64,000 nt of DNA, from contig OZ005689.1 of the NCBI GenBank assembly GCA_963930775.1, positions 20,961,262-21,025,261 on the forward strand, given 5' to 3'. The position numbers were made by a program, and so were the translations under genes. Under the pieces are notes generated by a model that was not told the origin of the DNA, searched no databases, and worked only from the letters and a program-made list of their open reading frames with translations. This document shows, in pieces, positions 1 through 64,000 of the stretch. The stretch comes from Cliona cf. orientalis. Taxonomy: Eukaryota > Porifera > Demospongiae > Clionaida > Clionaidae. Positions within the stretch are counted from its first letter, which is position 1, and each line of letters opens with the position of its first letter.

Positions 1-921
1 GCAGGACCTCTATTTTCGTACAAGGAAACTGAGATTGCAGTGAGGGAGAAAAATGTGAGGGCTTATTTAGTAGAGCCTATAATAAGGGAGTTGACAAAGC
101 ACTTGTCAAGATTGACGTCTCAGTCACCACCACATGGATGTGCTCAATTCACTACCACACTCAATATGGAACAAAAAGTACGATTACACGGAGGCAGTGG
201 TAAACCAGCTACGGTTGACTTTCTTGTCATAGTGAGAACCATTGACGGTAGAGTTTTGAATATGATACCTGGAGAGGCAAAGGTTGACATGCAAGAAGAC
301 TTACATAAGTACTGTAAACAGCTTTCCAAGTATATGTGGAAAGTGGGAACGTGCCAAGACAATCCCAGGAAAACTACTACAGGACTGATAATTGACCACC
401 ATCAATTTCGAATCGGCTTCTGCCCTTTGATGGACAAGGATGGGTACATTATGCCCATCACTTTTATTACTCCCCCAGTCATCTGGAGAAACCTCCATAT
501 ATCACAATTAGCCGTCAGTTCCAAAGCTCTCTTATTTCTGTCAACATGCTTGACAGGCATTCTGGATGCACAAGTACTTACTGAGCATCTTCCGTTGGAC
601 ATGAACATGGTGAATCAGGTTTCCTCACGACTACATGCGGAACCGTTTCAGTTGCCGCATCAGGGTGACACTAGTGATGTGCTAAAGGTAATGAAGGAAT
701 TGGAAGTGGTGAAGGAGGGAATGAGACTACTGGTGAAGAAGGATGAGGAGCTCGAAAGAAAACTGGCAGAGAAGGATAAAGAGATAGCCTGTCTAAAAGT
801 AGCAAACGAGGCACAGAACACGAAAATAGATCGGTTAACCACTCCAACTGCAGGTACACCTGGCTCAAGGAAGAGATCGCGACTTTCGTCTGAACCCCCA
901 CCTATCTTTGATATCCATTAG
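1..921 (+). CDS. PD-(D/E)XK nuclease-like protein with C-terminal coiled coil, 5' partial
   Basis: The frame is open from the first base of the window, so the start lies upstream; the first in-window GTG (position 40) is not a credible start. About 306 residues are visible. The central part has a VDFLV strand, about 20 residues, then GEAKVD, which fits the D...(D/E)xK catalytic layout of restriction-endonuclease-fold nucleases. Residues about 220-275 form a charged heptad-rich coiled coil, followed by a basic KRSR stretch near the C-terminus. Such proteins occur in transposon-rich invertebrate genomes, sometimes beside Crinkler-type or transposon genes; that link is from memory. No partner gene lies downstream for 3.5 kb. 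The nuclease assignment is a motif-level inference. Confidence 0.5.
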   Translation, partial: AGPLFSYKETEIAVREKNVRAYLVEPIIRELTKHLSRLTSQSPPHGCAQFTTTLNMEQKVRLHGGSGKPATVDFLVIVRTIDGRVLNMIPGEAKVDMQEDLHKYCKQLSKYMWKVGTCQDNPRKTTTGLIIDHHQFRIGFCPLMDKDGYIMPITFITPPVIWRNLHISQLAVSSKALLFLSTCLTGILDAQVLTEHLPLDMNMVNQVSSRLHAEPFQLPHQGDTSDVLKVMKELEVVKEGMRLLVKKDEELERKLAEKDKEIACLKVANEAQNTKIDRLTTPTAGTPGSRKRSRLSSEPPPIFDIH

Positions 922-3900
922 TTTATTGTGCCATACCACTTCTGCTGTACAAATATGACCCATTAAGAACTTTACTGTATACAAATACTTTGCTCCCAGG
1001 GGCTTGTGTGGTAGTTCAATTGGTGGAACAGGGTACTTTGCTCCCAAAGTCAGCCATAGTGCCAGGGGATTGCATGGTGGTTCATATTGTGGTTCTAGAA
1101 ACTGTAAAATATATAACCTGCATGTGTTCACATTCTGAGGGCAAGTCTATCTGAATGAGCCTGAAATGGCTTGCTTCAATCACAGAAATCATGTGTTATA
1201 CTCAGAGCGTACACTTGTGTGTGTTTAGAATAGACAGCAGGATGTGGGGGTTGAACAACATAATTCTATCAGTCCATCTGTCGGTCCAGCTCTCAGCTAC
1301 TCCTACAGGAACTCCACTCTTGATAGCATCCAGTTCAACCTGCTTGATAGTCCTATTATTAGTGAAGTACTACCTTCTTTTTGCATGCAGGGCTGGTGGT
1401 GGGACACGGTGGATGGGGAAAAAAAGTTTTAGCTACGCAAACATCTCATTTTGTAATATGATGGAAAAACAAAACTACATGTACTCAGAGAAGTCTGATG
1501 GATGTATGAATAGTTGCATAGTGGACAATAGCCTGGTTTGTGGCATGTTATAAGTCAGCTGTACTATTGTTTTCTAATATATACTGGCCATTATACACAC
1601 TCGCTCCTTGTACCTGTAACCAGGAGCAGCTGTAGTGTCACTACTTGAAGCATTAACATCAAGGGTGTATCAAGCCGCTGATTTTTTAGCAATGTGCTAC
1701 CTTTTTTGCATGCAGGGTGGGTGGTGGATGAAGTTTTGGGACAAACGTATGCATACTCTTACAAGACTTCCTAGGATTTTTTTCAAAGGAGAGGAGGAAG
1801 ATGAAAACAACTACAAGTACATGAGGACCTAATAATTTATTGAGAGAGGGAAAACAACTCTGTGTGTGTGTGGGGAGGGGGGATTGGGGAATAAAAAAAT
1901 ATCATGTCTTGTAAAAGCAGAAATGTAGCTAAAGGAGGAGTGGGGCCACACTGTGCGCAGTGACATACACACATACAGACACGTGCACGCACACACACAC
2001 ACACACACAATGTCATGTACACACACATGGATACATACACATCACACACACATGTACAAGAGAGAGAGAAAAATATTTGCAGAAGATGCATCCTAGTGGT
2101 GCATATTTTAGCTCACCTGCTTTGCAATGAAGTACAGGCTCTATAGATTAGTATACAACTGCGTACACATAATACCACTATGGTTGCTAGACAACAGCCA
2201 AGTCACATATGCGTGTATTTTTACTGGTAATGAACTGCTACTCCTCGGAGAGGGAAGGATGTGCTGCATTGTATATTATAAAATCACAAAGAAAGTAGCT
2301 AGAGATTCATATGCTCAGATCAGTTTCAAAGATGCATGAAATTTGTGTCATTGTTTACTTGATTAATCCAGTGCGGTGTTGCTGAAGGATGTGCAACACA
2401 ACAGATTTAAGTACTTACCTGCTCCAAAGAGGACTCATTTTTGAAGACAAGTTCCAGAGCCATTGTGGAGTTTTTTTTTTACTGTAATACCAGTTGCAAT
2501 ACCTGCAGTAGTGGAGTAGTGGGAACCATCGACAGAATATGTGTTCTGTTTCGCTGTTATTGCAGCTCTTCAGGGTGGCGCACCCGAAATTCAAGCATCA
2601 AAATTAATCACATACCAATAACACAACAGGGACAACTTGACGAAGGGCTGGAGTGCATACATCTGTTATAGGGAAAGTGTACCTATGAGTGCTTTCATTT
2701 TGTGCTGTGGATCATTTCTGCGCGGAGCATACCAAATTACAACTACCAGGAGTAAAATATATTACTATATTTTGGAAAATCATTAGCAGGGACCATTGGG
2801 TGGCTAAGTGCTCTCTCTCTTTCAGCATATTATTTGCACCATCCGTTTACATTTTTTAGCCTCTGCCAGTACAACTTAGCAAGACACTGTCACTGAGCCT
2901 GTATGTCTTTCCCCCTTTTCCCGTTGTTGCTGACCTAGAGGACACATCCAAATAACTCCTGGGGAAAATGAAGCACTAGCAATAAAAAATAATACCATGG
3001 TACAAGCAGTAGCATGCCTCAAAGCTGTGGGAAATGCTCTCACCACAATCTTTATTAGACAGAGAGCAAGCAGCAGCAAATACCCCCTGACAGCTACCAA
3101 ATCCTCATTCACTTCACTGGGAAAATGGGACAACATTTATCAAGTAAGAATACAATACTACCTTGAAGCGTTTATCTTCTAGTCTGATTTACAGGGTATG
3201 TTGCAGACGAGAGAGGTGCAGCACCTACAGCAGCTTGGTCATAGAGGTACTATAGGCTAATACTTTCTAGACCAGCGATATCATCCTTATAAGAAAGGCA
3301 AAAGAACATCTCAGGTAAGTGCAAATGACAAAGAGCCATCTGTTTGCAGCAGTATTGTGGGCAAATATTATAAGCAAACATACTAGAGGTTGTATTGACA
3401 GCTACATATTCATTTTTCCCAACACAGAAATCACAAACTCACCGTGTCTCTCATCCACCACAATCAGTATATATCTCCTCTGCCAGCTGGTCAGTAGCCT
3501 TCTGCTCCTCCTCCAGCAGCGAGTCTTCCTCCTCCGGCTGGTCAGCAGCCCTCTGCTCCTTACTCTTACTCCTGGTCAGTCTCTGTCAGTTCAGTGACCT
3601 TCATCTACAGCAGCTCCCCTTTATTGCATAATATGCTAATATTTGTGGTTTTAGTCATTTTGCAATAGGAGTTACTGTGAAATCTGGCTAATAAGCGCAT
3701 GCACTTCTACAGCTGTAGCTGTAAGTGGAGTGGTAGTATAAGGATATGCACTATTCAGCACAGGGCACACAGAAAGTGAGTGACTCTATGGCTGGTAACT
3801 CTCCATCTTGGCCAGGCCTGACTATAAATTATCTAGCTAAGGGCCCCTGCCTGATTAACTGTTCATTCCTTCAACACGATTGTCACTTTTTGAGAGAGAG

Positions 3901-4449
3901 ATGTATTACATGTACATTGCATGGTGGGTACTGTACATGTAATTTTCATCATTTTCGTAGTTGATTCGAAAATTACACCCACGAGTGGATAAATGATGGG
4001 CGTGACCAAAAATATGGCAGCATGGCCAGTACTAGCAAGCCATTGTCATCCAGCCAATAGCGTACACTAATATTCCTCTAACTCGTGCTAGTCTCTTTGT
4101 GGGAGTGGCTTGAAAATTGAGCACGAGCATCATCGTTTGTGTAGCGCCACGTCCCTAGATTGGGTTGCCATCACAAATAAAAATAAACTCGGAGGGACCT
4201 CTCTGACTTTTCATGAAAAATACCCACCATACGGTACCGCATTTCCTTGAAATCATCCTCAAAATTCTGCCTCACATTCAAGCGACCCGGGGAGAACTGT
4301 GTTGTGCTAGCTATTTTAAGAAAGAGAGCTGCCACTCTTATCATACGCGTGCATGCTGCAAAAATTATCAAATTCCTGCTTATCGAGGCATAAATAATAA
4401 TAACTATAATCTTAATAATATATGATATATATACGTAATATCAAGAGTA
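922..4449. other. Non-coding interval with simple repeats
   Basis: No convincing gene. It holds two similar motifs around 1378-1430 and 1705-1745 (a T-rich run, GCATGCAGG, then GTGGTGGG-type sequence), a CA/GT-rich stretch at about 1860-2060, and a 51-bp imperfect repeat at 3486-3560. The open frames here are short and show no recognisable domain. Confidence 0.6.
3486..3560. repeat. 51-bp imperfect tandem repeat, CTC-rich
   Basis: The block beginning GCTGGTCAGTAGCC at 3486 recurs at 3537 with two changes. The sequence between is CTCCTCC/AGCAG-rich. No coding role is evident. Confidence 0.6.
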
Positions 4450-5217
4450 AATAATAAGGAAGGGAAGAGACGCGCTATATACCCCATGTAAGATGTTTTC
4501 AGAAGTCACGCGCCAGGAATTCAAAAATTGACCAATGAGAGCGCTCGATTCAAATAGCCAGCTGTGGGCGTGGCCTCGAGTGCAAGCTAACGAGAGCACG
4601 ATTTTGACTTAAAACGCTGGCAGATCTCAATACAGAACGAGCATTCACAAAAAATCTTGCATGAAACTCATGAAAAACGCCTCTACTCTTCACAGACTTG
4701 AGAAATATTGAGTGTTTAGCCCCTTGAGTTAGTGAAGTTTTCCTGCCAAAGTGAGTTTGTGAGTAGCCTTGTGCTATGACTGAAGTTACCTATAAGCCAT
4801 AGTATAAGTTGTGTCTGTTTTTTTTAGTTGGTGTACAATTAATGGACAGGCCATCGCTTATGTCATTAATGTACACAAGGAATAGCAGGGGACCTAGTAC
4901 AGAGCCTTGCGGGACTCGAGAAGGTACTTCCGCCCATCCAGATGCACATCCATCGATGGTCACACGCTGACGCCTATTTGTAATGAAGCTTCTTATCCAC
5001 TTTAAGAATTTTCCTCTGATACCTGCATGATCTAATTTCAGAAGCAATCTCTCATGTGGTACAGAGTCAAATGCTTTTGCAAAATCTAGAATATGATGTT
5101 GGAGTTCCGCCTTCGATCTAGTGACCTTGCCCACTGGTGAACCAGTCACGTTACTCTCCGAACACATATTACACAGGCATATAGCGCGTTCAATACTCTC
5201 TTCCCTTCCTTATTATT
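4450..5217. mobile_element. TA-flanked foldback (MITE-like) element carrying a LINE fragment
   Basis: The left end AATAATAAGGAAGGGAAGAG and the right end are inverted copies, and each is flanked by TA (4448-4449 and 5218-5219), which suggests a TA target duplication of the Tc1/mariner kind. About 300 bp of the left part (4480-4745) matches the reverse complement of 16047-16345, a second copy of the same family. The extra 400 bp before the right end is a reverse-transcriptase fragment absent from that copy. The element therefore seems to have received or captured LINE sequence. The superfamily is inferred only from the TA duplication. Confidence 0.7.
4800..5130 (-). pseudogene. Non-LTR (LINE) reverse transcriptase fragment
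   Basis: The minus strand encodes about 95 residues of a non-LTR reverse transcriptase: DFAKAFDSVPHERLL, then GIRGKFLKWIRSFITNRRQ, then VPQGSVLGPLLFLVYIND. These are fingers/palm motifs typical of CR1/jockey-like LINEs, with the catalytic D in DFAKAFD. The frame stops before the (F/Y)ADD motif and no endonuclease domain is present, so it is a fragment. It lies between the two arms of the TA-flanked foldback element. Placement in the RT family is firm; the exact clade is not. Confidence 0.85.
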
Positions 5218-6498
5218 TATTCTTGGTAATATATATATTGCTTTATGGAGCACCCCAATTTGCTCAATACAGCAAAGCCAGAAGCAAAAGACCGAGTGCA
5301 AGAAATGCCATGCATCGCGACTGTACATAATGTTTTCTACCACAAGTTTAGAAGACTACAGTTTCGGTCAGCACTACAGACACAGCACTTGGACAGCACT
5401 TCAGCTAACTCTAACATGTATGCATACACATATACACACAAGCTCACAAGTTAACCGATTATACGCCGTGATGTAATTTCCGCGCGTGACGTACCGCGGC
5501 CGAATTAATGGAACGTGACCGCCCCCTATCAGAACCGCGTGACTAAAACCAGTCAGAACTGCTCAAGGGTGGAAGTTGGCTATAGGCAAGTTGTTACCAG
5601 GGCGAAGAGCGATGCCTACGCTATCCAACAGTGGCAGACAGAAGATCGTCGATCCAGTGAGTTTGGAGATACGGCAGACTTTGGGCGATCGGTAAGTAAA
5701 ATTGATAGACGCCTAGCGTTAGTCGCTAGGCGAGGGGGGCGGGATTCATAAATGAAACTAAATTCGGGTTGAAAACGATGGTTCAATAGCTACTTACTTT
5801 GTTTCCAGCTAGTCGGCGGTGGGTAATGGCGTAGGAAACTTTTTTAGTGGTAGGAAAATGAAACAATTATTTGTCGCGTTACATGTACGTACATGTATGT
5901 ACATGTAGATAGTCTACAAGAACAGCAAGACCTTCTGAGCCTGGTAAACGATTAGAGGAGGCCAGAAAATTTACTAAGGTAAGAATACATATTGTATCTG
6001 CATGTAGAAACATTCATTCTCTCTGTTGGCATATTGCATGTGCATGGCGGGCATGTAAGAGAGGCATCATAGATCATGAAAGTTGTGTGCATGTGACCAT
6101 GTGCATGTAGGTAAACTGACATGAGCCCCCTTCTTCAAGCATGGAGAAATAGTACGCATGTGCATGTACATGAATGTGTATATTATTGCTTGGGCCTATC
6201 AAGAAATGTGATAGTGTATCTATGTATGTTATATGTACATGCACATGCACACGTACAAGTACATCCCCTCACTCGTGCACCACCTGCATCATTATGGTGT
6301 GTGTGTGCTTGTACTTGCACACAGCAGTTCTTTTTTTTTTGTTGTGCTGTGTGGGCACATTCCTCAGCCAGAGATGAGAGGAAGAGGGAGTGTGAGAGAG
6401 TGAGTGTGTGTGAGAGAAAGTTGCCAGGGACAAGGGTGGGGGGGGGGGGGGGGGGGGGGAGATGATTATAGCAAAATAATGAATAGGTGCTCCTATAG

Positions 6499-8203
6499 TT
6501 ACTCTTCTTGTCTTCTATTTTTGTGCCACAGGAAGAAGCAGTCTGTTTCAGGCACCCCGGAATGGCACAGCCACACGTTGCATTCTCGGCAAAACCATGA
6601 CGAGTCGGTGCGCTTGTGTCGTGTCTGATGACAACGTGCACAACGTCCTCTCTTGCTAGCTCCAGTGGTGTCGTCCTGAACTTTGAGAGGAAAGTGCATC
6701 AAGGGGAGAGGTCGAATAGCACCACCACCACGACCAGCTCGCCGACGACTGCAATAGTCCCCGATGAGCTGTTCTGCAAGCCGAAGACGGAACTCCTTGA
6801 GGGTCATCCCAGTTGCAGAGCCGAAATTCTTCCATAGGATGAAAGCATTAGTGATGCTGACATCCAGAAGGAAGTAGAAGATGTACTTATAAAATTTGCG
6901 GCTCTTTGTGCGGCAGTTGTAATACCCGCGCAACTGATCACCTCGATCAACACCACCCATACTGGAGTTGTAGGAGATGACTGCTTCAGGACAAGGAACA
7001 GAAGTTCGCGATCCATCCCTCTGTCTACGCAGTACAGACCCTGTGGCTGTTGGCTGTGTATTCGTGGACATCACGGTGACAAGTTTGTTGTCCATCCACA
7101 CACTAGCAGAAACCTTGCCCCTCTGGAGCGTCTTCGATTCACCACTGTGGAGTATAGTTTCCATGTAAGTTTCATGATCATTTATGGTAATATTGGGGGG
7201 GGGGGGGGGGCATGGGGTACGGATTGAGGGAGAGGCCATCTACTATGCTGTTGTGTACAGTATGTATGCATGTTTATTTTATATACATCCATTCATACAC
7301 CTACCGCTGTTTCAGACCAGGGTTCTTGAAAGCCGGTGGGAACTCCTTTCTGTCCTTCCTGGCTGTACCGCATCCGTAAATCCCATCTCTTTCAAGGTCT
7401 TCCAGGAGCTGATAGCTGGTGAAGAAGTTGTCGAAGAACACGTGGTGATTCTTGTTCTTCAGATCTTTTGTCAACTTCTTCACCACGTGTGCCCCAAGTC
7501 CTTCTCTTCGCTCCTCTCCCTTGCCGGTATAAACATCAAATTGGCTGAAGTAGCCGTTGGTACTATCTCCCAGTACCCACACTTTGATTCCACGCTTAGT
7601 TGGCTTCTTGGGCATGTATTGCTTGAGGCTGGAACGACCTTGAAACTTGATCATGGCCTCATCTACAGCTACCTCTTTAGATGGTTCGTAGAGGGTTTTG
7701 AACTTGTCGCTGAGATGAGTGATCAAGGGTCGAACCTTGCCAAGCCGATCGTGTGCTGGATCACCACGTGGAGCAAGATGGTCGTTGTCCACAAAGTGTA
7801 GGTACCGGGAGATTTCCCTGAAACGCCAGCGAGGAATCCTGTCTGCGATTGGACCGTATCGCAGTCGCTGGTCTCGGCTCCAGTAATCGTCGAGCGATGG
7901 TAGATGGTTTACTCCCATCAAGATCGAGAAGCCAAAGAAAGCTTTTAGCTCGTCCACAGTGATGGGTGTCCACGATTGGTATTGCTGGTCGCCCATTACT
8001 TGTTTGGCGTAACGGTTACTCTCCCTTACAATCTCTTCTTGCAGGTCTTCTGAGAAGAAGAGTTCGAAAACATCAATTGGTGCCTCAGGAATATCTGTAG
8101 TTGGACCAACTCTGGATGTTGATCTGTCCATGCAGTTGGCAACGGTCCTATACATTGAAATAGTGTGAGTTAGTGTGTGTGTGTGTGCTTGCTTGCGTGC
8201 GTG

Positions 8204-8273
<70 letters not shown>

Positions 8274-8836
8274 TGTGCGTGCGTGTGTGTGTTTGTGTGC
8301 ATGTGTGTGTGTGTGTGTTTTCTATGTGTGCATGTGTATGTATGTATGTGTGTGCATGCATGTGAGTGTGTGCATGTGTATGTACATTTGGGTGTGAGTA
8401 TGCTTCTGTGTGAGTGGGGTGAGGGGGTGGGGATGCCAGTGTGTTGGCTTTTTCATTCTTGTACTGAATAATTTCACGCATGCACATTTTGACATTCACT
8501 ATCATTCCACCAGAACTAACCATTTGTAGATGGAGAAGTTGGGGGTGATGGGGGTGATGGGGGTGATGATGGTGGGGTGCTATCCGAATCACCATTTGTA
8601 GTGTTTGGATCTAAGGCTGGGCCAGGGTCAGGGTTATCGGAGGGAGGGCTGAAAAAGCATTGACCACCCAGGTTGTCCACATCCATATCATTATCACAGT
8701 CGCTGTCAAACTCCAGGTCTGAAAATTCATCATCACTACCCTCCATTAGTGGCTCTTCTGGATCGTCCAGGTCGTCATCATCGTCATGCAGGTTCTGTAC
8801 TACCTCCTCGGCAGTCCACCTAGGTCTCTTGGTCAT
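6499..8836 (-). CDS. piggyBac transposase, three exons, apparently intact
   Basis: Catalyses cut-and-paste transposition at TTAA. Proposed exons (minus strand): 8836-8521, 8094-7305 and 7144-6499, giving about 583 residues, close to the usual ~590. Exon 1 is the acidic, proline/serine-rich N-terminus and ends at donor GTTAGT. The exon 2 to 3 junction (CG|GTAGGT to CCACAG|T) restores a continuous GLKQR-GESK reading. The acceptor at 8096-8095 keeps frame from exon 1; a stronger-looking acceptor at 8149-8148 would shift it, so that junction is the least certain. The catalytic triad is D250 (AVDEAMI), D327 (FFDNFFTS) and D435 (GGVDRGDQ). A C-terminal cysteine-rich finger (CARCHQ...CRECNVWLC) binds the ends in known relatives. 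Intron 1 contains a long GT microsatellite. No inactivating change was seen. Confidence 0.88.
8165..8400. repeat. GT-rich microsatellite in transposase intron 1
   Basis: An almost continuous (GT)n array with GTGC and GTAT interruptions. It lies within the first intron of the piggyBac transposase. Open frames across it are Cys/Val- or His/Thr-repeats and are not genes. Confidence 0.9.
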
Positions 8837-9182
8837 CTTGTTTCTTCTATCAAGTATTTAGATTAGCTAGTTAGTGTCTAGGTTAGTAAGAGTGCCTTAG
8901 CCTATGCTAGTTTCATAGTAGTATGTTCTTGTCATGCATATTTTATTATTGAAATTTTATGTTCATTTTATAAAATATATACAATGATAAGTAATATAAA
9001 CAGTACAGTCTAAAGTTACCTTAGCGATAGTCCGAGAATCCCTGCAAGTGTCGAAAAGAACGGCTCCACCTCCAGTGAGTTATCGCGATTATAGCAAGTA
9101 ATATTGCAGCTGACGCGAAAACGCGTCTATGGCGCTTCGCGCGCGTGACGCAATATTGCGTCTATGGCGTATAATCGGTTAA

Positions 9183-9640
9183 GAGAGAGAGAGAGAGAGA
9201 GAATGACTACCATATCCTTTGTGCATGCATGTATGCACGAAGGGGTTAATGGCCCTAGTTTAACTGTGCGACATAATTTTCAATCAAAATCTACATGCAC
9301 ATGTACCTGGAAGTTGCGTAGCTTACTGCAGGTACAAGAAAAGTAACGATAAATACACTCTAGAACAAGTTCTAACATCAGCGAAGGTGTCACAGACTTC
9401 TAGTTTAGCGGGGTCAAGCAATCGTTTCTCTATAGATTGCTTTTCTGGCAGCTACTGATATTAATAAATGCCACTCTTGAATAGATGCCACACAAAATCG
9501 GCCAATGAAATAAATAGTAGCCGTGGCGTCTGATTGAGCGAATACGTTATGCACTGATTCACCTAATTATGCCGAAAATTCATCGTAAAGTACACACGTC
9601 CTTTAGGAAATCAAGGGTATTGTCGTGGTCATCTTTATAT
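9183..9640. other. Non-coding spacer
   Basis: A short GA run follows the TTAA, then unremarkable AT-rich sequence up to the next MITE. No gene seen. Confidence 0.6.
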
Positions 9641-10288
9641 GTGACCGGATCTGAGAAAACCCGGCATATTGTCAAACGCGCATATGGCACAATGCGCGTT
9701 CTTAGTACCAACAGTCAAAAAATATCAAAGTCCAGTTTTTGTCATATTTATGTCAAAGAACCCTTCTACTAACTGTTGCCACCGCCTACGGAGGGTAAAC
9801 ATAAGTTACCAAGGCGAAATAAGCCTTCATCTTGACCTACCTAGTCAGTACAGCTGCCGTACACGGAGTCCGTTGCTATGGGCACTAATTAGAATTCTCT
9901 ACCTAGATACAGCTAGATTCATCGAACTACTGTACATTCGCTTACCTTTTTAGCTTCTTGGGCATCGGAGAACAATCGGCGACTGTTGTCAACATCGAAA
10001 TCTGAACCTTGCTCGATCTTTACGTTCATTTCGAACGGCTCCGCCCAGGTCCATTTAATTGATTTCCGGTTCACGTGTAGTATGCAGAAACGCCATACGC
10101 GTGCATAGCAACGCCTTTAGACCGTAATTTCTCGATTATTGAGGGTGTGGCGCGATCGTAAATCTAGCTCCACAGCCAAGTGCGTGATGTGTCTCAGACT
10201 TGGAGGCAGGTTAGCCCTATGATACAGCTATCCAAATATACAGCTAACTAAAATTTCATGGATTGATGAATTTCTCAGATCCGGTCAC
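9641..10288 (-). mobile_element. MITE family A, copy 1 (648 bp)
   Basis: The ends are inverted copies beginning GTGACCGGATCTGAGAAAAC. ATAT flanks both sides (9637-9640, 10289-10292), a 4-bp target duplication. The interior matches copies at 54910-55560 and 59737-60396, here in reverse. On the minus strand an ATG at 10029 opens 28 codons that end in AAAAAG|GTAAGC at 9946, a conserved candidate first exon. No transposase is encoded, so the element is non-autonomous. Confidence 0.85.
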
Positions 10289-12861
10289 ATATGTTCAGCG
10301 AAAGTACTCGGATCTACCCACTATAATTCCCTTTTCTGCCCCTCCACCGCCCCCACCCTCCCCCAAAAAACAAAATGAGACCCTGACACCAAGCTGATGA
10401 GTGAATGCATGGATATATGTACCTACAGATCAGAAGATATATAATGTAGCACTCACTTGTACATAAGAACTTGCATCTGACTCCATATCGTTCTAACTGA
10501 ACTGTAGAGTAATTACTGTGGTACTCACGTTAATGAATACACAATCCAATTCAAAACTTAAATCCCTGCAGAAAACAAAAAAATATCACGTATACAACAA
10601 TGATCGTAGCAACAATGTGGATATCATAGACTCAGTAGACTCTAGAAGTACAATTGGCCCGGACTAGAGCTAATAGAGTACATACCTTGCGTGCACCTTA
10701 TGCTGTTTACGACATACGTATACAAGCTGCATGTAGATCAGTCGTGCACATGAGCATACACAATGCACTCGGTGTCTATATATAGCAGCCTATATTTCCT
10801 ACAACAACACCCATGTCGGGCCCATGGGTCCACTGCACAAGCAGCCCCCACCACCCAGTGTTTGAGGAGTAAAGGGTAATCTTACTATAACTACCCCGCG
10901 AGCATGCGCAAGGGGTAAAGTAATCGGTTGTGGCATCATAAATCAGACAATAAATCTAGGCATTTCATCTGGACATCTTATGAGGTACGGCAGCGACTGG
11001 CCGGTGGACAAATTCCCAGATAATTGAGGTTGCACCCTATGAAATAGCTTACATACATGTATTCACCACATCCCTCAGTCACCAGTAACCAAACAATAAC
11101 ACTTTGGAAATTAGGTTTTTTGCTAACAGTCCTACAAAGCCGCTCTCTAAAACACTACTATACGCACACACGGGGTGCATGATACATGTACTTCTCAGTC
11201 CTCAGGCCATTCATGCCATCAAGTTTTGGTGCAAAAAAAAGGCCATGCATATTCATCTTAGCGCTGGTGCTATTCAACACAAACACATACATGTATGTCT
11301 ACACACATACAGACAAACACACAAGACTTACATGAATCACATGCAGCAGATACTTCAGAACTGGGACCATGTTAGCGTGAGAGAACAGACGACATGTGCA
11401 TGCATGCACAGGTAGACAGGGGAGGGACTAGTTTGCTATGCATGTGCAACTGACAGGGGTGGGGCTAGGAAAGGAGGCTAGCAAAGGTGACATGCCACCC
11501 ATGCATTTGCTGCCCATAAAAGAACACCACTGGTGCTAAACCCTCGGCGCTGTGAGTAATAAGAAATGAAGCAGCAAGTTCACTGAGCAGATAGACTACT
11601 ATTACCACTCATACGCTAAATATTGCAAGCACATGAATACGCGCACGCACACATTGCACGCAATAGCAGAAGTACCATGTGTGCCATAATACTACGTAGC
11701 TAGCTAGCTAGCTAGTGCCATGTCAGCAGTTTGCATAAGCCAAGAAGCTTATCTGCCAGTGTGCTACAATAAGTGATGAACCAGTCGTCTTGTTGGATCT
11801 ATCTCTAGCCATACAGACCCTTTGAGTTGAAAAGAAGCCATCATTGTCTGATTTGTCCATCGAAAGCTCGTCAGGAGAAACGTGGCGGTGACCAGTGAAC
11901 GATGCCAGAACTCTTAAACGGAGCGTTTTCAGCTAAATCCACACAATGCATACAATCGAACCTTACAACACCGCATTTGAGACATAGAAACAAAGTATGT
12001 AGCCAGTAGCGCGGTAACAGACACACACACTCACTCACTCACAAAACGACTACCGTAACCCTCCACGCATGTGCCGAGGGTTAAGTTTCACGCCACACAC
12101 TCAGTATCTACTGACTGTTGAAGTTTGGTGCTCAGGTCAGGCATGAGGACAGGAAACTAGCACTGTTCATCAGGAAGTTTGTGCAATTTGAGAGAGCCTG
12201 GATGAAACTGCTTTATGCTCAAGGCCTAGGAACACAGGTATTGAGGATGTGCTGTGGGAAAGTCATGTGATCACAGTTTATTTTGTTTCTTTGGAACTCA
12301 CTGATTTTATTATCCTGCGCGCATGCACAAGGGGTAAAGTAATCGGTTTTATCCGCCTGTCTGCCTGTCACCACAAAATCGCCAGATCTGGACATCTAGG
12401 CATCTGAGTGACTAGTAAATACAACAAATCAATCGAAAAAATGGCTTCATTATGCTTCAAATTGTTTGGCAAGGCCCACAAGCATCGTAAACACTGCGTC
12501 TTTATTGGCCACGCCTGTCAATTCTACCCACTGCATGCCAATGTGCTTCAGCTCATGCGCACAACCTAGCACAATACATTGGGAAGGGTCGTCAGCTGTA
12601 TATGCACGCTGCTGCTGCAGCTCTCATCTCTATGCAAATAGATGTGGATGCAGATGCAACCTGCTACGGGGTATGTGATCTATAGAGCTCTAGTTGTTTC
12701 TCTGTATCTCATGAAAATGCTGGTGGTTGGTGAGGTCCCCCCCCCCCTTAAAACGGTCTGTGGGTCAGATGAATATGAAGCCAGTTATGCCAGACATTTA
12801 CCTCATGCTGAGGCAATATGGCACTGGCCCCTGGGTATGGGGAGATTATTCCTGTCTTTTT
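10289..12861. other. Non-coding interval with degenerate repeat ends
   Basis: Three related fragments contain (A/G)GCATGCGCAAGGGGTAAAGTAA-like sequence (about 10892, 12316) or AACCCTCGGC and its inverse (11536 and 12072-12083). They resemble the ends of the repeat at 12862-13653. A possible element 11535-12085 is bounded by the inverted AACCCTCGGC motifs. No protein-coding gene seen. Confidence 0.4.
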
Positions 12862-13653
12862 AACGCTTGGCGCATGCGCACGAGGGTTACGGTAGTCAGT
12901 TTGTTTATTTGTTTGTTTGTTTGTCTGTCTGTCTGTTACCACTCTACTACCTGTGTAAGATATTTATGCTAAAAAATAAAAGTACCAGTCAATTTCTTTC
13001 CAAACTCCAAAGGTTTTCAACTAAGAGATTTCGCTAAAAAGCTTTCTTTTGTGAGTTACGGCTAATTCTTCGCTTTAGCATTGGCAAAGTCGGCCATCGT
13101 TCAGCTCGCAGTATCGTAAACTAGGGTTGAATCCACTCCCTATACTACTTGTGGTAATGCATATAACCATATATGGCTATAGGACACAGTACACAGGCTA
13201 TAGGGCAAACTCAGGAATGCTAGCTGGAATGTGATAGTGTCTAAAAAAAAGCCCACCATTCATTCTGATCTCAAGCGTTTGTGTCCCACCTTCTATTTGT
13301 GAGTGTACATGGATATAATGGTAGTTACCATCTTATTAATGCAAGAGGCCAAGCTTGGTTATAAGCTTATATATTCCTTTTAGATACAAAAATATAGGTA
13401 CGTGACAGTAGCTAGCTGTCTAGTTGTGTAGTCTAGAAATTTAATCCGGCCAGTATCACTATTTTATTTATAGTACCTCAATGGTTAGTATTTCAGAGCT
13501 ACACACATCTCTCTGCACAATTGTTGTAGCCCTAAAACAACACCCAAAACGATATAGCACCTCTTCGTCACGAAACTTACAATCATGACTAACAACCCCA
13601 GCAATAATATTGTCAACACTAATGTTTAATATGCTACATTTGCGCCAAGCGTT
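12862..13653. mobile_element. MITE family B, copy 1
   Basis: The ends carry a perfect 13-bp inverted repeat, AACGCTTGGCGCA. The left interior (CATGCGCACGAGGGTTAC, then a TTTG/TCTG run) and much of the middle match 25991-26806. Similarity continues a few bases past the right inverted repeat (GTTTTGCACTT), so the true boundary may lie slightly further out. No open frame of interest. Confidence 0.6.
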
Positions 13654-13910
13654 TTGCACTTCAGTGCTCTAGTTTGCATCTGTGGTACTAGGCTTAAAGT
13701 TCAGGTGAATATTATGAGGCCAGATATGCCAGACATTCACCTCATGCATGAGGTGAATACTTACCTTCTGGGATATGGGCAAGATTATTCCTGCCCTTGA
13801 TTTGAAAGGCTGCCATGGTTCAAGCTGGTATTATCACACTAAATCACTAGGCTACAATATCAAGTGGGATCCAGCCATGTCAGCAGATCTGATTTACAGT
13901 CACTGGTGTT

Positions 13911-13942
13911 TTTTTTGGGGGGGGGGGGGGGGGGGGGGGGGG
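13911..13942. repeat. Poly-G tract (about 30 nt)
   Basis: An uninterrupted G run after a T run. Similar shorter runs occur at 6437, 7194, 20955 (as C) and 31374 (as C). It is probably slippage-prone and its length may be an assembly estimate. Confidence 0.8.
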
Positions 13943-14574
13943 TTTGCACAACATGCATCATGGAATGACCTACAAGAACTTTTGCTGATCTAGTGCAGCT
14001 CTGAGACTAACATTACAGGCCTTGAAGTTGCTGGTCCAAAGGAAAGTATTCACAACAATCAGCCGTTCAATTCTGGGTCTAGGCTCTGTTGGATTTATAC
14101 AAGTGAGTATGGTACAATTCCCCATAGCCTCACCAACTAATTAGAAAGAGTGTTACTGTGTAAAACAATGGAGCATTCCAGTTTGTTGCTTAAGGCCTTG
14201 ATCGCTTGAGTCTTGCAGCTTGATCGAAGAGCCTTGATTTTTTTGGCAGTATACGATCACACACGCCCCTTTTCCGTTTACATACACTGTATATAGCGGG
14301 ATCAAAATTGCCATCACAGATTGATGTGACTCCCTTATTTAGTACATAATTTACTCAGTTGGGCAAAGCGTAGACAATGTTCATCGCATAGTCAAGCATA
14401 AAAAGTAGGCATTATCAGGTAAATTTTTATCATTTCTTGCTCACATGCAGGCACAATGTATAGCTAATTATAGCAGATTTTATCACTTGTTGCCGTTTGA
14501 GTTACCACTGTAGCAGCTAGATCTCTTTATCATGCAGACAGGCTAGTTAGCATTGGTTTGTACCTTCTGTCATA

Positions 14575-15386
14575 GATAATAGAGGAGGGAGGAGGGATTG
14601 GAAACGCGCGTATACACTACGGAGATAAGCTCGTCACGGTCACGTGACTTCGCCTAAAGTTAGCGACTAGTTGACTTGCTTGAAGGCAGCCTTGTGAGGG
14701 CCCCCCGGGGTCCATGCATGCATGTACGTCGCCTAACTAACCCACTAGGGATCTCAAGCCAAAAATTTAGGGAGAAAAGAATTTTTCAGCACGGTTTTGG
14801 AGATACAACTTGCAAATTGGCTTTGTGTAATTTTTACGAGATCAGTGTATAGTGTAGAGTTTCTTTCAATGTCTGGCACGAACTATGGTCACCTAGAGAA
14901 CGCAACCAGCACATCAAAGTAAGTCCTCTCCTTTCAAAATTATCACACTAAGCCCAGGTTTGTTCTGAACGTGCGTAGACTTGGGGCATAAAACGCTCGC
15001 TGGGGAGCACACCACATTCAGAGAGGTCGCGAATGCTTCAGTTGCACTTTGTATCTGACAGTAGACCAGGTGCTGTGGACTTTTCTTCTGGGTTGGTCAC
15101 CATTTGCGAAGGAAAATTACACAAAGAATTTCAAGCGTGTACAACAGCAGGCGCGACTACCGAGACTCTTTAAATCACTGTTTCACTGTTTCGTCCCCTG
15201 CTCGATAGCACTACGCTTTGTTTTAGCCAGTAAACTGTCGAATTCTAGGCCACATGAGAAACTTACTGTGCTGTATGTGCTAGCATGTACTGCTTTGCAA
15301 AGGGGGCGTGCCGTGACAAGCTAGTTCTGTGACGTCACCATAGAGTTATATGCGCGTTTCCAATCCCTCCTCCCTCCTCTATTATC
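14575..15386. mobile_element. TA-flanked MITE with long inverted repeats (812 bp)
   Basis: The left end GATAATAGAGGAGGGAGGAG, continuing through about 36 bp to ACGCGCGTATA, is repeated inverted at the right end with one or two differences. TA lies outside each end (14573-14574 and 15387-15388). Interior position 14869 opens a 17-codon ATG frame (MSGTNYGHLENATSTSK) that runs into a good splice donor, AAA|GTAAGT. No transposase is present. The ends resemble those of the 4450 element in composition (AATAATAAGG, GA-rich, then CGCGCTATA). Confidence 0.75.
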
Positions 15387-18300
15387 TATGCTTCTGTCTT
15401 GAATACCGTCGCAGATGCAAGTACAGGCCACATTCAGTAGTCTCGTGCCCAGCCTCTGTTGCATGCAAAAAATGGGTATGGTGAAACGCACATTCAATTT
15501 TGATTCCATGCGGTAAGATCTCGTTGCGTCCAATCACACTGCAGAACGATGCTACAACGTCCCTAAAAAGGATATAGCGATGCTTCATTGTGCACTTTGC
15601 ACTTTACTGTCGCCAGACTACTCGTTGGACAAACAGTGTCATTCAGCAAGCCATAGCTGAAGCTACCTGGCGTTTGGATTATGCTATAGTGTCTGTGAAG
15701 TTCAGGCAAAGGTGAAAAGCTCCATTGTACCTGGCGAGGACGTGGATAATCCATGGTTTATATAATTACCTCTCTACCTATTGGGACAGGAAAATTTCCC
15801 GTTTTTATACCGCTGGTATTTGACCGTCTCTTTGGCTACGAATCAGGCACTGAGACGAGCAAAGCACTCGGACTCCATAATTTGCCTAGATTTTGTTTTC
15901 GAGGCTGTAAGGCTGCGCAAATTGTGCATAAGTAAAACAAGCGTGATCTCGCTAAGCCTATAATACGTCGTGTACGTCTGGAACCGAAGTAGAATACACT
16001 CTTTTTCCGATCCGCGTGTGGGCACGAGATTATGTGCCAGCAACGGTAAATAATAAGGAGAGTATCAAACGCGGTATATAGTGTTCGGCGAGTTCCCACT
16101 TGCGCACGTGACCATTACTCAAGGGGCTAAATGATCGATTTTTATCAGGACTGAAGAATAGAGGCATTTTTTGCGAGTTTTATGCTATAATCTTCATGAG
16201 CGCTTGTTTTATATTGTAGCATTTTCAGTTGAAAGTGCGCTGCTGCACTCGAGGCCACGCCCACAACCAGCTATTTGAATCGAGCACTGAATTCCTGGCA
16301 TGTGAAAACATCTTATACTGAGCATACAGCGCGTTCGGTTCTTGGTACTTCACAAATTAGGGGGAGGGGGAGGAGGAAGGGCCTAGGTACGAGGCTAGCC
16401 CCGTACAATTGGTAATGACATGGACCAATCAGATTGCTCGCTGAAGCAGGCATAGGCACGACACCAGATCCTTCCTCCTTCCCAATCATAACAATAAAAA
16501 AAAAAACCTGGCGTTCCAAGCCCAGTAAATCAGACAGTTTGATAGTCAGGAAGACGAGAATTACCAGTACTCCACATGCTCACAACTACACAATTATGAT
16601 TACTTACGCAGTAATTTATCACTACGATTCATTCCAAGGCCTAAAGAGCCCCAGACTTCCCACTTGGTTTGTAGGCACTTTGACTGTCTACGTTATAGAT
16701 CCAACGTTACAAGTTACACCAAGCCTTCTATACCGAACAATGCGCTGTCAAGCTGAGGCATAAAACTGCGATTTTCGAACGTGATCGACATGCTCACTCG
16801 GCCCGTCCACAACCGAAGTAGACAGGGTTAGTAATTCCTAGCGAGTGTAGCATTCTCCAGACTATGTTAGCAGTAGTTGGGGCCTTTACTTCACAGATAG
16901 ATGCTACAGCAAGCCTGAGCTGCCACAGCCATTTCTGAATGCATGCATGCATGCTATAATACTAGGATTCAAGGGTCTGCAGTAGATCGGAAATATCTTG
17001 GCTCTGGCTAGGAGTACTCTCATGTAACAAATTGCAGTAGATAGTTCAATGAAAAAGCTATCTACCGACGCCTTAACCTTGCAAATCGGTCCCGCGGAAT
17101 CGCCGCTAGCTTCATTTTTGCTTGTATTAAGTTTCTATGGAGAAAGTTTAGGTAGGCGTGGCTTCGTAACGGTTTTGCCTAGATCACGTTGCAAGCGCCG
17201 TTGAGATAGAGCTTGTGGAGAGCTACCTTCTGATACTCGAACATTGATATTCCACTGGGAGAAGTTCCTCGTAAAAACTGGTGAAATTTGGAGGTCTGTA
17301 ATAGCTAATAATATACAGGGCAGTAGCGCTTTGTGCAAGGTGCACATAGTACCAACGACCTTTACCAAAAGATCGACCGGCTCCTAAGGCCCTGATACAT
17401 ACTCTAAAGACACGCGCTTTCACCCCGCCCACACAGGAAATGGGTGTGTCGAAGCTTATAGCGAGTGTAGCAGGATGATACAACATCCATGAGAAGAGTT
17501 TATAGCTGCTATGAATCTGGAGGTATAACACAAATTCAAACTCTTGGCTTAATCCGTAGCCTTCTCAGGCCAGGTTCTGAACTCTTAGCGTGCGCCCTAC
17601 TAACGGCCTCTTATCGCTCAAATTTGTGGTCAATTAGTGCTTGAACTGTAACATCATATCGTATCGAGCACGTACAAACCATGGCGTTGGGGCCGCATAG
17701 CTGCAGATTGGAGCTCAATATCTCGAGCAAAAGCCATCCAGGCTTATTCCACCCAACATTTCGCAGTAAGGTGATCATTGGGATGGATTTCGAGGATCTG
17801 TCAGAGGGATCACGAATAAGTTTGTTCGTTTTGAACTTACATGCGGAAGATTAGGCCGTCAGCGCTCCAAAAATAGTATCTAGGTGGAATAAAACTTGAC
17901 CAGAACGTTATTTTCACAATCCCTCCGATAAAAGTTTAGATCACTATCTTAGGCTTCTTACTTCGTAGTTAAGGTCAGCTGAAAGGTGCTGCTTCAAGGC
18001 TGGAACTCGCAATTTAGCAATCTAGAGGGCGTGGCTAAACGCCGTGCATAGCGCTTAATTATGTAATTGTTGCGGTTGATTATTAACATTGAAGTATTAG
18101 TTACTCTTTCATTCAAACACCATAATGAGGCCTCTATCCTTTTATTTAGAGGCAGCACCAGCCTTTGAAGTATGCCTATTTCAGCAGTAGTTTCCAGTTG
18201 GTACCTGGCCTCAAGTACACTGAGTTTAGCTACGCTATTATAGCATGCAAATTCAGAAGCTATACTATGCTGTCGAGTTCATCTCAGTGATCGAACCATT

Positions 18301-18880
18301 GATGTATATACTATGTCGACACTATACACTATTATTTAATATATTACTGGACCACTTACTGCATGCAGGTACTGGAGACAATATAATATATGACCAAAAT
18401 TTAATGTATAGCAAATCAATACTTGATACACAAAATTTAATGCATAGCAAATCAATACTTCACATACATACGTACATGCATACATACATGCAGACCCTTT
18501 CCTCTATCCTCTATCATGGACGAGAATATCGGAAGAATGTAAGTATAATAATGATAATAATTTTTATATATTAGCAATATGGCATGGCATTCTTGCTAAT
18601 GAGCTAACTTTGGTAGGGAACAATTTATTTCGATCGTACAATCAATCAATAATTGATGTCTTATACACAAGTACAAAAGGTTAATGATTTAACTTTCTAC
18701 AGAGCCAGAGTGTCAGCCAACAGGCTCACTGTTGATGTGGTGATGGACAGAGATGTGAGAAAGGGAGACTCACACTGAACCTTCATGGTTTAACCCTGTC
18801 ATGCTCGGTGGTGGGATCCCATGCACCACTACCTGTCGTACCTCTTGATGTCTCTGTAGGACCAGAAATTAACCAACCCA
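15387..18880. other. Non-coding interval containing one MITE fragment
   Basis: Apart from the repeat at 16047-16345 I see no feature with support. Open frames are short and lack recognisable domains. Confidence 0.5.
16047..16345 (-). mobile_element. Second copy of the 4450 foldback family, without the LINE insert
   Basis: The reverse complement matches 4480-4745, including CCAGGAATTC, the GTGGGCGTGGCCTCGAGTGC block and TTTAGCCCCTTGAGT. The left end AATAATAAGGAGAG follows TA. The right end diverges after GCGCGTTC, so the terminal repeat is incomplete there. Confidence 0.7.
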
Positions 18881-19140
18881 GACTTAGACATGGTTGACTT
18901 GGAGATGGCAGCAGCAGTGGAGTCGAGGGTGGTGGAGAGGGCAGTGGACTACAAGGCGGAGGAGAAGGGAAATTTCATGGTAATGGAGGATTACACGGTG
19001 GAGGGGAGGAATTGTTACGTGGAGATGGACGTAGTGACGGAGATCATGGTGGAGGTGGTAGCAGTGGTGAGGCTCAAGGTGGAGGTGGAGGTAGTCAAGT
19101 TCACACTCATGGCCAGGTTTGCCATCATTGTTCTTAGTTA
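18881..19140 (+). other. GGA/GGT-rich stretch, possible Gly-rich coding sequence
   Basis: One plus-strand frame reads as a glycine-rich peptide (GGGEGSGLQGGGEGKFHGNGG and similar) ending HGQVCHHCS-stop at 19141. There is no clean start or convincing splice site, and the composition alone could explain the open frames. I do not claim a gene. Confidence 0.2.
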
Positions 19141-19194
19141 GTACTCCCATGGACTCCAACATAAACTATGCATGGTTGGCTATACTTGGGTATA

Positions 19195-19480
19195 CAATAC
19201 TTGCTGCGTGAACCCAGGTAGTCCTTATAGTACTGTATGCATGGGAATACTAGGGTGAACCCAAGTATCCCTAACTACCTGTGGACTTAGTTCTAGATGT
19301 GGTATTACTCCTAGGAATACATAGGTATCCCTAATACTAGTCTATGCACCATGGGAATACTAGGGTAAATCCAAGTATTCCCAACTATGTACATACAACT
19401 GGGTAAACCAAGGTATCTCTATTTTGTGTGACATAGTAATGCTCTGGGAACACTAGGGTGAACCCAAAGTATTCCTAACT
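19195..19480. repeat. Degenerate tandem repeat of about 100 bp
   Basis: The motif GGGAATACTAGGGTGAACCC followed by AAGTATCCCTAACTA recurs at about 19230, 19350 and 19445, with partial copies between. No coding sense is apparent. Confidence 0.6.
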
Positions 19481-19658
19481 ACCACTATCTCGCTAGTTAG
19501 CTGTACAGATGATACGTGGATAAGGTAAGGCATTTCTTACTTTAGCTATATAATACGTGCAGCCTAAAAAAGTATAGTTCAAGTGTGACCTTCCCATGTA
19601 TCATGTGATTTGGCCACAGTGGATATGTACAGGCATTCCTTGGATGGCAAGGTGCATA

Positions 19659-19993
19659 CAGTGGCGGATCTAGGATTTCTAAAAGGGGGGTTCTAATATA
19701 CTGTTGCGCGCGAAGCGCGCGCGAATTTTTAGAAGCCACGCCCACTTTGGGCAAAACCACGCCCACTTTCAATCGTTTTTGAGACAGTCTACCAGCTCTT
19801 TCAGTCCAATCGATCTGTTTTCGAACGAATTTCTTCTAAAGCATTCTAAGGTGAGCCATAACAGCAGTTTTCTTAGTTCTGTAGCCAGAAAGGGGGGTTC
19901 CATTTTCCTATCATCAGTATACTTCTTAGTGCTAGGTGTAGCCAAAAGGGGGGTTCCTGTGCACCCCTGGATCCCCCTCTGGATCCGCCACTG
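19659..19993 (+). mobile_element. MITE family C, copy 1 (CAGTGGCGGATC ends, 5-bp duplication)
   Basis: Inverted termini CAGTGGCGGATC/GATCCGCCACTG are flanked by GCATA on both sides (19654-19658, 19994-19998). The interior has two AAAGGGGGGTTC blocks. The sequence is shared, inverted, with 29049-29348. The CAGTGGCG-type termini recall hAT elements, but the duplication is 5 bp rather than the usual 8. Confidence 0.8.
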
Positions 19994-20345
19994 GCATATT
20001 AACTTGCAGGTATGCACTCTTTTATGCAATACCACTGTTTAAGTGCAAGTGTGACATTGTTCCCAACTAACGATTATTATACAATATAGCATTATAATAC
20101 ACCCTGCACAGACACTTGTATACTATTTCAAGTACTTAACAGATTAAGTAACTTTATTGAATCAGATAGCATACATATACTCAGATACATTGCGGGATAA
20201 AAGTCAATATCACAGTTCGGGGCATAATATTATACAAGCTAATCTATATAGCAGAAATATCAGCTGGAAGTCACTACTTTTACATGTACATACTCTCTGG
20301 TGACCTTGTTACTGACATTCAATTTCATCAGGTTCGATATCGTTG

Positions 20346-23300
20346 CTAATAGGAGTCTTGTCCCTGGGAGGACTCCCATCCTTGGATGATGTTTATAAAG
20401 TCTCCCCCTGAGCGATCCAGGTTAAGGCGTTTTGGAGGAGGCGCTGGTACATGTGCATCACCTGCGTCAGGGCGACGTTTGTACGGTGAATTAGTTTTCC
20501 TGTTGGATATTCGCCTTGAGGCGCTACTACCCTCCCCTTGTTTTGGTGGTGGTGGTGTATCACTGTAATGATAAACAATAGCATGAAAGGTTCTAATTTG
20601 ATTAGAATTCAATAATTTAAAACATAACAGGTCACCAATTTAACATGCACGCCTATGGCAGCAAGTATTCAGATTGCCACATTTAAATTTCAACAATATT
20701 ATAGAGCCATTTTGCCAAGTTTAATGATTATTCACTATCATGATTATGGTACACTACCAATAGCCAGTGTACTATAGGCCACTGTCGTTGTTTCCTGTCA
20801 CCCACCTGCACATGTTTATTTTATAGCTGCCTCAATTCATTATGCATTGCTATAGCAAGCCAACTAGTCATGTTCCTTGTAAACCACAAGAAGTGGGTAA
20901 AGTTTACTGGTTACATAATGATATTCATACATTATGAATAATGACCGTCCCAACCCCCCCCCCCCCCCACCACTGCTCTCCAGGGAACAAGTATTTAAGT
21001 TACAGTGGCCTAATGGTGGTAATGGCACAAAATAATTATGCTTAGAGGCAAACATACTTATATTTGACACTGAAGCTACGCACACATTCCATTATGTTAC
21101 ACTTTTGCCGAATATTCGACTATTTTCTGTTATACAGTAAAGGGTGACACCAGTGCCAAGGTTAGCTAGTCAGCTCCTTAGAGGATCTTAAAGCTAATTA
21201 CCAGCTTTTTAAATGTTGCATACCACCCTATTTTTGTGTGCAATATAGAGGGTCTGGGGAGCAGCTATAGCAAGTTACATGATGCAATATGGATAGTTAC
21301 CAGTCTAGCATACATTTAACTCTAGCAATTGACTATAATATTATATTTTTAGCTATCTACTGTGCAAGAATCTGTTTAAAAAAATTACTTTTGATAGTCA
21401 AACATGAATTTAATTACACACATGTACATAGGGCCTCATTAGTGGTTAACATACTACAAATCAGTTACAGGATGGGTTCCTATACTATAACATACTGCAT
21501 GTGGGAGTTGACATGATTAGCTGTGTGTCAACATTTGGATCATATCAACAAATAATGCAGTCAGAGGCACTGGAAGCACTATATAATATTGTGCAGAAAG
21601 AACTATAGCACCGCTTAGGTACGTCATGCAATCACATACCCATTTATCTCTTTTTTGTCCAGAGATGAAGCATAAAACTTCAGTGTTACACCAAACTTTA
21701 CCAGTCTAATAGCAAGGTCAGCCTGCTCCTTTTTAGACTCGGGAAAGGGAATTTTTCGATACTTCTGCATATTTACAATTATTGATAATATCACGATGGC
21801 TAGTAATTAATAGTGAAATTTTTTACCATTGGTGTGCCTCTTGAGCTTCCTAGCTCGTGTAGAGTACCAAGTCCTTTTTCCAGTCTTCTACATGCCTCAA
21901 TAGCAGCTGGCTTATTACCCTTATCCTTAAATTTTTTGGCCTTACAAACAGCTGATATGTCAATTGCTTTTCCGGGTAATAATAGTGTAAAGCCATTAAC
22001 ATCTGGATGATCCAATTGTTGTTCCTTTAGTTCTATATTTCATGGAGAGATTCAACCATTATTACTAACTCTTATATCGTAAGGAATAATATGGGTCGTG
22101 GAAAATAGAAAGGGTCCTTAGGGTGATAATCATAAACTATCAACTGAGTACACTGAGATGTTTATTAAACAATGCATGTTGATATGACATGCCCTTTTAT
22201 CAACATGTTACATTCCATGCCTTGTAGGATCCTTTAAACTTCAAAATTTGAGTTTTATAGTTTTTAGAAAAAGCATTTTAAAGTAGAGAATGCAAAATTT
22301 AGTAACAGTGAAAAAGAAAAAAAGGGTCCTTTGGGTGATACCATGCTAATTAATGAAATGCAAGTCAGTAGAAGTCTCTATGAGGTCTATGGAGATGGAC
22401 AAGTAATGTCCTGGAATTGTGGAGAGACAAATGGGCGAATCTCATGATACAGATATCGCTTTCTTTCTTCTGTCAAGCCTGCAGGCGATATCACAGAGGG
22501 AATGCGAGCTCGTCTGACTTTGGTACAAGTGACTCCGCGTTTCAGGATTTGAACAGCTTTCTCCTCAGAATTCCAGCATTTACGAATATAAACAGTGCCT
22601 GGTGCTGTAGATGAAAAACGAAAATTGGTGATCAGTGGAATTTTCCTGAAGTGCTTGCTGAAAAATTCGTCCCATTTCCGCCATTGCCATTCATATAGCT
22701 GTGCAAAATTATTGGTACTAGATCTTTGAACGACTTCAGCCATCTGGGCCAGAGTATCAGTATCTGACTGACGATAAATCTTCTTGACCAGACCAAAGTG
22801 TCCGTCTACTAAGCATCGAGTATGGCCCACACGCATAAATGACAATGTGATTTGTTGATGCTTGTTTTTCATCACACGCCAGGCAAGATATCCAGTAACA
22901 TAATTATTTTTATTTTGACCGACGCAGTTATCGCAATGAAGATGACAGTCACTCTCATTTAGAGCATGCATTGTTAGAGAAGTAGTGGTCAAGCATCGAA
23001 ATGACAGAGTTGGGGCCGTGGGTTTGAGAACCATTAGGACCAATACTGTTGTCTTCATCGATAAGGTAATTGATTTGTTTCCTGTTGCTATCACAGCATA
23101 TTCCAAAGATCTGAATTTTTCGACACACCTTAAAGTATAGAGGTCCAACCTGGCAAGGAATGTGAACTTGTTCCGCAAAATCAAATGTGTAATGAGCATA
23201 AGATGGCGGAATACCTTGAGCCTCAGCTAACTGAACTTCTGCCTTCTTCATTGAAGTAAGGTAATACTCCCTCTCTTGCTGCGCTAATTCAACATGTGAT

Positions 23301-26300
23301 GCAAATTGTGTGGATAATCTCACTTTGTCCTCCTCATGAGTTGCATCTCTGATTTGAATACGAAATTCTTCACATGTAGAACATACATCCGACCGAGGGG
23401 TCATAAAGACAATGTCTGGAAGACACTTTTGCCAGACACTGATAAATGACTTGTACTTTAGGTATCTTATGTGAGAATCTTTGGCCAGACAAGCTTCCAC
23501 ATACTTTGAGTGCACTATGGTGTAATTCTGTGAAGCTGGGAGATAAATTGGAGGATTCACAGCTCTGCCACTTCTTGCTGCTGGCTGTGAAATTCCAAAA
23601 AACCTAAGCATAATTACGAATAAAATGGACAGCATCATAAGTGATTTCGTATGGATATGTGGTTGCAGGAGCATGGCCAGTCAAGCCATGTTGCCTAGGC
23701 ACAGGACCATTGTCTTGAAGGTGCTTTTGCAGATTCGTTTGTACCAATGTCGTGTAAAAACATGAAAGAATCCTTGCAAACATGGCGATGATCAAATCTG
23801 TAATCACAGGTAACTCGTTGACGTTTGCCAGGTTTTGCTCGACCAGCATGCTGTATTGTATCACCAACTCTTGACGTCACCTGTAATTTGCCCAGTAGTA
23901 GCATATCCTTCTCCACCTTTGTCATCTCAAAAAGTGAGAGGTGAAATAGATAAACCTCTTCAGCACTAAATTGAGAAAGACAATCTCCTGAGCATAAACA
24001 GCCAGCAGAAAGCTTTCTAGTTATCGCACGATAGATGGGATCACTATCTGGTGAGGTTGAGCTCGAATTATCGGCTGCTTGTGACTCTTCAGGCGCAGTA
24101 GTATCGTCACCATCATTCCTAGTTGCTCGTTGAATACGGATGTCTACGTGGTCGGCATCAAGGATACCTTGCTCTTCAATTTCTTCACCTTCACTTAGTT
24201 CACTCTCGCTCTCATTCACACTAGATCGTCGATTGCGTGTTTCACCAAAGAATTCATCGTCGTCGCTTTCTAATACTTCGATTTCTTCTTCAGTTAAACC
24301 GTACACAGAACGTTGACCTCCAAAACACATTTCAGCTTGATCTATACATTGCACAAAGCGAGCTAGTTAGTCCACGTGGTTATAGAGTTAATAAATCTGA
24401 CTTTTGCGCGATCTGGTAAAGGTCGTCAGTCACATTATGAAATTTCTCAGAATACTAATTTCTTACGATAAATTAGATCACAGGTTGTGCATGCGCATAA
24501 TCATTGCGGTAAAGATCGTCAACGTTGACTGCGCTAACTCTAAATAAAGCTCACCAAAATATGCAGCTTGCATCCATTCGAGTAGACAGCTAGAAAACAA
24601 TCAAGGTAAGGCATCAGTACAAATATCTACAGCAAAATTGAAGGCTAGGCCTATAGTCTGGATGCAAGGACTGCTAATTTCAGTAGCTAGCTAGCTGTAC
24701 AATTCTGTAGCCATGTAGTAGTCAGAGTAGCCTCAGTGGCAAAACTCCCGACATACTGGGGATGAATCATGCATGCTCCTCATCCCTTGGTCTAGCTTTA
24801 TAGTGATAATATAGACTGAGTCAGCTCAGCAACAGATAGCTGCTTGTACTAGAGGGGGCATCCCAATCCTCCCCCTCTACTATTTAAGTTTATAATATTA
24901 TTATGAGCGAAGGCTCGCCCCCTCGATTTACATCACCCTAGTAATTATTGTATTAAGTATGCGAACGATTGCACGATAATTATCATTAAAAATTGCGATA
25001 GGATCACACAAAATGTGCGTAAACGTGGAGAAATGATGGCCATTAAGGGCTAATATTGAAGGCGCACATTCTCCAATAATAAAGGTATCGTTCCAGTGCA
25101 AAATCCAAATTTTGTCAAAATTGACCCTTCTGACTATATTTTGCCGTACAGGAAATTATGCGTTATCACCCTAAGGACCCTTTTTATTTTCCATGACCCA
25201 TATTTTATTATTTAACCACAAAATGTACCTCTTTTTTAATTTGTATCTACACGTACATACCAGCTTCAGCAATTTCAACCTCTTGTACTACAGTTGATCT
25301 TCCGGACATATAGGCAGTATGCTGTATGCAGGTCATGATGGTCATGATGTAATTGATAGCAGCTTTAATGGCTTCATCTACAATCACATCACAGATTTCA
25401 TCCTCTTTCTCCAGATGAAAATTAATAGAACGTGCATAGTTGCAGCAACCGTCAAAATCTGCCCTTTGGTTTTACTTAGGCATTCCTATAATTAAAAAAA
25501 TACATTAATTCACATTTGAGTACTTCTAATAGCACATAAAATTAATGAACCATACCACAGAGTAGCTCATCCATTCCAGCTAGTGATCTTAGCTATTGCT
25601 GAATCGTATTGTATGCGTCCCTCAGAATAGTACACCCATTTTTGATGACAAACTCGAGATGGTATCGTGGCATTATGTGGATTTGAAGGTTTCCATTGCA
25701 TTGCAAGAAGATGGACTGTGGTACAGAAAACACAAGATATATGCTACGATTAGATATAAGCCACAATATAGTAGATATAAGCCACAATTAGATATAAGTC
25801 ACAATTAGCACACAGCTGCTTCCGCTTTGCAGGTTACTTAAAGGAATTAAAAAGGCTTAGTTTGTTAGCTATGGCCATCCAATTACATTGTACTAAGAAG
25901 TGCCCTAATTAGGTGATAATTAAAATTAATATTAACATCAATGCAGGAACAAGTTAACAGCAAAGATGTAGGCTAGACTTGACAATAATTAACGCTCGGC
26001 GCATGCGCACGAGGGTTACAGTAGTCTGTTTGTCTGTTTGTCTGTCTGTTTGTCTGTCTGTTACCGCTCTACTGCCTGCGTAGGACATTTATGCAACAAA
26101 ATGAACATACCAGCCAATTTTTCGCCAAACTCCAAAGGTTTTCAACTAAGGGATTTCGCTAAAAAGCTTTCTCTCACGAGTTATAGCTTATTCTTTGTCT
26201 TTAGCATAGCGAGGTCAGCCATTTTTCAGTTCCTAGTATAGTAAACTATGGTTAAATCCCCTCCGTATACTACTTGTGGTAATGCCTATAACCATATATG

Positions 26301-29018
26301 GCTACAGGATACAGTTCATAGGCTATATATAGCTAGTATAGAGCATCTCAGCTCAGGAATGCAATCTGTAGTTGCCACGTGCAGTGCATGTCTAATAAAA
26401 GCCCACCGTCATAGCTTTTCCTGAAGTGAGCCTGGGTTTGAGGCTAGATCATAGCTATGGTCTCATCTTAGAATTGAGTAAGTTGCATTCATGTACTCAC
26501 TATCCTGTCATAGCCTTGTAGTACATGAGGCCAAGCTTGCATGCATATGGTTACGGTATCTTGATGACAGTAACTAGCTGTCTGCAGTCTAGCAACCTGG
26601 ACAGTGTTACTGCTTTAATCATCGAATAACAGCTCACACACATCAGCACAATTTAAATAGTAATCACAGTAAGAACACCCGAGAACATCATTTGCACAAA
26701 ACTACTATTCCATCTTGACTTATGACTCGCATTGCACAATCTCAGCATTATTAGCTAACCATCATAAGTAGCTACGTAGCTACTGTTTGAATTTGCGCCG
26801 AGCGTTTTGCACTTTAGTGCTTTCATTATTATTGGTTTAAAATATTATTTGTACCACTGAAGCCATAGAGATCAAAGGCACAGTCAGTGCAATAAAACAC
26901 TTATAGTACTGGTAGTTCTAGGGCCAAGTGAGAATAAGTAATTAACCCCTACTTGTACCGTGCATGCTTTGTGGTGTTGCTTAGCAACTACAACTCATAC
27001 TCTGCCTTCTTGGTGGTTTTGCCTAGTAACTACAACCTATACCTCACGTTCTTTGTGGTTTTATTAGCCTAGCTGTAGCTAGTTTGCTGATTAACTTCAC
27101 AGAATTGAATTTTAAGCAGTAGCTACATTGAAGTATGTAGTAATGATTACAGCCACAGATTAGAAAGAATAGGCCTGATTTTTTTAGTGTCATGGGTTGT
27201 TGAAAGATCAGAAAGGCTCCAATACAGCCACCTATCACAGAATAAGCAGAATAGCTACCTAGACAGATTTTAATAATATACCAGACTATAAGCATAGGCA
27301 CTGTGTGCATGGTAGGGACTCGGGCCTGCCATGTGGGCCTAATTTGCAATGATATCCATGCAGCTAGTTTGGCCTCAAGATTAGTGTGACCATCTGTAGA
27401 GGATCCTAGTAGATAGCAAACTAGCATTTGGGCGGGGCCATAGCTGCAGATCAAGAGCCCATAGCATCAGTGAAAGTAACTTCCTGCATGCACACTTGGT
27501 TCTAGTATATTGAATGACCAGCCATCATCACTTTTTAACCAGCTAGCTCCACGTCACTACAGAATAATATGGCTTCATCTTCCGATCTACACTGGGACTG
27601 GCAGAACTGGACACAGCTACTAAGCACTAATATCACACTGGCTCCTTGCTGAGCTTTTCTAGGGTTAGCAAGAGCTAGCTTGCATGGCCTCTTCTCTAAT
27701 AAAAGTTTACAGTGTGATATAAAGTAGCTCATTTTAGTGGTACAAAATCAGTTATACTATGCCCACTAGCGGGATAAGCCATTATACCACTTGTGCTTAG
27801 CACATGGTGTAAATTCCTTATCCCACTGGTGCTTGTTAACCTATATCAGTGGTTTGGTGATAGTCACCATTGTCATGGAGGTAACCTCAGATCAACACCC
27901 CAGCACTATTCAGCATATCACCCAATATACCACATACTGCACTTTCAGAGACCACCTCTAGTCTGGGAAAGGCTGGTGGTGGCTAACCATAGCTAACTGG
28001 CTGACAGTATCTGAATGCATAGCCTGTGGTGTGGCTTACCAAGTTTGTCACAAAAAATACAGTCACCTGGCTCCAGGGTCTCAAAATCAGCATACTTGGG
28101 CTGTGGAAATATCCACAAAAATCATTGTGATAGGCCCTTTTCAGCATTAGATGGTAGCTCTATTAGACTTCTCGCCATACCAGGCTGAGTAAATCCCCCC
28201 AGAGTAAGATTTGTGGTATCCATACAAAAATTTGTATCACCAGTCACTAAAATTATAAACAAAGATAAATCCTTTCATTATACACATCTACCTCTTTGAT
28301 TAATGATGGGTAATAAGCATGCTTGTATGAATGACAGTATATATATACATTGTATTACATCCCAGATTAGAGTTGTGTCTGTACCTTTATTCCTGGTCCA
28401 TGGATGGCCATTGTATAGCTGCAGAAATAGGGCCAACTCGTGAGAGTCGGCTAATCCACGACCTTTGTACAAGTTGATTTGCATCAAGGTTGTCAGTTCA
28501 TCGTACATTCTGAATATTCTGCAACCATTATCAGCCATTATTGCCCCCATCTTTTTGAATGTGGCATCTTCCACCAGCCAAGATGTACGCCCACATTTCT
28601 CGTGTACTCGTTTCAGGAGCTTAGAAATGTACGCACACAGTGGTGATTTTCCACTCCCAGTTAGGATGCATACACTCTCCCAAATAAGCACAGGTTCCTC
28701 CCAGTCAGTACCTTCAACCCGTACAACAGAGGGAGACAGGAGGTAGCTAGTTAAGCTTAGCAAAGAAGCCAGCACTGCTGTTGGTGGTATGCATGCTCAA
28801 TGCTTTACCAACTTGAGAACATCCCTAATAATATACAATTTAGCTCTATTAAATTTTAATCAGTGAGTATTTCATAGATTAGCTAACTTACAACTTTGAT
28901 GCACTCTGGGTAGAGTCCAATCAATATCTTCTACCCAACAATTTTCAAGTCGTTTCCTTGTCTCCAGCACCTTTCTCCATCCCTGATAGTCTGCTCTTTT
29001 GGGGGTTAATGCAGTCAT
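20346..29018 (-). CDS. DUF3987-like P-loop protein, seven exons, one in-frame stop
   Basis: Exons on the minus strand: 29018-28892, 28795-28385, 28246-28040, 25458-25261, 22032-21827, 21764-21640 and 20562-20346. All junctions are GT-AG and in phase (1491 nt, 497 codons with stop). Exon 2 carries the Walker-A-like TGSGKSP, then WLVEDATFKKMG, RMYDELTTLMQINLY and LFLQLYNGHPWT. Exon 3 carries LGGFTQPGMARSLIELPSNAEKGL. These fit the DUF3987 family, a P-loop helicase/primase-associated group; the function in animals is unknown. Exon 3 has one TGA at 28124-28122 where an Arg codon is expected (LSQ-x-FLWIFP). Exon 1 is the first recognisable; upstream exons may exist. Relatives, as I remember them, have more sequence between exons 3 and 4, so one or more exons may be lost or unseen. 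A transposon fills the intron between exons 4 and 5. Confidence 0.75.
22089..25203 (-). mobile_element. DNA transposon with about 40-bp inverted repeats and a DUF7869-type gene
   Basis: The left end at 22089 (ATATGGGTCGTGGAAAATAG, then AAAGGGTCCTTAGGGTGATAA) is repeated inverted at the right end (25163-25203) with few changes. A further copy of AAAGGGTCCTTTGGGTGAT lies subterminally at 22321. The element sits inside an intron of the DUF3987-like gene and encodes a decayed protein at 22387-24354. I could not identify a clear target-site duplication. Confidence 0.75.
22387..24354 (-). pseudogene. DUF7869-type probable transposase, broken
   Basis: On the minus strand: an acidic N-terminus (ESDDDEFFGE, SELSEGEEIEE), CLCSGDCLSQF, VTCDYRFDHRHVCKDSFMFLH, QPAARSGRAVNPPIYLPASQ, HYTFDFAEQVHIP, the hallmark HCDNCVGQNKNNYVTGYLAWRV, VGHTRCLVDGHFGLVKK, and ITCPSP at the end. 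The order matches a large invertebrate family annotated as DUF7869. Candidate catalytic acids are in FDFAEQV and HCDNCVGQNKN. The copy is dead: frame changes occur near 23738, 23625 (within a T run, next to a TAG) and 22955-22970. The long inverted repeats around it argue that this family is a transposase. Family name is from memory; the motif match is strong. Confidence 0.8.
25991..26806. mobile_element. MITE family B, copy 2
   Basis: The perfect 13-bp terminal inverted repeat is AACGCTCGGCGCA; the copy at 12862 has AACGCTTGGCGCA at both of its ends. The interior matches that copy (CACGAGGGTTAC, TTTTCAACTAAG, TACTACTTGTGGTAATGC). It lies in the intron between exons 3 and 4 of the DUF3987-like gene. 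Confidence 0.65.
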
Positions 29019-29048
29019 ACCACCAGCTATCTCTTAGTAGTGACTACA

Positions 29049-29348
29049 CAGTGGGGGATCCAGAGGGGGATCCAGGGGTGCACAGGAACCCCCCTTTTGG
29101 CTATACCTAGCACTAAGAAGTATACTGATGTTAGGTAAATGGAACCCCCCTTTCTGGCTACAGAACTAAGAAAACTGCTGCTATGGCTCACCTTAGAATG
29201 CTTTAGAAGAAATTCGTTCGAAAACAGATTGGACTGATAGAGCTGGTAGTTTGTCTCAAAAACGATCGAAAGTGGGCGTGGCTTCTAAAATTTTCGCGCG
29301 CAACAGTATACCAGAACCCCCCTTCTAGAAATCCTGGATCCGCCACTG
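29049..29348 (-). mobile_element. MITE family C, copy 2 (5-bp duplication CTACA)
   Basis: Reverse orientation relative to 19659-19993. Ends CAGTGG...CCGCCACTG are flanked by CTACA on both sides (29044-29048, 29349-29353). It lies in the short space between the divergent DUF3987-like and cysteine-cluster genes. Confidence 0.8.
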
Positions 29349-30867
29349 CTACATACTTGCTTGGGGTGAGAGACTAGATAGACACTACTAAAGTAAGCCA
29401 GGTGAGCAATGGCATTACTTGCTGCAAAATAGTAATTGTGTGGGTGGATTGTGGTCTGATTATTCACCACAGTTCACATGATGCAAATGAGAGAGTGCTT
29501 TATTTGGAATAAGTGACAGCAATCATGTTGAGTAATCTGAGTGTCAATAATCCATCTACTCTTCGCCGCATTTTGTTTGCATCCTCTACTTATCCCCAGA
29601 GGTTCCAAAGCGATGGGAAATTGTTGCTAACTTTGCTAGCAGAGGCAATGAGGGTATCACACTCTCCCCACAAGAAGTAAAGATCATTGCAGACAACAGC
29701 ATCTTCATGGATGACCAGGCCCATGTGAGTGATGATAGTCTACTCTACTACAAGAGCTAGTGCACATGCCATTTGGTGAACGAGAATGCTTAGGTATTGT
29801 CCTTGTGTTTCAGTTGTCAACTTGTGTGAAATGTGGTGGAAATTTATTACTTCGTTCTGATCGACCAAGTAACTTATTTCTATACACTGAGTCTCATGGG
29901 ACTGCCAGCAGTACAGTACAGCAAATACTGTAGCAGAAAAAAAGTGCAGTCTGGTGAAACACTATGGCTATCACACATGCGGTGCAATGGGGCATCTTTA
30001 CTACGACAAAGAATGGGCATCACTGGCATACTTTGTGTCGTCACAAGAAACAGCATTTGAACAAACAATGCTCGCTAATTTTGATCATGAGCTACTGATC
30101 GGGCAGATAAGTTACAAACAGAAGGCCGAAATCTATAATGCTATCCATGGCTATGAATGTATCAAGAAACAGTGCTCATCCCTCAAATTAACCAATATTC
30201 CACAAAATTCAAGGTACATGTTTAAAAATATAATGGCATTAAATGTCTGATAATAATAATACCATCTGGGCAAGCACCAGCAGGTAACATGACTCATGGG
30301 ATTTTTCGTAGATGGGGCAAATTCTAGTGTGTGGCAGCATACCCGGTAAGGAGGGGGGGCTTCTGAGACCACATACACTACAATATGCATTAGTACAATA
30401 CTTTGCATTTTTCAGGGGATGGGATGGGTTGGGGTATGCTCCCTATGTAATTATCCCTGCATGACATGGGGGCTTACCTGTGCGTACTTATGCGTATAGA
30501 AGCTGCCCTGGTGCATGCATGCATCAGTACTTACCTGAGTCACTAACAACTATTGTGATTGTCAATTGTATGCATGCTCAGAATTCATAATATACCAAAT
30601 AGATCACCTGAGGAGTAACCATTTCAAGCCCACACCAGTTTATATACCTATTTACTGATTAACTAGGTCTGATCGTTTGAAATTGGCCTACTGTATAAAG
30701 CGGACTGGACTCACAGACTCGCGGATTCGCGGACTGGGCGTGGCGATCCAAATGCGCATGCGCATAGATAATATGACCAGTCCCGCGCGCGCGTAACTAT
30801 CAGCCTTGTCTTTGCCCTGGTCTTAGCAGCTAAGCAGTTGACGTTCACTGTAAGAGACGTATACTAA

Positions 30868-31005
30868 ATGGCTGCAACGTCGAAATCCTGTGTCATCGAT
30901 CTTACTTTGGACAGTGACACCGACACCAGCTAAAGCCCTGATGGTGATTCTCTCTCTGATGATGAGTTGGCCCCACAGGTTTCTTCAAGCAAGCGCTTCA
31001 AGTGA
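30868..31005 (+). pseudogene. Small MULE left-arm ORF with a SUMO-interaction-like motif
   Basis: An ATG at 30868 starts MAATSKSCVIDLTLDSDTD; after a single in-frame TAA (30931) the same frame continues SPDGDSLSDDELAPQVSSSKRFK-stop at 31003-31005. VIDLT followed by acidic residues is the classical SUMO-interacting motif. AATAAA occurs 60 bp downstream. It could be a separate small protein or the first exon of the transposase. Without the TAA it would be 44 residues. Confidence 0.4.
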
Positions 31006-31109
31006 CTGTAGCTACATGTAGTTAGATACACGATGCTGCCCGAGACAAACCCCCCGCCTGTGTATAAATAAAAGCTTATTATTAAAACTAGTGTGTGTTA
31101 CGATGTGCA

Positions 31110-31350
31110 TGCATGTGTGTGTGTGTGTGTGCATGCGTGCGTGCGTGCGTGTGCGTGCGTGTGTGTGTGTTTGTTGGTAGTTGCTTATCAACCAAAATTT
31201 TTATAGGCAATTTGCTGGCTATGGGAAGGGATTGGGTCATCATAAAGTAGGCCAATGATGAGCAGACGTCAACTACCAGTTATCTGCCCCATGCATCTCA
31301 TGCACCCCAATTACTGGCAGATAACTATTAGGTGTGTGTGTGTGTGTGTA
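31110..31350 (-). repeat. GT microsatellite plus dispersed repeat shared with 45.7 and 47.1 kb
   Basis: After a (GT/GC)n run, about 31156-31260 is the reverse complement of 45726-45830 and, more weakly, of 47085-47190: ATCATTGGCCTACTTTATGA, CCCTTCC(C/T)ATAGC, CAAATTGCCTATAAAA and GCAACTACCAACAAAC. Each copy abuts CA/GT runs. Confidence 0.65.
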
Positions 31351-31863
31351 CAGTGTGTGCAAGGACGTATACCCCCCCCCCCCCCAACTTGAGCCCAGGG
31401 AAAACTCCTCATACCTCTCTCCCAACAAGTCTCGGAAAGTGCCTACTACCCATATATGTACTTATGACTCTGTTCTTTGAGACTAGAATCTTCTAGAAGC
31501 TACTAATGCATTGCTCATGGTAAAATTAACTCCCATGATATAAGGATGACAAGGCACTTGTATGAGTGTACATATAGTACATGTGTGTGTGTGAGAGAGT
31601 GTGGAGGAGTATCATCAGTGAGCTATATTTAGAGCCTGTTCCCACATCGATTTTATAATATTGTGTGATTACTTGTGAGGTGGCACTATTATTATAATAA
31701 ATTACTCGCACATGCACACATACACTCCCACACTCTTTCTCTCTGTTTCACACACACACCATGCATGCACACATGCTGATATTGAAACATTTAGGTGGTG
31801 CTACCTCTTGTCGGTGTATAGTGCAATACTGGTTTGACAGTGGTCACGAGCACAGTGTGTTGA

Positions 31864-33540
31864 TTAACCCTTCGGCCGCGAATGGCATATATATACGCGT
31901 GCGCATTACTTTCGAACGTGGATGGCGTATATTTACAACCTGCTGACTGGACAACTCATGGTGCATGCTTATCGCGATCGAGGAGATTCCTGATAATCAA
32001 ACGCGGCAGCTCCACCCTTACTTACCTTGCAGCAGCTGTCGCATACCATCAGCAGTCAGCGGTTTGAGCTAGGAAGCCATCTCTCTGCATAGCACTTTAC
32101 TTTGCACCAGCAACCCAGCCCAACCCCTTTCTTGTCTGTGGCTCGAGTTCCGAGGTTCTCCTTGAGCGCTACGCTCTCCATGTTGGAACTTCCCATGCCC
32201 GAAGATGATGATATGAGCAAGGACGAGTTCGAAGGCTACTTGGATGATGATGATGATCTGACAGGTGGTAGTGACAACAGCCATGAGCCTAGTGATGATG
32301 TCCAAGACAGCTCCATGAACTCTCCTCAACCGGATGATGATGATGTTGGATGTACCCCCATTCCCAAGTTTGATCAGCCAGTTAGTTGTGCTGAGGACAT
32401 GACCGGGGCATCTCCTCTTCAAGTTTTCCAAGAGATGGTCACAGAAGAGATGCTAGAGAAGATTGTTGAGCAAACCAACCTCTATGCACAACAGTACATG
32501 CAGAGTACCAATCTCCCCACCCCCTCACATTCCAGAGCACACGGTTGGAGCAGAGCAACGTTTGACACGGCAGAGTTGAAGAAATTCCTCGCCATGACCA
32601 TCACTATGGGTCTCGTCAGCTACCCCGAGATAGATTACTGATCAACAAGTTGGCCCTATGCCACATCAGCATTTTCCAAGGTGTGTGTGTGTGTGCGTGT
32701 GTGTGTGTGTGCGCATGTACAACTCTCCTCTCTCCTCTTCATACAATATCGTAATAAAAACTTGTAGACTTGTAGTATTGATTGTGCAAAATAAAATATG
32801 TACTGACATACTAAACTGGTTCATTGTAGATTCTCAAACTAGATCGCTTCTCCCTCATCCTCCGATTCCTGCATTTGAATGATAATTCAAAGTATGTGAA
32901 GAAGGGGCAACCTGGCTACGACCCACTCTTCAAGCTACGGCCATTTCTAGACCCACTGCTGAAAAGCTTCCAAAAAGCCTACCATCCTGGCAGAGGTTTC
33001 TATCGATGAATCCATGATTGGATTCAAAGGAAGGCTGTCTTTTTTACAATACATGCCAAAGAAGCCGACGAAGTGGGGGATGAAGGCTTTTGTGCTAGCT
33101 GACAGCAAGACAGGCTACACATACAATTGGCGATTGTATACAGGTATTACATGTGTATCAGAGCTAGAGCATACAGAGTATGTACAGACATGCAAATTTG
33201 GTCACTAGCTCACTAATGCATCCCACACCCCCAACATGCATGCATCTCTACGCACGCACACACACACACACACAGCTAGTACCCCTTATGGACATAGCAT
33301 CTGCACTACCCTGATTGTGGTATATACTGCTAATCCGAGGAATTGCATTATACCACACCACAATAATCATTGTAGCATAGCGGACTTGCACTATGAAGCC
33401 ACAAACCAGACTTTACGGATTATTTCCGTCACCATCCATTGCTTTACAGCTCGAGTGTATGTACGCAAGATTCCTAGAATGCATGGAGTCTGTACTAGCT
33501 CGTTCCTTTGAAATGTGGCTTCATAGTAGTACAAGCACGC

Positions 33541-33575
<35 letters not shown>

Positions 33576-34825
33576 CGCACACACACACACACACACACTC
33601 TCTCTCTCCTACACATACAATGTGTATCCCACACCTCACAACATGCATGTATACATTGAACATGCCTGTACATTGTACAGGCATGCTGATGCACATACAC
33701 CTACACTCATACAATTACATCATACCACATTTCTTCAAAACAATAGGGCATTCTAGGGGCAAATATTCACATTCCAGTTTTGGGCATGCTAACCTTTTTG
33801 CAAATTAGGAAAAGGTAACAAGTCACAAGCGACAATTTCTAGGAAGAAATGTGGTATATCAAGGATCAAGTATAATAATATTCATAACAATAGCACCTTC
33901 TAAAATAAGCTACATGGTGTATACACAAAATATAGGTAAAGACACTTCCCTGGATACCGACGACTGTAGTGTGACACACGCAATAGTCTTGAAGTTGCTC
34001 GAGACTCTCTGGAGAATCGCGGTCATCACGTCTATATGGATTACTACACCAGTCCCAGTCTCTTTCAAAATCTGTGACATCTTGGATTTGGGGCATGTGG
34101 TACAGTCCGCACCAATAGACGTGGTGTGCCAGACGAGATCAAGGCAAAGCTGCAGAAGGGAGAGATAGTGTCCGAAATGATTGATGATGATGTGATGGCT
34201 CTAAAGTTGATGGATAAGTGCCCCGTGGCCATGCTTACCACTGTCCATGATGATTCTGTTGTCACTAAACAGCGACGAATGAGAGTAGTACAAGGTGGTG
34301 TGGAGGAGGTGCGTAAACCTGTTGTAGTCGAGCGATACAGTGAGTTTATGGGAGGGGTAGACACAGGAGACCAGCTGCTGTTATATTACGGGTTTTCACA
34401 CCGTACCCTGAAGTGGTGGAGGAGGGCATTCTTCCATTTGATTGAAGTGGCAACAATGAATGCCTACATAATGTATCTCGCGACACCATATATGAAGGAC
34501 GGCGGCTGACTCACAAGGAGTTCAGGATCCAGCTGGCAAAGGAGCTGTTGATGGACACAGTAACTGATGATGCAGAACCTCACAGCTGTGGACCACATTC
34601 GAAACCAAATCCTCATTTCGCCTCACTGGACGACATTTTCCAGCAAAGGTGGGTCTCACTCCTTCGGGACGTCCATCACAGCCTGACTGCATTGTCTGCA
34701 GCAGAAAGAAGGGTAATGGACGAAAGTCTACCACATACAAGTGCAAGCAGTGTGACCTCCCCATGTGTGTAGTACCATGCTTTGAGCTGTACCACACTAA
34801 AAGCAACCCAGAACGCTACCTGTAA
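31864..34825 (+). pseudogene. Decayed piggyBac (PGBD4-like) transposase inside the MULE
   Basis: A candidate left end TTAACCCTTCGGCCGCG starts at 31864; the right end was not found. Coding runs from an acidic N-terminus (about 32180) through LQVFQEMVTEEMLEKIVEQT, intron 32682-32829 (GT-rich), FLHLNDNSKYVKKGQPGYDP, VSIDESMIGFKGRLSFLQYM (first Asp), intron 33144-33935, GHHVYMDYYTSPSLF (second Asp), EFMGGVDTGDQLLLYYG (third Asp), to the C-terminal CIVCSRKK...CKQCDLPMC finger, stop at 34823. Lesions: TGA after EIDY (32639), TGA after SLFQNL (34075), and frame changes near 32997, 34010, 34500 and 34630. Dead, but all three catalytic Asp codons survive. Confidence 0.9.
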
Positions 34826-35540
34826 CATTTTAGTGTATCACTCGAACTCTCAGTATCTCTCATAGAATATTAGTTACACAATAATTGTGGCTACAACCCC
34901 TCATACTCCCCCTCTCTCTCCATACATCCACACACACACACAGTTATGTATAATCAACACAATTGGCCACACCCAACTTTATTTTTTGTCACGCACACAC
35001 TCCCTTTCCAACACAAGAATAACCTCTGAATAAGTGCCCACCATCAAAGTGACTACGCTCGAAATCCCCAGTCCTACCTATCAGAGGCAACTTTATGCAC
35101 ACTTACAGGCCTGAGGCATGGCAACCTATATCTGTATAAAGCATACAATGTCCCAGGCTGACTATACCGAAGTATCTATGACTTGAGTATACTTACTTAC
35201 CTCTGCAAATTTGTTCATTTGTCCACCCGATCTTCGACACTCACTGCACGTCGATCATCTACTCCGTCAACTTACAGGCCTAGCATGGTACCGAGCGACA
35301 ATCTAGTAGCGTGCACACTGCGCACACAAAGACCTTGGACAGTAGCTAGCTTGTGTTGCACGAAGGTCAACTCGGAAGGTCATCAATTATCAGTCCCCCA
35401 TCATACCACCCTTTTCCTCAAAAACGACATGTACAGCTTGTTTTGGTGGATAAATCTACACTTCTTCCTTTAGTGCTTTCATTGTACTAGGATGTGTGCG
35501 GCAAACTGATTGCAGATGCTTCTTTGAATTTCCGTGAGAC

Positions 35541-35600
35541 TTAACCCTTTAAACGCGCACCCGGAAATGATAAGACCGCGGGCGGTGTCACGCGCGCGTT
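35541..35600. other. TTAACCCTTT... GC-rich segment before the MULE transposase
   Basis: TTAACCCTTTAAACGCGCAC and the following GCGCGCG sequence resemble a left end of a TTAA-type element, in the same orientation as 31864, so it does not serve as the inverted right end of that relic. Origin unresolved. Confidence 0.3.
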
Positions 35601-38162
35601 CATGAGAGCTAAACGCCTTGATGAACTCCCTAGAAATCGTGACCAGGTTTCAAATATTCGCCGAGTATTAGCTCCAATCTCCCCATATGTAGTAGTAAGG
35701 GTGTTCGAGATCCTTTGTTTATGGTGATGGAGCAATGTAAGCTGTGTGAATCAGGAGATAAGTTTGTTCGAGTTGTCACTGCCAGTCCTGAGCCGATGTG
35801 TGTACTTGCCACAGATCAACAGCACAATGACCTAGTGCGGTTTGCTACTAATCCCTATAAGTTTGGTGTCTTGTCAATTGACCCCACATTTTCACTTGGA
35901 GATTTCAGTGTCACATGCATTGCATATCGAAATTTGCTAGTAATTGATTCTCGCACCGGTGAGTCACCTATCATGCTTGGACCAATACTGGTCCACCAAT
36001 GTAGGCTGTATGCTACGTATTACTTCTTTGCTTCTTCACTTATTGGTATCACTCCAAAGCTTACCAATGTATTAGCATTTGGTACAGATGGTGAGGAGGC
36101 ACTTGTCAAGGCTTTCAAGCAGCAATTTCCATTTGCAGTCCACCTGAGATGCTCTCGCCACATGAAACAAGATATTCAGAGGAAGCTTAGCGTGGACATG
36201 GGATTCCCCTCTGATACCGTGTCTAAAATCATAGCACACATTTTTGGTCAGAAAAGTGGCCCTACTTTCTTTGAAGGGCTTGTCGATATAAATTCTGAAG
36301 ATGAATTTGATAGCAAGCTTCAATCCCTTGAGCCAATCTGGGCAGAATTTGAGAATTTGAGATCGAAGAAATCCGATAACAAAATCACTTTTTATGCATG
36401 GTTTTGTAAATATCATGCAGAAGAAATCAAATCTACCATGATACGATCTGTGCGTGAAGCACCTGGGCTTGGTGATCCACCATCCGAGTTTTGTACGAAT
36501 GATAGTGAAGCCATTAATTCAGCTTTGAAACAGTTTCTAGCATTCAAGAAATCTGATTGGCCAATCTTCAACGAGAAAATGAGGAAATTTGTTTCCTCTC
36601 AGGAAGAGGTTTGTAAATCAATCATTTGCCTTGGTCAGTATTCCTTAAGAGAAGAATACCAGCATCTTTCTGTTGTGCCAAGCAGATGGTTCACTTCCTT
36701 AAGTGATGATCAAAAGAAGGATGCACAACGGAGGCAAGCATCAGTGGATGACAGACAGAAGTTTTCATCAGAGCAGAATTTTTTAGCAGTGGATGACAAG
36801 CAGAACTTTTCATTAGTGAATGACAGTGAAGATTTCGATACTGGAGAGGATTTTTCCTTTGATCCCATTGACAATGTATGTTTCAGATGACCACTGTGAC
36901 TTAACGCAGGAAGACAAACCAGCAGAAGATAATAGCCAGCAGGGATACGTGTTACCAGTAGACATAACGAAAGCTTCCCAGATCACAGGGCTGCCTACAC
37001 TGATTCTTAGACAGATATGGTCTAAGGCTGCTGACCTTTTATTGGCCTCCAATCATGTAATGCCTGCTACAGGTTGCTCGAAAATGGCACGTATGGTGGC
37101 CAGCTCATCTCAGGCCAAACCTCATTTTGTCACCAATACTGATGATGGTCGTTTTGAGTGCAATGAAAACTGCCCTGCATTTCGCCAGCGTTGCATTTGC
37201 TCTCACACGATTGCAACGGCAGAAAGTAATGGATTGTTGCTATCATTTCTGGAGAATTATTGCAAGTATGCCAAGACTCCAAAGGGTAGTCGAAGTGTTA
37301 CACCTAACTACACTCAGCTCTCCATGGTCAACCTGCCTCAGCGCACAGCTGGTCGTAAAGGTGGAAAAGCACCAAAAAAGAAGGCAATTTCTCGAAGGAA
37401 AGTTACTCCAAGTGAATAATGTCAGCCGCTCTCCGTGGAATGTCTAGGCCCACCTGCTATCACTTCTACTTCTGCTACAAGTAATAATATTATAGCACCC
37501 GATAATTCAACAGAGTCACTTTCAAAATTGTCACCATCAGTGACTGTTATTACAACCTCTTCTGGCAACTGGAATTGGAACTAGGATGGAATTTCCACAC
37601 CAAGCTTTCATAGTATGCCTTCACCATACCCACCATATTTTCCCCCATCTCTCCCACCTTCCTACCCCCCGCCATCATATCCAACATTCTATCCACCTGC
37701 TATGCTGTACCACTCCCCTCTCACTGATGTCTCTAACTGTTATCCATACTCCTATGGAGCTCCAACTGGTCCTGGACCTTCATCCTCTTACAGTAAGCAG
37801 CAAAGTTGTGGTTCTCCTGTCTCTCCGGAGCCTTTCCTGATCAATTTCTCAATGGTCGAATTAAGGTGTGTGCTGGATGTAAAGGACCACATATGAAGGA
37901 TGCCAAGAATGGTTTACTGCCTCCTCCGCATGACATCTGCATTGGACACTGTGAGCCTCTTACATTTCTGAATCCTTGCACAGGTTTAGAATCCAGTAAA
38001 ATGGGCAATGCATACTACCATGTCAACCTAAGCTGCATCAAAAAGAAGCATCCTGACTTCACCCCTTCTCAGCTTACCTGTGAGGATGACATGAAGAGTG
38101 TTGCAACCCCCGCACTTTCAGTTTCTGTGGGATACCCTTGGACTCAGTATTCAATGAGATGA
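35601..38162 (+). pseudogene. MULE transposase with SWIM finger, broken
   Basis: Reading starts near ATG 35601 (DQVSNIRRVL) and, after a frame change near 35690, runs through VRDPLFMVMEQCK. The transposase core has acids in LSIDPTFSLGDFS (about 35880), AFGTDGEEAL (about 36087) and TNDSEAINSALK (about 36507). A SWIM-type finger follows (FECNENCPAFRQRCICSHTI, about 37153-37212), then a basic GGKAPKKKAISRRK segment, a proline/tyrosine-rich linker (37615-37780), and a C-terminal domain (RIKVCAGCKGPHMKD, AYYHVNLSCIKKKHPDF). Lesions: frame changes near 36875 and 37850 and in-frame stops at 37417 (TAA) and about 37582 (TAG). The N-terminal region expected in relatives is missing upstream. Confidence 0.88.
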
Positions 38163-38734
38163 ACTTGAACTTGGACACAAAATTTAATATTAATCATGTT
38201 CATTGGATAAACAATCACTGTTATAAAAATCACTTAGTATTATTATAATACTGATCTCTATGTAAGACGTCAATATTTGTCTATGTAACAAGTACGTTAG
38301 TCCTAGTTGGTAAAGGTCGTTGATAAACAAGTGCATGTCTGTAAAGCGAAGGAGGCCTTTTAAATTGGTCGGGGCGTAACCTCCGTGAAATTGTTATTAT
38401 AATATTAATATAATATACACTCGGCCCAACTGGACAGTAAGAGCGCTCAAGATTCGACGTTGACGGTACATATCTGCACACTCAGATTTATCTCTCCCAG
38501 ACAGTATACAGTCCGCGAATCCGTGAGTCCGGTCCGCTTTATACAGTAGGCCTTTGAAATTGGACCGTAGACGATTTGAAGCTTCACATCTTCGATATTC
38601 CGTACTAAAAGTGATGTCCAGATATCCCCTCATTTTTGCACCTGATACTGACCGACGTATCACCTCCAATATCGCAGAAACACTGGACAATATCACACCT
38701 CATTATTTTGTAGCATTTTCAAATCGATATGCTG

Positions 38735-39183
38735 GTAAGTATCAACAGTGGCTGTATTTATACTTACTATTATAATTTGTATTCATTAGCTTAACACTAG
38801 ATTATATAGCTGATAATTTAGTTTATTCATTATATCCAGCTTTCTTTAATGGGTTAAATTTTTACCTATATGGTGAAGGTTGCCATACCTTATATGCAAT
38901 CATTAACACTAAATATTTTGGTAAGGAGAGCACATGGCAAAATGTGACCTGCTATGAGAAAAGGGACCACTCGGGATATTTTATAAAATTGAGTGTTTGG
39001 TATGGATTGATAGCTCTATGTGTGCTGAATCCAGTGGTGCAAGTTTCATGAAAAATATTGATCACAAGCTGAGTTATGACCATTTTTATGCACTAGGGTA
39101 GGTATATTCATTTTTCGGAAAATGCGCATTTTTAATTAAAATTTACATTAATTTGTATGCGCCCAAGTAAATAATAATACCCA
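38735..39183 (+). other. Intron sequence of the cysteine-cluster gene
   Basis: Follows donor GCTG|GTAAGT at 38734. AT-rich, no coding content. It ends at the gypsy LTR. Confidence 0.6.
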
Positions 39184-39464
39184 TGTAATGGTCGGTGAAG
39201 TAGCCCGGCCGAGTAATAATATTACCAACGCACGATAACTTTTTATTATTGCATACGACTGACAGTACCAACTGACTATTTTACAGAATCACTGAGTCTA
39301 TATACCATGAGCATGAACGACAAAAGGTGCGTGTGCAAAAACCACCGTCCGTGTGCAAAACCACAACATACTAATCCAATAACCAATAATAATGACAATG
39401 ACAATAACTCATAATGATGATCAATGATACAGTTTGATAATAAGATCATAGGGTAACACAACTT
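39184..39464 (-). repeat. 3' LTR of gypsy element, first piece
   Basis: Near-identical to the first 280 bases of the LTR at 53206. It stops at ...ACACAACTT, where the 9.2-kb transposon starts, and continues at 48687. Confidence 0.95.
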
Positions 39465-40464
39465 CTCAGCGCTATTAAGGCCTGGGTCAGTGTGCATAGC
39501 TATAATATTTTTGTTATATTTAAAGCTTCATATCTCAGAAGTGCAGGATGCTAAGATGGTGGAAGTTGGACCAAATGTATGAGCAACTACTTCACTATCA
39601 TCGACTATAATTAAATTAACATTTCATGTTGATGACGTCACGGAGTGGGCGTGACCGTACTTGCTATATAAAACACTAAAATTACTTGGGCGGAAACTTT
39701 GCACGCTAGTGACAACCATTAAATTTTACATGCAGGTATACTGGCATGCAAGCTATCAACCCACGATTTAATATGGATTGTATGATGCCATGCCGTTGTA
39801 TAATGTACAACTCACCAGGTACGCATCTCATTAATTGGACTTTTCACGCCATTTCCAGCTCTACATGTCCATACTCGCCCCAGATTAACGGGCGAAATAG
39901 CTATTCTTCAACAACATTAATTTCTTAGGACAATACTTTTCGCCATAAATGAGCGGAAACTTTCCGCCTAGACTAGAGCCACTTGTGGACCCCCAAATGC
40001 GGCCATTACTGTATTGAGTCACATGACAAGTAGACTCCACCCACACATTAGGGCGCGCATAATTTTTATGCGCGATCTATGTTCGCATGCAAATAAAGCA
40101 GCTGCTCCAAGTCTTGACAGCAAACCACCTCAAGGTAAGTGATAATTGCCCACAGTCACATAATACAATAGCAATACTACAAAGTCATGATTGAGGCATT
40201 TGAGGACCAACAGAGCTATACATACACATAAGATTATACTAAGAGTAATATTAATGTCTTGCTCAAATGCACAGCAGGACCAGACCTGGATGTAAATGTA
40301 TTGTAAATTTTGTCGTTCTATAGCTCTGCTGTCCTCAACCAGCCTGATTTATACAATATGTGTGTATGCCTGCTGTATACATAATAACATGTGTATGCTT
40401 GTGTTCAAGAGGTGGTAGTTAGACTCCAGATCCATTCTTAAATCAGTATCTGTTGTGTTGACCT

Positions 40465-40545
40465 GTGTGTGTGTGTGTGTGTGTGTGTGTTGTGTTGTGT
40501 TGCATTGTGTTGTGTTGTGTTGTGTTGTGTGTGTGTGTGATAGAG
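40465..40545. repeat. GT / TGTGTTG microsatellite
   Basis: (GT)n followed by TGTTG-type pentamers in the left arm of the 9.2-kb transposon. Confidence 0.85.
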
Positions 40546-40929
40546 AGAAAGTGGGGAGGGGTGCATACTACCATTAGTGCTATAGATGTTATACCCTAGA
40601 GCAGGGGTTTCCGAAACTTACAAAATGTAGCCATTTCATAAGGATATTGCTGACCACAGCTGATAATAAACGATGGTTGTATGGGAAACACTGGCTATTC
40701 AATCCAGGGACTGGTAGCCAAAGTGAAAGGCTACAGTAGTAAATGGCTATTTGCATAGGGAACCCTTGCTCAAATTTAACTGTCATTAGATCATAGCTGT
40801 AACAAATACTGCAATTTGATTGGCTACTGACAGGTATCTATATCTCATAGTCACCTACAAGATTTTCATAGTCACCTACAAGTTTTGCCCTCTGGCTCTA
40901 GCAATACAAAGCTATATGATCTAAACTTG

Positions 40930-41064
40930 TTAGACACTGTTTAGTCAGTTTCTATGTGATTTAGAAGACCTCAGGGCTCTCATAGAACCCTCGCTTCGCT
41001 CGGGATTCTATATAGAGTCCTTCGGTCTTCTAAATCACATAGAAACCTCCTAAACAGTGTCTAA
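40930..41064. repeat. Long hairpin (foldback MITE-like, 135 bp)
   Basis: Arms TTAGACACTGTTTAG, GTTTCTATGTGATTTAGAAG and ACC are mirrored by the right arm ending CTAAACAGTGTCTAA. The centre holds CCTCGCTTCGCTCGG, itself a small hairpin. It lies in the probable 5' intron of the 1,219-residue gene. No clear target duplication. Confidence 0.75.
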
Positions 41065-41601
41065 CTAATATTTAGCCTCGTCGCCAGGCCCTTCCTGTGA
41101 AGGGGAGGAGAAAGGGCCCGGTACCACCTGTTGCACATGCATGCAGAAACTACAACAGCATGACCTGGGGTCTCATAAACAGCTGTACAGTAAATTTCAA
41201 ACACCTCATCACACGGCCTAAGATACACAAGGCTACACCAATATAATATACCCTAGTACCCTACGCTGCAGGAGGGGAAATATGTACAGATGTTTGTAGG
41301 ACCCCTGGGTCTAAAATGCACATTGTGTAAATAACGCGCGGATCCCATATGCCGGGCTTTGTCAGATACGGTCACATATACAGGTTGTACGCCTTCTATA
41401 ATTATGATAATATTTATGTATTTGTGCATGTATGCGTAGTCCACCAACGTCAAGGAAAGTGCCAAAGCACAAGAAACAACTTATAGCCAAAATAATATTG
41501 TGTAAGTTAAATGCTTATTAAGTTCTGTATGATTGCAAACTAATGACAACCCACAAACATACAACCACATAGCAGGACAGCTAAATCATACAAACTTCAA
41601 C

Positions 41602-44600
41602 ATGACTACACCTGCAATTAATTGTGGATTTGCCAGATGTGCTATCAGAGAACTTACGACGAGAAATACCGACAAGGTGAAACGAGCTTTTGAATTTCAC
41701 GAACTCTTTAAGGACTGCCCAAACTATGGAATTGAAGAATCATACTTCGATAAGATTGGCACGAATGACTCACTCTTTAACCGTCACTGTAGTAAAATTA
41801 TTGATTCTTGGCAGAAAAAATGGCACCCAAAGGAGTCTCGGCTAGACTATGAGAGAACTTTTGCCATCAGTAAATGGAAGGAACTACCAGATGATGAAAA
41901 ACAGCTGCATACCCTATCATGTTGTCATCAGTGTCATAAACTTCACCTAGACACTCAATCCAAGTTTCCACAGAAACCTATTTTTCAACCAACCCCCATT
42001 ATTTCACTGAACGATGAAGAGCTAAAGAGGATTGGAGCAAAGGATGGCACAAAGGGTGTCCTTAAAACACTAAACCAATCATTTAGAGAGGCATTTAATC
42101 AACCCTTCACTGATACACTTTTAACACATGGTGAATCACAGCTACAACGTAAGCCTACACAAGCGGAGATGAAGAAAAGACGACGACAGATATATAGAAA
42201 ATGCCGGGACAAGGAGAATGACAGGCTAAAGGAGACAGCATCAATGGCAGTACTGATGGAAGATGAATCTCTTCGAAGTTATCAACGTAAGAGATTGGCT
42301 CAGAATTTTGAGACTCCCCCAACTAAGAAAGCTAGAACAACAAAGTCACACTCACCTAATTTTGAAAACGTGTCATGGGACAAAGAAAGTGTCCTTCGTG
42401 ACCTTCGAAACCATCCACCTGCACCACCGCCTATAAACTGGCAGAAATTTGCAGAGGAACATCAAATCCCTGGTCAGAATCGAGGTCAAGTGGTGAAACA
42501 ATTTGCCAAACACTCAGGAATTGATACGGAGAAACTGGATGGCAGAAAACCGAACCAACGCTTGAGAAGAAGGAAACGAAGACTACTTGGTGGAGAAATC
42601 TCAGCACCACAGAATCCACCACCAAAAGTTCTACAACAGCAATGGAAGGCATTGGTCGATGATGGTGAGCTCTCACTTGGAATTCCATGTGCACCACTCA
42701 CATTAACCCACTTTATCACCAAGAATGGTCATCTTGAAAAGAATGAAGTGGTTGTGATGGGTCGTAAATTTCCATTAAGTGAGCTGAGGAAGACACTTTT
42801 GACAGCACAAGAGAAGTACATGAGGCTCAATACAGATGACGAGATCGATAGCATGCCTATGGAAGAGATAATTTCCCAAGCATCCAAATTTGATCACAAG
42901 TTTGATCAATCAACGAACATCAGTGAAATGAGAAAGAACATCAAACAATTTCAACGAACTCAACATCTGATATTGTGGCATGATCATGCAACCTTGCTAA
43001 ATTTGGGATGTGTTATGATGACCATACACGTTGCTTATGATCCAGCAGTGTTTCTTACATGTGCAGAATACGAAGATCGTACCGCAGCTGATGGTGGAGC
43101 AAAGCAGCTGCAGTCCATCATTGAGCGACCAGTCATCTACATGCTTGCAGCTGGATCATCATCCATCGAGGATCAAGCAGCTCTTGTGAATGATAGGGTG
43201 GACTGTCTCCACACCTTATCAGAACCAATAGAAACCAGCACTGGAATCAAGATCAATGACAAGCTCAGATTCTTTGTTGGGGACCATCCAGCCCAACAGT
43301 TCGAGCGGGGGACCCAGCAGGGAGGCAAGTATAAGTGTGGTGGGTGTGGAGTGATGGATGTTATGATGGATGACCTTGCATACACTTTGCAACAGCCAAG
43401 ACGTGACCTTCAAGGCATTCAGCAGCTAGCTACGGGTGGAAAGTTTGGGAGAGTTTCAGGAAAACTTAAACCATTTGATAAGCTCTTAGTGGCCCAACTG
43501 CGTGAAGAACTACATGCAAGAGGAAACTTTCACACAGATAGACGGAAAGATGAGCTTAGCAGTTCCTTGGAGGATACTCTTAGGGGAGTTCAACGTGTCC
43601 CCACAATACTATTGCTCAATCCTACTCAGCCCCTATCTAGGCTTAATCTACAAGACTACTGTGTGCTGGACAGTGAACCACTACATGATCTTAAGGGTCA
43701 TTTTGGTAACCTACTTAAGAAGCTTTCCTCTCTATTAGAGGGCAATATCAGGGACACATACGACCAAATTATCAAGTCAACAACAACTGACAAAATGACT
43801 GGAGCAGATTTCAGAATCACTGCAATCCAGATCTACTTGTTTTTCCTTGAGAAAACAGTATCACCAAACATCCTAAAAGTAATGGAAACTGCCGTCTGCA
43901 TGTCAAAAATGCTATATCTGTCTGACAAGGATCGTCACCCTCGACACATTCTACAATTATACAATGTTGCATGGCTACATCATGAACTCTGCCGTGAGCT
44001 TTTTGTACACTTTCACGGAGAAATCACAAGAAAACGGTTCTTTGGAACCTACCTGCATGCTCTTGTAGCTCATGCACCTCCTCAGCTAGAGATCGTGTCT
44101 CTAAGAACAGTTAACACTGAGAATCAAGAGAGGATTTTTGGCCAGGCCAGAAAAACTGCTACAGCTACGTCTAATCGACAACCACAAAATGTGATCAACT
44201 CAACGATACTTCGGCTTCAAGCGAAATCAGAGTTCAGAGATGTAACAGCAGTAGTTGCTCATGCAGAGAGCAAGGTAGCCAAAGCTAGTCACCATGTCCC
44301 ACCTTATGCAGGAACTCACATAGAAGAGGCATTTATATCATCACGAATGAAGAGTTGGCAACAACATCTTCAACGTATTAGCCCTTACTTAGTCATGGGG
44401 AAAGGTGTTTGGTGGGCTAAAACAGCACATGGATATCACTTTTATGATGGTGAGTGTGATGACAACAGTCATACTGAGGGTCCTGAACTTATGCATTTTA
44501 GATCAGCAAGATTAGAAGATGTTGCCGTTAGGCAGAAAGAATCATGGGAAAAAATATGTTTGATGGGAACGGAACTACCAACAATGCAAATACAGCTCTA

Positions 44601-45261
44601 CAATGATAGGGGATGCCCCAGCAATACTCTCACATTTCCCACAAATCAAGAAGACAACACAGAAGGAGTTATTGAAACAACTACGCCAGAAAGCAACAAT
44701 ATAAATGGATCATTGCCTGGGGACCTACACCTTCTAATGAGAGAGAGTACCCATAAGCACACAGATCTTGAAATTCTACAGGAGAGTACCCACGAGCACA
44801 CGGACCTTGAAATTCTACAGGTTCCCTCTACAAGTGAATTGTCTACAAATGAGATGTCTAGTGAGCTAGTTAATGCGAGTACTAACACAGACATAAGATT
44901 AACGCTGGAAAACACCCAAGAGCCATCCCCACAGTACAAAACAAAACATGCAAGCCAAATTGCTATTGTGATTGGCAATAAACCAGAACTAGCGGTCTTT
45001 GATAGTATTCGTCATCAGCTAAAAACACAAAGGCCTACAACGGAATGCAAAAACAAACATGATACACTTCTAGCCAATCTACAAACACTAGTTCAAAGGG
45101 AAAGGACTACAACCATGGAACAGATTAAAAAAATTGAACGAGATCATTACAACAAATACAGCACACTTCCTAATGAACACAACTGCTCCGAGTTAAAGGA
45201 ACTAATGACAAAATATAAACATGCAAGTAAGCTACTAGCACTGTGGAATATTATTATTTAA
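41602..45261 (+). CDS. Probable DDE transposase of the 9.2-kb element, intact, 1,219 residues
   Basis: A single uninterrupted frame, with ATG at 41602 chosen because upstream codons follow a plausible splice acceptor (41575). The N-terminus has Cys/His clusters (NCGFARC; CCHQCHKLH). A basic region (KKRRRQIYRKCRDKEND and RRRKRRLLGG) follows. Candidate catalytic acids: D461 (LILWHDHATLLNLG), D561 (FFVGDHPAQQFERG) followed by C579/C582 (KYKCGGCG), and E840 or E843 (NTENQERIFGQARK). H695 lies in EPLHDLKGHF. The large D-to-E spacing with CxxC and H resembles transposases with a helical insertion (CMC, KDZ, RAG1/Transib groups). Residues about 624-660 look like a SAP DNA-binding domain (LLVAQLREELHARG). 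The C-terminal third has a short in-frame duplication (EST-HEHTDLEILQ) and is polar. Not assigned to any named superfamily. Confidence 0.8.
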   Translation: MTTPAINCGFARCAIRELTTRNTDKVKRAFEFHELFKDCPNYGIEESYFDKIGTNDSLFNRHCSKIIDSWQKKWHPKESRLDYERTFAISKWKELPDDEKQLHTLSCCHQCHKLHLDTQSKFPQKPIFQPTPIISLNDEELKRIGAKDGTKGVLKTLNQSFREAFNQPFTDTLLTHGESQLQRKPTQAEMKKRRRQIYRKCRDKENDRLKETASMAVLMEDESLRSYQRKRLAQNFETPPTKKARTTKSHSPNFENVSWDKESVLRDLRNHPPAPPPINWQKFAEEHQIPGQNRGQVVKQFAKHSGIDTEKLDGRKPNQRLRRRKRRLLGGEISAPQNPPPKVLQQQWKALVDDGELSLGIPCAPLTLTHFITKNGHLEKNEVVVMGRKFPLSELRKTLLTAQEKYMRLNTDDEIDSMPMEEIISQASKFDHKFDQSTNISEMRKNIKQFQRTQHLILWHDHATLLNLGCVMMTIHVAYDPAVFLTCAEYEDRTAADGGAKQLQSIIERPVIYMLAAGSSSIEDQAALVNDRVDCLHTLSEPIETSTGIKINDKLRFFVGDHPAQQFERGTQQGGKYKCGGCGVMDVMMDDLAYTLQQPRRDLQGIQQLATGGKFGRVSGKLKPFDKLLVAQLREELHARGNFHTDRRKDELSSSLEDTLRGVQRVPTILLLNPTQPLSRLNLQDYCVLDSEPLHDLKGHFGNLLKKLSSLLEGNIRDTYDQIIKSTTTDKMTGADFRITAIQIYLFFLEKTVSPNILKVMETAVCMSKMLYLSDKDRHPRHILQLYNVAWLHHELCRELFVHFHGEITRKRFFGTYLHALVAHAPPQLEIVSLRTVNTENQERIFGQARKTATATSNRQPQNVINSTILRLQAKSEFRDVTAVVAHAESKVAKASHHVPPYAGTHIEEAFISSRMKSWQQHLQRISPYLVMGKGVWWAKTAHGYHFYDGECDDNSHTEGPELMHFRSARLEDVAVRQKESWEKICLMGTELPTMQIQLYNDRGCPSNTLTFPTNQEDNTEGVIETTTPESNNINGSLPGDLHLLMRESTHKHTDLEILQESTHEHTDLEILQVPSTSELSTNEMSSELVNASTNTDIRLTLENTQEPSPQYKTKHASQIAIVIGNKPELAVFDSIRHQLKTQRPTTECKNKHDTLLANLQTLVQRERTTTMEQIKKIERDHYNKYSTLPNEHNCSELKELMTKYKHASKLLALWNIII

Positions 45262-45419
45262 TGTTTGTACAATCTCACAACACGTATACTGCTCACACTC
45301 ATGTAAAACATGCATGTAATGTAGATTTATATCTCGTTTTTATGACAACATAAAAAATCAGATAATTTGATAATGAGGGTAACTCTCACATGCCCATACA
45401 TTTATGTACCTATACATAA

Positions 45420-45847
45420 TACAACTACATGTACATGAGCAAAGTGAAGGAGCCCTTGGTGTTACATGTACATTATAATATGATACACACACTCACAGCA
45501 CACATATGCGAGGTCACACACATGTGCATACTCTCTCCCAATACACATATCCACACTACCAAACAAATACTACATGTATATGCGTATAATATACATGTAC
45601 ACACATACACACATATACATACACGTGTATGTATCACACACATACAATCGCCTACACACACATGTATGCTCACATCCATCCAAACACACACACACACACA
45701 CTAGCACCAGATAGATATATATTCATCATTGGCCTACTTTATGATAACCCACCCCCTTCCTATAGCCGGCAAATTGCCTATAAAAACTTTAGTTGCTAGG
45801 CAACTACCAACAAACACTCGCATAAACGCATACACATACCACACATA

Positions 45848-45899
<52 letters not shown>

Positions 45900-45993
45900 C
45901 ACCACATACATTATGTATGGGGGTATCCCCAATGGATATTCAATTTAAGAACAGCCTCAACGTAGATAGACATTCACCTGCTTCAACATACAT

Positions 45994-46031
<38 letters not shown>

Positions 46032-46120
46032 ATGTATACATACATTGTACACTCATACTCCATATACACATATGCTCGCATTCACACACACTCGCACATA
46101 CACATACCACATACATACAT

Positions 46121-46152
<32 letters not shown>

Positions 46153-46237
46153 TAGCACCACATATGGGTATCCCAAATGGATATTTATTTAAGAACAGCC
46201 TCAACGTAGATAGACATTCACCTGCTTCAACATACAT

Positions 46238-46285
<48 letters not shown>

Positions 46286-47480
46286 ATACATACATTGTAC
46301 ACTCATACTCCACATACACATATGCTCACATTCACACACACTCGCGCATACACATACCACATACACACACACTAGCACCACATGCATACATTGTATGGGT
46401 ATTCTCAATGAATATTCAAAAGGTTTATTTAAGAACAACCTAAACGTACATAGACATTCAGCACCTAGCACCCCTATATAGAAGGGCTCATATTGCTCAC
46501 TCACTGTAGGATTATGTAATCCTGCACACCTAATTGGATTGTGGCTAGAGTGTATGGCATGTACTCTGGGTGACTGCTCAACAACCAGTTTTATAACACT
46601 CTCGAACACTACTCTACTGTACTTGGTTGCTTAGTAACTTACAACAAATACAAATACACTCACATACATGTGCATACACACTTTCACATGCACTACACTC
46701 ACATACACACATAATTAATTATACTCCACACACACGCTCATACTCCACATGCACATATGCTCGCATTCACACAAACACACTCGCGCATACACATACCACA
46801 TAATATACTCTCTCTCTCACACACACACACACACACTAGGACCCACCCACATTGTAAGGGTATCCCCAATCAATGTAGGCAGACATTCACCTGCTTCAAG
46901 AGGACCCTTCTAATTGTCAAAGCCAGGCACCTAGCACCCCTATATACATGCAGCTACACTTGCACACTCGTATAATATTATGCATATACAAATACACTCA
47001 CATACACACACACATTCATGTACATGTGCATACACACTTTCACATACACATACACTACACTCACATACATTCGCATACACATACATTAATGGTGGCTGAC
47101 CTGGCGCTATGGCCTACATGTACTTTATGACCCAACCCCTTCCCATAGCTGCCTATAAAACTTGGGTTGCAACTACCAACAAGCACATGCATACATGCAC
47201 TCACACTCATATATACACAATTTTTTGACCTTTTACTATTATAGACACAATAAAAGGTCATGAACTCTACAACAGCTGTTACACAAATTAGAATACTCTC
47301 CAAACCAAAACACCTGCACATTTTTGCACAATGTACATGTACATATATCTTGCACACACTCATACACATACCTGCAGTACTCAACAGATGGCATATGACA
47401 AAAGGTCATGAACTCGACAACAGAAATTAGGATACACTCCCATCCAGACACCTGCACATTTTGCATAATGTACATGTACA
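45420..47480. repeat. CA-rich minisatellite region
   Basis: Units of about 220-260 bp begin CTAGCACCACAT and include GGGTATCCCCAATGGATATT, AAGAACAGCCTCAACGTAGA, GACATTCACCTGCTTCAACA and long (CA)n runs, at about 45896, 46153 and 46372, with a diverged unit at 46837. A second duplication of about 130 bp (AAAGGTCATGAACTC...CACCTGCACATTTT) lies at 47250 and 47400. Long open frames on both strands reflect the CA repeats. Confidence 0.85.
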
Positions 47481-48666
47481 TACACTCAATAATAATAATA
47501 TTATGTCAACCGGTATTCATACCATGCATACCATAGTGTCCCAGGCTCCCTGTAAGTGTCCATGTACTGCACTTCAAGGGGTCAATGTAGCATTATGCAT
47601 ACCCCATGCAGGCAAAAATTGCAACTTGTGCTTAATCGCCCATGAGCTCTTACCCGGGACACTACAATACGTAAGACTCGCCAAGTGACAGCAGTATGTA
47701 GTGTAATAACTTGCACAACTTTAGAACATGCACCCTTCATGCACGTACAAAGGGCCTGGTTAAAAAAGGTTGCTTTTTTGTCCTTGAAGTACATAATATT
47801 GCTGGTTGCAAAAGCGTGATCATGTGACATTATTGGAATGTAATGATCTGTGGGGCATACTGGCATGTGTGTGCCCACCTTATGCACACAGCTCAAGGAA
47901 GTGGTGGTTAGTTTCTATTTAACACACACCAAAGTTGGCATTCAAGCTGGATATGCTACCTTTCGATCAGACTATTTGAGTGGGTGGGGCTGGCATGCGG
48001 GACTACACAGATACTGACGCGTGTATGTAAATCGAAATTCACATCATACACTACATACGCATCAAAGTTAATCTGGAATTATCAGAGCACAAAAATCTAT
48101 AATCAAGGGCTTGAGTACCTTTGCTATTATATTTATAATATTATAATATTATTATAATTTTACCTGATAGTCCGATCTTTTATGTACAATTCTTGATGGA
48201 ACTATATGTACACTGTACAAGAGCAAAATTAATAAAATCAGTCATCAATACAAATAAGGCGGGCTTGATATTCTAAAACTTACCTCCGCAGTACTGTCCC
48301 TGTCCAATATCCATCGCTGAGTACGCTGGGTACCTCAAGCGGTGACCGTAGCTTCGATCGTCGTACTGAGCGGCACGGTTTGAATATTCTCAGCCATGTT
48401 TACAGGCCCAAAGCGGTGTACTTTCCTTTGGCAATGGGTTCCTTCTATGAACGATTGTACGTCCTGTAGCTCGGCTCTCGACAAGTCGACAAGTACATAA
48501 CATAGTAGCTAGCTTATACTCGATGTGAATTTATCACGAGGGCTCGACTTATTATTTCGCGATTAACGTAGGCGTGGCCGTCATAAGCGCGTGACCACAC
48601 GTCATTTCCATAGTAACGCGGGCGCCGCAGACCAAGCGTGGGTGGAAGCGGGAGTTTCAGCTTGGA
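47481..48666. other. Right arm of the 9.2-kb transposon, no gene seen
   Basis: AT-rich, then CpG-rich from about 48270 (GCGTGACC, ACGCGGGCGCC). No convincing coding sequence. Confidence 0.5.
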
Positions 48667-48686
48667 CAGGCCTTAATAGCGCTGAG

Positions 48687-48738
48687 TTACTAATAGTAAT
48701 GATGATGATTAATGTCACAGTCACATCTGTTCACTACA
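48687..48738 (-). repeat. 3' LTR of gypsy element, second piece
   Basis: TTACTAATAG...CACTACA matches 53483-53537 apart from one fewer GAT triplet. It starts with the duplicated TT. Confidence 0.93.
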
Positions 48739-48755
48739 CAGCCCCCCTCTCTCAG
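48739..48755 (-). promoter_or_regulatory. Polypurine tract of gypsy element
   Basis: On the minus strand GAGAGAGGGGGGCTG lies directly before the 3' LTR, the usual position for the plus-strand DNA primer. Confidence 0.8.
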
Positions 48756-48770
48756 GAATACGTCTCGTAT

Positions 48771-51700
48771 TCATGAACTGAAAAAATCTGGAGGATGTCT
48801 GTTTCTGGTTGGGTACCTTCGGGGAGTCGGTGATTGAGGTGGACGGACACTAATTTGAGGGGGAGACTGTTGTCGACCTGGCAATAGATTATCTGTAGAA
48901 TCGCTATCTTCCACAATTTCCAGGTGAGTGCCAAATTCGTTATTCGTCGGTCCTTGTCGCTGCTCATCGCTAATGGTGTAGTCATTTGCTGGATGCTGAG
49001 TGTTATCGAACTGCTTGCTCAGACGGATATTCGGATGACATCTTTTAAGTCTGTCGAAATGGACAACTAATCTTTTAGCTCGATTTCTGACATGCTGTAT
49101 TCGATACGTCACTTGTGATAATCGCTTGACAACTTTAAATGGTCCTGTCCACCACTTGTGGAGTTTCTTTGACTTCCCCCGAGGTACCTGGGGGGTTAGT
49201 AACCATACCAACGCACCAACCTCGTGTGGCTCACCATGAACTTTCTTATTGTACACTTCTGTTTGCCTTTTTTGCTTTCCTTCCAGCGATTCTCGAGCTA
49301 AACTGTACGCCTGTGTCAGTGACTCCTGTAGTTTGGTGGCATACTCACCATGGCTCATGCTCTCTGGCTCTGCTGAACCATACATCAAATCAACTGGGAT
49401 CCTTGCTTGTCTCCCAAACATGAGATAGAAAGGAGTGAATCCAGTAGTAGCATGTACACTCGTATTATATGCCATACATGCTTTACTAACATACTCTTCC
49501 CAGTCCTCAGGACGTTCTCCCACAGAAGTCGCCAACATCCCCAGGAGTGTGCGATTCCAACGCTCTGCTAATCCGTCGGATTGTGGGTGATAGGCTGTCG
49601 TTCTAGATTTCTGTATGTTGAGAAGTTGGCACACTTCAGCCAGTAAACGAGACTCAAACTGGTGCCCCTGGTCACAGTGGAGCTGCTCTGGAGGTGAAAA
49701 TCAGAGGAACAGTTCGTTGGTTAGTTTCTTTGCAATTGTTGTGGCCTCTTGGTCAGGGATGGGATATGCTTCTGCCCATCGTGTAAAGTAGTCAGTAGCC
49801 ACTAAAATATACGAGTTTCCCGATTCTGACTGGGGGAATGGGCCTAGAATGTCTGTCGCCACCATTTGCATGGGGTATCCAACACAAACTGTTTGAAGTT
49901 TGGCTTTGTTCTTGGGATTAGGATGTTTCCGTTGTGCACAAGCACTGCATGTTTGACACCAATTTTTTACATCCCTGGCGTGTCCCGGCCAGTAGAATCT
50001 TTCTTTTAGTTTGGCCAGTACCTTGGCTTCTCCAAGGTGGCATCCAGTAGCTCCTTCATGTAGGTCCCGTAGAACATCCTCCCGCTCGGATTTCAGCATG
50101 ACTAGTTGATACACCATCCTAGAGCCATCGGAGCTTTCCCACTGTCGAAATAACACTCCATTCCGGATCACTAGCTGCTCCAACAGCTGCAACAATCGTC
50201 GCGTTTCCAAGCTCTGGGACTTCTGCTCGTCTGTGTCTGGTTTTACTTGCTCTTCCTTGGCCTTGAGGACCACGTTGAGGTCAGGATCTCTTTGTTGGAG
50301 CTCCCTCATTTCCGATTGATGAGATTGACTTTCAGAGGGTTGTGAGATGTGGGCCACTGTCTGATGCTCCTCACGACCACATTGATTGCAGGGTAGACGG
50401 GATAGTGCGTCTGCGTTCTGGTGACTCTTTCCTTGTCGATGGACAATACTGAAGTTAAATTGTTGTAGTTTCTCGAGCCGTCTCGCCAACTGCCCCTCTG
50501 GGTCTCTGAATGATTGCAACCACGTTAACGAGCCGTGGTCAGTACGCAGGGTGAATTCTCGGCCCAACAGGTAAGGCCGGAAGTGTTGTGTGAAGACTAC
50601 AACAGCCAATAGTTCTCGGCGAGTTACACAATACCTGCGTTCTGCCTTAGTCAAGGATCTGCTTGCGAAGGCTACCACACGTTCACGTCCCTCATCGTCC
50701 TTCTGAGAAAGCACAGCACCAATGCCAAAATCGCTGGCATCTGTATCCAAAATGAAGGGTCTGGCATAATCTGGATAGGCAAGTACCGGTGCTGTTGTAA
50801 GCTTTGCCTTCAGTTCATCAAAAGACTGCTGGCACTCTGCTGTCCACTTGAATGGGCAGTTTCTCTCCGTGAGCCGATGCAGGGGCTTAGCGATCTGTGA
50901 GAAATCCTGGATGAAACGTCTGTAGTAATTTGCGAAGCCTAAAAACTACTGGACCTCTTTGGTAGATCCTGGTTCCGGCCAATTGACCACTTTGTTGATT
51001 TTGATTGGGTCCGTCGAAATACCCTCACGAGATACAAGGTGTCCTAGGTACAATACTTCATCCTGTAAGAACGCACATTTTTTTGGCTTCAATCTTAACC
51101 CGGCCCCACGCAGACGCTCAAAAACATTCTGTAAGTTGCGAAGGTGTTCTTCAAATGATCGTCCCACCACCACGACGTCATCGAGATAAACCAAACATGA
51201 GGACCACTGGAGACCCGTCAAGACCAGATCCATCAGCCGTTGAAAGGTTGCCGGTCCGTTGCAGAGGCCAAAAGGTAGCACGTTAAACTCGAACAGCCCT
51301 TGCTGGGTGCAGAAAGCAGTCTTTTCTTTGTCACCTTCTTCCAATTCCACCTGCCAGTATCCGCTCAACATATCGAGTTTGGCTCCCGCCAGCGTATCCA
51401 ACGTGTCGTCTATACGTGGGAGAGGGTATGCGTCACGTCGCGTAATAGCGTTCACCTTCAAGGGCAGAGAATAGGTAGCAAAAGTGGGGGGGGGGGGGCT
51501 CAAACCTTTGATTGTGTACTGTGACAATGATGGTTAGGCTATGTGCATATGCCTATAGCCTCGTCTTTTGGGAAATCCGTCTCCACTGCTGCTACTGGAG
51601 TGGGTGGGGCTGCCTCTTCAACAATTCCCACCTTGGTGCCCTTAAAAACAACAACAGATTCACATTGAGTATTGATCATACGTATAGGCACATAGGGTGA

Positions 51701-53145
51701 GGAAACATTGACCAATGCATTGGCTACACTCACCGGTAACCGTCCTGAACGGTCTCCCTCGAGCACCCATATTCCATCTCGTAGTGGTTTGTCAATCCTT
51801 GCAGGCACTTCCTTTTCGCTGAAAGCCGGAATACGGATTGTTTCATCCAGGGTCACTCGTGCTTGCACAATCACTGGTTCGGAGGACACATCATCCATCG
51901 CAATGGCTACTCCTCGGTTGCCGAACTGCAAGCGTCGTTGTCCTATCTCCAGTGTGCACTGGTTATCCCGCAAGAAATCCCCTCCTAGTATGGCTTCTGT
52001 TGTCAACGCTGATGCCACCACCACTTGGGTGTAAAAATGCTCTCCGGCGATATCGATGTCCACAAATGTTGTACCCCAAACCTCCAGTGGCCTCCCTGCT
52101 ACTCCAACTAGTGGCTTTCCTGTCCAGGGCTTAAGTGGTGTCTTTGATGGAGGGAGACTCTCCCATTTATCATGATGGATGAGAGTGACAGCTGCTCCTG
52201 TGTCCAGGATATATTTGGTGGGGGTACCATTCATCCTTCCGGATATGACAAAATTGCAGTTCTTCGGGACCATGGCGACTGTGTCGTTAGATGCAGGTCG
52301 GTTGCTCCGTCGTGGACTGGCACAGCCACGAGCAAAATGTCCTGCCTGACCACATTTGTGACAAATAATCGCATTCGGGCGGGTTGCCGTAATAGGTGTA
52401 GGAGCAGGGGAAGGAGCAGGGGGCGGGGGAGTTGTTTGTGGTACTTGCTTCTCAAGCCGATCTAGTCTCTCCATCATAGCTCGTAGCATCTCCATCATTT
52501 TGTCCTGTTTACTCTGGACTGCGGCAACAATTTGACTTTCCTGTAGGTCCACTGAGGCAACTTTGTGGGGACGTGGGAGCAGGTAGGATTCCATCTCGAG
52601 GGTGGCGCTGACGGCATCAACTAGTTTATCGGGTCTTTTCTGCTTAACATTGAAAGCCACTTGCGGGTTATCCAATTGACTCAGGTACTGATTGAGGGCA
52701 AGTCGTTCACGTGCCTTTTCATCTAGGTCTGGGAAGGCTCGGTCCGCCAGAACACGCAATTCATCAGCATACTCGGCCCATCCTTCTCCCGGTTTACGCT
52801 TCCGGGTACTGAACTCACTGAGGTAGAGTTCCATTTTTGTTCTCAGGTTCAAATCTCTCTTTTGAGTGCCTTCCTCAGGGAATCATAGTCAGCCTTACTC
52901 GTGTCAGGCAGTCTTCCATAGGCGGTCTGGGCCCGTCCTACTAACCGCACCCTCATCCATAATAATTTTCCCGCGTCATCCCATTCGTTTACCGCGGCCA
53001 CGCCCTCAAAGTGGTCCACCCAGTCATCAAACGATCCCGTCCCATTAAACGGCTCTGGGGTTATGAGAGGTCGAGGCTTCGTACGTGGGGTTCCAGTTCG
53101 CTCTCCGCCACCATCATCACCGGTACCTTCTTCGCCGTCAGCCAT
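48771..53145 (-). pseudogene. gypsy gag-pol, broken
   Basis: Minus-strand order: gag (from MADGEEG, 53145), a CCHC knuckle (CHKCGQAGHFARGC, about 52360), protease (LDTGAAVTLI, about 52190), reverse transcriptase with YLDD (about 51185), RNase H (DTDASDFGIG, 50750), integrase with a zinc region and DDE acids in ATDILGPF, CDQGHQF and LAERWNRT, and a C-terminal tail ending at 48771. This is Ty3/gypsy order (RT before integrase). Lesions: two frame changes in gag near 52855, loss of the N-terminal part of RT with a C-run junction near 51490-51540, TAG at about 50948, and TGA at about 49696. No envelope-like ORF. The element cannot make its own full polyprotein. Confidence 0.92.
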
Positions 53146-53186
53146 AGACGGTCTAGTCTCGATCGATCGCGTCAGGTGACTTTTCG

Positions 53187-53204
53187 ATCCTGCCGACTAT
53201 GCCA
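53187..53204 (-). promoter_or_regulatory. Primer-binding site, tRNA-Ser-like
   Basis: One base inside the 5' LTR, the minus strand reads TGGCATAGTCGGCAGGAT. Its complement resembles the 3' end of metazoan tRNA-Ser (AGA/TGA type, ...CCTGCCGACTACGCCA) with one G-U-compatible difference. The tRNA identity is from memory. Confidence 0.7.
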
Positions 53205-53205
53205 G

Positions 53206-53537
53206 TGTAATGGTCGGTGAAGTAGCCCGGCCGAGTAATAATATTACCAACGCACGATAACTTTTTATTATTGCATACGACTGACTGTACCAACTGACTA
53301 TTTTACAGAATCACTGAGTCTATGTACCATGAGCATGAACGACAAAAGGTGCGTGTGCAAAAACCACCGTCCGTGTGCAAAACCACAACATACTAATCCA
53401 ACAACCAATAATAATGACAATGACAATAACTCATAATGATGATCAATGATAGTTTGATAATAAGATCATAGGGTAACACAACTTACTAATAGTAATGATG
53501 ATGATGATTAATGTCACAGTCACATCTGTTCACTACA
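53206..53537 (-). repeat. 5' LTR of gypsy element (intact)
   Basis: 332 bp, TGTAATGG...CACTACA. It serves as the empty-site reference for the 9.2-kb transposon inserted in the other LTR. Confidence 0.93.
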
Positions 53538-53600
53538 CCCATAACTATAGTTTACATGTCACAGTCACATCTGTTCACTACACCCATAACTATAGTTTAC
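53511..53600. repeat. Exact 45-bp tandem duplication spanning the LTR end
   Basis: ATGTCACAGTCACATCTGTT...ATAGTTTAC at 53511-53555 is repeated without change at 53556-53600. It covers the last 27 bases of the LTR and 18 bases of flank. Confidence 0.95.
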
Positions 53601-54289
53601 ATGTTTCAACTCTATGAACATAGCATATCACTATGAAGCCAAAAATCTACATTTTCTAATAGACCAAAAAACAGAAAAGTGAAAAATAATAATCTTCCAC
53701 ACATTTTAGCAATTATTAGAAAATGAAAAAATATCCCAAGTGGACACTTTTCTCAAAGCGGGTCACAAAATTGGCAAAATTTCTCCTTATGAAATACCGT
53801 AGGTCGGGTTTTAATTGTGAATATCTATTGCGAATTGCGAGTTTTTCTACGTTTCGCAACTAATAGATTCACAAACACAAACGTGCATTTATACTACAGT
53901 ATGGTACGGGGTTGTCCATCGCAATTATTGAATTCACAATTTGGCCTGACTTGACTAGAACGCTATTATTAAACTACGCTATTAAAACCTGTCCTACGGT
54001 ATCTGGCTAGCTATACTATGGTACTACATACCATTTTTTACCTTCGCCGCAAAGCGTAGGCTGAGGGTTAGTGCTGTGCCTTGCTGGTCAGTCGTCAATG
54101 CAGTGACAGTGTAAACAGGTAGTGCCTCTCAAGTGCATAATTCAGTTTACATATGTCACAGTGGCTTTCAGTTTTTGTAGTGATGTAGCCTGGTGCCTTC
54201 CCCTAACTCCCATTGACTCTGAAGAAACAGTACCAGTCAATACTCCCGATACTTACTGAACAGGATGAGACATGCTATAGATCAACACG
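53601..54289. other. Intronic non-coding sequence
   Basis: AT-rich sequence in the long intron of the cysteine-cluster gene. No gene or clear repeat seen. Confidence 0.5.
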
Positions 54290-54424
54290 TGGTGGCTCAA
54301 GCCAGTGGCCCTGGGTTCGATTCCCGGTGGCTGCCCGGATTTTTTCTCTTCCAGCTAGCTTTAGGATGTAGATGGGGTGATGAGAGTGTGTGTGCCCATC
54401 CTTGTTAAGCTAAGAACTTTCATG
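54290..54424 (+). repeat. tRNA-derived SINE, 5'-truncated copy
   Basis: Identical over 135 bp to 54578-54712: GGTGGCTCAAGCC, the B box GGTTCGATTCC, then a body with TTTTTTCTCTTCC. It lacks the A box. Confidence 0.8.
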
Positions 54425-54550
54425 TAATTACTATTGTTGGGGCTCTGTGCTTTGGTGATTTAATTATCCCGGCAGACTCCGTGAACGTAGTTTGGGTATA
54501 GGGTTGACTTTCGCCCTTAAAGGTGGAAGGGGGGAGTTCGGGTGCCTAAG

Positions 54551-54712
54551 GGTGGTCGTAGCTCAGTGGTAGAGCGCTGGTGGCTCAAGCCAGTGGCCCT
54601 GGGTTCGATTCCCGGTGGCTGCCCGGATTTTTTCTCTTCCAGCTAGCTTTAGGATGTAGATGGGGTGATGAGAGTGTGTGTGCCCATCCTTGTTAAGCTA
54701 AGAACTTTCATG
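54551..54712 (+). repeat. tRNA-derived SINE with A and B boxes
   Basis: GGTGGTCGTAGCTCAGTGGT contains the pol III A box (TAGCTCAGTGG, 54559) and GGTTCGATTCC (54602) is the B box. D and T arms fold well, but the acceptor stem is mostly wobble pairs and the anticodon loop lacks U33, so it is a tRNA-like head rather than a working tRNA. A 90-bp body follows. Confidence 0.7.
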
Positions 54713-54909
54713 AGTCATGCATACATGTAGCAGTGAGAGTTCTGCACTCCTGTAGATGTTAGCCTAGAAAAAATCACTAATAACATTCTAATAACATTGT
54801 GCTGTATATGTGGAAATATTCACCAGAGGATAATGCAACCTTTACCGTATTGGCAAACAATGTTATTTTGTGAGTTACACTCATAAGGTATCCGTATTGG
54901 GTGATATTT

Positions 54910-55560
54910 GTGACCAGAGATCTGGGAAAACCCGGCATATAGCGAATTTTATGATTTTTTAGGTAGCTACATATTTGATAAGCTCTACCATGGGGCTTAC
55001 CCGCATTCAAGTTTCAGAGCGACTGTGCGCTTTGTTGTGGAGATACAGCGCTTTGTTTGCGATCGCGCCACACCCCCAATAATTGAAAAAAATTACAGTC
55101 CAAAAGCGTTGCTATGCACGCGTATGGCGTTTCCGCATACTACGCGTGACCCGGAAATCAATTAAATGGACCTGGGCGGAGCCATTCGAAATGAACGTAA
55201 AGATCAAGCAAGAGTTGAATTTCGTTGTTGACAACGACAGCCGATTGTTCTTAGATGCCCAAGAAGCTAAAAAGGTGAGCGAACGTACAGTAGTTTGATG
55301 AATCTAGCTGTATCTAGGTAGGGAATTCTAATTAGCGCCCATAGCAACGGGCTCCGTGTACGGCTGCCGTACAGACTAGGTAGGTCAAAATGAAGGCTTA
55401 TTTCGCCTTGGTAACTTACGTTTACCCTCCGTAGGTGGTGGCAAAGATATGAATATAACACAAACTCGACCTTGACATTTTTTGACATGAGGTACTAAAA
55501 GCGCGCATTGCGCTGCTTGGGCGTTCTCGCGATATGCCGGGTTTTCCCAGATCCGGTCAC
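54910..55560 (+). mobile_element. MITE family A, copy 2 (651 bp)
   Basis: Ends GTGACCAGAGATCTGGGAAA and its inverse (right end GTGACCGGATCTGGGAAAAC), with ATTT on both sides (54906-54909, 55561-55564). An ATG at 55191 opens 28 codons ending AAAAAG|GTGAGC at 55274. It sits 80 bp upstream of exon 4 of the cysteine-cluster gene. Confidence 0.9.
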
Positions 55561-55996
55561 ATTTTTCAAACTGCACAACTTCATTCTCGTCTCCCTCCGA
55601 CAAACTCACTGAAAACATAATTATTATTTGTTGCTACAGGTCACACATGTACTTTTCCTGGGTGTAAGAATGTTTTAGTTTTGGATGGCAATCAAAAAAA
55701 TCAAAGATCTATTTGTATTGCAAAGGATGCAGGCTACATTGAGTTATCAAGTATTTCAGGCTCAATAAAGTCTGGGTGCATTAATACGCCTCAGTATAAT
55801 TCCAGATTTTGTGAGGTACATACACCATACACCTAGAGCTTGCAATACTCAACCTATTCATCTTAATGAAGGCCAACTGGAGACAGAAGAGCCAAAAGAT
55901 TTCAGTAGCACACACTTGCATGGTGCCAGTGCAGGTGAACCTGTTGTACAACTTTTGCTGGAGAAGAAAACAACTAGGCATGACACCTACTACAAG

Positions 55997-57487
55997 GTAG
56001 TTTCCATACAGACTATACTGTATATGTGAAAGTTGTCACTCGATACAAATTTCAGCTACCTTTTTGTATTGTAGAAACAGTTTATGGGAATATGGTAAAG
56101 GTCGGTACCGTATGGCGGATAATTTTCGTGGAAAGTCTGAAAAGGCCCTCAAAATTAATTTTTGTGGTTTTAAATTTTGTGGCAGCAACTAGTCCAGGGG
56201 CGTGGCACTGCTGCACAAGCGATAATGTATTCGTTACACGTGCTCACAATCTTGTTTGTTTACTAAGCCATACCTACAGAGACTTGGACTAATAGCATGA
56301 GATATAAGAATATTAGCTAGTGTTGTAGACACTTTCAGCTGGATGACAATGGCTACTGTTACTGTTGCTTGCTAATACTGGAAACTGTTGGCCACGCCCA
56401 TCATCATATCACCATAATATGTGACTGTACCTGGAAAAACCCGGCATCTCGCAAAAATACTGAAAATCGCGATTGTGCAACTACCACTCATAACCTACCA
56501 GCTGCGCGATTTTGGAAGCGATCGCGCGTACAGTTTTTCAGATATGACGCGTTTTATTCGCTCGTGTCCGCTGTATTGGAATAGAGAAAATACGATCTAA
56601 ACACGTTGCTACGGAGATGGGAGGGGCCTCCGTATACGTCCGCATACGTCACGTGTCAGGTGCGGTTTGTAAAGAATCAGCTGACAGAAAAGGTCGATAA
56701 CAAAGCCGAAGAGCCAGGTAAGGATTTAAAATAGTATTCTGATTAAAAAAATGTGTTTGTGGAGGTGCATAAAGTAATTTAGGCCTATTTTAGAATCTTA
56801 GTTTAGCCGATTTGAGATACAGTGTACGATAGTATGAATCTAGCCGTAGTAACCACACTGGTCTTCGGACTTAGATCCATCTTGCGCTTGTGTAGGGGTT
56901 GGTTTACACAGCAAATGTAGCTTTTGCAGAAAATTCATGGCAAAATAACAAAGCCAAGTGGCGTAAATGTAATATAAACGCCATGCTTTCATTATAGGGA
57001 TTAATGGTGCTCGGTAAAGTGACAAGACGATATCGGCAATGAACAGAATATCAGCTTAAGAAACAGCCAGGTAACGACTAGAGAGTAGTATTCTACTACT
57101 AAAATAGGGAGGTTCATGAAGTGAACTAAACATAGTTTAGTGCAGTGACCTGTCTACATACGGTGTATAATATTTGCTACACTTTTTAGGACTGAGATCC
57201 CCTCGTGTTAATGAAGGGGTTATTATTATAGCTTTAAAGAGATACTATGCATGGGAAGAGCAAACAATAAAAATGAGTTAGTCGCCATGTTTCTTTCCAT
57301 TACAAAACATATCCATTGAAGCAGGGACATTCACTGCTATCAATGGTCGGGCAGATGTACAAGCTCTTTAATTAGTGTGCGTATTGTTTCCTAATTGAAA
57401 GTGGCGAATATAATGAATAAATTGACCTAATTAACCTTTGACCGTCTTCTATAGCATTGAACAGTGACCATGGTCTATGGCTGAACG
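55997..57487. other. Mostly non-coding, with a diverged MITE A relative
   Basis: Expected downstream exons of the cysteine-cluster gene were not found. At 56419-56720 a sequence begins GTGACTGTACCTGGAAAAAC, then CCGGCATCTCGC, like MITE A, and leads to a donor-like CCAG|GTAAGG at 56716. No matching right terminus was seen. Confidence 0.4.
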
Positions 57488-58197
57488 ATGGAATCTCAGG
57501 CAGCGAATCATTACCAGACTAGAGGAAACCGCGTTAACTATAAGGAGCTGACCAAAGTTGTCCTACCAAGAGCTGTGAGGGAAAAGCAAGAGACCAAGCT
57601 GTACTCTGTCAATATAGTAGAGCACTCATAAGGTTTAAATTCACTATATTGGATATGACAGCTGTGAAGATGAATGGCGCGATGAAGGTGACATTGTCGA
57701 TTTGTCTGAGGCACAACCAAGTCATCTACTCTCATCTACTCTCATCTAATTACAGCCTGTATCAAGAATTGGCGTTATTGATCAAGACGAGCCCACGTAG
57801 ACCCAGGAAAGAAAACCCTGAGGTAAAGATCTCTATGAGTTTTGACAAATTGCAATTTGATGGTGTATTCGAAAGCTGGGAACACTGAAACGTGAAGAAA
57901 GAGGTGTTAAGAAGTATATATACAATACGCCATTACTCTGATCTGTATTCTCTTCTGGGAAGTAAATGGTTTATTAGAGGGATTAATGAAAATGGTGATT
58001 TTTGTTACGTTGTGCTCGACACAGTCATGTTTTATCTCTCCGAGAGACTGCCCCTTGTCGACTATCAGCCTACAGAAAATGGATCAGGATTAAAAAAGCT
58101 GTACTTCAGAGGCTACAGTTTAGTGTTTTCATTTGTGAGACGATGGTGTAGCCAGCAAGGAATATTTAATACATCAATAATTCAAAAGATCACATGA
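57488..58197 (+). pseudogene. Chromobarrel/tudor-knot-like protein fragment, decayed
   Basis: An ATG at 57488 starts MESQAANHYQTRGNRVNYKE...TKLYSVNIVE. After a frame change near 57627 another frame reads IHYIGYDSCEDEWRDEGDIVDL, which matches the core of chromobarrel-type folds (HYxGYxxxxDEWR). Beyond 57750 comes RPRKENPEVKISMSFDKLQFDG, a TGA near 57886, then LLGSKWFIRGINENGDFCYVVLDTVMFYLSERLPLVDY and a stop at 58195. The second half recurs, as I remember, in uncharacterised invertebrate transposon-linked proteins. Function unknown. Confidence 0.5.
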
Positions 58198-58352
58198 CAA
58201 TCACTGTACATATTTACCCTCAAGCATGAGGTATGCATGACATAAATTAATGCATGTGTATACATGGCTCATATTCAAAAATACTTAGTCTTGTCCTACT
58301 GAAGTTTGTTGAGTATAGTGTAGTCTTGATCAATAACGCCAGTTCTATGCTA

Positions 58353-61250
58353 GATTGCCCTGTCTGAACTGCTTGAGGGTGCATTAGCAAGTGTGCATGT
58401 TCGCTTGTTATGTCCAGGTTGAGAGCATAAAGAACACATACTGGTACGTTTCTCTCTTTCGTACCCTGAATCTGTCAAAAACTCGACCCAATTTTTCCGT
58501 AGAAGTATCTGTTTCAGGCCTCAAGCTCTCTATGGTTACTTCCCCTGAAATAAAATTGAGTGTACACGTCCAGTTTTTCAAGTCCTTGTTGAGTAAAGGG
58601 GGATATAGATCCATGAATACGAAGTAACTCGGGTAAGTGAGCAACCATCAGATGCATGTATGGAGTAACATTTTTGGTTTGATAGATGCTGAGAAAGAGG
58701 CTTAGCCAGGTCTTACCTTCGGCTTCAAAGTTATCGATTTCCTCGGCTGTGATCGAATCGGCTCGGACAGTTTTAATCAATTGAAAGAATTGCTGCCAAA
58801 TTTGCTGTACAGTCTCCACATTTGGCAATTGTGGGAAAATGGAAGGCCAGTCAACCTTGGAAAAGAGCCGGTATTTTTTTGGTCCGGTCAGGTCTCGCCA
58901 TTTAAGAGTATTGGAATCCTTGCAAATGTAGAACTGGAAGGGAACCTTACAAGCCTCATTTAGGTACTTTTCATATACCGACACATGACGAGCCTTGTTA
59001 CGATCGAGTAGCTTGCACTTATCAATTCCGTCTTGTCTTCGCAATTCGGTTACAAGCAAATTGATCAGTACATCCCCAATTCTCAGGAACACGTGTAAAT
59101 TGTCTGGTATTACTCGATGCATGGGGATGGATGTAAACAGAGGTTCGTGTGACACATTGTAACGGGTGGTGGATTGTTTAGGCAGCTTCGAAGCATCAAT
59201 TATTGATTGAGTTGTACGAGCACCTTGTTCCTCGTCAATAATTGACCATTGCATTTCAAGAGAGTGGCGTTGGTTCTTGGCACACTTACACCAGATACAC
59301 GAAAACGTTGAGTTAGCGGCATCTAGTCCACAAACTGCTGCAATGAACATCCAGTCACCACCTAGATAGAAATGAACGTCAAATCTTTTCCCTAATACCG
59401 AAATTCCATTTGAGGATATCTCAGTTATCTCATCTCTGATGTCTCTAAGGCCAAGAGCAAGACTAGGATAGTCCTCAGACTGTTTTAGGAGACACACAGA
59501 GTGATTTCCACATGAAGATTTTGCTGCAGACCCTTCTTCTAATAGTGTAAATCCAAATGTAACTATATGTAGTCACTTCCCTATCCATGTTCCATCGCCT
59601 GTTACCTTCACTCTTATTGCTCCAAGAGACAGAAACTCGGCATCATTTGCAGCTGTTTGAATCAAATGTTCAAGTTTCTCTAAGAACTTTTCCTTCAATG
59701 AAATTTGCACACCTGTTGTTCCTTCAGGGGTATTTTGTGACCGGATTTGGGAAAACCCTCCGTATGGGATTTTTTCAGAAAATTGAGTTTGATGCATGGT
59801 TGATAAGCTCTAGCATAGAGCTAACCCGCGTTCAAGTCTTAGGCCGATCGCGCGCTTCGTTGTGGAGATACAGCGCTTTGTGATCGCGCCACACCCCCAA
59901 TAATCGAGAAATTACGGTCCAAAGACGTTGCTATGCACGCGTATGGCGTTTCCGCATACTACGCGTGACCCGGAAATCAATTAAATGGACCTGGGCGGAG
60001 CCGTTCGAAATGAACGTAAAGATCGAGCAAGAGTTGAATTTCGTTGTTGATAACGACAGACAATTGTTCTTAGATGCCCAAGAAGCTAAAAAGGTGAGCG
60101 AACGTACAGTAGATCGATGAATCTAGCTGTATCTAGGTAGAGCATTCTAATTACCGCCCATAGCAATGGGCTCCGTGTACTGTGGCTATGCCGACTAGGT
60201 GGGTCAAAATGAAGGCTTATTTCGCCTTCGTATAGCACGACTAGCCTCCGTAGAAGACGGCAACAGTTAGAAGGGTTGTTCGACATGTATATGACAAAAT
60301 CTGGACTTTGACAAATTTGGACCTGAGCTACTAAAAACGCGCATTGCGCGAATCGCGCGCGGATCCCATACGGAGGGTTTTCCCAAATCCGGTCACATTT
60401 GTGACCTCCCACCTTTGATTAATTTTTTGTACTTGCTTATCTATTTGACATGACCTTGGTAGACTTCGTTCACTCATAGCTAACTCATGGTATGCTGCAT
60501 TAGAAATGGAGTATTTGTCTTTGACGAGTAAAATGCTCTTTACTGTGTTTTCTTTGTCAGATTCAAGTACTGAGGTCACACAATCATCGTTATTTGTCTT
60601 CACAATCAACGTACTACCACCGGACCTGGTCCGCATTTGTAGACTGACCACTTCTAAATTCTCGTCTAATGCTGCAGTAGCAGTGTTCTTTATTTCCTCC
60701 AATTTATGTCGCTTGTGATGTGGTGTGTATTCATCCCAGTTTTTTCTTGCTTTCCGTTTCTGTGATTTCCCTTGGCCACTGGTTGATGGCGAGATCGTGG
60801 ATGATTGCTTTTCTTGAAGAGTCACATTTTCTTCTAGTTGTGCTACTCTGCTTTCCAATTCGGATACCAGTTGACGCTCTTTTGTCAAATCTTGCTGTAG
60901 CTTAGTTTGATTCTCAATTAATGCCGATCGTACTTCTGCTGGTTTCAAAGCAATATTCCAAGTAATTTTCTTCCACCTGTCTAATAGAACTCTGCGTCGT
61001 TTGGAGTTCAACGGGTAAATTTGTTTCCCCATTCTCCATAGCTTTGCTCGCAAAACAGATCGTAACCGCTCAGATATCACTGGTTGAAAATGGGAATGGG
61101 CACTGATGGCCCTTGTCAGAATTCGATCAAGTTTTACTTGATAAGGTGCCCCAGAACAAGAGGTTCGACAACCACGACTAGTATCGTTGCTTAAATCAAT
61201 AGTGGGTGATCCTTCCTTGTTGGGCTTCGAGATGCTATAAAGAAAATACC
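58353..61250 (-). pseudogene. DDE transposase with CCHC knuckle, split by a MITE
   Basis: Minus-strand order: N-terminal helical region (SERLRSVLRAKLWRMGKQIY), coiled coil (about 60920-60790), YSISNAAYHELAMSERSLPR, then MITE copy 3, SLKEKFLEKLEHL, VKVTGDGTWIGK (first acid), FYLGGDWMFIAAVCGLDAAN (second acid) with CIWCKC, LFTSIPMHRVIPDNLHVFLR, HLPELLRIHGSISPFTQQGLEKLD (candidate Glu), RGSNHRELEA, and after a one-base loss near 58515 a C-terminal CSLCSQPGHNKRTC knuckle. Besides the MITE and that frame change there is a TGA near 59572 where Arg is usual (GK-x-LHIV). The D, D-CxxC, H, E order with a large insert recalls RAG1/Transib- or KDZ-like transposases. Strong family match from memory, but no superfamily name is certain. 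Confidence 0.8.
59737..60396 (+). mobile_element. MITE family A, copy 3, inside the DDE gene (660 bp)
   Basis: Ends GTGACCGGATTTGGGAAAAC and inverse. ATTT follows on the right and ATTT plus one T precedes on the left. Removing it joins the host frame as ...WEVTN|TPEGTTG, which supports a 4-bp duplication. An ATG at 60010 opens 28 codons ending AAAAAG|GTGAGC at 60093. Confidence 0.9.
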
Positions 61251-61934
61251 TGCAAAACAGTAAGAAAGCTATTTCACAATCTGGAGTCAATAGCAGTTAT
61301 ATAGTCTTCATTTTTACTTACAACCCCCTCCCCCACCACCACCACACGACACCACCAAGAGCGCACATACACATTCAACCGTGTATAGTAGCAGGAGGCT
61401 TTTAATAATATAACGCAGCACAGTACACGTATAGCACAGGGTAGTTCAAATTCATATTGATTGGAATTTGGATGTCCATTCAGCTCCTCACTCATACACA
61501 TGTGTATCACTGAGATTGGCAATAGGTTGCAAGCTAGCAGCTGGCATATTATTCACATCTATATATAGATTGTTTCCTTTAGTTTACGCCTATAACCGTA
61601 CGAAGTACGGAGCTCTACTAAAAAAAGAGTTATGAGCAGAAACTTAATGACGTCATGTTTTAGCAACACAGTATACTATTTATATACATACACTATACAC
61701 TAATAGTATAGTACATATGAATAGTTCAATTAGGCAATAGCTTCCGCTTCTCATTTCCACATGAACTTAGCACCATCGTGTAGCGCTGGAGTAGGAGTTT
61801 CAATTGCAGGGCGTACGGCTCTGAAACATACATAAAGTTAAAAAGAAGTCATTTGAGGGGGTCTGTATGGTTGATACCTCCACGGACACCTGTGCATGTG
61901 AGTTGTAATTGCCAATTATTGCGTGGGTGTAGCA
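61251..61934. other. Non-coding spacer
   Basis: Follows the 5'-most recognised exon of the DDE transposase (acceptor-like AG near 61250). No further coding exon, TIR or repeat could be supported. Confidence 0.5.
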
Positions 61935-62201
61935 CTACAATAGGCTTGTAAGCCTGAATGTCCTATGATTTATTGTAATGCTCTTAGAAGTTGGTGGTGT
62001 CGAGTCGATGGGTTCAGGACAAACACTGTCTTGGCATTCTGGGGGACAGCAGTCTCGTATCTTCTCAAAGAGATACTTTCTCCTCTCCAGTGAAAACCCA
62101 GGTGGTGGAATAATTGCTCCTTTTTGTCTGGACTCCATGTGGGATCCCTCAGAACTGTGCCTCCAAGTATACGGTTTTGTCTGTATTTTTACGGATTTCA
62201 C
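61935..62201 (-). pseudogene. C-terminal fragment of a second DUF7869-type protein
   Basis: The minus strand reads KGAIIPPPGFSLERRKYLFE...CCPPECQDSVCPEP. This parallels the C-terminus of the 22.4-kb protein (ISPAGLTEERKRYLYHEIRPF...ITCPSP). Nothing of the catalytic part is nearby. Confidence 0.65.
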
Positions 62202-62313
62202 CTTACCTGTACGGTTGTACGGAATTTACTATAAATTTACGGATTTTTGCGGTAGTATACTGTTAGCTGTTGTAACCCGAACCATATGACCAGTGTCAGG
62301 TCTGTAAATAAAA

Positions 62314-64000
62314 ATGGATGCTAGCACCAGTTCAAGTACCTTGACTGACTCGATGTCTATGGGTGATGATGACTCTGAGACTGAAGAAGCGGTGCTTCCT
62401 AAACGACCAAGACTCGGTTCTCAGCGGAGATCGATCGTCACAGGGAGCGGAAAGTACAGGAAGAGCTGGAACATACCGTTTATTGTGGCAAGCACAAAGG
62501 GGGAAATATGCGCACTGTAAACTTTGTTCTTGCGATTTTTCCGTCTCTCACGGTGGACATAATGATGCTAAACGTCACTGTGATTCTGCAGAGCATCAAA
62601 AGAAACACAGTGAGTTACAGTCCAACACTTCTATTACAATGGGGAATCTAGTGTGTCTCATAGTTTAAAAGTGATATCAGCTGAGGTAATGATGGCAGTT
62701 TATTGCCTTGCATAACTTACCTTTTCAAGCAGCTGATCATCTTAGTGACTCAGTCTCGTCCATGTTTCCAGATTCTCTAATTGCGGCTGATTTTTCCTCC
62801 AAGCATACCAAGACTAAGTCTATTATCTGTGATGCTCTTGATCCTTTCCTTAAAGAGCCAATTATTGACTCGTTGAAATCCACTCCCTTTAACCTTATGT
62901 GTGATGAATCAAATGACAAGGGAGACCAATGTAAGCTTCTTACTATCTTGGATAGATTATTTGATGCTAACACTGAGTCTATTGTTCAGGGGCGTAGCCA
63001 GAGGGGGGCACAGGGGGCATTTGCCCCCCCCTTTTTTCCCAGAGTCATGTAATATTTATCACTTCTTACCGTATAATTACCAGCACCAAGTTGTTACAGC
63101 AGTCTTCAGAGTCAAAAATCATCACAGAAAAGCTGACTAAAAAGCTATCTGTAAACAAACTTTCGAGCTATGCCTCGATCGAGCAGTGTCTAGTCTGGAA
63201 TCTCGAACTTTTGATGAGTTCAAAGGGCACAAAACGGAGCGCGTGAGTTAATTAGTGGGTGTGATTTCCGGTCTAAAATTTTTCGCGCGCTTTGCGCACA
63301 ATCTTGCCCCTTCTTTTCTAAAATCCTGGCTACGCCCCTGTGCCATCTGGAAAATGTGGGTACAACAGATTTTACCGCTGAAGGCATATTTTCCGCCCTG
63401 AAGGACACCGTAGAGCGTTATGATTTACCTTTAGCCAATGTTATGAGCTTTACATCTGACACTTGTAACGTAATGAAAGGGGCACGAGGTGGTGTCATTG
63501 CTAAGCTTCGCTCTGTTCAACCAAAGATCATTGATGTGCACTGTATTTGCCACTTGGTTAGCTTGTGTATAAAATCGGCTGTCAAGGGTCTCCCATTGAA
63601 GGTCGATGATCTGCTTATTGATATTTATTATCATTCCGAAATAGTGTTAACAGGGTAGTATCGTTATAAGAATATGCTGAGTTCTGTTGTGTAGAGTTCA
63701 AGTGCATTCTCAAGCACTGTGAAACCAGGTGGCTTTCCCTATGTAGGGCTATAAACCGTACACTAGAGATGTGGGATCCGTTGCTTTCTTATTTCACAAG
63801 CCATGTGGACGTAGAAAAGCCAGGCAAAGTTAAGACGATATTTACACTAATGAGTAGGCCATCTACAAAGCTTTGGCTATGTTTTCTTTCTAATGTGCTA
63901 GCAATATTTGACAGGTTCAATACCTTCTTTCAAAGTTCAAAGATATCAACAGCTCATAAACTGCATGGTGAATGTGTACATCTCCTGAAAACAGTACTGG
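62314..64000 (+). pseudogene. hAT-family transposase, decayed, open at the window end
   Basis: An ATG at 62314 starts an acidic N-terminus, then KYRKSWNIPFIVASTKGE and a zinc finger (YAHCKLCSCDF...AKRHCDSAEHQKKH). Then ADHLSDSVSSMFPDSLIAADF, FNLMCDESNDKGDQCKLL, a MITE, HLENVGTTDFTAEGIFSALK, SFTSDTCNVMKGARGGVIAK, HCICHLVSLCIKSAVKGLPL, and from about 63687 CILKHCETRWLSL...LWLCFLSNVLAIFDRFNTFF to the end. The order matches hAT transposases of the ZMYM6-like group. Lesions: frame changes near 62505, 62640-62700 and 63635, TAA near 63672, and the MITE. Confidence 0.85.
62987..63340. mobile_element. MITE in hAT gene, CAGGGGCGTAGCCAG ends
   Basis: Perfect 15-bp inverted repeats CAGGGGCGTAGCCAG/CTGGCTACGCCCCTG. 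The termini look hAT-like. Flanks (ATTGTT / TGCCAT) show no duplication. Host reading resumes in frame (ESIV ... CHLENVG). Confidence 0.8.

What the first reader, a model, noticed from the sequence alone, without database searches (positions are those of the whole stretch)
39465..48686. Autonomous-looking DNA transposon with 20-bp TIR, TT duplication and an unplaced 1,219-residue transposase
Seen: perfect 20-bp inverted ends, a TT duplication proven by the intact partner LTR at 53206-53537, and one uninterrupted long gene. The protein has a D461/D561-CxxC/E840-843 layout, an H in EPLHDLKGH and a SAP-like segment. Known: transposases with a large helical insertion between the second Asp and Glu include hAT, CMC, KDZ and RAG1/Transib. 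Inference: CAC ends, 3-, 4-, 5- or 8-bp duplications and TA targets do not fit, so this may be an undescribed superfamily or a far branch of CMC (Mirage duplicates 2 bp). The gene is intact and the insertion is younger than its host LTR, so it may be active.
Basis: partly seen in the sequence, partly recalled or inferred. Interest (0 to 1): 0.88.

Follow-up and report, generated by a model that had tools for sequence, protein, structure and literature searches.

The report
RAG1-fold DNA transposon with CTCAG ends
This looks like a recently mobile cut-and-paste jumping gene, apparently of a sponge, whose predicted cutting enzyme shares the overall fold of the RAG1 enzyme of our immune system, but whose DNA ends match none of the named transposon groups that could be checked here.

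Summary
Perfect 20-bp TIRs flank an uninterrupted 1,219-aa ORF, and the intact partner LTR shows a TT duplication. The element belongs to a family: a second full copy (protein 99.6% identical), diverged relatives with open frames (32-54% aa identity) and many short copies without the ORF. The shared end is CTCAG-N5-TTAAGG (1,109 sites against 168 for the reversed pattern). Duplications are 2 bp of varied sequence in 45 of 48 paired copies examined, 3 bp in the other three.

Best reading: an undescribed lineage, perhaps of superfamily rank, in the CMCT clade. Repbase could not be checked.

The parts
39465..48686 (+). whole DNA transposon, 9,222 bp
   Evidence: TIRs and duplication; second copy at C1:35136932-35148807
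39465..39484 (+). left terminal inverted repeat, 20 bp
48667..48686 (-). right terminal inverted repeat, 20 bp
39463..39464 (.). target duplication TT, left copy
48687..48688 (.). target duplication TT, right copy
41602..45261 (+). transposase ORF, 1,219 aa (P0001)
   Evidence: relatives; model
42982..42984 (+). D461, first catalytic Asp (WHDH)
   Evidence: D in 98% of 49 rows; in the first strand of the predicted RNase H fold
43282..43284 (+). D561, second catalytic Asp (GDHPA)
   Evidence: 55 of 55 rows; end of a predicted strand
43336..43347 (+). C579-x2-C582
   Evidence: 54 of 54 and 55 of 55 rows
43489..43599 (+). SAP-like segment, about residues 630-666 (profile positions)
   Evidence: family profile against 1zrj, E 0.0012; Pfam SAP in 21 of 40 members at E<=0.1, not in P0001 itself
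43684..43686 (+). H695 (EPLHDLKGH), third His of the CMCT signature
   Evidence: 55 of 55 rows
44056..44073 (+). H819-x4-H824
   Evidence: 49 of 49 and 50 of 50 rows
44119..44121 (+). E840, proposed catalytic Glu (NTENQER)
   Evidence: 49 of 49 rows; start of a predicted helix
39184..39464 (.). host LTR, part left of the insertion
48689..48739 (.). host LTR, part right of the insertion
53206..53537 (.). intact partner LTR with the empty site

Best explanation
An autonomous cut-and-paste DNA transposon of a lineage not named in anything seen here, in the CMCT clade (CACTA/EnSpm, Mirage, Chapaev, Transib/RAG1). One 1,219-aa transposase would recognise the CTCAG-N5-TTAAGG ends (inferred; binding by the N-terminal and SAP-like parts is a guess). 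It would cut with a D461-D561-E840 RNase H active site braced by a C2H2 zinc site (zinc inferred), and join the ends to opposite target strands 2 bp apart, sometimes 3, with a mild A/T preference. Excision probably passes through nicks and hairpins on the flanking DNA, as I recall for RAG1, Transib and hAT (inferred). The same enzyme probably moves the short copies in trans (inferred from shared ends). Shown: ends, duplications, empty site, intact ORF, conservation, predicted fold. Not shown: any activity, and the rank of superfamily.
Against: Profile comparison does not support it at sequence level: family against RAG1 hhalign E 0.034, probability 1.5; against EnSpm E 0.55 and 0.021, the latter not in motif register. 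CT..AG ends depart from the CA..TG ends usual in the clade. Structure is predicted, not solved, and the pairing of motifs with RAG1 is mostly my reading. Repbase was not available. The window copy has Q at 454 where 96% of 49 rows have R, so its own activity is uncertain.
Confidence: 0.8

Rival explanations
1. It is a diverged branch inside a named CMC superfamily (Mirage or animal CACTA/EnSpm) whose ends drifted away from CAC.
Against: No Pfam hit at E<=10 including PF02992; phmmer against 16 own-genome PF02992 ORFs found nothing; profile comparison not significant; ends CTCAG.
Confidence: 0.22
2. It is a branch on the RAG1/Transib side of the clade.
For: Best solved match is RAG1, above Transib; H-x4-H spacing as in RAG1, against H-x3-H in EnSpm P0078; the only program-made alignment in motif register is the HxxxxH-to-E stretch with RAG1.
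Confidence: 0.1
3. The ORF is a host or passenger gene caught between ends that another transposase moves.
For: Most paired copies examined lack the ORF.
Against: ORF and ends occur together in the window copy, its second copy, L036+L065, L066 and L068; the protein has a transposase-type fold with the signature residues.
Confidence: 0.03

Closest known systems
CACTA/EnSpm transposons (Pfam PF02992)
   Same: Predicted fold matches RAG1 equally; signature residues in the same order; short duplications, 2 bp in a tunicate member.
   Different: Ends CTCAG instead of CAC; no PF02992 hit; H-x4-H instead of H-x3-H; SAP-like segment between CxxC and third His; the EnSpm model carries a BAH-like C-terminal part instead.
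Transib transposons and RAG1
   Different: 2-3 bp duplications instead of 5 bp, CTCAG instead of CAC ends (both recalled for Transib); no PDB sequence hit to P0001; longer CxxC-to-His interval.
Chapaev transposons
   Same: Members of the same CMCT clade in PMC12730594.
   Different: Chapaev has CAC..GTG ends and 3-4 bp duplications, Chapaev3 TWA (PMC4079192, passages).
ESTA
   Same: Member of the CMCT clade with 2-bp duplications (PMC12730594, passages).
   Different: ESTA duplicates TA; here 11 different dinucleotides occur among 45 exact 2-bp duplications, TA in 14.

Membership tests
CMCT clade (PMC12730594) | DDE triad in an RNase H fold | tested here: met
   conservation; predicted fold. 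Catalysis itself not tested.
CMCT clade (PMC12730594) | C(2)C, H(3-4)H and a third H between second D and E | tested here: met
   C579/C582, H695, H819-x4-H824
CMCT clade (PMC12730594) | duplications of 2 to 5 bp | tested here: met
   2 bp in 45 and 3 bp in 3 of 48
CMCT clade (PMC12730594) | 5'-CA..TG-3' termini ('in most cases') | tested here: not met
   ends CT..AG; the source does not require CA..TG of every member
CMCT clade (PMC12730594) | phylogenetic placement with named members | tested here: inconclusive
   profile comparisons not significant; no tree was made
CACTA/EnSpm | PF02992 transposase domain | tested here: not met
   0 Pfam families at E<=10; not among the families listed for 40 relatives
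CACTA/EnSpm | CAC..GTG termini | tested here: not met
Transib / RAG1 | RAG1 core fold | tested here: met
   not specific, since the EnSpm control meets it too
Transib / RAG1 | 5-bp duplications (recalled) | tested here: not met
Chapaev | CAC..GTG termini, 3-4 bp duplications | tested here: not met
   against PMC4079192
Mirage, Plavaka, Lanisha | sequence kinship with known members | not testable with these tools
   no reference sequences were at hand
Tc1/mariner, ESTA | TA target duplication | tested here: not met
hAT | 8-bp duplications (recalled) | tested here: not met
   [not shown]
KDZ (Kyakuja, Dileera, Zisupton) | 7-8 bp duplications (Kyakuja, Zisupton; none given for Dileera in the passages seen) | tested here: not met
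   against PMC12730594

The most novel reading that the evidence does not exclude
A new superfamily of DNA transposons of early-branching animals (sponges and at least one gorgonian), branching on its own within or at the base of the clade that gave rise to RAG1. It has a SAP domain built into the helical insertion of the RNase H fold, a CTCAG-N5-TTAAGG end and a 2-bp stagger that can stretch to 3. RAG1-fold transposases would then be more diverse in basal animals than the CAC-ended elements known so far.
Probability: 0.5. Interest if true: 0.72.

Novelty: new variant of a known kind. Interest (0 to 1): 0.6.

Why it matters
The CMCT clade includes the ancestors of V(D)J recombination. A lineage with the same predicted fold but other ends and a 2-bp stagger lets one ask which RAG1 features are old (fold, CxxC and His signature) and which are derived (CAC recognition, 5-bp stagger). 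Two near-identical full copies and many short copies suggest recent activity, so an in vitro cleavage and integration assay is practical. P0001 has no Pfam hit, so automatic annotation would probably pass over this family.

Tried and rejected
Tc1/mariner, hAT and KDZ readings were dropped on duplication length or target; the hAT and Tc1/mariner rules are recalled. Specific kinship with RAG1/Transib was dropped as a claim after the EnSpm control gave the same RAG1 match.

Sequence placement failed. hhalign of the family against RAG1, E 0.034; against 12 own-genome EnSpm ORFs, E 0.55; EnSpm against RAG1, E 0.18. Deeper alignments A4 against A3 gave E 0.021, outside the motif register. phmmer of P0001 against 16 PF02992 ORFs gave no hit. 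The family profile against PDB sequences listed three SAP-type chains (E 0.0012, 1.3, 1.4) and no transposase.

No relative was confirmed in viral contigs (8 pattern stretches) or prokaryote contigs (11). The ends of an own-genome EnSpm copy pair were not resolved, so I have no local control for EnSpm ends. The ends of the 33% relative L067 were not found in the 10 kb fetched. A single-strand fold of the left end was unremarkable (z 1.04). dN 0.0014 and dS 0.0038 between the two full copies rest on too few changes to show selection.

Literature: the listings showed, by title and start of abstract, no paper describing this element. Repbase Reports and most subscription journals are not held, and Yuan and Wessler 2011 was not held.

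Full report
1. Observation. The TIRs are exact and unique in the window. The element sits in one LTR of what I read as a Gypsy-like retroelement (ORFs; not searched). The partner LTR is intact and shows the empty site with one TT. With the element and one TT left out, the two LTRs align at 327 of 335 columns with 5 gap positions, so both insertions look young and the DNA transposon is the younger. The ORF is uninterrupted.

2. Short copies and duplications. The 20-bp end with up to 3 mismatches occurs 71+61 times, against 1+2 for the reversed pattern (only 100 of the 132 places were listed). From that listing I took the facing pairs up to 12 kb apart that I found (27, the window included), plus one pair whose right end has 4 mismatches (L036+L065). 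One facing pair about 21.7 kb apart and one about 54 kb apart were left out. Of these 28, 25 have an exact 2-bp duplication and 3 an exact 3-bp one (CAA, TCT, ACA). Shuffling the right flanks gives a mean of 3.8 two-bp matches, 12 at most in 10,000 shuffles. For a second set I used the motif CTCAG-N5-TTAAGG, which occurs 531+578 times against 91+77 reversed. By my count the 100 listed places hold 33 facing pairs not already in the first set. All 20 have an exact 2-bp duplication; shuffled mean 4.6, 11 at most. Among the 45 two-bp duplications there are 11 different dinucleotides, TA in 14. In 95 ends tabulated, every one starts CTCA and has TTAAGG at positions 11-16, but the ends had been picked by resemblance, 40 of them by that very motif.

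3. Copies with the ORF. A second full copy lies at C1:35136932-35148807 (L032+L033). Its protein is 99.6% identical, with 4 residue changes, one missing codon and 7 nucleotide changes in 3,654. Its duplication is also TT. A search with the protein gave 52 matching stretches (a lower bound), among them frames without stops at 44, 33 and 32% identity; many others carry stops. Ends were found for the 54% relative L036+L065, whose frame has one stop (AA), for the 44% relative L066 (AA) and for the 32% relative L068 (TA, 19 of 20 TIR bases alike, where the search itself required a matching duplication). Ends for the 33% relative L067 were not found. ORF and ends thus travel together over deep divergence.

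4. Relatives elsewhere. The first protein search listed 56 proteins including the window's own, the second 21 including its query. The only organism names shown are Ephydatia muelleri (P0048, P0069) and Paramuricea clavata (P0075). That the host is a sponge is an inference from this. No listed protein carries a Pfam transposase domain; the only domains listed are SAP and PF10281.

7. Signature. PMC12730594 (passages and figure legends seen) defines the CMCT clade by DDE, C(2)C, H(3-4)H and a third H, 2-5 bp duplications and mostly CA..TG ends. All but the last are met. The intervals between the eight residues follow RAG1 and EnSpm except for 113 residues between CxxC and the third His, against 65 and 77; the SAP-like segment lies there. 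The pairing of our residues with RAG1 is my reading, except that hhalign put the HxxxxH-to-E stretch in register (not significant).

8. Mechanism. Most likely cut-and-paste by a DDE transposase with a helical insertion braced by zinc, joining the ends with a 2-bp, sometimes 3-bp stagger. Zinc, hairpins and the binding role of the SAP-like part are inferred.

9. Known or new. [quoted passage not shown] it also says that Chapaev and Mirage were folded into EnSpm on weak similarity). The searches here did not reach any named superfamily, which suggests a separate one, but PSI-BLAST was not run and Repbase is not held. A 2-bp duplication alone is not new (PMC6004678, passage). Rating: new variant of a known kind.

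Noticed in passing
[not shown]
   Followed up: no
P0078 residue 579: K at a column that is E in 50 of 53 EnSpm-type rows, so this copy may be catalytically dead.
   Followed up: no
G000 genome: 77 matches to PF02992 (CACTA/EnSpm), many with open frames of 600-980 aa: EnSpm elements are abundant in this genome.
   Followed up: partly
L032/L033, near element position 755: The second full copy is about 2.65 kb longer than the window copy because of an insertion there, perhaps with a 4-bp duplication.
   Followed up: no
L019, positions 101 and 264: Two left ends with the same flank lie 163 bp apart before one right end, a partial duplication of the left end.
   Followed up: no
window 45588-47503: A long CA-rich simple-repeat region with a roughly 240-bp repeat unit lies downstream of the ORF inside the element.
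   Followed up: no
window 40929-41065: A 52-nt, 88% complementary inverted repeat with 33 nt between the arms lies upstream of the ORF, possibly a small nested element.
   Followed up: no
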